40,352 nt of DNA from Deltaproteobacteria bacterium (GTDB lineage: Bacteria; Myxococcota_A; Polyangia; JAAYKL01), in the NCBI GenBank assembly GCA_030621515.1, contig JAUXHN010000013.1, positions 1-40,352 of the forward strand. The letters are read 5' to 3'. A program made the position numbers and the translations under genes. The notes beneath the pieces are model-generated. The model saw nothing but the letters and a program-made list of their open reading frames with translations. It ran no database searches and was not told the DNA's origin. Positions 1 to 40,352 of this stretch are shown here, in pieces (within the stretch, counting starts at the first letter, position 1; the number at the start of each line of letters is the position of its first letter).

Positions 1-449
<449 letters not shown>

Positions 450-579
450 GTGTCTAAGGAGCGTGAGATTATTTGAGACCAAGGTTTTGTCCAGGAGATA
501 TTTGTCAACGGACTTGGTTTTTTGCCAATTTGAAAACGACTCTACCTCGCTGTTGGCGCAGCTTCGTAGAGCAAGGTTT

Positions 580-696
580 TCCGGCGACGATAGCGGAGGG
601 GCCACACCCGATACCATTCCGAACTCGGAAGTTAAGCCCTCCAGCGCCGATGGTACTGCAGAGGTGACTCTGTGGGAGAGTAGGTCATCGCCGGGT
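580..696 (+). rRNA. rrf: 5S ribosomal RNA
   Basis: The core AGCGGAGGGGCCACACCCG, then CCATTCCGAACTCGGAAGTTAAG and the GGGAGAGTAGG segment are the usual 5S landmarks. The ends are set by the terminal helix: CCGGCGA at 581-587 pairs with TCGCCGG at 688-694. The 23S-5S spacer is about 130 bases and shows no tRNA gene. Confidence 0.96.
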
Positions 697-705
697 TTAT
701 TTTTT

Positions 706-741
706 GCCCAGCCGAAGTAATTCGGCTGGGCTTTTTTTTTG
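706..741 (+). terminator. Rho-independent terminator of the rRNA operon
   Basis: A perfect 11-bp stem (706-716 with 721-731, arm GCCCAGCCGAA) closes a GTAA loop and is followed by nine T residues. It lies 10 bases after the 5S gene and is a textbook intrinsic terminator. A degraded cousin (CCAGTCGGAGAAATCCAGCCGA plus seven T) sits at 1009-1037 at the start of the second repeat unit. Confidence 0.95.
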
Positions 742-819
742 TGTACCCGTCATGGCGCGAAGCGCCGTTACCGACGACTTCAAAACGGAACTCGATATTG
801 GAGTGTTCATCCAATTGCC

Positions 820-835
820 TGTTCGAAATCGAACA
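820..835. promoter_or_regulatory. Palindromic operator-like site in repeat unit A
   Basis: TGTTCGAAATCGAACA is a perfect palindrome of two 6-base arms around AAAT. The arms and spacing are kept in unit B, although the surroundings have diverged. That favours a protein-binding site. The binding protein is not known. Confidence 0.4.
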
Positions 836-1006
836 GTATAACTAGAAACCTCCAACGGACAGTCGTAGGTGAGATAGCTGGAATCCGCCGATGAACAATC
901 GGGACCCGAGGGGGATGTCTCCCCGGAAAACCTTTAAAGTAGCACCACTTATGCCACTATGCCACAGAAGACAGGTTGCAATATAGGTAAGAATCGAATT
1001 TTTTTA

Positions 1007-1283
1007 GGCCAGTCGGAGAAATCCAGCCGATTTTTTTATACACCCGGTATATGCGCAGTGTCGTTACTGGCGATGTCAAGGCGGAACTCGACACTAGGTT
1101 GTTCATCAATTTTCTTGTTCAAACACGAACAGTGTGACTGGAATCCATCGGCAGAAAATCACAGGCGATATAATCGGAATCCGCCGACGTTGAAATCGCA
1201 ATACGAGGAAAAAATCTCCCCAGAAAACCCTTGAAGTAGCACTACTTATGCTACTATGTCACAAAAGACACATTGCAGTGAAA
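1007..1283 (+). repeat. Near-tandem ~300 bp repeat, unit B
   Basis: Second copy of the unit at 706-985. It begins with a decayed terminator-like sequence and ends just before the A-rich stretch at about 1285. Near its end, AGTAGCA (1235-1241) and TGCTACT (1249-1255) form a 7-bp inverted repeat with a 7-base loop; unit A has the same element with one mismatch. This copy is the one closer to the formate dehydrogenase operon and could carry its regulatory region. Confidence 0.7.
1116..1131. promoter_or_regulatory. Palindromic operator-like site in repeat unit B
   Basis: TGTTC-AAACAC-GAACA is the counterpart of the site at 820-835. The five outer bases of each arm are intact and the centre is changed. 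It lies about 325 bases upstream of the formate dehydrogenase start, so any control of that operon from here would be at a distance or through an upstream promoter. Confidence 0.35.
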
Positions 1284-1342
1284 GTGAAAAAAAATGATTT
1301 TCGCATGATGTGGCTCATATCTTTTTGACCGTCACAGTAGTG

Positions 1343-1373
1343 TCTTGTTGAGGTAAATTTTTTGCCAACAAGA
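1343..1373 (+). promoter_or_regulatory. Inverted repeat in the fdn operon leader
   Basis: TCTTGTTG (1343-1350) is exactly repeated in inverse as CAACAAGA (1366-1373) around a 15-base A/T-rich centre. It lies about 80 bases upstream of the formate dehydrogenase start. It could be an operator or an RNA hairpin in the leader. No T-run follows, so it is not an obvious terminator. Confidence 0.3.
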
Positions 1374-1454
1374 TTTAGGTGAAATTTGAAAAAACAAGAT
1401 CGGAAACCAGGCCGGTCTTCAACAGGTCGCTAAGCTTTTACAATGGAGGACAAT

Positions 1455-4400
1455 GTGAAAAGGGTCTCAAGACGATTGTTCATCGGAATTACCGGGGCAA
1501 GCGTTGTCAGCTGGCAACTCATCGGTTGCGATGACGACAAGAAAACGCCGCTGGTAGATGCAGGACCTGATGGGGGCGCGGGAATTTGCGCCATAGACGG
1601 TGAGACGCCCCCGGCGTGGGAAGACAACACCCACCTCAAGTACGGTGCGGTCAGCACTACGATTTGCCCTTACTGTGGTTGTGGTTGCGGCGCGATCGTG
1701 ACAACGGTTGGCGAGGGCGACGACGCGCTGGTGGTGAACATCGAGGGCGATCCCGATCACCCGGTCAACCGCGGCGCGCTCTGCTCCAAGGGCCAGGCGC
1801 TCTACCAGATTCGCAACAATGAGACGGGCTTCAGGCTGACCACGCCGCGTGTTCGTCGCGCCGGTGCGACAGAGTGGGAAGATGTCGACTGGCCTACCGC
1901 AATCAGCGAGATTGCGGCCAAGATCCGGACGACGCGCGACGCCACTTTCGAGACGACCGATGGAGGTGGCCGGACGGTCAACCGGACAACCGGAATTGCC
2001 TCTCTCGGCGGCGCGGCACTCGACACGGAAGAGTGCTACCTGATCGTCAAGGCCATGCGCGCAATGGGCCTGGTGTACATAGAGCACCAGGCACGAATAT
2101 GACACAGCGCAACTGTCGCCAGTTTGGCGGAAACTTTCGGTCGCGGTGCCATGACAAACCATTGGGTCGACATGAAGAACACGGATGTAGCGATGATTAT
2201 CGGCTCCAATGCTGCCGAGAATCACCCGATGTCCTTCAAGTGGCTCCAGGAAGGTCGCAAGAATCGCGGCACCAAAATTATCGCCGTTGATCCCAGGGTC
2301 ACAAGAACCTCGGCGGTGTCCGATTTGTACGCACCCATACGATCCGGCACCGACATTGCGTTTGTCAACGGCATCATCAATTACGCGTTGACCCGCAGCA
2401 GATATAATTATGATTACATTCGTTACTATACAAATGGATCATTACTCATTAATGCCGGTTACAATTTCGATCCGAGTACCGGATTCTTTTCCGGTTTTTC
2501 CGGTTCGGGGACCACGGGTACCGGTTCATACGACAAGTCGACTTGGGCGTACCAGACCGACGAGCAGACCGGCGCCGACGGCGCTGTAACCAGCGGTTCC
2601 GATGTCTTCACCGCAGCCGGCGCCACGTTCTCCACGGACCTGATCGGCAGGAAGATGTCCATCATTTCGGGTGCCAACACCGGCACGTTCACCATCGAGG
2701 GTGCCACCGCTACCACGTTAACTCTCACGGGCTATGCGCCTACTTCGACCGAGACGGGTCTCGATTGGGTCCTCCCTGGAATTCCCATCAAGGACCTCAC
2801 CATGTCCGACCCGAACTGCGTGTTCAACATCATGAAGGATCACTACTCTCGGTACACCCCCGAGATAGTGGAGAAGATCACCGGATGCCCGGCCGACAAG
2901 TTCCTCCATGTTGCCGAGCTTTACACATCGACCGGTCAGTCCGACAAGTGTGGAACAATCCTTTACGCCATGGGAACCACGCAGCACACCTACGGTACCC
3001 AGAACGTCAGGACCTATGCAATCCTGCAACTGCTCATGGGTAACACCGGCCTCTCGGGTGGCGGCATCAACGCGCTTCGCGGCGAGTCCAACGTTCAGGG
3101 CTCTACCGACATGGCGTTGCTGTTCCACATCCTTCCGGGTTACCTGAAGACGCCGCGCGCGTCCAACACCACGCTGGGTCTCGACACCGCCACTGGTAAT
3201 GATATCGTCTACAATCAAGATCAATATGATCCCGCTTTCATGGGGTTGACCACGGCGCTGCAGGATGAGGCCAAGGCATCGTTCCTGTGGAAGTGGACAC
3301 CCCAGAACAACGATCCTCAGAGCGCCAACTGGTGGCAGCATTCTCCCAAGTACATGATTTCGCTGCTCAAGGCTTTCTACGGCGACGCTGCAACTGCGGC
3401 GAATGATTTCTGTTACGATCACCTTGGCAAAATCGATGATGCCACCAACTATTCTCACATGTCGATTTTCGACAAAATCAATGACGGTACAATCACGGGC
3501 CTGATCTGTTGGGGCCAGAACCCCGCAGTGGGCGGACCCAGCGCCGGTTTCGAGCGAAGGGCCATGGCCAAGCTCGATTGGATGGTGTGTGTCGACTTGT
3601 GGGCGACCGACACATCGGTGTTCTGGGATCATGCAAAGGACGCGAGCGGCAACGACGTTGACCCGGCCGATATCGACACCGAGGTCTGGCAGCTTCCGGC
3701 CGCCGGTTCCTACGAAAAGGAAGGTTCTGTCGTCAATTCCGGCCGCTGGGCACAGTGGCGCTACAAAGCGGTCGACCCGCCCGGAGAGGCCAAGGACGAT
3801 GCCTGGATAGTCAGCGAGCTGGTGCTCGCACTGCAGGCCAACCCCGGCACAGCCTATCCCGCGGCTATCACGGATCTTTCATGGCCGTGCTACTCGGCAG
3901 GTGACGATCACGTAGATGTCGACCAAGTGGCCATGGAGATCAACGGCGAATACGTGGACGGCTCCGGTCCGGTCAAGAACTTTGTCGGCCTCGCGGCTGA
4001 CGGAACGACCACCTCCGGTAACTGGCTCTATTGCGGTCAGATCAATCAGGCCGATGGGCGCAACAGGCTCAAGGATCGTGACAACACCAACGCACAGGAT
4101 GTTTCGGGGATCGGACTTTACTCCGAGTGGTCGTGGTGCTGGCCGATCAACCGCCGCATCATTTACAACAGAGCATCGCTCAGGCCCGATACCCAGGAGC
4201 CCTGGGATCCCTACCGCGCGGTAATACTGGTCGACCAGGATCCGACCTCCGGTACGTACAAGAAACCGATCGCCGGTGATATTCCGGACGGCGGATGGGT
4301 AACCGATCCGACCGCCGGCAATGCGTACAGGCATCCCTTCATAATGAAGCCGGAGGGGCACAGCCGCTTGTTCGGAATGGGACGCGCGGACGGCCCGCTC

Positions 4401-4916
4401 ACCGAGCACTACGAGCCGATGGAGAGCCCGCTCTCCAGCTCCATCGTCAATCCGAGGGAGTTCACCCCGGCGGTTCACATCTACGGTGGCGAACAGGGTG
4501 AGTTCTCCGATTCGGCGCAATATCCAATTATCGCGACGACATACCGTGTCACAGAGCACTGGCAGGCCGGTTGTATGACGCGTAGCATCCCATGGCTTTG
4601 CGAGATGATGCCCTACATGTTCATCGAGATGAGCTACGAGCTCGCCGGGGAAAAGGGTATTGTGTCCGGCGATGAGGTTATCATTGACAACGTCAGAGGT
4701 GAGATCAGGGCGTACGCTATCGTCACGCACAGGTTCAAACCGTTTTACCTCAACGGTTCGGATCAGCCTACGCACCAGATTGGGATGCCGTGGCACTTTG
4801 GTCCTTCGGGATTGGCCACGGGTGATTCAGCAAACATACTTACGCCGCACGTTGGTGACTGCAACACGAGGATTCCCGAATACAAGGCATTCCTCTGTAA
4901 CGTGACGAAAGCATAG
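1455..4916 (+). CDS. fdnG: Formate dehydrogenase catalytic (alpha) subunit, selenocysteine-containing Tat lipoprotein
   Basis: Molybdopterin enzyme oxidising formate to CO2 on the periplasmic side; about 1153 residues. The reading frame crosses an in-frame UGA at 2100-2102 (codon 216), read as selenocysteine: the context ARI-U-H followed by TVASL and FGRGAMTNHW matches the FdnG/FdoG active site. The N-terminus has a twin-arginine motif (SRRLF, R6-R7) ending in a lipobox, LIGC with Cys25 followed by Asp. C71, C74, C78 and C110 bind a [4Fe-4S] cluster. The C-terminal half (TTYRLTEH, NRRILYNRAS, NTLTPHVGD-like end) aligns with FdnG to the last residues. About 75 extra residues (codons ~370-447) interrupt the family pattern. 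GTG 1455 is preferred because GGAGGA (1445-1450) precedes it; ATG 1443 overlaps that site and would add four residues. First gene of a six-gene operon. Confidence 0.93.
2100..2140 (+). promoter_or_regulatory. UGA selenocysteine codon with bacterial SECIS hairpin
   Basis: Downstream of UGA (2100-2102), CGCCA (2117-2121) pairs with TGGCG (2125-2129) around a GTT loop. The apical loop lies about 20 bases after the UGA and contains GU, as SelB-binding SECIS elements in formate dehydrogenase mRNAs do. The lower stem is imperfect. Known biology: SelB and tRNA-Sec decode such codons. Their genes are not in this window. Confidence 0.85.
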
Positions 4917-4928
4917 GGAGGCAACACA

Positions 4929-5747
4929 ATGGCAAAAGTAAAAGTAATCGATCTTTCTCTCTGCCAGGGCTGCCGCGGTTGTCAGGTTGCATGCAAGCAG
5001 TGGAACCAGCTTCCTGCGGTCACCCAAGAAGAGGGCCTGAATATGGGCTCATACGAGAACCCACCCGATCTCAGCGCCAAGACCTGGAATCTCGTGCGTT
5101 TTCATGAGTTCTTGAACTCGGACGGATCGGTCCAGTTCACCTTTTTCCCGGATGCGTGCCGTCACTGCCCGGAGCCGTTCTGCATGCAGTACTGCCCGGT
5201 TGAAGGCGCAATCACGAAGGATCCCGACACCGGCGCGGTTGTTATTCACAGCGAGCTGTGTGGCGATTGCTGCGGAGAGTGTGTAGCCCAGTGCCCGTAT
5301 GGCATTCCCAAGTTGGAGACGTCAATGGATGACGACGGGGCTGTCACAACCTACTACCGTGCGTACAAGTGCAAGCTGTGCAACGATCGCGTTACCAGTA
5401 ACGTGGGCGGCGATAACACAGTTGCCGCCGGTCAGGATCAGACCGCGCTGGGAGTTCTCCCGTCCACTGCAATTGAGGCGGTTCCAGCTTGCGCCAAGAC
5501 ATGTCCGGCAGGAGCAATTCAATTCATCGACGAGAGTTTGCTCACCAACACCAATACCTATCCTGGTACGGGTTATAGCGCGCAGTGGATCCTCAACCGT
5601 TCGGCCGAGGATCTGGGTCTCACGCCGGCAACCATGGCAGATGCCCAACCGAAGAAAACCGAACCCCAGGATCGTCGCTCCGCGCTGGCTGGATTGTTGA
5701 AGCCGCTTGGAATCGGAATGCTCAAGGACGACAAGAGGAAGGGTTAA
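4929..5747 (+). CDS. fdnH: Formate dehydrogenase iron-sulfur (beta) subunit, four [4Fe-4S] clusters, no membrane anchor
   Basis: A 272-residue ferredoxin-like electron-transfer subunit that would take electrons from the catalytic subunit. Four cysteine groups are visible: CQGCRGCQVAC at residues 12-22, CRHCPEPFCMQYCP, CGDCCGECVAQCP and the split pair CKLCNDR...CAKTCP, giving four cubane clusters. E. coli FdnH ends in a transmembrane helix that contacts the cytochrome b subunit. Here the C-terminus is charged and hydrophilic (DDKRKG) with no helix. The protein has no signal peptide, so it is presumably exported by hitch-hiking with the Tat-targeted alpha subunit. It starts 12 bases after fdnG with a good ribosome site (GGGAGG). 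The lost anchor fits the missing gamma gene and suggests another electron acceptor. Confidence 0.93.
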   Translation: MAKVKVIDLSLCQGCRGCQVACKQWNQLPAVTQEEGLNMGSYENPPDLSAKTWNLVRFHEFLNSDGSVQFTFFPDACRHCPEPFCMQYCPVEGAITKDPDTGAVVIHSELCGDCCGECVAQCPYGIPKLETSMDDDGAVTTYYRAYKCKLCNDRVTSNVGGDNTVAAGQDQTALGVLPSTAIEAVPACAKTCPAGAIQFIDESLLTNTNTYPGTGYSAQWILNRSAEDLGLTPATMADAQPKKTEPQDRRSALAGLLKPLGIGMLKDDKRKG

Positions 5748-5755
5748 GGAGCGAA

Positions 5756-6613
5756 GTGGCTGAGCAGATAGGCGAGTCCAAGCCTCCGACCGACGGCGGG
5801 AGCAACAAGTTTCCAGTGGAAGAGTTCGCTCGATTTCACGGGAAGCTGAAGGAGATACGCGCTTCATTGGCGGCGTCGCTGGACGAAAAGGGTGAAATTT
5901 CACCGCTCACCGGCGACGTCGTTAGCGAGCGAATTTCCAGTGGGAAAACAGCTCTGGAGCTACCGGTGGCTCTGCCCGAGGAAGGGGCCCTTTATGATGC
6001 AGCGATTCGCATACTGGATATAGCCGTAGAAAACGATGTGTTCGACAAACCAGAGGCCGACGCCGCGAAGAAAGTCATCGAAGGCGGCGGTCTCGACATC
6101 GTAGCATTGACAAGTGTTGTAGTGACCGGTGATTCATACACAGTCGAAAAGGCTGCATTGGATTCCGGACTGGCTCTGGATACACTTTTGTTCCTGGTGG
6201 AACAGTTCGCGCGCGCCACGCTTACCTGGCATTCGGCCAGGGTCACGGGCTTGCTTGAAGACGAAGTGAAAACTTCGCGGACAGGCACTTGCCCGGTGTG
6301 TGGCAACCACCCCCGTCTCTCCATCATCGAGGGCGAGGAAGGAGTGCGCAAGCTGGCTTGCGGCATGTGCGAAACGATATGGCGCTACAAGCGTATCGGG
6401 TGTCCGTTTTGCGGCAGCGAAGATCAGAAAAAATTCAGGCGGTTCACGGTTGACGACGAGCCTGGATTGAGCGCGTTACTTTGCAATGTCTGCAAGAGAT
6501 ACTTGAAACAAATTGATCGTAGAAAACTGGGCGACGGCGAGTACGACGTCACCGAATTAGAAACGATGAGTTCGCGCTTCGACATTCTTGCGCGGCGAGA
6601 GGGATACAGGTAG
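5756..6613 (+). CDS. fdhE: FdhE, formate dehydrogenase maturation protein
   Basis: A 285-residue cytoplasmic accessory protein needed for activity of respiratory, Tat-exported formate dehydrogenases. The C-terminal half has the family's four CxxC pairs in rubredoxin-like knuckles: CPVCG, CGMCE, CPFCG and CNVC, the first followed by NHPRLS and the third preceded by YKRIG. The start is GTG 5756, preceded by AAGGAG (5746-5751) and eight bases after fdnH. Longer versions starting upstream would lie inside fdnH. The N-terminal part is poorly conserved, as usual. E. coli FdhE has about 309 residues, so the length is normal. Its presence supports a functional exported enzyme. Confidence 0.9.
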   Translation: MAEQIGESKPPTDGGSNKFPVEEFARFHGKLKEIRASLAASLDEKGEISPLTGDVVSERISSGKTALELPVALPEEGALYDAAIRILDIAVENDVFDKPEADAAKKVIEGGGLDIVALTSVVVTGDSYTVEKAALDSGLALDTLLFLVEQFARATLTWHSARVTGLLEDEVKTSRTGTCPVCGNHPRLSIIEGEEGVRKLACGMCETIWRYKRIGCPFCGSEDQKKFRRFTVDDEPGLSALLCNVCKRYLKQIDRRKLGDGEYDVTELETMSSRFDILARREGYR

Positions 6614-6626
6614 GAGGGCTGAGTCG

Positions 6627-7220
6627 ATGAAAAGTCGGAAACCAATAACTCAATTCATTCTGATGAGCCTGATCGTCGGCATGAGCATATGTCTGGCGGC
6701 TTGTCTCGAGGTACGCAACGAAGAGGATGTCGACGGCGGCGCTGATAACAGTTGCGAAATGTGCCACTCCCTTGGAGAAAGCGCTGCGCATGCCGCGCAC
6801 CTCGCCCCGCAGGTTTTCGGGCAGCCGATGGTCTGCGGGGATTGTCACATGATCCCTGACGATTGGTATGTCGAGGGGCATATGGACGGTGATGTACAGG
6901 TCATTTTCCCCGAGGGGAGCATTGCGAGGGCTAACGGCCTCGAAGCCGAGTGGGACGGCGCGAAGTGTGTGAACGTACACTGTCATGGCGCCGGACTGAG
7001 CGGTGGAACGTATACGGAGCCGTACTGGAGCGATACTCTGGAGGCGGGCATGCAATGTGGCATGTGTCACGCTATCCCGCCGCAGGACGGACACCCCGCA
7101 TCCGGGTCATGTTCCGAGTGCCACTCCGCTGCATATGTGGATGGAAAGCTTGACACGAATGTCCACATCAACGGATATACTGACTTTGCATCCACGAGCG
7201 ATGGAGGAGTGGAACAGTGA
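6627..7220 (+). CDS. Pentahaem c-type cytochrome lipoprotein with a CX4CH haem site
   Basis: A 197-residue secreted lipoprotein: a hydrophobic signal ends in the lipobox LAAC (Cys26). Five haem attachment motifs follow in order: CEMCH, CGDCH, CVNVHCH (CX4CH), CGMCH and CSECH. A CX4CH followed by CXXCH is the pattern of the Geobacter CxxxxCH/CXXCH domain. Leu after the lipid cysteine is compatible with outer-membrane sorting under the E. coli rule, though that rule may not hold here. ATG 6627 is chosen because the signal peptide starts there; an earlier ATG at 6588 lies inside fdhE. It overlaps the next gene by four bases. It probably passes electrons between the formate dehydrogenase and the barrel-cytochrome complex. 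Confidence 0.85.
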   Translation: MKSRKPITQFILMSLIVGMSICLAACLEVRNEEDVDGGADNSCEMCHSLGESAAHAAHLAPQVFGQPMVCGDCHMIPDDWYVEGHMDGDVQVIFPEGSIARANGLEAEWDGAKCVNVHCHGAGLSGGTYTEPYWSDTLEAGMQCGMCHAIPPQDGHPASGSCSECHSAAYVDGKLDTNVHINGYTDFASTSDGGVEQ

Positions 7221-8890
7221 AGTGGTTCTCAATTACAGCATTCATGCTTCTGATCGCGTCGAACGCCTGGGCTCAGGAAGAGGTCGCCGCCGAAGAAGCA
7301 CCCCCGGATGACAATGCGCCAGGCGATGCCGCCTCCGAGCCACCTGAGGAGGGTAAGGACGCACCCGCGCAACCGGATACCGGAGAAGCCGCCGAGCCTG
7401 CCGGCGAGGAGACTTCCGAGGAACCGGCGCAACCCGAAACCGCCGCCGCCGGTGAGGAGGGTGACGTAGAGGAGTCCTCCAAAGAGGCGAGTGCGCAGGA
7501 GGAGGTCGATCCGGCATCGGATCCTCCGGTGGTAACCGTTGTGGCAAGTCCCGACGATCTGAACACAAGGATCTCCGGTCGATTTCGCTCCGAGATGTTC
7601 ATGTCGCAAAGCCCACGGATGCGTCATCTCGGAGGTGGACGTTACGGTGTTCGTAGCGACAACGTGTTTCCATTTTATGAAACGATCGAGTTGCGGGCGG
7701 ACGAAATTGGCCACAAGGGTCTGTCCATCCATTTCCAGGGATGGGCCGGACTCGATCTGGCCGATGTCCATTTCGACCAGCGCTTTGTGGCCGATCCCAC
7801 GTACTTGTATCTTCAGTTTCGGGACTACGGCGCCGACATCAAGCTCGGCCGGCAGGCGATCTATTCCGGCACGACACAGGGTCTGACGATCGACGGTATT
7901 TACGCGTCGTACGAATCTCCGATCCACCTGGGCATCGAAGCGCTGGGCGGGCTCGTTGTGTCTCCCTATCGCGGCCCCGAGTGGTACAGAGAACAACCTG
8001 CGAATCTCGATTACGATGACTTCGGAGGAGCCGGTTTCAGCGATTGGGAGCGCGAGGGCGACTATGCGGTCGGCGGGAGGCTTTTCTACCGAATGTCGGG
8101 GAAAGTTTCAGCCGGCGCTTCAATTCTGCACGTAACGGAGTTGGACGAAATAGATCGACAGCTTTTCGGTGTCGATCTCGATATGACCCCGCTCAAGTGG
8201 TTCGGCGCTACCGGAAACGCGACGATGGATCTGTTGTCCACGAGGCTGCGTGAAGCAAACCTCGGCCTGGATTTCTACCCCGTCGATGTGCTCACGTTGA
8301 GTGTGGAGTACCGGCACGCCGATCCGACCCTCTACCTGTCGCATATGTCCATCTTCTCCGTCTTCTCGATGGAGGAGTACGATTCGGTTGGCGGCATGGT
8401 GCGTCTCAAGCCGCTCGATTGGCTGGGTATGCACGCCGGGTATCACCAGCATTTCTACAGCTTCATCGAGGATGTCTCGGATGGAGTCGATGTTCTATAC
8501 GGTGATGAAATCGAGCTGGGATACGAGGTACACGCTGGTGTTTCCGCGAATTTCGGGATGCAACAAGCCGGGCTTGTGTTGCTCGATTACCGCCGCCTCG
8601 GCGGGGACGAGCAGGGTATAAACCAACTCAGGCTCGGAACGATGATCCCCCTCGGGATGCCGGAACTGCGGGCCTCTGCCAATGTCTACCTGGATTTCTA
8701 TGACCAGGAAATCAACGAGGAAGATGTCGGGTTCCTGGGCGATCTGGGTCTTTTCTACGGCAACGATACAATCGAAGCCGGTGGTTCCGTGGCGGCAGGC
8801 GCCAATCCTTACGCGCGGCACGAAGTCAGAGGCATGCTGAAGTTCAATTACAACTTCGACGTCAGCTTCGTAGAGCGGAGGCAGCCATGA
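7217..8890 (+). CDS. Outer-membrane beta-barrel protein with long acidic N-terminal region (putative porin of a porin-cytochrome conduit)
   Basis: A 557-residue protein. A signal peptide ends at NAWA (residue ~19). Residues 20-105 are a low-complexity Glu/Ala/Pro stretch. From about 115 onward there are many short amphipathic strands with alternating hydrophobic residues and aromatic girdles (for example YLYLQFRDYGADIKLGRQ, LTLSVEYRHADPTLYL), typical of a barrel. GTG 7217 overlaps the preceding stop, and the next gene's ATG overlaps its own stop, so it is co-translated between two multihaem lipoproteins. That order matches porin-cytochrome modules of metal-reducing bacteria, in which a barrel houses a haem wire. 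I do not recognise a specific family, and a plain porin remains possible. Confidence 0.75.
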   Translation: MKWFSITAFMLLIASNAWAQEEVAAEEAPPDDNAPGDAASEPPEEGKDAPAQPDTGEAAEPAGEETSEEPAQPETAAAGEEGDVEESSKEASAQEEVDPASDPPVVTVVASPDDLNTRISGRFRSEMFMSQSPRMRHLGGGRYGVRSDNVFPFYETIELRADEIGHKGLSIHFQGWAGLDLADVHFDQRFVADPTYLYLQFRDYGADIKLGRQAIYSGTTQGLTIDGIYASYESPIHLGIEALGGLVVSPYRGPEWYREQPANLDYDDFGGAGFSDWEREGDYAVGGRLFYRMSGKVSAGASILHVTELDEIDRQLFGVDLDMTPLKWFGATGNATMDLLSTRLREANLGLDFYPVDVLTLSVEYRHADPTLYLSHMSIFSVFSMEEYDSVGGMVRLKPLDWLGMHAGYHQHFYSFIEDVSDGVDVLYGDEIELGYEVHAGVSANFGMQQAGLVLLDYRRLGGDEQGINQLRLGTMIPLGMPELRASANVYLDFYDQEINEEDVGFLGDLGLFYGNDTIEAGGSVAAGANPYARHEVRGMLKFNYNFDVSFVERRQP

Positions 8891-9945
8891 GGATGAAAAA
8901 TTTCGACAGAAGCCTGATATTCCTCGCCAGCGTGGCCCTCGTTGCAGCCTGTACGGCCGCAAATCAGAACGGTCGTGACACAATTGTCTTCTCCCATCAC
9001 GTTCACGCAGAGCAGGGAATGGAGTGCGGCGATTGCCACGGGGACGTCAACAAGGATGCCGAGCAAAAAGTGTACGCCTTTCTCAAGATGGAAGGATGCG
9101 CGGATTGCCACGATATCGAGAGCGAGGACAACTGTTCCAAGTGCCATACCAACGCGGATGAGCCGGACACCTATGACAGACCCAAGGCGACGCATATAAT
9201 CTTCTCGCATCAGCTTCACGAAGATCGATCATCCGATTGCGCGGACTGTCACGCCGACGCGGCGCATGCGGCCGACATCTCTCCGAAGAACAGACTGATT
9301 CCACAACACGTGGAGTGCAATGCATGTCACCAGGAGGACATGGATTCCGGACGCTGCCAGCTCTGCCATGATCGATTGGATCTCAACCAGCGCAAGCCGG
9401 AAACCATCTACTCTCACGAGGAAGGGTTCTTCAAACGGCACGGACTCAAGGCGGCGGCGGGAGAAGCTGAACAGTGCGCGATCTGCCATGATCAGTCATT
9501 CTGCGGTGATTGTCATAACAGGACAATGACAGTACGTCCCTCACTGAGATTCCCCGAGCGCGTGGACAGGAACTTCATTCACCAGGGTGATTGGATGTCC
9601 CGCCATGCCATAGAGGGTCGTATCGGGGACACCGGCTGCATGAAGTGTCACGGCACATCATTCTGCTCTTCGTGTCACGAGCGCAATGGGATCGGCGGCC
9701 ATCTCGGAATGCGCAACCCGCACCCGGCCGACTGGATGGCCCCTCGTACGGCGACATCGCACAGCCGCGCAGCAAGGCGCCGGATCATAGAGTGTGCGTC
9801 CTGTCACGACCAGGGTCCGAGTTCCAACTGCTTGCATTGCCACAGCAGCGGCGGCGTCAACCCGCATCCCCCGGGCTGGAAATCTCCGGTACCCAGGAGC
9901 GAGCGTACGACGCACAAGATGTGCAGGATCTGTCACAGCATCTAG
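8887..9945 (+). CDS. Thirteen-haem c-type cytochrome lipoprotein
   Basis: A 352-residue lipoprotein with lipobox VAAC (Cys22). Thirteen CXXCH motifs are readable in order: CGDCH, CADCH, CSKCH, CADCH, CNACH, CQLCH, CAICH, CGDCH, CMKCH, CSSCH, CASCH, CLHCH and CRICH, spread from about residue 47 to the C-terminus. Extra histidines (FSHHVH, FSHQLH) could be distal haem ligands. One haem per ~27 residues is the density of outer-membrane conduit cytochromes. It overlaps the barrel gene by four bases (ATGA) and ends the operon. It is likely the wire through, or the terminal electron donor or acceptor on, the outer membrane. Which side it faces cannot be told from sequence. Confidence 0.88.
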   Translation: MRMKNFDRSLIFLASVALVAACTAANQNGRDTIVFSHHVHAEQGMECGDCHGDVNKDAEQKVYAFLKMEGCADCHDIESEDNCSKCHTNADEPDTYDRPKATHIIFSHQLHEDRSSDCADCHADAAHAADISPKNRLIPQHVECNACHQEDMDSGRCQLCHDRLDLNQRKPETIYSHEEGFFKRHGLKAAAGEAEQCAICHDQSFCGDCHNRTMTVRPSLRFPERVDRNFIHQGDWMSRHAIEGRIGDTGCMKCHGTSFCSSCHERNGIGGHLGMRNPHPADWMAPRTATSHSRAARRRIIECASCHDQGPSSNCLHCHSSGGVNPHPPGWKSPVPRSERTTHKMCRICHSI

Positions 9946-9975
9946 TGGGGCAAGCGTCCTTTAAGTTGATATCCA

Positions 9976-10077
9976 AAGATCCTGCGTAGGGCCTCCGAAG
10001 CAGGACAACCAAAACGAAAAACAAGACGTAAACAAAAGCATTAACGGTCCTGCTTCGGAGGCCCTACGCAGGATCTT
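9976..10077. repeat. Large perfect inverted repeat after the fdn operon
   Basis: Two 31-base arms (9976-10006 and 10047-10077) are exact reverse complements around a 40-base A-rich centre. The arm includes CCTGCGTAGGGCCTCCGAAG. It lies 30 bases after the 13-haem cytochrome stop. There is no T-run after the second arm, so it is not a standard intrinsic terminator, though an RNA hairpin this stable would stall polymerase or protect the mRNA end. The perfect arms would also fit a small non-autonomous mobile element; I see no clear target duplication. Confidence 0.8.
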
Positions 10078-10111
10078 ACGAGTTGTTTTACGAGTTGTTT
10101 TACGAGTTGTG
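10076..10111. repeat. Three 12-bp direct repeats upstream of the protease gene
   Basis: TTACGAGTTGTT occurs at 10076-10087 and 10088-10099, and as TTACGAGTTGTG at 10100-10111. The array abuts the inverted repeat and ends 43 bases before the protease start. A possible weak promoter (TTGTGC, 18 bases, TAGATT at 10131) overlaps its end. The array may be regulator binding sites or slippage repeats. Confidence 0.6.
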
Positions 10112-10154
10112 CTATCATCTCATGGCAAAATAGATTTTTTTCGAGAGGTGCTTA

Positions 10155-11684
10155 ATGGCGTTCAGGACTTTTTTTGACAGCGGCGTCGGTTGCGGTAGTT
10201 TCGTCGCTGGAATTGTGACTGCGGTCATGATGATGGCAGGCGGGCCGGCGGTGTCGGATTCAACGGATCTGGAAACGATCAGGAAAAAGATCGAGATGGA
10301 GGGGATGCACTGGACCGCCTCGGAGACCTCCATGTCGGCTCTATCCGAGCAAGAGCGTCGTGCCAGAGTGATGTCTCCCGCTCTTTCCATCCCGGACGAT
10401 GGAACCCTGCCACCGGTATACCATGGTTGGCAAACCATCGACGTACATCCGAACGCGCCGGTAGTGGACGTGCTTGCGGAGAGGTTTTCATGGGCGGACG
10501 TGACCGGCGATGACTGGACCACGTCGGTGAAGGACCAGGGACAGTGTGGATCCTGCGCGGTATTCGCCGCAATTGCGGTTACCGAGGCCAGGGCCAATGT
10601 TTCCGCCGGGGATCCGGATCTGGATCTGAACCTGGCAGAGCAGAATCTTTTATCCTGCACTACCGGATCCAGTTGCGAGACCGGAACATGGGATACGAAT
10701 CTGTTTGTTTCAACTCTCCGCGATGACGGTATCCCGGACGAGTGGTGCCACCCCTATACCGAGTCCACCGGCAACTGTGCCGATGCCTGTGCAAATGCCG
10801 GCGACAGGAAATTCTACATCGTGGACGGTGGCTGGGTTCCTTCGGCAGGGTGGCTCACAGTGGCGAGCGACGAGGATATAAAGACAGGCCTGATCTCGGG
10901 TCCGGTGTACGCAAACATGATGGTGCCGGATGATTTCGTCTACTACTCCAGCGGCGTGTACGAGGGGAGCATCGCGATCATGTCCTGGCATACGGTCGCA
11001 ATTGTCGGATGGGACAACCACTCGAGCGATTCAGCGCCGGCAAGCTGGATCGTGAAGAACAGCTGGGGAACCGGGTGGGGTATGAACGGGTTCTTCGAGA
11101 TCAAGAGAGGTGACGCCACGGGTATCGGAGCCCAGGCGACCGTGCTGGAGGTGGACTCATCGGTCATCGAAAACATCATGTGCGAGATAGAGGCTCCGGA
11201 TCTCGCGCAGGCGGATGACGGTAGCGGCGATGTGGTGCAAGACGATCTATCGCTCGAGTTGTGTTCGGGTGACGGTCCCATGTCATTCCAGGTGGAGCCC
11301 GTCGGTGGACTGGTTTCCTGGCTGGCTATAACGCCCACCGCGGGTCAGGTCTCTTCGGGGAACGTCACGACGATGAGCCTGTCCTATTCCGAGTCGGATT
11401 TTTCCGGAACGGGAACCCAGTATCAGGATCTCGTGGTCGTGGGAGAGGATGGCCACGCGCGCATGGTCTCGATTGGATTTGAAGTTTCAGCCGGCGATGC
11501 CGACTCCGATGCGGATGGTGATACCGATTCCGATACGGACACCGATGCGGACGGTGATCACGATTCGGGGTTGGACAACGCCGCCGGAGACGATGGTTGC
11601 GGCTGCGTGAATACCGGATCCTCCCAACGGGTGACGGGATTGCTTTTTTCGATTGCCCAGTTGTTTTGGAGCCTACCGAGATAG
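10155..11684 (+). CDS. Secreted papain-like (C1A) cysteine protease with Asp-rich linker and MYXO-CTERM-like tail
   Basis: A 509-residue protein with an N-terminal hydrophobic export segment. A ~90-residue region resembling a propeptide is followed by the C1A domain. Catalytic Cys134 lies in QGQCGSCAVF, where papain has Trp after the Cys; His279 is in SWHTVAIVGWD and Asn302 in VKNSWG. Residues ~345-445 look like a beta-sandwich domain with a repeated pattern (SFQVEP...WLAITP...GQVSSG) reminiscent of BACON domains. An Asp-rich linker (DADSDADGDTDSD) precedes GCGC, a short hydrophobic stretch and a final Arg. That tail resembles MYXO-CTERM surface-sorting signals. Its targets are unknown. It is probably a separate transcription unit after the inverted repeat. 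Confidence 0.85.
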   Translation: MAFRTFFDSGVGCGSFVAGIVTAVMMMAGGPAVSDSTDLETIRKKIEMEGMHWTASETSMSALSEQERRARVMSPALSIPDDGTLPPVYHGWQTIDVHPNAPVVDVLAERFSWADVTGDDWTTSVKDQGQCGSCAVFAAIAVTEARANVSAGDPDLDLNLAEQNLLSCTTGSSCETGTWDTNLFVSTLRDDGIPDEWCHPYTESTGNCADACANAGDRKFYIVDGGWVPSAGWLTVASDEDIKTGLISGPVYANMMVPDDFVYYSSGVYEGSIAIMSWHTVAIVGWDNHSSDSAPASWIVKNSWGTGWGMNGFFEIKRGDATGIGAQATVLEVDSSVIENIMCEIEAPDLAQADDGSGDVVQDDLSLELCSGDGPMSFQVEPVGGLVSWLAITPTAGQVSSGNVTTMSLSYSESDFSGTGTQYQDLVVVGEDGHARMVSIGFEVSAGDADSDADGDTDSDTDTDADGDHDSGLDNAAGDDGCGCVNTGSSQRVTGLLFSIAQLFWSLPR

Positions 11685-11689
11685 GCTCC
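11668..11689. terminator. Possible terminator between convergent genes
   Basis: GGAGCCTA (11668-11675) and TAGGCTCC (11682-11689) form a perfect 8-bp stem with a 6-base loop, exactly over the stop codons of the convergent protease and fbp genes. Neither side has a strong T-run, so a terminator role is tentative. Confidence 0.4.
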
Positions 11690-12780
11690 TAGTTAATTGA
11701 ATGCACCGGAGGGAAGGAGGACGGCGGCGGCGGGATGGAGGGTTTCTTCGTTCCGGTTTCCACGTCGTGATCGCGCACGAACTTTTCGTACAGTTCGACC
11801 TCTGTCCTGTTTCCGATGATGAGCGGCACGTGCTGCTGGAGGTCCGTGGGGCGAATATCGAGTATTCGCTCGCGTCCGGTGCTGGCCAGTCCGCCGGCCT
11901 GTTCGATCAGCATGGCGAGGGGCGCGCACTCGAACGTCAGCTTGAGCTTGGATTCGCCGGTTTTCACGCTGGCGGGGTACAGAAACACACCTCCGTACAG
12001 CAGGTTTCGATGAAAGTCCGCCACCAGGGAGCCGATGTAGCGAGATGAGGTTTTCTTGTAGCGCGAGTCTTCGCCTTTCACGATTGTGTCCATGAACCGC
12101 CTGGTCGGTTCGTCCCATTCGCCCGAGTAGCTGGTGTTGGTGGAGATGCATTTAACCTTGTCGGGCACGAGGATGTTTTCGTGTGAAAGAATATACTCGC
12201 CGACCTCGGGATCGAGCGTGAAGCCGTGCACACCCTGGCCGGTCGTGAAGACGAACATGGTGCTGGAGCCGTACATGACGTAGCCCGCCGCCGCCTGCTT
12301 GTATCCCGGCTGCAGGAAATCGTCGTAGGACGGCCTGTCGTAGGCGCTCAAGCATCTGTAAATGGAAAAGATCGTTCCCACCGAAGCGTTTGTGTCGATG
12401 TTCCAGGCCCCGTCCATGGGATCGAAGAGAACGATATACTGGTCCGTCGTTCCCTTTTTTTCGGGTATGGGAACAACACCGTCTTCATCTCTGCTGGCCA
12501 GCCCAACAACGGAAGGTAACCACTGGAGCGCCGATTTCATGATGTTGTTCGCCAGCTCGGAGAATTCCTTCGGGGATTCTTCCACGGTTTTCATCCGGGC
12601 CTGGATTCCATGGCGGTTCAGCAATCCGGCTCGTTTGACATGGGAGCCCACGACCTTGGTGGCCACGCCTATGCGCCTCAGGAGATCGGAAAAAACACCG
12701 CGGCTTTTTAAGTGCAGTCGCTGTTCCTTGCCGATGTAGCTCTCCAGTGTTCTTACTTCTGCCCATTCCCCTTTGGACAT
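11689..12780 (-). CDS. fbp: Fructose-1,6-bisphosphatase, class I
   Basis: A 363-residue cytoplasmic enzyme of gluconeogenesis that hydrolyses fructose 1,6-bisphosphate to fructose 6-phosphate. The metal-binding block reads FDPMDGAWNID at residues ~119-129, and the substrate block RYIGSLVADFHRNLLYGG is nearly canonical, followed by FLYP. The usual DPLDGSSNID serines are replaced by Ala125 and Trp126, and the early acidic motif reads SRDED, so the active-site loop is not standard. The start is ATG 12780, with AGGAGA just upstream; the longer open frame to 12891 has no ribosome site. Gene convergent with the protease. Confidence 0.9.
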   Translation of the reverse strand: MSKGEWAEVRTLESYIGKEQRLHLKSRGVFSDLLRRIGVATKVVGSHVKRAGLLNRHGIQARMKTVEESPKEFSELANNIMKSALQWLPSVVGLASRDEDGVVPIPEKKGTTDQYIVLFDPMDGAWNIDTNASVGTIFSIYRCLSAYDRPSYDDFLQPGYKQAAAGYVMYGSSTMFVFTTGQGVHGFTLDPEVGEYILSHENILVPDKVKCISTNTSYSGEWDEPTRRFMDTIVKGEDSRYKKTSSRYIGSLVADFHRNLLYGGVFLYPASVKTGESKLKLTFECAPLAMLIEQAGGLASTGRERILDIRPTDLQQHVPLIIGNRTEVELYEKFVRDHDVETGTKKPSIPPPPSSFPPVHSIN

Positions 12781-12962
12781 CGCATTCTCTCCTGCAAATT
12801 TATTGAAGCCATTGACATATACATATAACAAAAAAATAAAAAATGGGGGTGTTTGGAAAAATAGATATGTCGAACCGGGGCAGTGAAACACAATGCCACA
12901 CTACGTCGATAATCTGTTATTGTTCGGTGGGAAGCAATTGGTGAACTATTGAAGAGGACGAA

Positions 12963-13391
12963 ATGAAGAACCTGATTGTTTTGGTGCTGCTCATATTCAT
13001 GGTTACGGGGTCTGGCCTTTCGGTGGGATGCGCCGACGATGACGACACCTCCACCGATACCGACACGGACACCGACACGGACACCGACACGGACACCGAC
13101 ACAGATACGGATAGCGATACCGGTACGGAAGGTGAGTTACTGCTTGACAGTTCTCATACCTCCTGGGGTATCAGCCCGGCGTGTCGGTCCGTGACCTGCC
13201 ACCCGGATTCCCACCACAGCGATATGTCGATATCCGGGTGTGTTCCCTGTCATGGGACCAACGGTGGCCAGGTGGAGGATCATCAGAACTGCAACCTCCC
13301 GGGAGCGGGACAGGATCCTTGCCACGGTGATTTTCACGGGGACGAGGCGGATGGATTTCCGCCCGGGACCTGCGGGCCGTGCCACAGTTAG
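12963..13391 (+). CDS. Small Asp-Thr-tethered multihaem lipoprotein
   Basis: A 142-residue lipoprotein with lipobox SVGC at residues 20-23. Residues ~30-55 are a (Asp-Thr)n tether that would hold the C-terminal domain away from the membrane. The domain carries CRSVTCH (CX4CH), CVPCH and CGPCH, plus an odd CX9CH (CNLPGAGQDPCH), and is rich in His. The pattern again resembles the Geobacter CxxxxCH/CXXCH domain, so it is likely a small periplasmic or surface cytochrome with three or possibly four haems. The ribosome site AGAGGA precedes ATG 12963. It starts a three-gene run of envelope proteins (12963-15249). The 180 bases upstream are A/T-rich and contain a TTGACA at 12812, but no clear -10. 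Confidence 0.75.
   Translation: MKNLIVLVLLIFMVTGSGLSVGCADDDDTSTDTDTDTDTDTDTDTDTDTDSDTGTEGELLLDSSHTSWGISPACRSVTCHPDSHHSDMSISGCVPCHGTNGGQVEDHQNCNLPGAGQDPCHGDFHGDEADGFPPGTCGPCHS
13053..13127 (+). repeat. Coding tandem repeat for the Asp-Thr linker
   Basis: Repeats of 6 and 12 bp (GACACGGACACC) encode alternating Asp-Thr residues in the lipoprotein at 12963-13391. Such arrays can change length by slippage. Related arrays occur at 28603-28752 and, less regular, near 11500-11570. Confidence 0.85.
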
Positions 13392-13454
13392 CAGATTCGG
13401 CATAACCGAGATTGGAAAATAAATTTCTACATTAAGAAAGCGAGGATGAAACAC

Positions 13455-14306
13455 ATGATGGGAAAATATTTACTATTTGGCGCCATGATTGCTTGCCTGT
13501 GGTTAGGGGGTTGCGACGATGAGGATGACGATACCGACGACGCGGTGGACAGCGGCGTCGTTTGTGCGGCGGGCACGCACAATCAGTACGACGTATGCGT
13601 TCCTGACTCTGAGCTCGTGGCCATTGCCGGTGGAACATTCGATATGGGTGTTGAGGACGGCGGCAATAACCCGATCCATTCGGTGACCCTGTCTGCATAC
13701 ACCATTGACAGGTACGAGGTTACCAACATCAAGTATCGGGCGTGCGTGGAGATCGGCGTTTGCGAGATGCCATCGGATGTGTCGAGTTACTCGGGTCGGA
13801 CGGACTACTTTACGAGTACCGACTGGGACAACTTCCCGGCGATTTACGTCACCTGGCAACAGGCGGTGGATTACTGCGTCGGGCTCGGCAAGACTCTTCC
13901 AACGGAAGCTCAGTGGGAGATGGCGGCAAGGGGAACCGACGGAGGCCTGTACCCATGGGGAGACGATGCTCCAACCAGTTCGTTGGCCAACTGGGGTGTT
14001 CCCTACACGGGTGATACCACGGCCGTCGGATCCTATCCTGATGGCGACTCTCCTTTCGGCCTGGCGGACATGTCGGGCAACGTACGTGAATGGGTAAACG
14101 ATTACTTCCGTTACAGTTACTACGAGACCAGCGAGGATCAGGATCCGGCCGGTCCCACTTCGGGTACATACCGAGTAACGCGAGGGGGATCTTTCACGAC
14201 GGAAGACGATCAACTGCAGGCCGTTGCCAGAGCGCCGTATCACCCGATGGACACGTATTCTGAACTCGGTTTCAGATGTGTATCCAGCAATGAGGGAGGA
14301 AATTAA
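13455..14306 (+). CDS. Lipoprotein with FGE/sulfatase-modifying-factor-like fold
   Basis: A 283-residue lipoprotein with lipobox LGGC followed by an acidic stretch (DDEDDDTDD). Residues ~50 to the end are an FGE-sulfatase (SUMF1-type, C-type-lectin fold) domain: GGTFDMG, YEVTNIKY, VTWQQAVDYC, LPTEAQWEMAARG, PWGDD, DMSGNVREWV and RVTRGGSF...LGFRC. The redox cysteine pair of true formylglycine-generating enzymes near RGGS is absent (SFTTEDDQLQ), so sulfatase activation is unlikely; binding or a structural role is more plausible. ATG 13455 is preferred since GAGG lies nine bases upstream; ATG 13446 directly abuts that site. It is followed one base after its stop by the Tat lipoprotein gene. Confidence 0.82.
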   Translation: MMGKYLLFGAMIACLWLGGCDDEDDDTDDAVDSGVVCAAGTHNQYDVCVPDSELVAIAGGTFDMGVEDGGNNPIHSVTLSAYTIDRYEVTNIKYRACVEIGVCEMPSDVSSYSGRTDYFTSTDWDNFPAIYVTWQQAVDYCVGLGKTLPTEAQWEMAARGTDGGLYPWGDDAPTSSLANWGVPYTGDTTAVGSYPDGDSPFGLADMSGNVREWVNDYFRYSYYETSEDQDPAGPTSGTYRVTRGGSFTTEDDQLQAVARAPYHPMDTYSELGFRCVSSNEGGN

Positions 14307-14307
14307 A

Positions 14308-15249
14308 ATGTCCGATAAAAAAGACAATAAATCAGATCGTCGCGACTTTATAAAGGCTGCGGGATTCGCGGGTCTGGCCATTCCCGTGGTGTCCGCGATC
14401 GCCACCGGTTGTGATGACGACGATGGCGAAGAGTGTACCGATTGCGGCGACAATGACGCGGGTCTCGATGAGAACAAACTGACCGCTCTGTGGAACGAGC
14501 AGGGCTACTTCGTTCACGAGAACGTGGATATCTCCCGCTTCGAAGAAGGTGAGATCAGCGCCAAGATAGATGGTGTGTGGAGCACATTTCCAAACCGCAA
14601 GTTGAGCAACGGATTCATCGACTGGAACTTCGCCGCGCGCCTCAATGTCATCCAGAGTCCCATGGACCCGACGTGCCCGATGTGCCTCGACGGTCCTCAC
14701 AGCGGCGCCCTGGCCACCTACGGATTGACCCGAGGGGATTCGAGGTTTAGCCTCAACTGTGCTTTCAAGGGTTTCGGGTTCGTGCCCACGGTCGAAGCGA
14801 TAGACGGGTGCATCGATACGGTCATGAGCAACTGGAACTCCTCCACGATGGTCAAGCTGGGTGTCCTCGAGGAGTTTTATACCAACCGGGATCTGTGGGA
14901 CTACAGGTTGCTCGATTCAATCGAGCTCTATTCCGCTCCCGGTTTTTGTACGCACAGTTTTTTGAACCAGATGGAAAATCCCATTGCGACCATCTGCTGG
15001 CTCGCGATACCCGGTTCGTACGAGGTCAGGGCGATAGCACACCTGATACACCCGAAGGATCCGGACATCTCCGAGGAGGATTTCAAGCGCGTTCGCTGGG
15101 TGGAGATGATCCACGATTTCTATCACGGCGGCCCCTATCCGGATCCGCAAAACCCGACCAGACTCGCGGTCATGTACTATGTTGTGGAGGAGTTCGACAA
15201 CTCGCCCGCGCCGGGCCTGATGGGCCTCAGGACGGTTCCGCCGCTGTAG
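14308..15249 (+). CDS. Tat-exported lipoprotein of unknown function
   Basis: A 313-residue protein. A twin-arginine motif (DRRDFIKAAG, R11-R12) is followed by a hydrophobic stretch and lipobox ATGC (Cys35), then CDDDDGEE, an acidic start like that of the formate dehydrogenase alpha subunit. A conserved-looking CPMC sits near residue 122 and more cysteines and histidines follow. Tat export suggests folding or cofactor insertion in the cytoplasm, but I recognise no cofactor domain. The ribosome site GGGAGGA precedes ATG 14308, one base after the previous stop, so it is coupled to the FGE-fold gene. A link with the small haem lipoprotein in a redox or binding complex is an inference from context only. 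Confidence 0.75.
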   Translation: MSDKKDNKSDRRDFIKAAGFAGLAIPVVSAIATGCDDDDGEECTDCGDNDAGLDENKLTALWNEQGYFVHENVDISRFEEGEISAKIDGVWSTFPNRKLSNGFIDWNFAARLNVIQSPMDPTCPMCLDGPHSGALATYGLTRGDSRFSLNCAFKGFGFVPTVEAIDGCIDTVMSNWNSSTMVKLGVLEEFYTNRDLWDYRLLDSIELYSAPGFCTHSFLNQMENPIATICWLAIPGSYEVRAIAHLIHPKDPDISEEDFKRVRWVEMIHDFYHGGPYPDPQNPTRLAVMYYVVEEFDNSPAPGLMGLRTVPPL

Positions 15250-15283
15250 GGCAAAATCACGCCCTGGTAAAAACTTGATAACG

Positions 15284-16012
15284 ATGGACGAAGACCGCGC
15301 AAACAGGCCGGAGCCCGAACTCGTGATCGACGATCCGTACGAGAGCCCCGGAGATCTCGGCGCCGGGGCTCCCGATCCCCACATGCACCCGGACGGGGAC
15401 GAGGTGTACGTGGCGGCGCGCAGCAGGAGACAATTCACTATAGCTCTGTACACCATTTCCGCAGCCTTCAGCCTGATCCAGGTAGTCATTGTGCTGGTGA
15501 TCGGCGATTCAGCCGGCGGGAACCCGGCAGGAGAGTTCTCGGGAGACCAGGGCGTGTGGGGTGGGCTCAGCCTGATCGACGCGTTCATAGAGATGGCCGC
15601 AATGATCATGCTGTCGGTCTGGTCCTACCGCGCATACCGAAACCTCACCGCGCTTTGTGACGAGCCTCTCAGGTTCACTCCGGGGTGGGTGGTCGGTTAC
15701 TGGTATATACCCGTTCTCTCCCTCTTTCGCCCGGTGCAAGCCATGAACGATGTCTGGCGATTGAGTTCGCGCAAGCAGTCGGAACCCTCCATGTGGAGCA
15801 CGCCCACGTTCATCATAGTTTGGTGGTTGTGCTGGCTGTTGGCCGGGGTCATCGGGATCATCGTCGGCTGGATCATGGACTTCGAGTGGGGAGCCCAGAT
15901 GGGGGCCGTCGCCTTCAACATCGTGCCGGCGCTCCTCACCGCGCTACTGGTTCGTTTCCTGGGCGCTCTCCAGGACGCAAAGGCAAGCGCACTCGGATTG
16001 CCGATTTACTGA
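15284..16012 (+). CDS. DUF4328-like integral membrane protein
   Basis: A 242-residue protein with a ~45-residue acidic/proline-rich cytoplasmic head and about four hydrophobic segments. The block TPGWVVGYWYIPVLSLFRP followed by MNDVW is the hallmark of DUF4328 proteins. Function unknown. ATG 15284 is preferred to TTG 15275; neither has a strong ribosome site. It overlaps the MtfA-like gene by one base (TGATG), which suggests a shared transcript. Confidence 0.7.
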   Translation: MDEDRANRPEPELVIDDPYESPGDLGAGAPDPHMHPDGDEVYVAARSRRQFTIALYTISAAFSLIQVVIVLVIGDSAGGNPAGEFSGDQGVWGGLSLIDAFIEMAAMIMLSVWSYRAYRNLTALCDEPLRFTPGWVVGYWYIPVLSLFRPVQAMNDVWRLSSRKQSEPSMWSTPTFIIVWWLCWLLAGVIGIIVGWIMDFEWGAQMGAVAFNIVPALLTALLVRFLGALQDAKASALGLPIY

Positions 16013-16782
16013 TGATATTCGGATTTTTCAAACGCCGACGACGCGCCAGGGTGAAGGCAAGGCCCTTTCCCGCGAAGTGGCGCAAGATCATTGAGCGCAA
16101 CGTGCCGTACGTCTCTCTTCTGAAGCCTGAGCAAAAACTGGAGATCGAAGGTCACGTTCAGGTACTCGTCGACGAGAAGACCTTCACCGGCTGCGCCGGC
16201 CTCGAAATGAACGATGAGGTTCGCGTGTCGATCGCCGCTTCCGCCGCCATACTGCTGCTCAATCGCAAGACAGACTACTACCCGGGGTTGGATTCGATAC
16301 TCGTTTACCCCACCGCATATGTCGGTAGAAGTCTGAGATCGATCCCCGGCGGAGGTGTCATGGAAACGGAAGAAACAAGGCTCGGCGAATCCTGGTCCAG
16401 CGGCCAAGTTGTGCTTTCGTGGGACGACACACAGCGCGGCGCCGCCGACATACACGATGGCCACAACCTCGTTCTTCATGAGTTCGCACACCAGCTGGAT
16501 AGCGAGTTCGACGGCGGTTCGGGTGCGCCCCGGCTTCAGAAAGGATCGATGTACGTTGCGTGGGCGCGAGTTCTCGGACGGGAATACGAGCAGTTATTGG
16601 AAGATCTGGGGAAGCACCATCGTACAATCATCGACGCATACGGCGTGACCAACCCGGCGGAGTTCTTCGCGGTGGTTACGGAGACTTTCTTCGAACGTCC
16701 CGTCGCCCTCCAGAAAAGACACCCTGAACTGTACGACCAGATGAAGTCGTTCTATCTACAGGATCCTGTCAAGAGATACTAA
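16012..16782 (+). CDS. mtfA: MtfA-family zinc-dependent peptidase
   Basis: A 256-residue cytoplasmic protein. The metal-binding HEFAHQLD helix (HExxH) is at about residues 155-162, with ESFFE-like TETFFERP further on, and the family's YPTAY and SWDD elements are present. E. coli MtfA (about 265 residues) binds the glucose repressor Mlc and has aminopeptidase activity, so it ties into PTS control. Whether that partner exists here is unknown. The start is ATG 16012, overlapping the DUF4328-like stop; a longer open frame upstream lies over that gene in another frame. Confidence 0.85.
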   Translation: MIFGFFKRRRRARVKARPFPAKWRKIIERNVPYVSLLKPEQKLEIEGHVQVLVDEKTFTGCAGLEMNDEVRVSIAASAAILLLNRKTDYYPGLDSILVYPTAYVGRSLRSIPGGGVMETEETRLGESWSSGQVVLSWDDTQRGAADIHDGHNLVLHEFAHQLDSEFDGGSGAPRLQKGSMYVAWARVLGREYEQLLEDLGKHHRTIIDAYGVTNPAEFFAVVTETFFERPVALQKRHPELYDQMKSFYLQDPVKRY

Positions 16783-16917
16783 ACAAAAGGCACTACCAGA
16801 TGCCTGACGTAGTGGTGGAGAAGTGTTGACGGGGTAGGTAGTGGGGCTACATAGCGGGATCCGGATGAACCCAAAAAAAAGATGTAATATTTCGGTGTAT
16901 GGTCAGACTATTGAGGT

Positions 16918-17421
16918 ATGGGCAGCGACCGAAAAGTCATCTTTGAGCGGATAACTCGCGATCATGGGGGCATCCTCGGCAGGATTGTCGAGAGCTATGC
17001 GCCGCCGGGTCCGGATCGGGACGACCTGGCTCAAGATGTGGGGTTGGCGATCTGGAAAGCGCTCAAGCTCTTTCGGGGCGATTGTTCGGAGCGGACGTTT
17101 GTGATCCGCATCGCTCACAACAGGGGGCTCAGCTTCGTTTTTCAGAAACGTCGGGTCCAAGTGCGCGAGAGTGTCGATGTTACCGATGATCGTCCGAGCC
17201 CGGAAGAGGTAGCGGGAAATGATCAGCGTCGTGAGGTCCTGCTTGCGGCGATCCGCATGCTGCCGGTAGGCTACAGGCAGGTTTTGACCCTTGCCCTCGA
17301 AGAACTGCCTCAAAAAAAGATAGCGCAAATCATAGGCATAAGCCCTCAAAATGTGGCCGTTCGCCTGAACCGGGCGCGGGGTATGCTCGAAAAAAGGATA
17401 AGGAGATACCATGATAGATAA
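16918..17421 (+). CDS. ECF-type RNA polymerase sigma factor
   Basis: A 167-residue sigma-70 family protein with only regions 2 and 4. Region 2 shows DDLAQDVGLAIWKALKLFRG and the RTFVIRIAHN helix. Region 4 shows LPVGYRQVLTLALEELPQKKIAQIIG, then ISPQNVAVRLNRARGML, the usual DNA-binding helix-turn-helix. It overlaps the next membrane protein gene by 11 bases, a layout typical of ECF sigma/anti-sigma pairs. ATG 16918 has TTGAGGT just upstream. The regulon is unknown; the alpha-2-macroglobulin/pbpC unit downstream is a candidate. Confidence 0.9.
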   Translation: MGSDRKVIFERITRDHGGILGRIVESYAPPGPDRDDLAQDVGLAIWKALKLFRGDCSERTFVIRIAHNRGLSFVFQKRRVQVRESVDVTDDRPSPEEVAGNDQRREVLLAAIRMLPVGYRQVLTLALEELPQKKIAQIIGISPQNVAVRLNRARGMLEKRIRRYHDR

Positions 17422-17989
17422 AGAGCTCTGGCAGGAATGGATCGACGACTTCAAAACCGGCGGGGAACACTTGCCGGACATTTCCAGCAAGGTGCGGCGC
17501 TCGGCGATGGAACTCGTGCTTGAACTGGTCGGTGTTTTTGTTGTCATTCCAGCAGTCATAGTGCTTGCGATCTACAAGGCGTCGCAGGGGTTCGCCCCAG
17601 ATCGGATCGTTTTGCTGGTGTTCACTCTGATCGTGCTGGGAATATCGGTGTACGCCTTCTTCAAATTTCGACGCGGGGCATTCAGAGCTCAGAGGGAAAC
17701 GCCTCGGGCTCTGCTCGATCTGCTCAAGAAGCAGGAGGGCGCGCGGTTGCGGGATCTTGCTCTCGCCAGGAAGTTGTTAATCGTTGTAGGAGCGGTGGTG
17801 ACTCTCAGGTTACCGTTCAAGCTCTGGATGAATCGGGTCGAATACGCCGAGGAGCCATGGCGGTTGGTTTGGGGGACCTGCATCATCTACGGTGTTCTGG
17901 CGCTTTGCTTTTTTGTCACCGTGCTGTGGCGACGCAAAAAGGAACATGCCCTCGAAATCCTCCGCGAAATTGAGCACAGCTTCGATTAA
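17411..17989 (+). CDS. Membrane protein overlapping the ECF sigma gene (putative anti-sigma factor)
   Basis: A 192-residue protein. The first ~35 residues are soluble (ELWQEWIDDFKTGG...), followed by paired hydrophobic segments near 36-55 and 65-82, a charged amphipathic region, and two more near 120-135 and 148-168. It has no recognisable zinc-binding anti-sigma motif (HxxxCxxC). The anti-sigma role is inferred only from the 11-base overlap with the sigma gene and the cytoplasmic-head/membrane layout. Confidence 0.6.
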   Translation: MIDKELWQEWIDDFKTGGEHLPDISSKVRRSAMELVLELVGVFVVIPAVIVLAIYKASQGFAPDRIVLLVFTLIVLGISVYAFFKFRRGAFRAQRETPRALLDLLKKQEGARLRDLALARKLLIVVGAVVTLRLPFKLWMNRVEYAEEPWRLVWGTCIIYGVLALCFFVTVLWRRKKEHALEILREIEHSFD

Positions 17990-18205
17990 GGGCTCTTTAT
18001 CAGAGCAAAAATCTGCAAAACGCAGCATTCGCGTGTGTTTTCGGCCGTTCAGCGGGGGTGTAACAGGCGGAAAGTATTGAGCATATTGCAATGCGGTGCC
18101 CTTTGGCGCGTTGGTACGGCCGTTGCTCTGTAATGCTGCGATGCTGAAGAAATCGAGAAAAGAACGGTCTAGCCTATTGAGATAGGTTCTTCAAGAGAGG
18201 TCGCC

Positions 18206-21200
18206 ATGAAAACGAACCCCCTTTTCCTTATGTTGTACATCGCGGTTGTCGTGAATCCCGGATGCGGTGCGCCGACAACCACCACGACCGGCGTCGTCTC
18301 GCCCCTGGTGGTGACGTCGTTTTCCCCCCGGGACGTCATGGACGATCGTGACGAGACCATTCGCATTCAGTTCGACCGGCCGGTGGTCGGCGAGGACGAG
18401 GTGGGGATCTCGGTTGCGAGACCGCCGGTGGCCATCGAGCCCGCCGCAGAGTTAGCGGCAATGTGGGACGATCGTCAGACTCTCGTCATCTCCGTGGTTG
18501 GCGAACTCGATCCGTCCACTCGCTACACAGTGAAATTGACGGGAGATATCGCCGAGCGGATCGATGATGAGGAATTCTCGTTCATCTACAAGCCCCTCGA
18601 ACTCGAAAAGCACTTCGGCGTCAACCTCCGCTGGACCGACACCATGCCGAGGATAGGCCTGGTGTTCAATCAGCCGGTCAGCGCTGCCGATCTTTCGGAC
18701 ATGTGCGTCATCGAGAGCGAGTCCGACCGCAGCAGGGTTCCAGTGGATACCGCAGACGACGCTCTGACCGGCGAGGAGATGGTTCTGTCGCCTTCCCGGG
18801 AGCTCGAGCAGGGAAGGCGGTACACGCTGGTTTGCGAAGGCCTCTCGGGCGCCTCGGGGGATATTGCTATGGAGTCTGCCCTGGAGATCGATTTCTGGAC
18901 CCGCCCGGTTTTCGAGATCGTCGATTTCCAGCCGGTGGGCAACGATATCTGGTCGGACGAGGTGAACATTGAGATCGAGTTCTCTACCCCCGTGGATGCA
19001 GAGAAGCTCAAAGGCGCACTGAGATCGCGTCCGAAGATCGCCGGGCTCGACAAGGGGACCTTCGACCTGGACGGCACGCGATACAGGGTCATGGTCGATC
19101 TGAAGTCATCCACCGATTACAAGGTTTCGTTCGACAAACCCCTCACGGATATCTTCTCGCAGAGCCTGAGCGACAAGTTCACCAGGTCATTCACAACTGG
19201 ACAGGCCCGGCCCCGACTGGTCATGGAGACCGGCATCTTCGCGGTAGAAACCGCAAACGAAGGCGGCGCCTACCCCGTATGGACCAAGAACCTCTCGCGT
19301 TTCGACGTGACCTGCGCGCGGGTGCCCAAGCGCAAGGTGGTGGGGTTGCTCACGGGATCCATGAATTACGACCCCTGGTACGACGCGGGGGACAACCGTG
19401 ACCTGGATTGGAAGAAGCTGGGCCTCAAGAAGAAGAAGCGCAATGTGAAGATCAAGAAGGCCAAAGATAAGTGGCACCTGTCGAATATCCGTTTCGACAA
19501 GCTTTGCGGAGGGGGGAAGGGGAAGGGCAAGGGCAAGGGCCTTTTCATGGCGGAGATGAACTCGGACCAGGTGAAGCTCGATGAGGACTACCCGTGGCGA
19601 TATCATCCGAGAAAGAGAGTTCTGGCGAACCTGACCGACCTGGGCGTGCTGGTCAAGGCGGGCTCCGCAGCCGGGCTCGTGTGGGTCACGGGTTTGAGCG
19701 ACGGAGCTCCCGTGGAAGCTGCCCGGGTGACTGTCTATACGCCGCGCGGTCGCAAGGCTTTCAGTGGTACCACGGACAGTGACGGCATCCTCCGGGTTCC
19801 CGGAGCGGACGAATTACTCAGGCAGGACGGGGCGGGCGACAAGGACGATCATGAGGACGAGTGGGGCTACGATGAGTACGACACCTGGCGCTCCAGGCGT
19901 CTGATCGTGGTGGTGGAAAAGGGCGCGGACATGGCCGTGGTGGACGGCAACTGGTCGAACGGGATCCAGATATGGAACTTCGGTGTGACCGCCGACTATC
20001 GGGGTGGTGAGACGCGCCTGAGGGGGTTCATCCTCTCGGACAGGGGGATCTACCGACCGGGCGAGACGGTTCACTTCAAGGGGCTCATTCGCCAGGTGGC
20101 GCTCGGGAAATCGCCCAGTGTTCCAGATAATGCCCGGGTGGCTCTCCACGTGGAGGACAGTCGCGGCTCGACCGTGCTGGAGCGGTCGGTGAGGTTGTCC
20201 AGGTACGGGGGGTTCGGATTTGATCTGAAACTCGGGAAAGAGTCGAGCCTCGGTGATTACTACGTGACCGCGACGGTCAAGGGCCGGACGTTTCGCGAGA
20301 GCTTCATAGTGGAGGAGTTCAAGAAGGTCACCTACGAGCTGAAAATGAGTTCCACGAAACGCCACACCCGACTTGGCAAGAAGCTCCGGTTCGACCTCAC
20401 CGCCGACTATCTCTTCGGGGCCCCCGTGAGTAACGCCGACATCGAATGGACCGTTTCCCGCAGGCCCCATCATCTCCACTTTCCCGATCATGAGCAGTAC
20501 ACTTTCGCGGACGATGCGGCGGATGGGTGGAGCTACTGGTGGTGGGAAAGGGATGACAACCGTTACATGAGCTTCGTCTCCGACGGAGGCGGGCTGACGG
20601 ATGAGCGAGGCAGGTACGGGTTCACGGTGCGCGACGAGGTAGCGGATCTGAAGGGACCTCAGGATTACGTCATTCAGGTGACAGCGCAGGATCAGACGGG
20701 CGAGACCGTCAGCAAACGGATGTCGGTTACCGCCCATCGCTCGGATGTCTATGTGGGCCTGCATGCCCAGGAGTGGGTGCAGGCGGTAGGGATGCCGTTC
20801 TCGGTCAACACTATCGCGTTGAGCCCACAAGGAGAGCAGCTGCCGTTAAAGGCCAGGCTCAGTTATGTCCGACAGAGGCAGGTATGTACTCACAAGGGTA
20901 GATATCGCTCGATTTCGACGTGTGAGCTGAAGCACGACAAGGTGTGGTCGCGAATCGTCGATATACCCGGCACCGGCACCGGGACAGAGCGGATAATGCC
21001 AGAGGAGCCCGGCGAGTACGTGATCCGGCTGGATGGCGAGGATTCCGCGGGGAACAAGGTATCGGCCTCCCGGTTTGTGTGGGTGCTCGGCAAGGGTGAG
21101 GCCTTCTGGAGCGGCGACGAGTCGGCGCGTATGTCCCTGGTTGCCGGGAAGTCGAAGTACGAGCCTGGCGAGATCGCAAAGCTGGCGCCGCGAAGCTCCC

Positions 21201-23794
21201 TGGGTCCGTCCATTGCCCTGGTGACCCTCGAGCGCAACGGGATCATCGACGCGTTCGTGAAGAAGATGGACAACGCGGGGCAGGGCATCGAGGTTCCCGT
21301 CAAGGAGGCGTATGCGCCGAACCTGTTCGTGTCCGTGTCGATGGTCAAGGGAAGGACGGGCGAGGGGGATCGCCATCGGCCGAGGTTTCAGATGGGTATC
21401 GTGGAGCTCGATGTCACGACAGGGCACCAGCGCCTCGACATCAATATCAAAATGGACAAGAAGAGCTACGAGCCGGGGCAGAAGGTCAACGGCGTGATAC
21501 GGGTCCTGTCGGGCGGCAAGCCGGTGAAATCCGAAATCGCGGTTTCCGTTGCGGACGAGGGTGTTCTATCGCTCATCGGCTACAAGACGCCCGATCCCAT
21601 GAAAACATTTTACAAGGCGTGGGGCCTCGGTGTGGACAACGCCACCAATCTCAACCGGATCTCCCGGCTCAACGATCCGCGGGTCATCGACCCGGACGAG
21701 GGCGGAGACTCGGGTGATGGTGGCGGGCCCGACGTGCGCTCCCGTTTCGTGTCGTCCGCTTTCTGGGCATCGAGCCTTGAAACCGATGAGAGAGGAGAGG
21801 TGAAATTCAGCTTCATCGCTCCGGATAACCTCACCGCTTTTCGGGTGATGGCCGTTGCCGCCGATACGGGCTCCAGGTTCGGATCCGGCGAGAAACGCTT
21901 CACTGTTAAAAAGCCGCTCTTGCTTCGTTCGCTCCTGCCGCGGTTCATTTCCACGGGGGATCGGATCCGGGCGGGCGTGGAGATCCGGAACCTGACTGGC
22001 CGGGGCGGGAAGGCGAAAGTTACGGTATCGGCCGCGGGCTGCAAGTTGGCGAAGCGAAAGAAGACGGTTGAGATTTCCCGGGGCGGATCGGCGGTGGTGA
22101 GGTTCCCGGCGACCGCGCAAATGAGCGGGCACGCAACCTTCACCTTCAGGGTTTCCATGGGAGAGCATTCGGACGCGGTGAAGATCAAGATCCCGGTCAA
22201 GCGCCCCATGGCGCTGGACAAGAAGGTCCTCTCCCGCGGCAGATCGGATGGAAAATCGAGGGTGGCCCTCTCCTGGGGGGATGAAGTGATCGAGAAGGAG
22301 AGCCGCCTGGAGGTCACCGTGGACAGGACCGGCCTCAGCGAGCTCGCTCCTAGCTTGAGGTACCTGGTAGAGTACCCCTACGGATGCCTGGAGCAGACGT
22401 TGTCGCGATTGATTCCCCTGCTCAAGGTGAAGGACCTGGCAGGGTCCATGGATATCAAGGATCTTAAAGGACCCAGGCTTCGAAAGTTCATCAAGCTGGG
22501 ACTGGCCAAGGTCGTGCGTCACCAGCACGATGACGGGCATTTCAGCCTGTGGCCCGGCGGCGTGACCTATCCTCACCTTACGATCTATGCCCTCTTTGGT
22601 CTCAGCGAGGCGAAGCGCGCCGGCGTGAAGGTCGACGAGAATGCGATCGCTCGCGGTGTCACGGCCGTCAGGAGGTGGGCGAACGAGAAGGGCCACTCCA
22701 TCGACTCGCCTGGAGAGGGTGGAACCCTTGCGATGGCGGCCTACGTGCTGGCCGAGCTGGGCCAGGCCGACACCGGGCTCAACGCTCGATTGTTCGAAAA
22801 GCGTGCGGGGTTGCCCGTGTATGGAAAGGCGTTCGCGCTGTTGGCTATCGGGGCCTCGGGAGGATCAAAGGAGGAGATGCGGATTCTGGAGGAGGATATC
22901 CTTGCGGAACTGGTTGGCAAGCGCGGCGTCGTGAAGGTTCGCGAGAGGTCCGACATGCGAAAGTACATGAGCTCCGACGTACGATCGTCGGCGATTGTTC
23001 TGGCGGCGTTGCTGCGTTTCAACCCGAAGAACAAGAAGATCTCCGGGCTGGTCGAGGGGTTGCGTCGGGAACAGAAGCCGGGCGGATACTGGGGAAGCAC
23101 CCAGGACAACAGCTATGCCCTGGTGGCGCTCGCCGACTACGCGAGGGCGATGAAAAAGGGAAATCTCCATGTGACCATCAGGCTGAACGGCAAAAAGCTC
23201 ATTGCCCGGCGCCTGACCGGTAACCAGATCCTTTCGTACTCGCGCCCCCTGAGCCGCATCAAGAGAGGAGACCTGGAGATCGAGACGGACGGTCCCGCGC
23301 GCCACTCGGTGAGGCTGGTGCTGGCGGCCTCCGACGACCGGTCCAGGAGCGTGGAGCGGGGGTTTTCGCTGAAGAGGGAGTACCTGGATCCCAGGAGCGG
23401 GGAGCGCATGACACGGTTCAGGGTAGGGGACCTCGTGCGGGTCAAGATTACCGTTCAAACACCGAAGGACAGGGCCTACGTGGCCGTCGTCGATCGGTTA
23501 CCGGCGGGGTTCGAGGCGGTCAACACGCGGCTGGCCACGTCGGTGCAGGACACCCGTGCGCAGGAGCCCCGGGATCGGTGGTACTGGCGGCCGGGCTGGA
23601 CACACACCGAGCTGAAGGACGATCGCGTGCTCGCCTTCGCGGACAGGATGGTGTCCGGGGAACTGGAGATGATGTATCTGGCCAGGGCCGTAACCCCCGG
23701 GACGTTCACCGCCGCTCCGGCCGGTGCGGAGGCGATGTACGAGCCGGAGGTAAACGGCCGCACGGTATCGAGGAAGGTCGAGGTGGGGCGGTGA
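18206..23794 (+). CDS. Bacterial alpha-2-macroglobulin with intact thioester
   Basis: An 1862-residue periplasmic protease trap. A signal peptide ends at NPGC; the lipobox is poor, so lipidation is uncertain. Ig-like macroglobulin repeats follow, then the family block DRGIYRPGE at about residues 612-620, the A2M domain (SSAFWASSLETD...FIAPDNLTAFRVMA, ~1180-1215) and the thioester YGCLEQ with Cys1394 and Gln1397. A helical thioester domain and a receptor-binding-like C-terminus complete it. An unusual Lys/Gly-rich segment (~403-450, with KKKKR and GKGKGKGKG) interrupts the N-terminal half. Length exceeds E. coli YfhM (1653). GTGA overlap with pbpC is the widespread pairing, thought to combine trapping of invading proteases with cell-wall repair. 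ATG 18206 follows AAGAGAGG. Confidence 0.93.
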   Translation: MKTNPLFLMLYIAVVVNPGCGAPTTTTTGVVSPLVVTSFSPRDVMDDRDETIRIQFDRPVVGEDEVGISVARPPVAIEPAAELAAMWDDRQTLVISVVGELDPSTRYTVKLTGDIAERIDDEEFSFIYKPLELEKHFGVNLRWTDTMPRIGLVFNQPVSAADLSDMCVIESESDRSRVPVDTADDALTGEEMVLSPSRELEQGRRYTLVCEGLSGASGDIAMESALEIDFWTRPVFEIVDFQPVGNDIWSDEVNIEIEFSTPVDAEKLKGALRSRPKIAGLDKGTFDLDGTRYRVMVDLKSSTDYKVSFDKPLTDIFSQSLSDKFTRSFTTGQARPRLVMETGIFAVETANEGGAYPVWTKNLSRFDVTCARVPKRKVVGLLTGSMNYDPWYDAGDNRDLDWKKLGLKKKKRNVKIKKAKDKWHLSNIRFDKLCGGGKGKGKGKGLFMAEMNSDQVKLDEDYPWRYHPRKRVLANLTDLGVLVKAGSAAGLVWVTGLSDGAPVEAARVTVYTPRGRKAFSGTTDSDGILRVPGADELLRQDGAGDKDDHEDEWGYDEYDTWRSRRLIVVVEKGADMAVVDGNWSNGIQIWNFGVTADYRGGETRLRGFILSDRGIYRPGETVHFKGLIRQVALGKSPSVPDNARVALHVEDSRGSTVLERSVRLSRYGGFGFDLKLGKESSLGDYYVTATVKGRTFRESFIVEEFKKVTYELKMSSTKRHTRLGKKLRFDLTADYLFGAPVSNADIEWTVSRRPHHLHFPDHEQYTFADDAADGWSYWWWERDDNRYMSFVSDGGGLTDERGRYGFTVRDEVADLKGPQDYVIQVTAQDQTGETVSKRMSVTAHRSDVYVGLHAQEWVQAVGMPFSVNTIALSPQGEQLPLKARLSYVRQRQVCTHKGRYRSISTCELKHDKVWSRIVDIPGTGTGTERIMPEEPGEYVIRLDGEDSAGNKVSASRFVWVLGKGEAFWSGDESARMSLVAGKSKYEPGEIAKLAPRSSLGPSIALVTLERNGIIDAFVKKMDNAGQGIEVPVKEAYAPNLFVSVSMVKGRTGEGDRHRPRFQMGIVELDVTTGHQRLDINIKMDKKSYEPGQKVNGVIRVLSGGKPVKSEIAVSVADEGVLSLIGYKTPDPMKTFYKAWGLGVDNATNLNRISRLNDPRVIDPDEGGDSGDGGGPDVRSRFVSSAFWASSLETDERGEVKFSFIAPDNLTAFRVMAVAADTGSRFGSGEKRFTVKKPLLLRSLLPRFISTGDRIRAGVEIRNLTGRGGKAKVTVSAAGCKLAKRKKTVEISRGGSAVVRFPATAQMSGHATFTFRVSMGEHSDAVKIKIPVKRPMALDKKVLSRGRSDGKSRVALSWGDEVIEKESRLEVTVDRTGLSELAPSLRYLVEYPYGCLEQTLSRLIPLLKVKDLAGSMDIKDLKGPRLRKFIKLGLAKVVRHQHDDGHFSLWPGGVTYPHLTIYALFGLSEAKRAGVKVDENAIARGVTAVRRWANEKGHSIDSPGEGGTLAMAAYVLAELGQADTGLNARLFEKRAGLPVYGKAFALLAIGASGGSKEEMRILEEDILAELVGKRGVVKVRERSDMRKYMSSDVRSSAIVLAALLRFNPKNKKISGLVEGLRREQKPGGYWGSTQDNSYALVALADYARAMKKGNLHVTIRLNGKKLIARRLTGNQILSYSRPLSRIKRGDLEIETDGPARHSVRLVLAASDDRSRSVERGFSLKREYLDPRSGERMTRFRVGDLVRVKITVQTPKDRAYVAVVDRLPAGFEAVNTRLATSVQDTRAQEPRDRWYWRPGWTHTELKDDRVLAFADRMVSGELEMMYLARAVTPGTFTAAPAGAEAMYEPEVNGRTVSRKVEVGR

Positions 23795-25824
23795 TTCGGC
23801 GGACACTCAATATAATTGTCGTTCTGCTTGTTGCGGCAACCGTCGCCGTGGGCGTCACGCTCGCGATTGCCGTCTTCTCGTTCAGATACCCCACGGAGTT
23901 GCTGTCAAACGAGACTGGCGGACCCCTGGTCACCACCGACAGGAACGGGCGGGTGCTCAGACGGACGGTGGCCACCGACGGTCGGCCCGGGCGGGAGGCC
24001 TGGGTGACTCTCGGCAAGATACGATCCCACGCGGTATTGGCGGTGCTGGCCTCCGAGGACGAGAGGTTCTATGCGCATCACGGGGTAGATCCTTACGGGA
24101 TCATGAGGGCCGTATGGTTGAACATCGCCGAGCGCAGGATAGGGTACGGTGGATCCACTATAACCATGCAGCTGGTGCGCATGATCCATTCCCCGAACCA
24201 GAATCGGACGCTTGCCAACAAGGTCAAGGAGGCCATTTTGGCGTTGCGGATGGAGAGGGATGTCGAGAAGCACGAGATCCTCGAGCAGTATCTCAACAGG
24301 GCCTATTACGGCGCTGGAGCATACGGCCTCGAGGCCGCGGCGCAGACCTACTTCGGGAAACCCGCGGCCGCCCTGAGCACCGGCGAGGCCACGCTGCTCG
24401 CCATCGTTCCGAGATCCCCCAATCTGTACGAGCCCTCACGCAATCTACCGCGCGCTCTGAAAAGACGGGACCACGTTCTGGGATTGCTGGAGAAGCGCGG
24501 GCTCATGACACACAAGGAGGTGAAATGGGCAAGGTCCCAGGCCGTGAAGCCGGTCGCCCGTCGACCGCAGTTCGAGGCGCCCCATTTCTGCGACTGGGTG
24601 ATGGACACGCTCCCGGACCGCGTGAGGATGCGGGGCGGCGTGGTGAGGACAAGCCTCGACCTCAACCTTCAAAAAGCGCTGGAGCACAGGTTGAAAGAGC
24701 ATGTGGATCTGATGAGATCTCGGGGTATGACCCAGGCGGGCATGGTCGTGCTGGACACGGTCACCGGAGAGGTGCTCGCGATGGTGGGGTCAAAGGAGTT
24801 CTTCGACACGGACGGACAGATCAACATCACCACTCGACGGCGTCATCCGGGATCGGCGCTCAAGCCTTTTGTCTACGCGCTAGCCCTGGAGGAGGGGGAC
24901 ACGACGGCTTCAATCGCATACGACATCCACGAGGTTCCATCCCGATATCGCCTGAAGAAGGTGACCGTAAAGGAGCGAGGGCCGGTTCGCTATCGAGAGG
25001 CGCTGGCCGGATCGTACAACCTGGCCGCGGTTCACGTCCTGGAGAAGGTAGGCGAAGAGAAGTTGGTGTCCAGGTTGCGAACGGCCGGTGTGGGCGATGT
25101 GCCGGGGGATCCCCGGGATTACGGGCTGAGGTTGGCCCTCGGCGCCACAAAGGTGCGGCTGGTGGATCTGGCAGCCGGTTACGGGTTCATGGTGCGCGGC
25201 GGGTATGTTACTCGCCCGACGCCCGTCATCGAGGTTTTAATGGAGCGAGCGGGGGTCTGGCGGCCCGAGGCGACTCCCGAGAGGAAAGTTTTCTCTTCGA
25301 AAGTGAGCTGGCTGGTGATGGACATGCTCTCCGATCCGGAGGCGCGAAGGCCCATGTTCGGAAACGAACTGCCGGTGGACGACATGTCCTTTCAGGTGGC
25401 GTTCAAGACGGGAACCTCACGCGGATTTGCGGATACCGTTGCGGTCGGGGTCACCGAGCAGCTAACCGTGGCGGCCTGGGCGGGCAATTTCGATGGGAAA
25501 CCCACCCGGGGTGTCGTGGCCATGGACGGGGCGGCGCCCCTGGTGAGGGCGGGGCTGATGATTGGCGCTTCGGGGCGCGGGCTTACTCTCCCGGCAAAGC
25601 CTGAGGGGATAGTAGCCCGGAGGATTTGTCCCCTGTCCGGGAAGCCGGCTTCCGCAGACTGTCCTCACGCCAAGCGGGAATATTTCGAGCGCGGAAAGAT
25701 CCCGGGCGGGCGCTGCGACTGGCACGTGATGGAGGGCGATCGCCTGGTCGTGAACTATCCGAGGGAGGCATCCCGCTGGGCCGCGAACACCGCGAACGCC
25801 GCGGGCCGCGCCTTCACTCAGTAA
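23791..25824 (+). CDS. pbpC: Penicillin-binding protein 1C (bifunctional transglycosylase/transpeptidase)
   Basis: A 677-residue inner-membrane protein with one N-terminal anchor (residues ~6-33). The GT51 glycosyltransferase domain has catalytic Glu89 in SEDERFYAHHGVD and the GGSTITMQLVR motif. The transpeptidase domain has Ser355 in GSALKP (SxxK), SYN (SxN) in AGSYNLAA and KTGTS. The Cys-rich C-terminal extension (CPLSGKPASADCPHAKREYF) is the PBP1C-specific domain. It uses GTG 23791 overlapping the alpha-2-macroglobulin stop, so the two are translationally coupled. It overlaps the convergent minus-strand gene by seven bases. Confidence 0.94.
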   Translation: MIRRTLNIIVVLLVAATVAVGVTLAIAVFSFRYPTELLSNETGGPLVTTDRNGRVLRRTVATDGRPGREAWVTLGKIRSHAVLAVLASEDERFYAHHGVDPYGIMRAVWLNIAERRIGYGGSTITMQLVRMIHSPNQNRTLANKVKEAILALRMERDVEKHEILEQYLNRAYYGAGAYGLEAAAQTYFGKPAAALSTGEATLLAIVPRSPNLYEPSRNLPRALKRRDHVLGLLEKRGLMTHKEVKWARSQAVKPVARRPQFEAPHFCDWVMDTLPDRVRMRGGVVRTSLDLNLQKALEHRLKEHVDLMRSRGMTQAGMVVLDTVTGEVLAMVGSKEFFDTDGQINITTRRRHPGSALKPFVYALALEEGDTTASIAYDIHEVPSRYRLKKVTVKERGPVRYREALAGSYNLAAVHVLEKVGEEKLVSRLRTAGVGDVPGDPRDYGLRLALGATKVRLVDLAAGYGFMVRGGYVTRPTPVIEVLMERAGVWRPEATPERKVFSSKVSWLVMDMLSDPEARRPMFGNELPVDDMSFQVAFKTGTSRGFADTVAVGVTEQLTVAAWAGNFDGKPTRGVVAMDGAAPLVRAGLMIGASGRGLTLPAKPEGIVARRICPLSGKPASADCPHAKREYFERGKIPGGRCDWHVMEGDRLVVNYPREASRWAANTANAAGRAFTQ

Positions 25825-26429
25825 GGGTTGTCGTCCAGCGTCACTTCCCCATCTCCGTTTTCGGGATCCGGGGCGGGTGGATCCTGGGCAAGGAGCTCCA
25901 CGACAAGGCGATTTCGAGATTTGCTCCTCGATCTCTTCTTTGCGCGTGGTCTTTTCGTGGGAACGGCGAGAGAGTCGCCCGACACGGACGGTATCCTGGT
26001 CGAGGTGACAGCTGGGAGGATCTCGGTTTTTGTTTCCATCGGGACGATCGCCGCTTGTACCGGCGGGTTGTTTTGAAAAACCTCGCTCGCAGTGAAACTG
26101 GAGGCGACCTGTGAAGGGGGTTTCAGTGCCAGGTAGAGCACTCCGGTGGTTGCGAGGAGAAACGCGGCGAGAAAGAAGATCAGTGATGAGAAGGGAACTA
26201 TTCTCACGTCGGCGCCCATGCGCGCCTGCAGGACGGGATTGATCGGAGCGGGAGAATCGTCATCGTCGGCTTTCCCCTTGTTTGACGCGAAAGAGAATCG
26301 CTCGGTCTGGCTGATTCGCCTTTTCGATCCCGAACTCTCCGACCAGAACCTGATGGTCACTTCACGGGAAGAGAAGTCAGTGAGACGGCTTGTCGGGGTT
26401 ATTTCAATTACGATCGAATCGGCAACCAT
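25818..26429 (-). CDS. Hypothetical single-pass membrane protein
   Basis: A 203-residue protein. The N-terminal ~95 residues are soluble and contain paired hydrophobic strands (DSIVIEITP, SREVTIRFW). One strong transmembrane segment (SSLIFFLAAFLLATTGVLYLAL cut short here) lies near 100-122. The C-terminal part is Pro/Ser/Thr-rich with a very basic cluster (KRPRAKKRSRSKSR), ending acidic. ATG 26429 is chosen because GAAAGGAGG lies upstream; a longer frame to 26522 has no ribosome site. I do not recognise a family. Confidence 0.6.
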   Translation of the reverse strand: MVADSIVIEITPTSRLTDFSSREVTIRFWSESSGSKRRISQTERFSFASNKGKADDDDSPAPINPVLQARMGADVRIVPFSSLIFFLAAFLLATTGVLYLALKPPSQVASSFTASEVFQNNPPVQAAIVPMETKTEILPAVTSTRIPSVSGDSLAVPTKRPRAKKRSRSKSRNRLVVELLAQDPPAPDPENGDGEVTLDDNPY

Positions 26430-26576
26430 GCAGGCCTCCTTTCCAGAAGCGGCGAGCGTACTTTCGGCGTATGACAACGACCGAAACCGCCGCCTCGAGG
26501 GCATTGAGTTTTTCGGAATCACCGACCTGCAGGTACACTAATAACATAATCACGATCTGGGATTTTGCACGGGGTG

Positions 26577-26595
26577 GTGCGAAAAAAATTCGCAC
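26577..26595. other. Short hairpin in the 26430-26631 intergenic region
   Basis: GTGCGAA (26577-26583) and TTCGCAC (26589-26595) form a perfect 7-bp stem around five A. It lies between two minus-strand genes. On the minus strand no T-run follows, so a terminator role is uncertain. Confidence 0.35.
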
Positions 26596-26631
26596 TTTGT
26601 TACGTTTTCGAAAGAAAAGAGAAAGGCAGGG

Positions 26632-28839
26632 TCAGCGGGCGCAGCGGAAGCCGAGGAAAGAATACCCGGCAGAGGCGTAGTAGAAACGACTGGAGGTTGT
26701 GAGAGCCGCGGCCAGGTTGCCGTGGCTACCCCCGCGCATCACCCTCTGAGTTCCCGGCGGGAAAAGCCAGGCGCTGCCGTCGGTGGGAGCCCCCGAGTAG
26801 GTGAAATGATACCAGTCCTCTACCCACTCCCACACGTTGCCGGCCATGTCGCACAACCCCTGAGCAGTGTTGCCGTCCGGAGTGTTACAGACCGGGCACG
26901 TGCCGCAGCTGCTGCCGCTCATGGCGGCGTGGTAGTCGGGCACCGGTATATCCTCGCCCCAAGGATAGGTGTTCGACGCGCCCTGGCTACGTGCCGCGTA
27001 CTCCCACTCTGCCTCCGTCGGCAAGCGTCCATTGAAGTCCGCCCAGTTGCAAAAATCAACCGCCTGCTGCCATGATACGCAGTTGACAGGATGAAACTCC
27101 ATTCCGGCGATCCCCCAGTTGCAAGAGCCGCCGACGCCCGGATCGGAGCAGCCCCCCGCGTCGACACACGCCGCGTACTGGTTCAACGTCACCTCGAACT
27201 CGTTTATATCGAATCCAGAGATGCTCACCGAGTGGACGGGAGCCTCGTTCGGGTCACCGGTGTCGCTGCCCATATCGAAGGAGCCGCTCCCGAGCATGGA
27301 GACCCAGACAGGCTCCGCTCCGGCATACTCGAAGGCGCCGATGTCGGCCCAGGGCGGCCCGCTTCCCGTGTTGGCGACCCAGGGGACATCCACCCTTCCG
27401 GAACCGGCAATATCCGTGGAGGTCGCAGCGGTTCCATCGCCGGCGTCGATGCACGGCGAGTTATCGGTGAGCCTGTAGTCACCGGAGGTTTCGTTTACGA
27501 ACAGGGGATCGGCGTTGACAATGTTCGTTCCGCCGGAGAAACCGTCCTGAACCAGGCAGTGGGAAACATCCAGGGGATAGGACGAGCTGTTCGAGTAGAG
27601 CTGGTTGGGTTGGTTGTCCCAGAAGATGGTGTTCGTCACGACGACATTGCTGTAGTCGTAGTCGTACAAGCCGCCACCATTGTCGATGTGGGCGCTGCTT
27701 GCCGTGTTGTTGACGAAAGTGCAGTTGGTGATGGAAAGATCGCTGTCGTTCGTGTACATGCCCCCGCCGCGATTGTTGGAAACATTGGTCGAGAAGATGC
27801 AGTTCTCCACCACGCCGTTGTTGTCGAAGCTGAACATCCCCCCACCCCAGTTGTTGGCGTAGTTGTTGTAGAAGATACAGTTTCGCACCGTGGGAGACAC
27901 GTTGTCGTTGTACATGCCGCCGCCGTCCTCGTCGTCGGCGGTGGGGCCATTCGCCATTCCGCCGGACACCGTGAAACCGTCGAGCACGCTGTTGTCCGCG
28001 CCCGTGACGACATGGTTGACGCGATTGGCCGAGGTGAGGAATTCGAAGCCATCGATAGTTGTAGTGTTCGCAAACGAGTCACGCTCGTCGAGTGCAACCT
28101 CGGTTCCGGTGAAGCCACCGTAGACATGCACGAAGGGGCTGAGCTGCACAGTATCGGAATCAGTGCTTTCGTAGATATAGTATATGCCTTCGGCCACCCA
28201 GACCTCACAGGCGCCGGGTATCAGCGCGCCGATATAGGCGGTATAGGCCGCGTCGATCCCGTCTTGCAACGCGGCATAGGCATTTACCCAGGAGAGCCCG
28301 TCCGGGGCTCCGACTGTTGAATTGACATCTACATAAACTCTGCATTCGTCACAGTTGCTCCCGAACCACCCGTAGAGGCACTGATTGCAATCGTAGACTA
28401 CATCCCAGTTGCTTGCGCATTCCGTGCAGTTGGCTCCCGTCCAGTGACCCAGACACTGACACTCTGCGGTGGTGGCCGTCAGGTCGACGCAGTTGGCGTT
28501 AGTATCGTGACAATCATCCACGACGGACCCTTCAACATCGCACGAATCGAACCAGTGAACGTCTCCATCGGTGCCGCACTGTTGGTACGAATTCGGGATG
28601 CAGTCCGTATCCGTGTCGGTGTCCGTATCGGTGTCTGTGTCGGTGTCCGTATCCGTGTCGGTGTCCGTATCGGTGTCTGTGTCGGTATCCGTATCCGCAT
28701 CGGTGTCCGTGTCGGTGTCTGCATCCGTGTCTGCATCCGAGTCGGTGTCCGACGTACCGTCGAAATTGAGATCGTCGACTCCTGTGATGGCGTTGCAGGC
28801 AGACAGGAGCAGAACTGTTATGAGTGTTATCCATCTCAT
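26632..28839 (-). CDS. Large surface lipoprotein: Asp-Thr linker, Cys-rich module, beta-helix and FGE-fold domain
   Basis: A 735-residue lipoprotein with lipobox LSAC (Cys15). Residues ~30-78 are an Asp-Thr tether. A Cys-rich EGF/laminin-like region follows (CQCLGHWTGANC, CLYGWFGSNCDEC). Residues ~165-500 are a right-handed parallel beta-helix with repeated GGGMYN, VRNCIFYNN and ITNCTFVNN rungs, as in polymorphic outer-membrane proteins. The C-terminus is an FGE/C-type-lectin-fold domain (GSFDMGSD, EFEVTLNQYAACV, LPTEAEWEYAAR, DMAGNVWEWVEDW, RVMRGGS...FLGFRCA) without the catalytic cysteine pair. It is probably exposed on the cell surface for binding. Its start is three bases after the TPR-PEGA stop, so the two genes are co-transcribed. 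Confidence 0.85.
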   Translation of the reverse strand: MRWITLITVLLLSACNAITGVDDLNFDGTSDTDSDADTDADTDTDTDADTDTDTDTDTDTDTDTDTDTDTDTDTDTDTDCIPNSYQQCGTDGDVHWFDSCDVEGSVVDDCHDTNANCVDLTATTAECQCLGHWTGANCTECASNWDVVYDCNQCLYGWFGSNCDECRVYVDVNSTVGAPDGLSWVNAYAALQDGIDAAYTAYIGALIPGACEVWVAEGIYYIYESTDSDTVQLSPFVHVYGGFTGTEVALDERDSFANTTTIDGFEFLTSANRVNHVVTGADNSVLDGFTVSGGMANGPTADDEDGGGMYNDNVSPTVRNCIFYNNYANNWGGGMFSFDNNGVVENCIFSTNVSNNRGGGMYTNDSDLSITNCTFVNNTASSAHIDNGGGLYDYDYSNVVVTNTIFWDNQPNQLYSNSSSYPLDVSHCLVQDGFSGGTNIVNADPLFVNETSGDYRLTDNSPCIDAGDGTAATSTDIAGSGRVDVPWVANTGSGPPWADIGAFEYAGAEPVWVSMLGSGSFDMGSDTGDPNEAPVHSVSISGFDINEFEVTLNQYAACVDAGGCSDPGVGGSCNWGIAGMEFHPVNCVSWQQAVDFCNWADFNGRLPTEAEWEYAARSQGASNTYPWGEDIPVPDYHAAMSGSSCGTCPVCNTPDGNTAQGLCDMAGNVWEWVEDWYHFTYSGAPTDGSAWLFPPGTQRVMRGGSHGNLAAALTTSSRFYYASAGYSFLGFRCAR
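28603..28752 (-). repeat. Coding tandem repeat for an Asp-Thr/Asp-Ala linker
   Basis: About 150 bp of 6-bp units (read on the minus strand as GACACC/GATACG/GACACA) encode the (Asp-Thr)n linker of the lipoprotein at 26632-28839. The upstream end shifts to Asp-Ala/Asp-Ser. Long ORFs on the other strand here (Val-Ser and Val-Arg runs) are artefacts of the repeat. Confidence 0.85.
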
Positions 28840-28841
28840 GG

Positions 28842-29807
28842 CTAGAACCTCCCTGTGAGCGCAAGACCCACGCTGTTCGGCGCGGCGGAGGGGACAATGG
28901 CAACGGGGACTTCCGCTTCCTCCTTGTCGTCGCCGGGCTCCAGGAAGAACAGAAGCACGCCCGCCGCGATGCCCACGGCCGCCACCACAGTGAGAGCCGT
29001 GCTGACGTTGCCGAGGTTCTTTGCCTTCTCGGCGTCGTCTTTCAGATCGCTCGGACAGACATTGTTGGTGTCACAATCGTCCCTGATGTCGTTGACCTGG
29101 GAGTAACTCATGCCTCCCGTCACACCCGCGCCGACGGCCGCGGCCGCTCCGACCCCAAGGGCCACCCAGGTCCAGATCCTCCCGGGTGGCTCCTCATCAT
29201 CTTCAGGGGGGGCCGTCTCCCCGACGGGCTCGACAGGCTCTGCAGGCTCCGTTTTACTCTTGAACTCGAACTTTACCGTCACCGACTGACCGCCGGCAAC
29301 CTTGACTATCTCCTTGTGAATATCCTCTCCGTCTTTCTTCACGAGCACCTCGTGCTCGCCAAGGTCCACAAAGATCTTGCCCGAAAGAGGCGTCTCGCCC
29401 TGCCGCCGTCCGTCCACGAACACCACGGCGCCCTCGACCTTCGTTTGCACATCGAGCATGCCCACCAGTGAGTTCAGGCGCTTGACCTCTAACTGAACCT
29501 CCTCGCGGCGCAGGCTGTCTATCTTATCGCCTCCCTCGGCCAGATAGAGCGTGTAGGCCTCCAGAGCCGCCGCGTAGTGCCGCAGCTCGTTTTGCACCTG
29601 GCCCACATTGAAGAGAATCTTGTAGCTCGGCTTCAGCTCGTAGGCCCTCTGAAAAGCGATGGCTGCCTGCTCGTATTGACCATCGCTGAACAGCTCCACT
29701 CCCTGTTTGAATTGAGCCTTCGCTTCACTGGAGGTGGTGTCAGCCGCAGCAGCAGAGTTCATGCAGAGCGCTCCCAAGACTATGGTCCAAAAGACTGCAC
29801 GTAACAT
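28842..29807 (-). CDS. TPR and PEGA domain protein with membrane segments
   Basis: A 321-residue exported protein: a signal peptide ends near NSAAA (residue ~21). TPR-like helices lie at ~25-100 (AKAQFKQGVELFSDGQYEQA, cut here). A PEGA domain at ~117-185 has the family's VEGAVVFVDGRRQGETPLSG and GEHEVLVKKDG strands. A Pro/Glu linker precedes two hydrophobic segments near 210-230 and 268-288. This architecture is common in Myxococcota, where PEGA proteins are often next to surface lipoproteins or kinases. The ribosome site GGAGGA precedes ATG 29807. It likely supports assembly or display of the lipoprotein encoded just downstream; that role is inferred from context. Confidence 0.82.
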   Translation of the reverse strand: MLRAVFWTIVLGALCMNSAAAADTTSSEAKAQFKQGVELFSDGQYEQAAIAFQRAYELKPSYKILFNVGQVQNELRHYAAALEAYTLYLAEGGDKIDSLRREEVQLEVKRLNSLVGMLDVQTKVEGAVVFVDGRRQGETPLSGKIFVDLGEHEVLVKKDGEDIHKEIVKVAGGQSVTVKFEFKSKTEPAEPVEPVGETAPPEDDEEPPGRIWTWVALGVGAAAAVGAGVTGGMSYSQVNDIRDDCDTNNVCPSDLKDDAEKAKNLGNVSTALTVVAAVGIAAGVLLFFLEPGDDKEEAEVPVAIVPSAAPNSVGLALTGRF

Positions 29808-29821
29808 GAGTTCCTCCGATG

Positions 29822-30004
29822 CTAGGCTTTCTCTTCGGTCTTCTTCTTCTTCTTGGCGACGGGTTTTTTGATCTTCTTTTCTTTTAGCAGGATCTCCGTC
29901 TTTGCGTCGCCGTTTATGTACTTGCCGTCCTTGCTCATAACAGCGTAACGACCGGAGCGTTTCTTGATGAGCGTGTACTCTTTTGCGTCCTTCTTCTTGG
30001 CCAT
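29822..30004 (-). CDS. Small basic protein of unknown function
   Basis: A 60-residue protein. The pattern KKRSGRYAVMSKDGKYINGD followed by a Lys-rich tail (KKPVAKKKKKTEEKA) resembles small conserved proteins I associate with deltaproteobacteria. ATG 30004 has AAAGGAG nine bases upstream. Charge and size suggest a nucleic-acid or ribosome association; no function is assigned. Confidence 0.75.
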   Translation of the reverse strand: MAKKKDAKEYTLIKKRSGRYAVMSKDGKYINGDAKTEILLKEKKIKKPVAKKKKKTEEKA

Positions 30005-30022
30005 TGTTTTACTCCTTTGAAA

Positions 30023-30044
30023 GTTTCGAACATGTTTCGAACAT
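30023..30044. repeat. Two exact 11-bp tandem repeats upstream of the small basic protein gene
   Basis: GTTTCGAACAT occurs twice in a row (30023-30033, 30034-30044), one helical turn apart. It is 19 bases upstream of the minus-strand start at 30004, within the leader or overlapping the promoter. It contains GAACATGTTT and the word TTCGAA, also present in the palindrome at 820-835. Confidence 0.5.
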
Positions 30045-30069
30045 TGAGAACGAGGATACCATCTACAAT

Positions 30070-31824
30070 CTATGTCGGAAAGTCCGGATCGGCCCGGTCG
30101 GCGATGAAGCTTCGCGCTGTGTCCTCGATCTCGACCGAGGTCTCCAACGCAAGAACCTGCGACGCCAGGGATCTGGCCTCAGTTACAGAGAACGACCTGA
30201 TCGTCGCCTTGACAAAGGGTATGGAGGTCGGAGACATGGAGAGCGACCTGAATCCCATGCCGATGAGGATCGGAGCCATGGCGCACTGAGCCGCCGCGCT
30301 GCCGCACATGGAGACAGGAATACCGGCCTTGTTCCCGGCGTCGATGACCATCTTGATCGCCCGCAGCACCGATGGATGATACGGCGTGTACAGATACGCC
30401 ACATGATCGTTTCCCCGGTCGATGGCCAGAGAATACTGGATGAGGTCGTTGGTTCCGATGGAGAAGAAATCGGCCTCCCGAGCCAGCAGATCCGCCACGA
30501 ATACCGCCGAGGGCAGCTCTATCATGCAGCCTATCTTCACAGCATCCGGGGCAATATCGCCGACCTCCGCGCGCGCCTCGTGGAGGAGCGCGTTTGTCTG
30601 GCGCAGTTCACTCAGGCCGCTGACCATGGGGAACATGATGCTCAGGTCACCGTACTTGCTCGTTCGAAGCAGGGCCCGAAGCTGAGTCTTGAACATGGAT
30701 CTGTTTCTCAGGCCGTACCGGATCGCGCGAAGACCCAGAGCCGGGTTCTTTTCTCTGGACCGCAGATCGCCGGGCATCTTGTCGGCGCCCAGATCGAAAG
30801 TGCGAAACACCACCGGTCTCGGCGCCATCGTCTTCATGACCGCCAGGTACGTGCGATACTGCTCCTCCTCGCCAAGGGGTTCTGCTCGATCCATGAACAG
30901 GAACTCGGTCCGGTACAGGCCGATGCCCACCGCTCCGTAATCCAGAGCCAACGCGGCCTCCCCCGGCAGTTCGATGTTGCACATGAGCTGTATGTCCACA
31001 CCGTCCGTGGTGACCGCCGGCTGTTCGCGGGTGGAGCGCATTCTGGTTTCGACCTCCGCGTAGCGGGCGGCCTTTTCCGTGTAGCTCCTGATCAGATTGT
31101 CGTCCGGCCGGATTATCACGATCCCGTCCAGTCCGTCGATGATGACCATGTCGCCGGCTTCCAGGTGATCCGTCAGCCGCTCCACGCCCACGACGGCGGG
31201 AATTCCAAGGGCCTGCGCCATGATGGCCGTATGGCTCGTCAGTGTGCCCTCCTCCGTTGCGAAGGCGAGCACCGGTCCGGCCACCATCTGTGCTGTTTCC
31301 GCCGGCGAGAGGTTGGAGGAGATGATGATGCACGGTGATGTGGGTTCCTCGCTTTCGAGGATCTCCGTCACGTGGCCGAGCAAGTTGCGAAGAACACGGT
31401 TGCCGACGAACTCGACATCCTGGGATCGTTCGCTCAGGTATTTGTCGCCGAGGTTTGCCAGCATCTGACCCACCTCTTCCATCTTTCTCTGGAGGGCCCA
31501 TTCGGCATTGATCAGCTTTTCGGATATCATCTCGAGCGTTCCGTCGACCAGGAGCTTGTCGTCGAGCATGAGAAGGTGGGCCTGCAGGATCAGGGAGTGT
31601 TCCCCCTGTCCGCCGCCGTTGTCCAGTATTGCCTGTACGGCCTTCTCCACCTGCGCCCGGGATTCGGTCACTGCCTCCATCAGGCGATCGCGCTCGTGTT
31701 TCACGTCACCTTGCTCGATACGGATTCTCGGGACGCGGATGTGTCGGCGGTCCACTACCCTCGATCGCGCTATTGCAATCCCCGGCGAGGCGGGTATGCC
31801 CCTCATTCGGATCGGTCTCGTCAC
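30070..31824 (-). CDS. ptsI: PTS enzyme I (phosphoenolpyruvate-protein phosphotransferase)
   Basis: A 584-residue cytoplasmic enzyme that takes phosphate from phosphoenolpyruvate and passes it to HPr. The phosphorylated His198 lies in TLTSHTAIMAQALGIPAVVG. The C-terminal PEP-binding barrel has GLYRTEFLFMDR, RTFDLGADK, MFPMVSG, IGCMIELPSA, FFSIGTNDLIQY and the active Cys in SMCGSAAA. GTG 31824 overlaps the HPr stop (GTGA). Length is normal for the family. It is the last gene of the rpoN-hpf-ptsN-PTS run. Confidence 0.96.
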   Translation of the reverse strand: MTRPIRMRGIPASPGIAIARSRVVDRRHIRVPRIRIEQGDVKHERDRLMEAVTESRAQVEKAVQAILDNGGGQGEHSLILQAHLLMLDDKLLVDGTLEMISEKLINAEWALQRKMEEVGQMLANLGDKYLSERSQDVEFVGNRVLRNLLGHVTEILESEEPTSPCIIISSNLSPAETAQMVAGPVLAFATEEGTLTSHTAIMAQALGIPAVVGVERLTDHLEAGDMVIIDGLDGIVIIRPDDNLIRSYTEKAARYAEVETRMRSTREQPAVTTDGVDIQLMCNIELPGEAALALDYGAVGIGLYRTEFLFMDRAEPLGEEEQYRTYLAVMKTMAPRPVVFRTFDLGADKMPGDLRSREKNPALGLRAIRYGLRNRSMFKTQLRALLRTSKYGDLSIMFPMVSGLSELRQTNALLHEARAEVGDIAPDAVKIGCMIELPSAVFVADLLAREADFFSIGTNDLIQYSLAIDRGNDHVAYLYTPYHPSVLRAIKMVIDAGNKAGIPVSMCGSAAAQCAMAPILIGMGFRSLSMSPTSIPFVKATIRSFSVTEARSLASQVLALETSVEIEDTARSFIADRADPDFPT

Positions 31825-32099
31825 TGTTCCTCCCCAAATCCTTTCGCGACCAGATCGGTCACGGCCTTGATCAACTCCGCGCTGTCCGGTCCGGTCGCGC
31901 GAATATCAATAATGCTACCCCTGGTTGCCGCCAGAAGGAGCACTCCCATGATGCTCTTGCCGTCTTCCTCCGTTCCGTCCTTGCCTATGAAAAGATCCGA
32001 CTGAAACGTGGAAGCGAGCTGCACCAGCATTGTCGCGGCTCGGGCGTGGAGGCCGAGCTCGTTGACGATCTCGATCGTGGCCCTTGCCGATGAGGTCAT
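31821..32099 (-). CDS. ptsH: PTS phosphocarrier protein HPr
   Basis: A 92-residue phosphocarrier between enzyme I and the EIIA proteins. The phosphorylatable His18 lies in GLHARAA, where nearly all HPr proteins have GLHARPA; the Pro is replaced by Ala21. The regulatory serine motif GKSIMGVLLLAA is present (Ser49), so HPr kinase control is possible, but no hprK gene is in the window. Its start overlaps the EIID stop (ATGA). A longer open frame upstream is only a shadow over EIID. Confidence 0.93.
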   Translation of the reverse strand: MTSSARATIEIVNELGLHARAATMLVQLASTFQSDLFIGKDGTEEDGKSIMGVLLLAATRGSIIDIRATGPDSAELIKAVTDLVAKGFGEEQ

Positions 32100-32833
32100 A
32101 ACACCAGCTCCATCGCAAACACCGTTCCCAGAAGCACCGGTGTGGCATATACCCAGAGGGATCTCCTGCCCTTGAGAACCAGCGCACAGGCCATGCAACC
32201 GAGCCCTCCCAAAATGATCGTCTTTGTCACATCTGGTTCGAAAAAGCGAAAGGCGATAAGGCCCATGGCGACGCCGCACGACGTTGAGCAGACAGTCTTG
32301 AGCGCGCGTGTTCGGGCGGAGCCGATCCAGTCGGCGGGCTTTGTCATCACGCGCTCTCCGTCCCTGTAGCCCACAAAGATCCCGGCGATCCTTACGACCA
32401 GGTGAACGATATTGAAAAGGAGCAAGAAGGATACGACACCGGGAATGAGGCCCCAGATGAGCGCGATGACCGCCGCCACGGCGGAGGCGGCTGGGGCGAG
32501 AGCGTTCTTGAAGAAAGGATCTCCCAGTGCGCCGAGAGGCCCCATTATCGATCGCATGAAGGAAGCGATCTTCTCTGGCGATGTGCCGTTTTCCTCCATG
32601 CGCAGGACGGCTCCAGCCACGACACCCGCCAGGAAAGGATGTGTGTTGAATGTCGCTCGGTAACGCCTCACCGCATCGTTGACCTCCTGTTGCGACGAGA
32701 AGATTCGCTTGAAACCCAATGCCAGGCAGTAGGCGAGGCCTTCCGACTGCATGCCGCACTCGCTCCAGGTGGACTGGATCAGCGTCAGGCGCAGTCCGAT
32801 TCGCAGCAGGTCTCTCTTGCGGAGCTTGTTCAT
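32096..32833 (-). CDS. PTS mannose/sorbose-family EIID membrane component
   Basis: A 245-residue membrane subunit. The N-terminal block WSECGMQSEGLAYCLALG, the FNTHPFLAGVVAGAVLRME segment and LGDPFFKNALAP are hallmarks of the EIID (ManZ/AgaD) family. Hydrophobic segments are concentrated in the second half. With EIIC it forms the sugar channel. ATG 32833 overlaps the EIIC stop by four bases; the upstream open frame to 32968 lies over EIIC. The transported sugar cannot be told from sequence. Confidence 0.93.
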   Translation of the reverse strand: MNKLRKRDLLRIGLRLTLIQSTWSECGMQSEGLAYCLALGFKRIFSSQQEVNDAVRRYRATFNTHPFLAGVVAGAVLRMEENGTSPEKIASFMRSIMGPLGALGDPFFKNALAPAASAVAAVIALIWGLIPGVVSFLLLFNIVHLVVRIAGIFVGYRDGERVMTKPADWIGSARTRALKTVCSTSCGVAMGLIAFRFFEPDVTKTIILGGLGCMACALVLKGRRSLWVYATPVLLGTVFAMELVL

Positions 32834-33516
32834 ATCATTACCGCCGCCGCAAGTGTGACGGCCATTCCGGCGCTTGCGTACCCGATGAATCGGTAGCCGG
32901 ACAGGGAACCAAGCGCCACCGCCGTACCGAGGGCCGGCACCGCCATTCCCCCGAGAGTTGCCAACCATGTGAATGACGGCGTGTGCTGATCGAGGACCAG
33001 GATCGCTCCTGCGGCCAGCGCCGATCCGATCGCCGCTTGCGTCCCGCCGAGAAGGAAACCCCTCAGCAACCTCATGTGAACAAGGGATTCAAATGCCCTT
33101 GTCGGGTTGTCGGACTCCCAGGGCGAGGTACTTCTGAGTACTTCACCGTCAGTTTGCGCCAGGCGGCGTTCCAGGAGGCGCGCCAGGATCGCCGCAAGTA
33201 CGGCGATGGTAATGAGGGCAATTGACGACGGTGAGCCAACCGCAACCTCGAGGTCGAGCCGATGACATACCAACAGGCTCATGGCAGATAAAACACCAGC
33301 GAGAGCCCAGTCCGCGTAATGGCCCTGGCCCATAGAGAGAAGCTGGAGCGAGATGCCCATCCAGAGTCCGATGGACTCATATCCGGTGAAGTGTCCGGCA
33401 AGCAGGCAGAGTACCAGAGGTTGTACGATAGCGCTCTGTCCCAGACACCTCCGCTCCAACAGGAGGATTCCCGAGGCCGCGAACAGCACGGCGAACCAGA
33501 TCAGCGTCTCGACCAC
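32830..33516 (-). CDS. PTS mannose/sorbose-family EIIC membrane component
   Basis: A 228-residue polytopic membrane protein with about six to seven hydrophobic segments (IWFAVLFAASGILLLERR, IVQPLVLCLLAGHFTG, IGLWMGISLQLLSMG and others). The QP-x-V-x-C-x-L-x-AG pattern and the position between EIIB and EIID identify it as EIIC. GTG 33516 overlaps the EIIB end by 16 bases. It is shorter than E. coli ManY (about 266). Confidence 0.88.
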   Translation of the reverse strand: MVETLIWFAVLFAASGILLLERRCLGQSAIVQPLVLCLLAGHFTGYESIGLWMGISLQLLSMGQGHYADWALAGVLSAMSLLVCHRLDLEVAVGSPSSIALITIAVLAAILARLLERRLAQTDGEVLRSTSPWESDNPTRAFESLVHMRLLRGFLLGGTQAAIGSALAAGAILVLDQHTPSFTWLATLGGMAVPALGTAVALGSLSGYRFIGYASAGMAVTLAAAVMI

Positions 33517-33995
33517 TTGGGATCTCCGTTATCGTCGATTTCGAGCTGCAACCGCTCTCCGGGGAAGGTCTGGATTTCCACTCTCCCGCCGTTCAATCGA
33601 AACCGCATCAATGAATCGATCTCCTCGCGGGACAGGTAGACAGAGTCCGTAATCCGTGTTCTGGCCGGGGTGGCGTGAACGTTGCCGAGGACCAGCCGGT
33701 CAAAGGACAGGCCGCTCTTTTGCGCCCTTACCGCATCGGAAACGTCACTGATCAGTATCAGAATGGTGGACGCCTTGCTTGCGCGTATCTCTTGCGCAAG
33801 ATCGTTTACCGGCACCACGGACAGATCCACTGTTCCGGGCACGGCCATGCGATACACGGTGCTCATGGCGGGATTGTTCGCCGCCTCGTCATCGGCGATT
33901 ACCAGCCGTTCGACCTCGAGAAACGGTATCCAGTACTGAACCACTTGCCCGTGAAGCAACCTGTTGTCGATCCGGACATGTATGTTGTCAGTCAT
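33501..33995 (-). CDS. PTS mannose/sorbose-family EIIB component
   Basis: A 164-residue cytoplasmic phosphotransfer domain. The start HVRIDNRLLHGQVV contains the phosphorylated His15, followed by VVQYW and the DDEAANNP loop typical of the EIIB-Man fold. It receives phosphate from EIIA and gives it to the sugar. ATG 33995 overlaps the EIIA stop by eight bases. Confidence 0.94.
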   Translation of the reverse strand: MTDNIHVRIDNRLLHGQVVQYWIPFLEVERLVIADDEAANNPAMSTVYRMAVPGTVDLSVVPVNDLAQEIRASKASTILILISDVSDAVRAQKSGLSFDRLVLGNVHATPARTRITDSVYLSREEIDSLMRFRLNGGRVEIQTFPGERLQLEIDDNGDPKWSRR

Positions 33996-34413
33996 GATCA
34001 GACTCCACTCGGCCGCATGCTCGGAGCATCTCCGTCCCCGTGGTCATGTGTTGGCGCCCGTACCTGGACACGAGGTCGGCCAGCTCCCTCGGGTCTGCTA
34101 CTTCCGAACGGGACAGGAGGGCCTTGATCAGCGACGGGAGACTGAATCCCGCCAGCATCTCGATTCCTTTTCCCATCTTGAGGGCGGTCGTATTGCAAGG
34201 CGTTCCGCCGGCCAGATCCGTCATCACCAGAATGCCGCTGCCGGCGTCGGTACCGGCGATAGCGGTATCCAGGAGGTCGCTGACCTGTTGCCGGCCGTGC
34301 CCGGGTTCGATTCCGATGGCCGTGAAGTCGGGTTGCGGCCCGACGATCATCTCGGCGGCGTGCTTCATTCCCTGCGCCATCGTTCCGTGGCAAAAGACGA
34401 TAATACCAATCAA
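33988..34413 (-). CDS. PTS mannose-family EIIA component
   Basis: A 141-residue cytoplasmic protein. IIVFCHGTMAQGMKHAAEMI carries the phosphorylated His9, and TDLAGGTPCNTTALKM is the EIIA-Man signature loop. The start is TTG 34413, with AAGGAGG ten bases upstream. It is 33 bases downstream of ptsN. In many deltaproteobacteria hprK and rapZ sit between these genes, but not here. Confidence 0.94.
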   Translation of the reverse strand: MIGIIVFCHGTMAQGMKHAAEMIVGPQPDFTAIGIEPGHGRQQVSDLLDTAIAGTDAGSGILVMTDLAGGTPCNTTALKMGKGIEMLAGFSLPSLIKALLSRSEVADPRELADLVSRYGRQHMTTGTEMLRACGRVESDHD

Positions 34414-34446
34414 ACCTTGTACGCCTCCTTGAACCCTCGCCGTCCG

Positions 34447-34908
34447 TCAGTATTTCCCGTCCTCTTCGAGGATGGTGTTGTAAACCTCCAAAGGAGTTTT
34501 GGACTCCAGCAACCGGTTCCGAAAGGCGGGGTCCTTCAGGAGCCTCGAAACACGCGCAAGGGCTTTGAGATGGTCGCCGGTAGAGTTCTGGGGGGCGAGA
34601 AGAGCGACGAAGATGTGAATGGGATTTTTGTCGACCGCATCGAAGGGGATCCCGGTTCTGGAAATACCGATCGCGGCGCATATTCCCTCAATGCCGAACA
34701 ACTTCCCGTGGGGGATGGCTACCCCATCTCCAATGCCGGTGGTGGCGAGGCGCTCTCGTTCGACGAGGATCTCCGTGATCCGGTCCTCGCCGGTGTTCGG
34801 ACAATCGCCCTCGATCATTTTTGCCAGTTCGGCCAGAACGTCCATCTTTCCGGTAGATTTCAGGTCGGCGCAGATGTTGTTCAGCTTTATGAAATCGGCA
34901 ATTTTCAT
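34447..34908 (-). CDS. ptsN: PTS nitrogen-type EIIA (EIIA-Ntr)
   Basis: A 153-residue regulatory phosphoacceptor of the PTS-Ntr system. His67 in GVAIPHGKL is the phosphorylation site; ERERLATTGIGDG and the FVALLAPQNS segment are typical. Located after rpoN and hpf, as in most Proteobacteria. It probably senses the phosphorylation state of HPr rather than transporting sugar. About 120 bases with no gene separate it from hpf. Confidence 0.95.
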   Translation of the reverse strand: MKIADFIKLNNICADLKSTGKMDVLAELAKMIEGDCPNTGEDRITEILVERERLATTGIGDGVAIPHGKLFGIEGICAAIGISRTGIPFDAVDKNPIHIFVALLAPQNSTGDHLKALARVSRLLKDPAFRNRLLESKTPLEVYNTILEEDGKY

Positions 34909-35027
34909 AAGACCCCGTGCCTGAGATAACGCCTGCGATCTTCAACCCGCAGGTAGAAATATCCCTCGTGATTTTTGAGGCATCCTACCACGGATGTCTC
35001 CGGGCAGAACCGGTAAAGCCGGATTTT

Positions 35028-35324
35028 CTAAGAAGAGCGGCTGGCGCGCATTCTTCCCTTGCTTTTATCGATCTGTCGTTCAATCTTGTCCATCACCCTG
35101 TCGATGGAGGTGTACATGTCGTTGGTTTCCTCACGCCCCTTGTATGTTCGGCCCGAAGCCAAAACGGTTACATCGCAGGCGTACAGATATCTCTCGACGG
35201 ATAGAACGACCGATGCCTCCACCGGACCCTGAATGAACTTCTTTACTTTGGAGACCTTCTCCTCGATGAGATCCTTCATTGCATCGGTCGGTTCCATGTG
35301 TCGAAATGTCATGGATATCTGCAT
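35028..35324 (-). CDS. hpf: Ribosome hibernation-promoting factor, short form
   Basis: A 98-residue protein of the HPF/RaiA family. The start MQISMTFRHMEPTDAMKDLIEEK and the block YKGREETNDMYTSIDRVMDKIERQI, cut into parts, match the family. The short form lacks the C-terminal dimerisation domain. It inactivates ribosomes in stationary phase. It lies 27 bases after rpoN, the standard neighbour. Confidence 0.94.
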   Translation of the reverse strand: MQISMTFRHMEPTDAMKDLIEEKVSKVKKFIQGPVEASVVLSVERYLYACDVTVLASGRTYKGREETNDMYTSIDRVMDKIERQIDKSKGRMRASRSS

Positions 35325-35351
35325 TCTTCACCCTTCCTGGTGACAAGCACC

Positions 35352-36812
35352 CTAGAAAAACTTCTTGCGCTTTGTCGAGGACAGGATGCCGAGCATCTCA
35401 CGATACTTGGCTACTGTTCGCCTTGCGATGACGATATCGTCTTCCCGTAACATCTGAACGATTTTCTGGTCGCTCAGAGGATGACGATTGTCCTCGTTGC
35501 TGATGATCTCTTTGATCTTGCTCTTCACGCTCTGGGACGCAATATCCTCCTCGCTTGCTCGTCTGATCGATGAGTTGAAAAAAAACTTCAGCTCGTAAAT
35601 CCCCTGGGGGGTGTGTGCGTACTTGTTGGTTGTAACGCGGCTGATCGTGGACTCGTGCATGCTAACGGCCTCCGCCACATCTCTGAGGATCATCGGCTTG
35701 AGGTAGTCGATGCCCTTTTCAAAGAAATCTTTCTGCATGTCCACGATGCACTCTGTGACCTTGATGATTGTTCGCCTGCGCTGATCGATGGATCGGATCA
35801 GCCACTGCGCCGAGCGCAGCTTGTTTTGCACGTACTCCTTGGCCTCGGGGCCTGCTGCCATCGCGCTGCGGAAGAAGTTGGAGATCTTCAGCCGCGGCAT
35901 GCCGTCGTCGTTTGGAACTATGAAATACCGGTCGCCGATCTTGTGAATGAACACGTCGGGCGTGATGTACCGTGTCTCCTCGGTGACGAAATTACGCGCT
36001 GGTCGAGGCTCCAGGTTGGAGATTATCTTGGCCACCTCGTAAACATCCTCGATCTCGATCTCCAGATCGCGAGCGATAGCCTGATAGTTGCGTTTTTCCA
36101 GATTCGCCAGATGGCGGTCCACAATATCCCGGACATCCACGTCCAGATTCAGCGCCTCCACCTGAGCCAGAAGGCACTCCCTCAGATCCCTGGAAGCAAC
36201 GCCGATCGGATCGAAGGCCTGGATCATGCGAAGGACCTCCTGCGCGTCCTCGACCTCGAGCCCGGCTTCTTTGGCGAGCTCTTCGAGTGGGGGCTCTTTG
36301 AAGTAGCCGTCCCGGTCCAGGTTGCCGATGACAAGGTTGACGAAGGCATCTTCCTCCTCGGTGACCACGGTCATCTGCAACTGCCATCGCAAGTGATCGG
36401 CGAGGTTGATGGTAGAGACGAGGGTTGCCTCGAGAGGGGGCAGATCTTCGGATATCGACCTTGCGCCGCTCGGGGGCAAGGGAAGCTGGTTTGCGTGGTT
36501 CTCCAGGTACTTCTCCCAGTCGATCTCACGCGATCCGGCGATGGCCTCGGGCTCGGTGGGCTCGGACGTCACCTGGACAGTGGGTTCAGGGGGAGGGGAT
36601 TCGGGAGCGTCGTCGGTAGTGGTTTCCGATGCGGCGCGCTCCGCAGGCTCCGCATTTTCTTCGAGTACGGGGTTCTCCTCCATCTCTTGACGGACCATGT
36701 CGACCAGTTCGATCCGGGACAGCTGGAGAAGCTTGATGGCCTGTTGAAGCTGTGGGGTCATCACCAGCTGCTGTGACAGCTTCAGCTCATGTCTCAGTTC
36801 AAGACCGATCAT
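35352..36812 (-). CDS. rpoN: RNA polymerase sigma-54 factor
   Basis: A 486-residue sigma-54. Region I starts with LELRHELKLSQQLVMTPQLQ and is followed by an acidic/Pro-rich region II, the core-binding domain, the helix-turn-helix (LRDVAEAVSMHESTISRV) and the RpoN box ARRTVAKYRE. It transcribes genes that need an activator ATPase. ATG 36812 is chosen from family alignment; ATG 36839 would add nine residues, and the open frame runs to 36950. Neither start has a strong ribosome site. It heads the hpf-ptsN-PTS run. Confidence 0.94.
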   Translation of the reverse strand: MIGLELRHELKLSQQLVMTPQLQQAIKLLQLSRIELVDMVRQEMEENPVLEENAEPAERAASETTTDDAPESPPPEPTVQVTSEPTEPEAIAGSREIDWEKYLENHANQLPLPPSGARSISEDLPPLEATLVSTINLADHLRWQLQMTVVTEEEDAFVNLVIGNLDRDGYFKEPPLEELAKEAGLEVEDAQEVLRMIQAFDPIGVASRDLRECLLAQVEALNLDVDVRDIVDRHLANLEKRNYQAIARDLEIEIEDVYEVAKIISNLEPRPARNFVTEETRYITPDVFIHKIGDRYFIVPNDDGMPRLKISNFFRSAMAAGPEAKEYVQNKLRSAQWLIRSIDQRRRTIIKVTECIVDMQKDFFEKGIDYLKPMILRDVAEAVSMHESTISRVTTNKYAHTPQGIYELKFFFNSSIRRASEEDIASQSVKSKIKEIISNEDNRHPLSDQKIVQMLREDDIVIARRTVAKYREMLGILSSTKRKKFF

Positions 36813-37020
36813 GCCCCGGTACGCTCCAATCGAAAGCATGCGAAGGGGTCCGCCCTTGTTGAACCCTGCACCCCAATTATATAAGTTCATATGACGAACA
36901 CACAATGTGAAAATGGTAAAAATCCGGAGGCTTGCCCTGAAAGCGCGCATGTGAGAAAGTGCCCTGCCTGGAAAATGCAGCTTTGAATTTTAGTTGTTTA
37001 AAGTAGAGGAGCAAATCAAA

Positions 37021-37368
37021 ATGGGCTCGGAAGATCGTGAAGTAAGGGTAAAGCAATTCGAGAAGGCGAAGGCCGTATACGCAGCTCGAAAAGCAGTCAT
37101 CGCTGAAAAGGGACTCGACGAGAAGGTCGCCGCGAAGGACACTGTACTGAGGAGCCTGGGCGCCAAGTTGAAAAAGGCAAGGAGCCGCGTCAAGGCCATC
37201 GAGGCAGCCGAAGCGTACGTCAAGGAAGTCGCCGAAAAGGAAACCAGGATCAAGAAGAAGGGTTCCAAGGGCAAGAAGAAGGCAAAAGCTCCGGTTGGCG
37301 GCGGCAAGGACTCCAAGGGGACCAAGGGTACCAAGGGTACCAAGGGCACCAAGGGCAAGAAGAAATAG
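37021..37368 (+). CDS. Lys-rich hypothetical protein with Lys-Gly-Thr repeat tail
   Basis: A 115-residue, very basic protein. Residues ~1-75 are predicted helical with heptad-like charge (EDREVRVKQFEKAKAVYAAR). The tail is Lys/Gly-rich with four to five Lys-Gly-Thr repeats. ATG 37021 follows GAGGAG with nine-base spacing. Divergent from rpoN. Lys-rich tails of this type occur in nucleic-acid-binding proteins, but no function is assigned. Confidence 0.7.
   Translation: MGSEDREVRVKQFEKAKAVYAARKAVIAEKGLDEKVAAKDTVLRSLGAKLKKARSRVKAIEAAEAYVKEVAEKETRIKKKGSKGKKKAKAPVGGGKDSKGTKGTKGTKGTKGKKK
37315..37356 (+). repeat. 9-bp tandem repeat encoding Lys-Gly-Thr
   Basis: AAGGGNACC is repeated four times plus a partial copy at the 3' end of the gene at 37021-37368. 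Some copies are identical and could vary in number by slippage. Confidence 0.8.
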
Positions 37369-37425
37369 CCCTTGCCTGTTGCCGACACGATAGAATAGCG
37401 ACGGTTTCCATTGACGAGCGAAAAG

Positions 37426-38763
37426 ATGTTCGACGGATTTTCTGCGCAGGACTTCGATGCCTATCTCCCCGAGAAATGGGGCAGCAATATGTTTACGCTG
37501 CCTCGTCGCAAGGTAAAGGAAAAGCTCGATTTCATCGGCAAAAGGCTGTTCGAGGATTTCAAGGCGTACGGCCTGTCCCTGACAAAGCACCTGTCGGACG
37601 ATCATCCTTCCTTGTGGAATAATAAAAAGGTCGACACCCAGTGGCTCTTCTTTTCTCGTGACGAGGAAGCTCGCAAGAAGCTTGCCGAGATTATCGATAC
37701 CGAGCGTACCCTGGCCGACACGTTGACGGATCCCACTCCTCTTTACCGCCACGCTTTTTTGGGAGTTTCCGTCAACCAGGATCATATCGAGGTAGGGCTC
37801 CGATTGCACCACGATGCCTGGGTGGATCGCAAGAACCTTACAGCTCTGCTCAATGACGATGCATCTCGTGCGCAGTTCGACGAGATCAGGGGAAACCTCC
37901 CGGCGGATTTCGAGATTGGAGCGGTGGGCAGTGACAGTGTTTCCCTTGGAGAACTCAACTCGGAACAGGTAGGGGAAATGGTTTCCAGGTTCGAGGAGGA
38001 GAGGGGCTGGCTCTTTTTGGGCTTCATGTTGAAGCGAGGCGCAGCTGTGGAGTTGGGGGCCGGGATCGTCGACAGGATTGTGGAGCATTTCACATCGCTG
38101 ATTTCGGTGTATCGCTTCGTGGCCTGGGCGCCGTCGAACGACGCCATCTCCGTGGATAGCATTGTCGCCATGCGAAAGCAGGAGATAAAGGTCACACAGG
38201 AGCAGCATGGCCGTGAGCGGGTTGAGCGCGAGGAAAGAAGGCGGGAGGAAGAGGAGGAGCGGGTCCGGCTTCGCAGTGAAGTGGAGGAGCGAACTCGCGA
38301 CGATCAGGCATGGCGTCAGAGAGAGCGGGCTTTCAGAAGGACCCAGGCGCAAAAGGCCGCCACGGTCCCAAAGGAGACTGCTCCTGCTGTGGTTGAAGTA
38401 AAGGCAAGGGACGTCGAGAGTCCACAAGATCCGAAACCCGAAAAGACAGACAGGCCGGCGCAGCGTCGAGCGAAGGAAGAAAGACCCGACAGGGGAGAGG
38501 CGAAGCCCCCGCGCGAGCCCGGTCCCGTGAGCACACCGGCGTCGAGGATTTCCGCGCAACGAAAGGCGGAGATTCAGGTCGGGGATGGCGTCATTGTTAC
38601 CAAAGGGTTCCTCAAGGGGCAGTTCGGAATTGTCCAGAACGTCGAGGAAAAAGGGGATCTCAGGGTTGTATTCGGGGCGCTCACCGCCCGTGTTTCTTTG
38701 CAGGACGTGGAGGGACGTGGCCCTTCTCCCGAGAAGTTGGCTCAAAAATCGAAGAGGCGATGA
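37426..38763 (+). CDS. Hypothetical protein with charged linker and C-terminal KOW domain
   Basis: A 445-residue soluble protein. Residues ~1-250 form an unrecognised globular domain (FSAQDFDAYLPEKWGSNMF, LGVSVNQDHIEVGLRLHHDAW). A long, strongly charged coiled-coil-like linker (EREERRREEEEERVRLR) follows, then a Pro/Lys-rich part. The last ~55 residues contain a KOW motif (VGDGVIVTKGFLKGQFGIVQ), usual in ribosomal and transcription-elongation proteins. It is probably RNA- or ribosome-associated. The start is uncertain: ATG 37426, or TTG 37411 five codons earlier. Confidence 0.75.
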   Translation: MFDGFSAQDFDAYLPEKWGSNMFTLPRRKVKEKLDFIGKRLFEDFKAYGLSLTKHLSDDHPSLWNNKKVDTQWLFFSRDEEARKKLAEIIDTERTLADTLTDPTPLYRHAFLGVSVNQDHIEVGLRLHHDAWVDRKNLTALLNDDASRAQFDEIRGNLPADFEIGAVGSDSVSLGELNSEQVGEMVSRFEEERGWLFLGFMLKRGAAVELGAGIVDRIVEHFTSLISVYRFVAWAPSNDAISVDSIVAMRKQEIKVTQEQHGRERVEREERRREEEEERVRLRSEVEERTRDDQAWRQRERAFRRTQAQKAATVPKETAPAVVEVKARDVESPQDPKPEKTDRPAQRRAKEERPDRGEAKPPREPGPVSTPASRISAQRKAEIQVGDGVIVTKGFLKGQFGIVQNVEEKGDLRVVFGALTARVSLQDVEGRGPSPEKLAQKSKRR

Positions 38764-38834
38764 TTTTAATGCACTTTTGCCATATAGTGTTACACCAATC
38801 GTGGGGTAAACGTCTCTTGAAGGGGATATAAAAA

Positions 38835-39533
38835 ATGATGAGAATCGTTATCGTTGCCGTTGTGGCCCTTTTTGCTATTGGATGTGGTGGATCGAAGGCG
38901 GGCGGGGGCGCGTCCGGTGCGAAGGGGGGAGAGGGCGGCTCACTCGGGCGTATCGACTCAAACGCCCGGTGCGACGCGGATGGCAAGCGCGAAGTGTTGG
39001 TAGATCTGAACCAAGACAAGATTGCCGACGTTCGAAAGGTCTACGCGCCGTCTTCGGATGGGGAGGTCATCGCTTGCAGGGAGGCCGATCTCAATTTTGA
39101 CGGGCTCAAGGACATTTTCGTGTTCTTCGACGAAAACGGGTTGCCCAAGCGGGACGAAGTGGACCTGGATTATGACGGCGTGATCGACATTGTGACCACT
39201 TACGTGGCCGGCAAGGTTGTCAAACAGGAGCTCGACACCAACTCCGACGGACAGATCGATCGTGTGAGGTTCCTGAAAGATGCGCTTCCCCTGCGGCTCG
39301 AGGGAGATACGGACGGGGACGGACGGATCGATTACTGGGAGTATTATGAGGGCGGCAAGCTGATCCGCGTGGGAATGGATACGGACGGGGACGGACGTGC
39401 CGACAACTGGAACCGGGACGAACCCGTTGAAGAAGAAGAGAAAGAAGCAGAAGGCGAAGAGGGAGAAGAGGCGAAGGAAAAAGAGGGCGGCGACGACAAA
39501 GAGGACGACGAGGACAAACCCTACGGCGAGTAA
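38835..39533 (+). CDS. Lipoprotein with calcium-loop-like DxDxDG repeats
   Basis: A 232-residue lipoprotein with lipobox AIGC (Cys17) and a Gly-rich spacer. Six repeats resemble EF-hand or thrombospondin type 3 calcium loops: DLNQDKIADV, DLNFDGLKDIF, DLDYDGVIDIV, DTNSDGQIDRV, DTDGDGRIDYW and DTDGDGRADNW, spaced about 20-25 residues. The C-terminal ~35 residues are almost all Glu/Lys/Asp. It is probably a calcium-binding envelope protein. The ribosome site AAGGGG precedes ATG 38835. Confidence 0.8.
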   Translation: MMRIVIVAVVALFAIGCGGSKAGGGASGAKGGEGGSLGRIDSNARCDADGKREVLVDLNQDKIADVRKVYAPSSDGEVIACREADLNFDGLKDIFVFFDENGLPKRDEVDLDYDGVIDIVTTYVAGKVVKQELDTNSDGQIDRVRFLKDALPLRLEGDTDGDGRIDYWEYYEGGKLIRVGMDTDGDGRADNWNRDEPVEEEEKEAEGEEGEEAKEKEGGDDKEDDEDKPYGE

Positions 39534-39568
39534 TTTTCATTTCAACGCAGGTTTCTAACATCGTGCTA

Positions 39569-39601
39569 CCCTGCCGTAGCTCGCTGGCGAGCGGAGCAGG
39601 G
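39569..39601. other. Imperfect hairpin between the lipoprotein and rluB genes
   Basis: An outer stem CCCTGC/GCAGGG (39569-39574, 39596-39601) encloses an inner stem GCTCGC/GCGAGC (39579-39584, 39587-39592). No T-run follows. It may be an mRNA-end structure or a leader element of the next gene. Confidence 0.4.
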
Positions 39602-39621
39602 CCAACCTCCAGGACAATTTC

Positions 39622-40352
39622 ATGGCAGACTCACAGAGATTACAAAAGGTGCTCGCGGCTGCGGGCGTGGCGTCCAGACGGAAATCGGAGGAGATCATCG
39701 TCGAGGGACGCGTTCGCGTGAACGGATCCATCGTGACAGAGCTCGGAACCAAAGTGGATCCGGGCAGGGATCGTATCGAGGTGGACGGCAAGATCATCTC
39801 CGGCGAGGGTCCGGTTGTTCTGCTCCTCAACAAGCCGCGTGGCGTCGTGAGCACGGCGAGCGATCCCGAAGGTCGGGAGACTGTTGTGGATCTGGTCGGG
39901 AAGGTCAGGGCGCGGCTGTTCCCGGTGGGGAGGCTGGACTACGGCACCTCCGGAGCCCTGTTGATGACCAACGACGGGGAGCTCGCCTACGCTCTCACAC
40001 ACCCCAAGTTCGGAGTGGAGAAGACATATCTCGTCAAGTTGCACGGGAAGGTGAGCGAGCAGATCCTGAACGCCTGGCGCAAGGGCGTCAAGCTGGAAGA
40101 CGGGGATAGCACGCGACCGGCCACAGAGGTTTTTCGCGTGGAAGAGTCCGACGGGTACACCTGGGTGCGGATAACAATCAAGGAAGGCCGAAACCGCCAG
40201 ATACGCCGCATGGCCGAGGCCAGCGGGTTGCTCATCAGCAAGCTGAAACGGATCTCGTTCGCAGGCATCACCATCGAGGGAGTTTCCATCGGCAAGTACA
40301 GGGAGTTGACCTCCAGGGAGCTTTACCGACTCAAAAGAGATCACGTCACTCC
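39622..40352 (+). CDS. rluB: RluB/RsuA-family rRNA pseudouridine synthase (3' end outside window)
   Basis: An open frame from ATG 39622 runs to the window end (243 codons). Residues ~4-50 are an S4 RNA-binding domain (RLQKVLAAAGVASRRKSEE, VNGSIV). The catalytic domain begins LLNKPRGVVSTASDPEG, has the active aspartate D106 in VGRLDYGTSGALLMTNDG, and ends with the family block KEGRNRQIRRM. It isomerises uridine in rRNA; RluB acts on 23S position 2605 in E. coli. Length beyond ~240 favours RluB over RsuA, but the C-terminus is cut off. AGGA lies seven bases before the start. Confidence 0.93.
   Translation, partial: MADSQRLQKVLAAAGVASRRKSEEIIVEGRVRVNGSIVTELGTKVDPGRDRIEVDGKIISGEGPVVLLLNKPRGVVSTASDPEGRETVVDLVGKVRARLFPVGRLDYGTSGALLMTNDGELAYALTHPKFGVEKTYLVKLHGKVSEQILNAWRKGVKLEDGDSTRPATEVFRVEESDGYTWVRITIKEGRNRQIRRMAEASGLLISKLKRISFAGITIEGVSIGKYRELTSRELYRLKRDHVT

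Follow-up and report, generated by a model that had tools for sequence, protein, structure and literature searches.

A formate dehydrogenase operon with a predicted outer-membrane cytochrome conduit in a genus of Myxococcota

Introduction

The closest functional precedent for the locus described here is DmsEFAB, the extracellular DMSO/iodate reductase of Shewanella oneidensis, in which one operon encodes a molybdoenzyme and its iron-sulfur subunit together with a barrel of the outer membrane and a multihaem cytochrome (PMC11302344). In the Pcc/Omc/Ext clusters of Geobacter and Anaeromyxobacter and in OetABI of seep sulfate reducers, a barrel gene adjoins multihaem cytochrome genes, at least one of them encoding a lipoprotein; the Pcc cytochromes of Anaeromyxobacter and Kuenenia carry 12–14 haems in 338–344 residues (PMC4245776). 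Soluble periplasmic formate dehydrogenases (FDHs) of the FdhAB/FdhABC3 type normally have no gamma subunit, and their listed natural partners are multihaem cytochromes toward menaquinone, menaquinone, NAD, ferredoxin, F420 and hydrogenase (PMC13397495).

We analysed a stretch of 40,352 nucleotides (the window) from a Deltaproteobacteria bacterium (GCA_030621515.1, contig JAUXHN010000013.1). Like DmsEFAB, its operon joins a molybdoenzyme, an iron-sulfur subunit, a barrel and a multihaem cytochrome, but the enzyme is a selenocysteine (Sec) FDH instead of a DMSO reductase acting as terminal reductase, the barrel has no named family, the cytochrome (c13) carries 13 haems where that of DmsEFAB carries 10, and there is an extra 5-haem lipoprotein (c5). 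The barrel gene adjoins multihaem lipoprotein genes as in the Pcc/Omc/Ext and OetABI clusters, and c13 (352 residues, 13 haems) is close to the Pcc cytochromes in size and haem count; unlike those known clusters, this one includes an FDH. With Desulfovibrio FdhABC3/FdhAB the locus shares the FdhA and FdhB type, Sec, the lack of a membrane gamma subunit and a multihaem cytochrome partner. However, FdhA is here a lipoprotein, and in place of the tetrahaem cytochrome c3 of FdhABC3 stands a 5-haem C7/CX4CH-type lipoprotein tied to the barrel and c13. FdhA falls in the same TIGR01553 family as FDH-N (FdnGHI), whereas the gamma cytochrome b and the beta membrane helix of that enzyme are missing. No published conduit cluster containing an FDH was found in the literature searched. 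The view of the initial annotation that no characterised operon joins the two modules thus stands for FDHs in that literature; for molybdoenzymes generally it does not, DmsEFAB being characterised.

Results

Six tightly packed genes, fdhA, fdhB, fdhE, c5, the barrel gene and c13, occupy positions 1443–9945 of the + strand, downstream of rRNA genes. The gene content and order, signal peptides and haem motifs listed here, like the conservation described below, were read from the sequence; the barrel is a prediction.

1–449: end of the 23S rRNA (Rfam)
580–696: 5S rRNA (Rfam)
706–731, + strand: intrinsic terminator, an 11-pair stem then T9, behind the 5S rRNA
1443–4916, + strand: fdhA, Sec formate dehydrogenase alpha, Tat lipoprotein (TIGR01553, PDB matches, in-frame TGA, lipobox)
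2100–2102, + strand: predicted selenocysteine codon TGA, Sec220 (single in-frame TGA; SelB encoded)
2103–2150, + strand: SECIS-like hairpin directly 3' of the TGA (folds in the window and in the second lineage, L137)
2565–2780 (approximate), + strand: insertion of about 70 residues in FdhA (alignment of 18 FdhA)
4929–5747, + strand: fdhB, ferredoxin-like beta subunit (Pfam Fer4_11, TIGR01582 match, hydropathy)
5756–6613, + strand: fdhE, FDH maturation protein (Pfam FdhE_central above cut-off; TIGR01562 weak)
6627–7220, + strand: c5, 5-haem lipoprotein (Pfam Cytochrome_C7 and GSu_C4xC__C2xCH; TIGR01904; motif positions)
7217–8890, + strand: barrel, predicted outer-membrane beta-barrel (AlphaFold2 model, Foldseek)
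8887–9945, + strand: c13, 13-haem lipoprotein, conserved barrel partner (13 CXXCH, profile matches)

The genes are separated by 12 (fdhA–fdhB), 8 (fdhB–fdhE) and 13 (fdhE–c5) bases, and c5/barrel and barrel/c13 overlap by 4 bases each; fdhE and the barrel gene start with GTG. The six co-directional genes of the initial annotation were all recovered in the order given, with spacing inside its limits (gaps of at most 14 bases or 4-base overlaps), and its six-gene span stands save for the start, placed at 1455, since fdhA begins 12 bases earlier. Terminator-like sites were not found between any of the operon genes, including the stretch between fdhE and the cytochromes where one had been raised as an objection. 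The sole strong one, at 706–731, is predicted to keep the rRNA and fdh operons apart and makes their co-transcription unlikely. A 31-nt inverted repeat after c13 was rejected as a terminator, the sister species not conserving it. Signal peptides with a lipobox are present on FdhA (Tat), c5 and c13.

FdhA (1157 residues, one in-frame TGA) scored 1099.5 bits against TIGR01553, formate dehydrogenase-N alpha (cut-off 814.2), and 89.9 bits, below the cut-off of 777.7, against TIGR02166, the catalytic subunit of the DMSO/selenate reductase family. Its PDB matches include Desulfovibrio FdhA. The signal combines a Tat motif (SRRLF...LIGC) with a lipobox and a predicted acylated Cys29. SelB is encoded in G000, G363, G364 and the CP070770 genome. 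A 21-nt tract of the SECIS-like hairpin, ACUGUCGCCAGUUUGGCGGAA, is identical in the window and L137, where the proteins are 56% identical; the z-score of the hairpin is −0.7 in the window (weak) and −2.2 in L137. The insertion of about 70 residues is confined to this genus among the 18 FdhA aligned. FdhB has cysteines for about four 4Fe-4S clusters and no membrane helix (highest 19-residue hydropathy 1.03), in agreement with the initial annotation. There is no gamma-subunit gene in the operon, as that annotation also held, but this is not unusual for the periplasmic FdhAB/FdhABC3 type, to which the window FDH belongs. The phylum relatives G009 and G098 show the same order, FdhA-B-E and then a 4-haem lipoprotein; such a lipoprotein ends other FdhA-B-E clusters of the phylum, at the slot held here by c5.

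The haem motifs of c5 are four CXXCH and one CX4CH. c13 has 13 CXXCH in 352 residues, where 2000 composition shuffles gave 0.17 on average and never more than 3; the motifs of c13 are largely invariant among its relatives. The c13 profile matches solved multihaem cytochromes, including 3ov0, ACIII subunit A and MtrA chains; the match to 6r2q_A (1.4e-7), which we take to be MtrA although the structure file carries another name, is one among many, several of them stronger. The DmsE decahaem model was matched by 5 of the 31 c13-family members. The barrel is predicted to have 22–23 strands, with pLDDT mostly above 90 in the barrel residues (AlphaFold2), and is not too narrow, a concern raised beforehand; its N-terminal segment (residues ∼20–110) is disordered and acidic/Pro-Ala-rich. 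Foldseek matched the barrel model to AlgE, OpdK and other outer-membrane barrels. Pfam and NCBIfam gave no family for the barrel, nor one at a meaningful E-value for its 31 relatives, and MtrB was not among the top 50 Foldseek matches, so an MtrB/PioB-type identity was rejected. The model of c13 is poor (mean pLDDT 61) and therefore cannot show insertion into the barrel; Foldseek on c13 was uninformative. The modelled barrel and the adjacent c13 fit the porin–cytochrome (Pcc) gene arrangement.

Three species of a single Myxococcota genus carry the operon. A search of related genomes for the six-gene order, proposed with the initial annotation, recovered it complete in the sister species G364; in G363 it is interrupted only where the contig breaks within the barrel gene. 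The genes downstream differ in G364, so the six-gene unit was kept while its flank changed. All six genes are under purifying selection (dN/dS 0.05–0.29) at a modest divergence within the genus (dS 0.1–0.6). The identical order in both sister species, together with L137, rules out an assembly artefact or chance adjacency. FdhA is rare in the phylum (10/284 genomes) and c13 is matched in 176/284; the same conduit is common elsewhere in the phylum, usually without an FDH. Two other species of the genus bear CSMAG isolate names, which we take to denote cold-seep genomes.

A comparable cluster occurs in a distant lineage, L137/CP070770, whose GTDB class comprises two genomes, bearing out the reported joining of FDH and conduit. 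The order there is FdhE-barrel-13-haem-two-component system-FdhA-FdhB, with fdhE 13 bases upstream of the barrel–c13 pair and FdhA of the Sec type; the cluster differs in lacking c5 and in having two regulator genes that separate FdhAB from the conduit. FdhA is a Tat-lipoprotein in both lineages, and most other FdhA of the phylum differ. The FdhA of the two form one clade (support 95/96), whereas a single clade for their c13 was rejected (p-AU 4e-5), L137 lying on a long branch of the c13 tree. This points to repeated joining or conduit replacement and not to passive co-inheritance. The pattern fits an FDH that was joined to different conduits of one family more than once, or whose conduit was swapped, and either event argues for functional coupling. 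In L156 the same conduit family adjoins a Qrc-type complex; the family seems, from these gene neighbourhoods, habitually to swap its inner electron module.

Apart from the window FdhA, searches of the genome yielded no candidate FDH. C19, an FdhA/NuoG-like protein, was rejected as an FDH or cytoplasmic formate source (it lacks the Cys/Sec ligand and the Cys/Sec-His motif), as were C100 (PhsA-like) and C196 (QrcB-like) as FDHs. A gamma gene elsewhere had been named as a possible objection; none of the cytochrome b matches of the genome fits an FDH, the only PF01292 match above cut-off being part of a fusion with a TtrB-like protein, next to a PhsA-like enzyme, and two weak matches lying at loci where FDH genes are absent. 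Genes for a Qrc-type periplasmic cytochrome:menaquinone reductase are present in the genome (QrcA above cut-off, QrcC and QrcD near theirs), which leaves the proposed electron path without quinone unsupported. A second, separate barrel/13-haem pair is present (C241). Genome searches found neither a formate channel (FocA) nor pyruvate formate-lyase, and formate therefore probably comes from outside; the assembly is ∼96% complete, so such absences are not proof.

Discussion

The operon conserved in this genus suggests a direct transfer of formate electrons to a target outside the cell, and we give an even chance to its being a dedicated wire from formate to the exterior. FdhE would mature FdhAB, which would be exported by Tat and tethered to a membrane, on the periplasmic side, by the lipid on FdhA. 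There, FdhAB would oxidize formate coming from outside, and electrons would leave through the iron-sulfur clusters of FdhB, pass to the 5-haem and 13-haem lipoproteins and cross the outer membrane to an external acceptor in the 13-haem protein, held within the 22–23-strand barrel; some may branch into menaquinone via Qrc. We infer the physical contacts, the carrier order, the direction and the membrane side of each lipoprotein. Periplasmic formate oxidation with outward electrons conserves no energy by itself, so the benefit would lie elsewhere, in the Qrc branch or in reducing a useful acceptor.

The alternative that survives best, although we consider it unlikely, is that FdhAB and the conduit are co-expressed and both trade electrons with a shared pool of periplasmic cytochromes. 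In that case most formate electrons would reach menaquinone via Qrc, the Desulfovibrio route, and the conduit would serve as an alternative inlet or outlet. This agrees with the QrcA, QrcC and QrcD matches, with the use of TpIc3 and Qrc by periplasmic FDHs of sulfate reducers (PMC13397495; PMC4215793) and with the energy conserved on the Qrc route. However, the FDH operon has a conduit and no menaquinone module in two lineages, and the separate pair C241 could already serve a general pool. Somewhat less likely again is a mirror of DmsEFAB, in which FdhAB on the outer face of the outer membrane oxidizes formate and the conduit takes electrons inward to periplasmic cytochromes and Qrc. The DmsEFAB conduit does place a molybdoenzyme on the outer membrane (PMC11302344), and the predicted Tat signal and lipobox of FdhA, with the acidic Asp-rich start found on many lipoproteins of the genus, would be compatible with a surface location; yet formate readily reaches the periplasm, so an external FDH would gain little, and c5 would be left without a clear role.

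A more far-reaching version of the wire is, in our opinion, doubtful: a quinone-free, reversible converter, in which a lipid-anchored Sec FDH docked on a trans-outer-membrane haem wire would interconvert formate with CO2 and the electrons of partner cells or minerals, assembled more than once in evolution as one conduit family exchanged its inner redox module. We hold it improbable that the wire runs in reverse, with electrons from partner cells or reduced minerals entering through the conduit and FdhAB reducing CO2 to formate that is used or exported without quinone. The presumed cold-seep origin of two species of the genus would suit it, extracellular electron donors occurring there, but CO2 reduction requires very low-potential electrons, menaquinone-free entry brings no obvious energy gain, and the genome searches revealed no formate channel. 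That an FDH merely landed upstream of an unrelated conduit, the order persisting since the three species are close, is very improbable: the modest divergence and the very common conduits would allow it, but the second lineage has fdhE directly beside barrel–c13, the genes overlap or nearly so without internal terminators, and few genomes of the phylum have FdhA.

In anaerobic communities, formate passed between species and direct electron transfer usually count as separate currencies. If the outward wire is correct, this operon of enzyme plus wire would be a genetically fixed site of exchange between the two, their interconversion would become testable with one six-gene cassette, and an outer-membrane destination would be added to the partners of periplasmic FDHs. 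For biotechnology, it might offer a natural template for linking a reversible CO2/formate enzyme to electrodes.

An Asp at +2 of FdhA was considered as an inner-membrane retention signal and set aside as uninformative, acidic residues being common there in the genus. G364 encodes a 20-haem cytochrome, a lipoprotein with an acidic start like many lipoproteins of the genus.

A conserved formate dehydrogenase-conduit operon

The genome (4.64 Mb in 346 contigs, completeness 95.9%, contamination 1.2%) encodes, on contig C185 (the window), an operon that is a real, conserved unit and that was assembled more than once or had its conduit replaced. The operon and its upstream flank comprise:

1-449, 23S rRNA 3' end, at the window start
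580-696, 5S rRNA
706-731, strong terminator closing the rRNA genes upstream of the operon
1443-4916, + strand, fdhA (formate dehydrogenase, FDH)
4929-5747, + strand, fdhB
5756-6613, + strand, fdhE
6627-7220, + strand, c5 (5-haem lipoprotein)
7217-8890, + strand, barrel (predicted outer-membrane beta-barrel)
8887-9945, + strand, c13 (13-haem lipoprotein)

This order (fdhA-fdhB-fdhE-c5-barrel-c13, all on the + strand) is that of the initial annotation, corrected only by moving the start to 1443. The genes are separated by 12, 8 and 13 bases and then overlap twice by 4 bases; no terminator-like site lies between any of them, fdhE and the cytochromes included. The same six-gene order is complete in one sister species (G364) and interrupted in the other (G363) by a contig end that falls within the barrel gene; both have rRNA genes just upstream. 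All six genes have dN/dS values of 0.05-0.29 in every species pair.

Between the 5S rRNA and fdhA lies a direct repeat (757-1290), with two copies ∼ 296 bases apart and 71-75% identical. One copy ends ∼ 150 bases upstream of fdhA and the core also occurs in G364; a regulatory element is possible. Directly after c13 lies a perfect 31-nt inverted repeat with a 40-nt loop (9976-10077). It is not conserved in either sister species and resembles a small mobile or repetitive element. Further downstream are a small lipoprotein that has 2-3 haem motifs and a spacer of Asp-Thr repeats (12963-13391, a few kilobases from the operon) and an 1862-residue protein that resembles bacterial alpha-2-macroglobulin and begins with a Big_5 domain (18206-23794).

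The formate dehydrogenase

FdhA passes the TIGR01553 cut-off of 814.2 with 1099.5 bits, and among solved structures it comes closest to periplasmic FdhA of the Desulfovibrio group. A single in-frame TGA (2100-2102) is read as Sec220, within ARIUHSATVASLAETFGRGAMTNHW, and SelB is encoded in this genome and in both sister species. The TGA is followed by a hairpin whose 21-nt tract is identical in CP070770, a distant lineage, even though the two FdhA proteins share only 56% identity; such conservation would be expected of a SECIS. FdhA should be a tethered lipoprotein, because its Tat motif SRRLF is accompanied by a lipobox (LIGC, Cys29) and ∼ 40 residues precede the first iron-sulfur cysteines. 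Among 18 FdhA compared, both signals together occur only in this genus, CP070770 and G098 (contig C25). A Thr/Gly/Ser-rich insertion of ∼ 70 residues (2565-2780) sets the FdhA of the genus apart: all three species have it, and none of the other FdhA compared does.

As annotated, FdhB has no membrane helix; FdhE is a maturation protein of the FdhE family. The operon does lack a gamma subunit, but enzymes of the FdhAB/FdhABC3 class normally have none (PMC13397495). In two relatives from the phylum, a 4-haem lipoprotein comes after FdhA-FdhB-FdhE; c5 thus holds the position of their cytochrome subunit. No candidate FDH other than this FdhA was found in the genome.

The conduit proteins

c5 has four CXXCH motifs and one CX4CH; c13 has 13 CXXCH, compared with a mean of 0.17 and a maximum of 3 in shuffled c13. 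The barrel is covered by no Pfam or NCBIfam family. Its model has 22-23 strands, mostly at very high confidence, and the known folds that it matches best, with low TM-scores, belong to outer-membrane barrels (AlgE and OpdK among them). By the usual geometry, 22 strands give a backbone diameter of ∼ 40 Å; the predicted barrel would thus be wide enough for a haem protein rod, which answers the concern that it might be too narrow. The c13 model is poor (mean pLDDT 61). A c13 profile matches several multihaem proteins, among them 6r2q_A, which we take to be the MtrA chain, and five of 31 c13 relatives match the DmsE model.

Distribution and history of the two modules

Across the phylum, 176 of the 284 genomes sampled have relatives of c13, the closer of which usually stand in the order c5-like, barrel, c13, without FDH. 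FdhA is rare (10 of the 284 at E ≤ 1e-50), and in a class survey of 318 genomes near-identical FdhA was found only in the two other species of the genus. Outside the genus but within the family (G155, G353, G356-G358, G360) the conduit is present (c13 50-57%), with no such FdhA; in G155 and G360 it lies behind genes resembling FHA-domain proteins. Genomes labelled Bdellovibrionota (L136) and Nitrospirota (L159) have members of the c13-barrel family too, so the family extends beyond Myxococcota.

Outside the genus, FDH adjoins the conduit in one of 43 loci taken from named genomes by c13 profile. This locus (L137, CP070770) comes from a GTDB class of only two genomes, versus 318 in that of the window, and reads fdhE, 13 bases, barrel, c13 (13 haems), response regulator, histidine kinase, Sec fdhA, fdhB; its FdhA has Tat and lipobox signals. 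There, the FdhB reading frame continues into the C-terminal domain of an AMP-binding enzyme (L137:16834-18018), which may reflect a frameshift or a genuine fusion; an ETF alpha gene follows.

The two FDH-plus-conduit groups are sisters in the FdhA tree (95/96). The c13 tree does not group them, and forced grouping is rejected (p-AU 4.2e-5), although the long L137 branch calls for some caution. This disagreement indicates separate histories for the two modules, with two readings: FDH became linked to this conduit family on two occasions, or the conduit beside an FDH was exchanged for another. Each would be a stronger argument for functional coupling than the operon by itself. In another relative (L156:8017-18881), a conduit of this family precedes a 30-haem protein and a Qrc-type set of molybdoprotein, iron-sulfur and NrfD proteins (QrcB-, QrcC- and NrfD-like). 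Here the conduit is joined to a quinone module, and the family's inner redox partner therefore looks exchangeable.

Proposed electron route and comparison with known systems

The sequence itself shows the genes and their conservation, the export and lipid signals, the haem motifs and a predicted barrel. The mechanism, its direction included, is inferred: formate would be oxidised by tethered FdhAB and its electrons passed to c5 and/or c13 and across the outer membrane. The formate is probably environmental, since neither PFL nor FocA was found in the genome. The main rival is a cytochrome pool shared between FDH and conduit. The same genome has a Qrc-type menaquinone reductase cluster (C196:767-6175; QrcA, QrcB-like, QrcC, QrcD; QrcA 211 bits against a cut-off of 180, QrcD 536 against 570), a route from periplasmic cytochromes to menaquinone, and Desulfovibrio Qrc takes electrons from periplasmic FDH via cytochrome c3 (PMC4215793). 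The claim that formate electrons leave without quinone is therefore not established. The weakest point of direct outward transfer is that a periplasmic FDH with outward flow generates no proton-motive force by itself.

In its working, the operon is closest to Shewanella DmsEFAB turned to an electron donor, with a molybdoenzyme-iron-sulfur pair, barrel and multihaem cytochrome (PMC11302344); it is not a DmsEFAB member, because its catalytic subunit is an FDH. The enzyme half is an FdhAB-type FDH and the conduit half resembles porin-cytochrome clusters (PMC4245776). In keeping with the initial annotation, no published FDH-conduit operon was found in the open-access library searched; a 2026 review that covers the partners of FDH names none located at the outer membrane (PMC13397495). 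A Deferribacter cluster includes an annotated 'formate dehydrogenase' among cytochromes, but the D. desulfuricans counterpart of this particular gene aligns to cytochrome b561 (PMC13186404).

Other electron-transfer loci in the genus

A second barrel and 13-haem pair in this genome (contig C241:12979-15548; L052:6980-9549), conserved in G363 and G364, is only distant kin of the window's conduit. On contig C19 (68-14938), an 8-haem cytochrome adjoins Rnf-like genes, followed by a fusion of an FdhA/NuoG-like protein with a NuoE-like domain, which lacks the Cys/Sec ligand, and then a NuoF-like protein; the arrangement is reminiscent of the Rnf-cytochrome operon of Methanosarcina. The sister species G364 has a third, larger cluster (contig C27; L126:4868-11509) that encodes a probable barrel, a 25-haem protein and a 20-haem lipoprotein.
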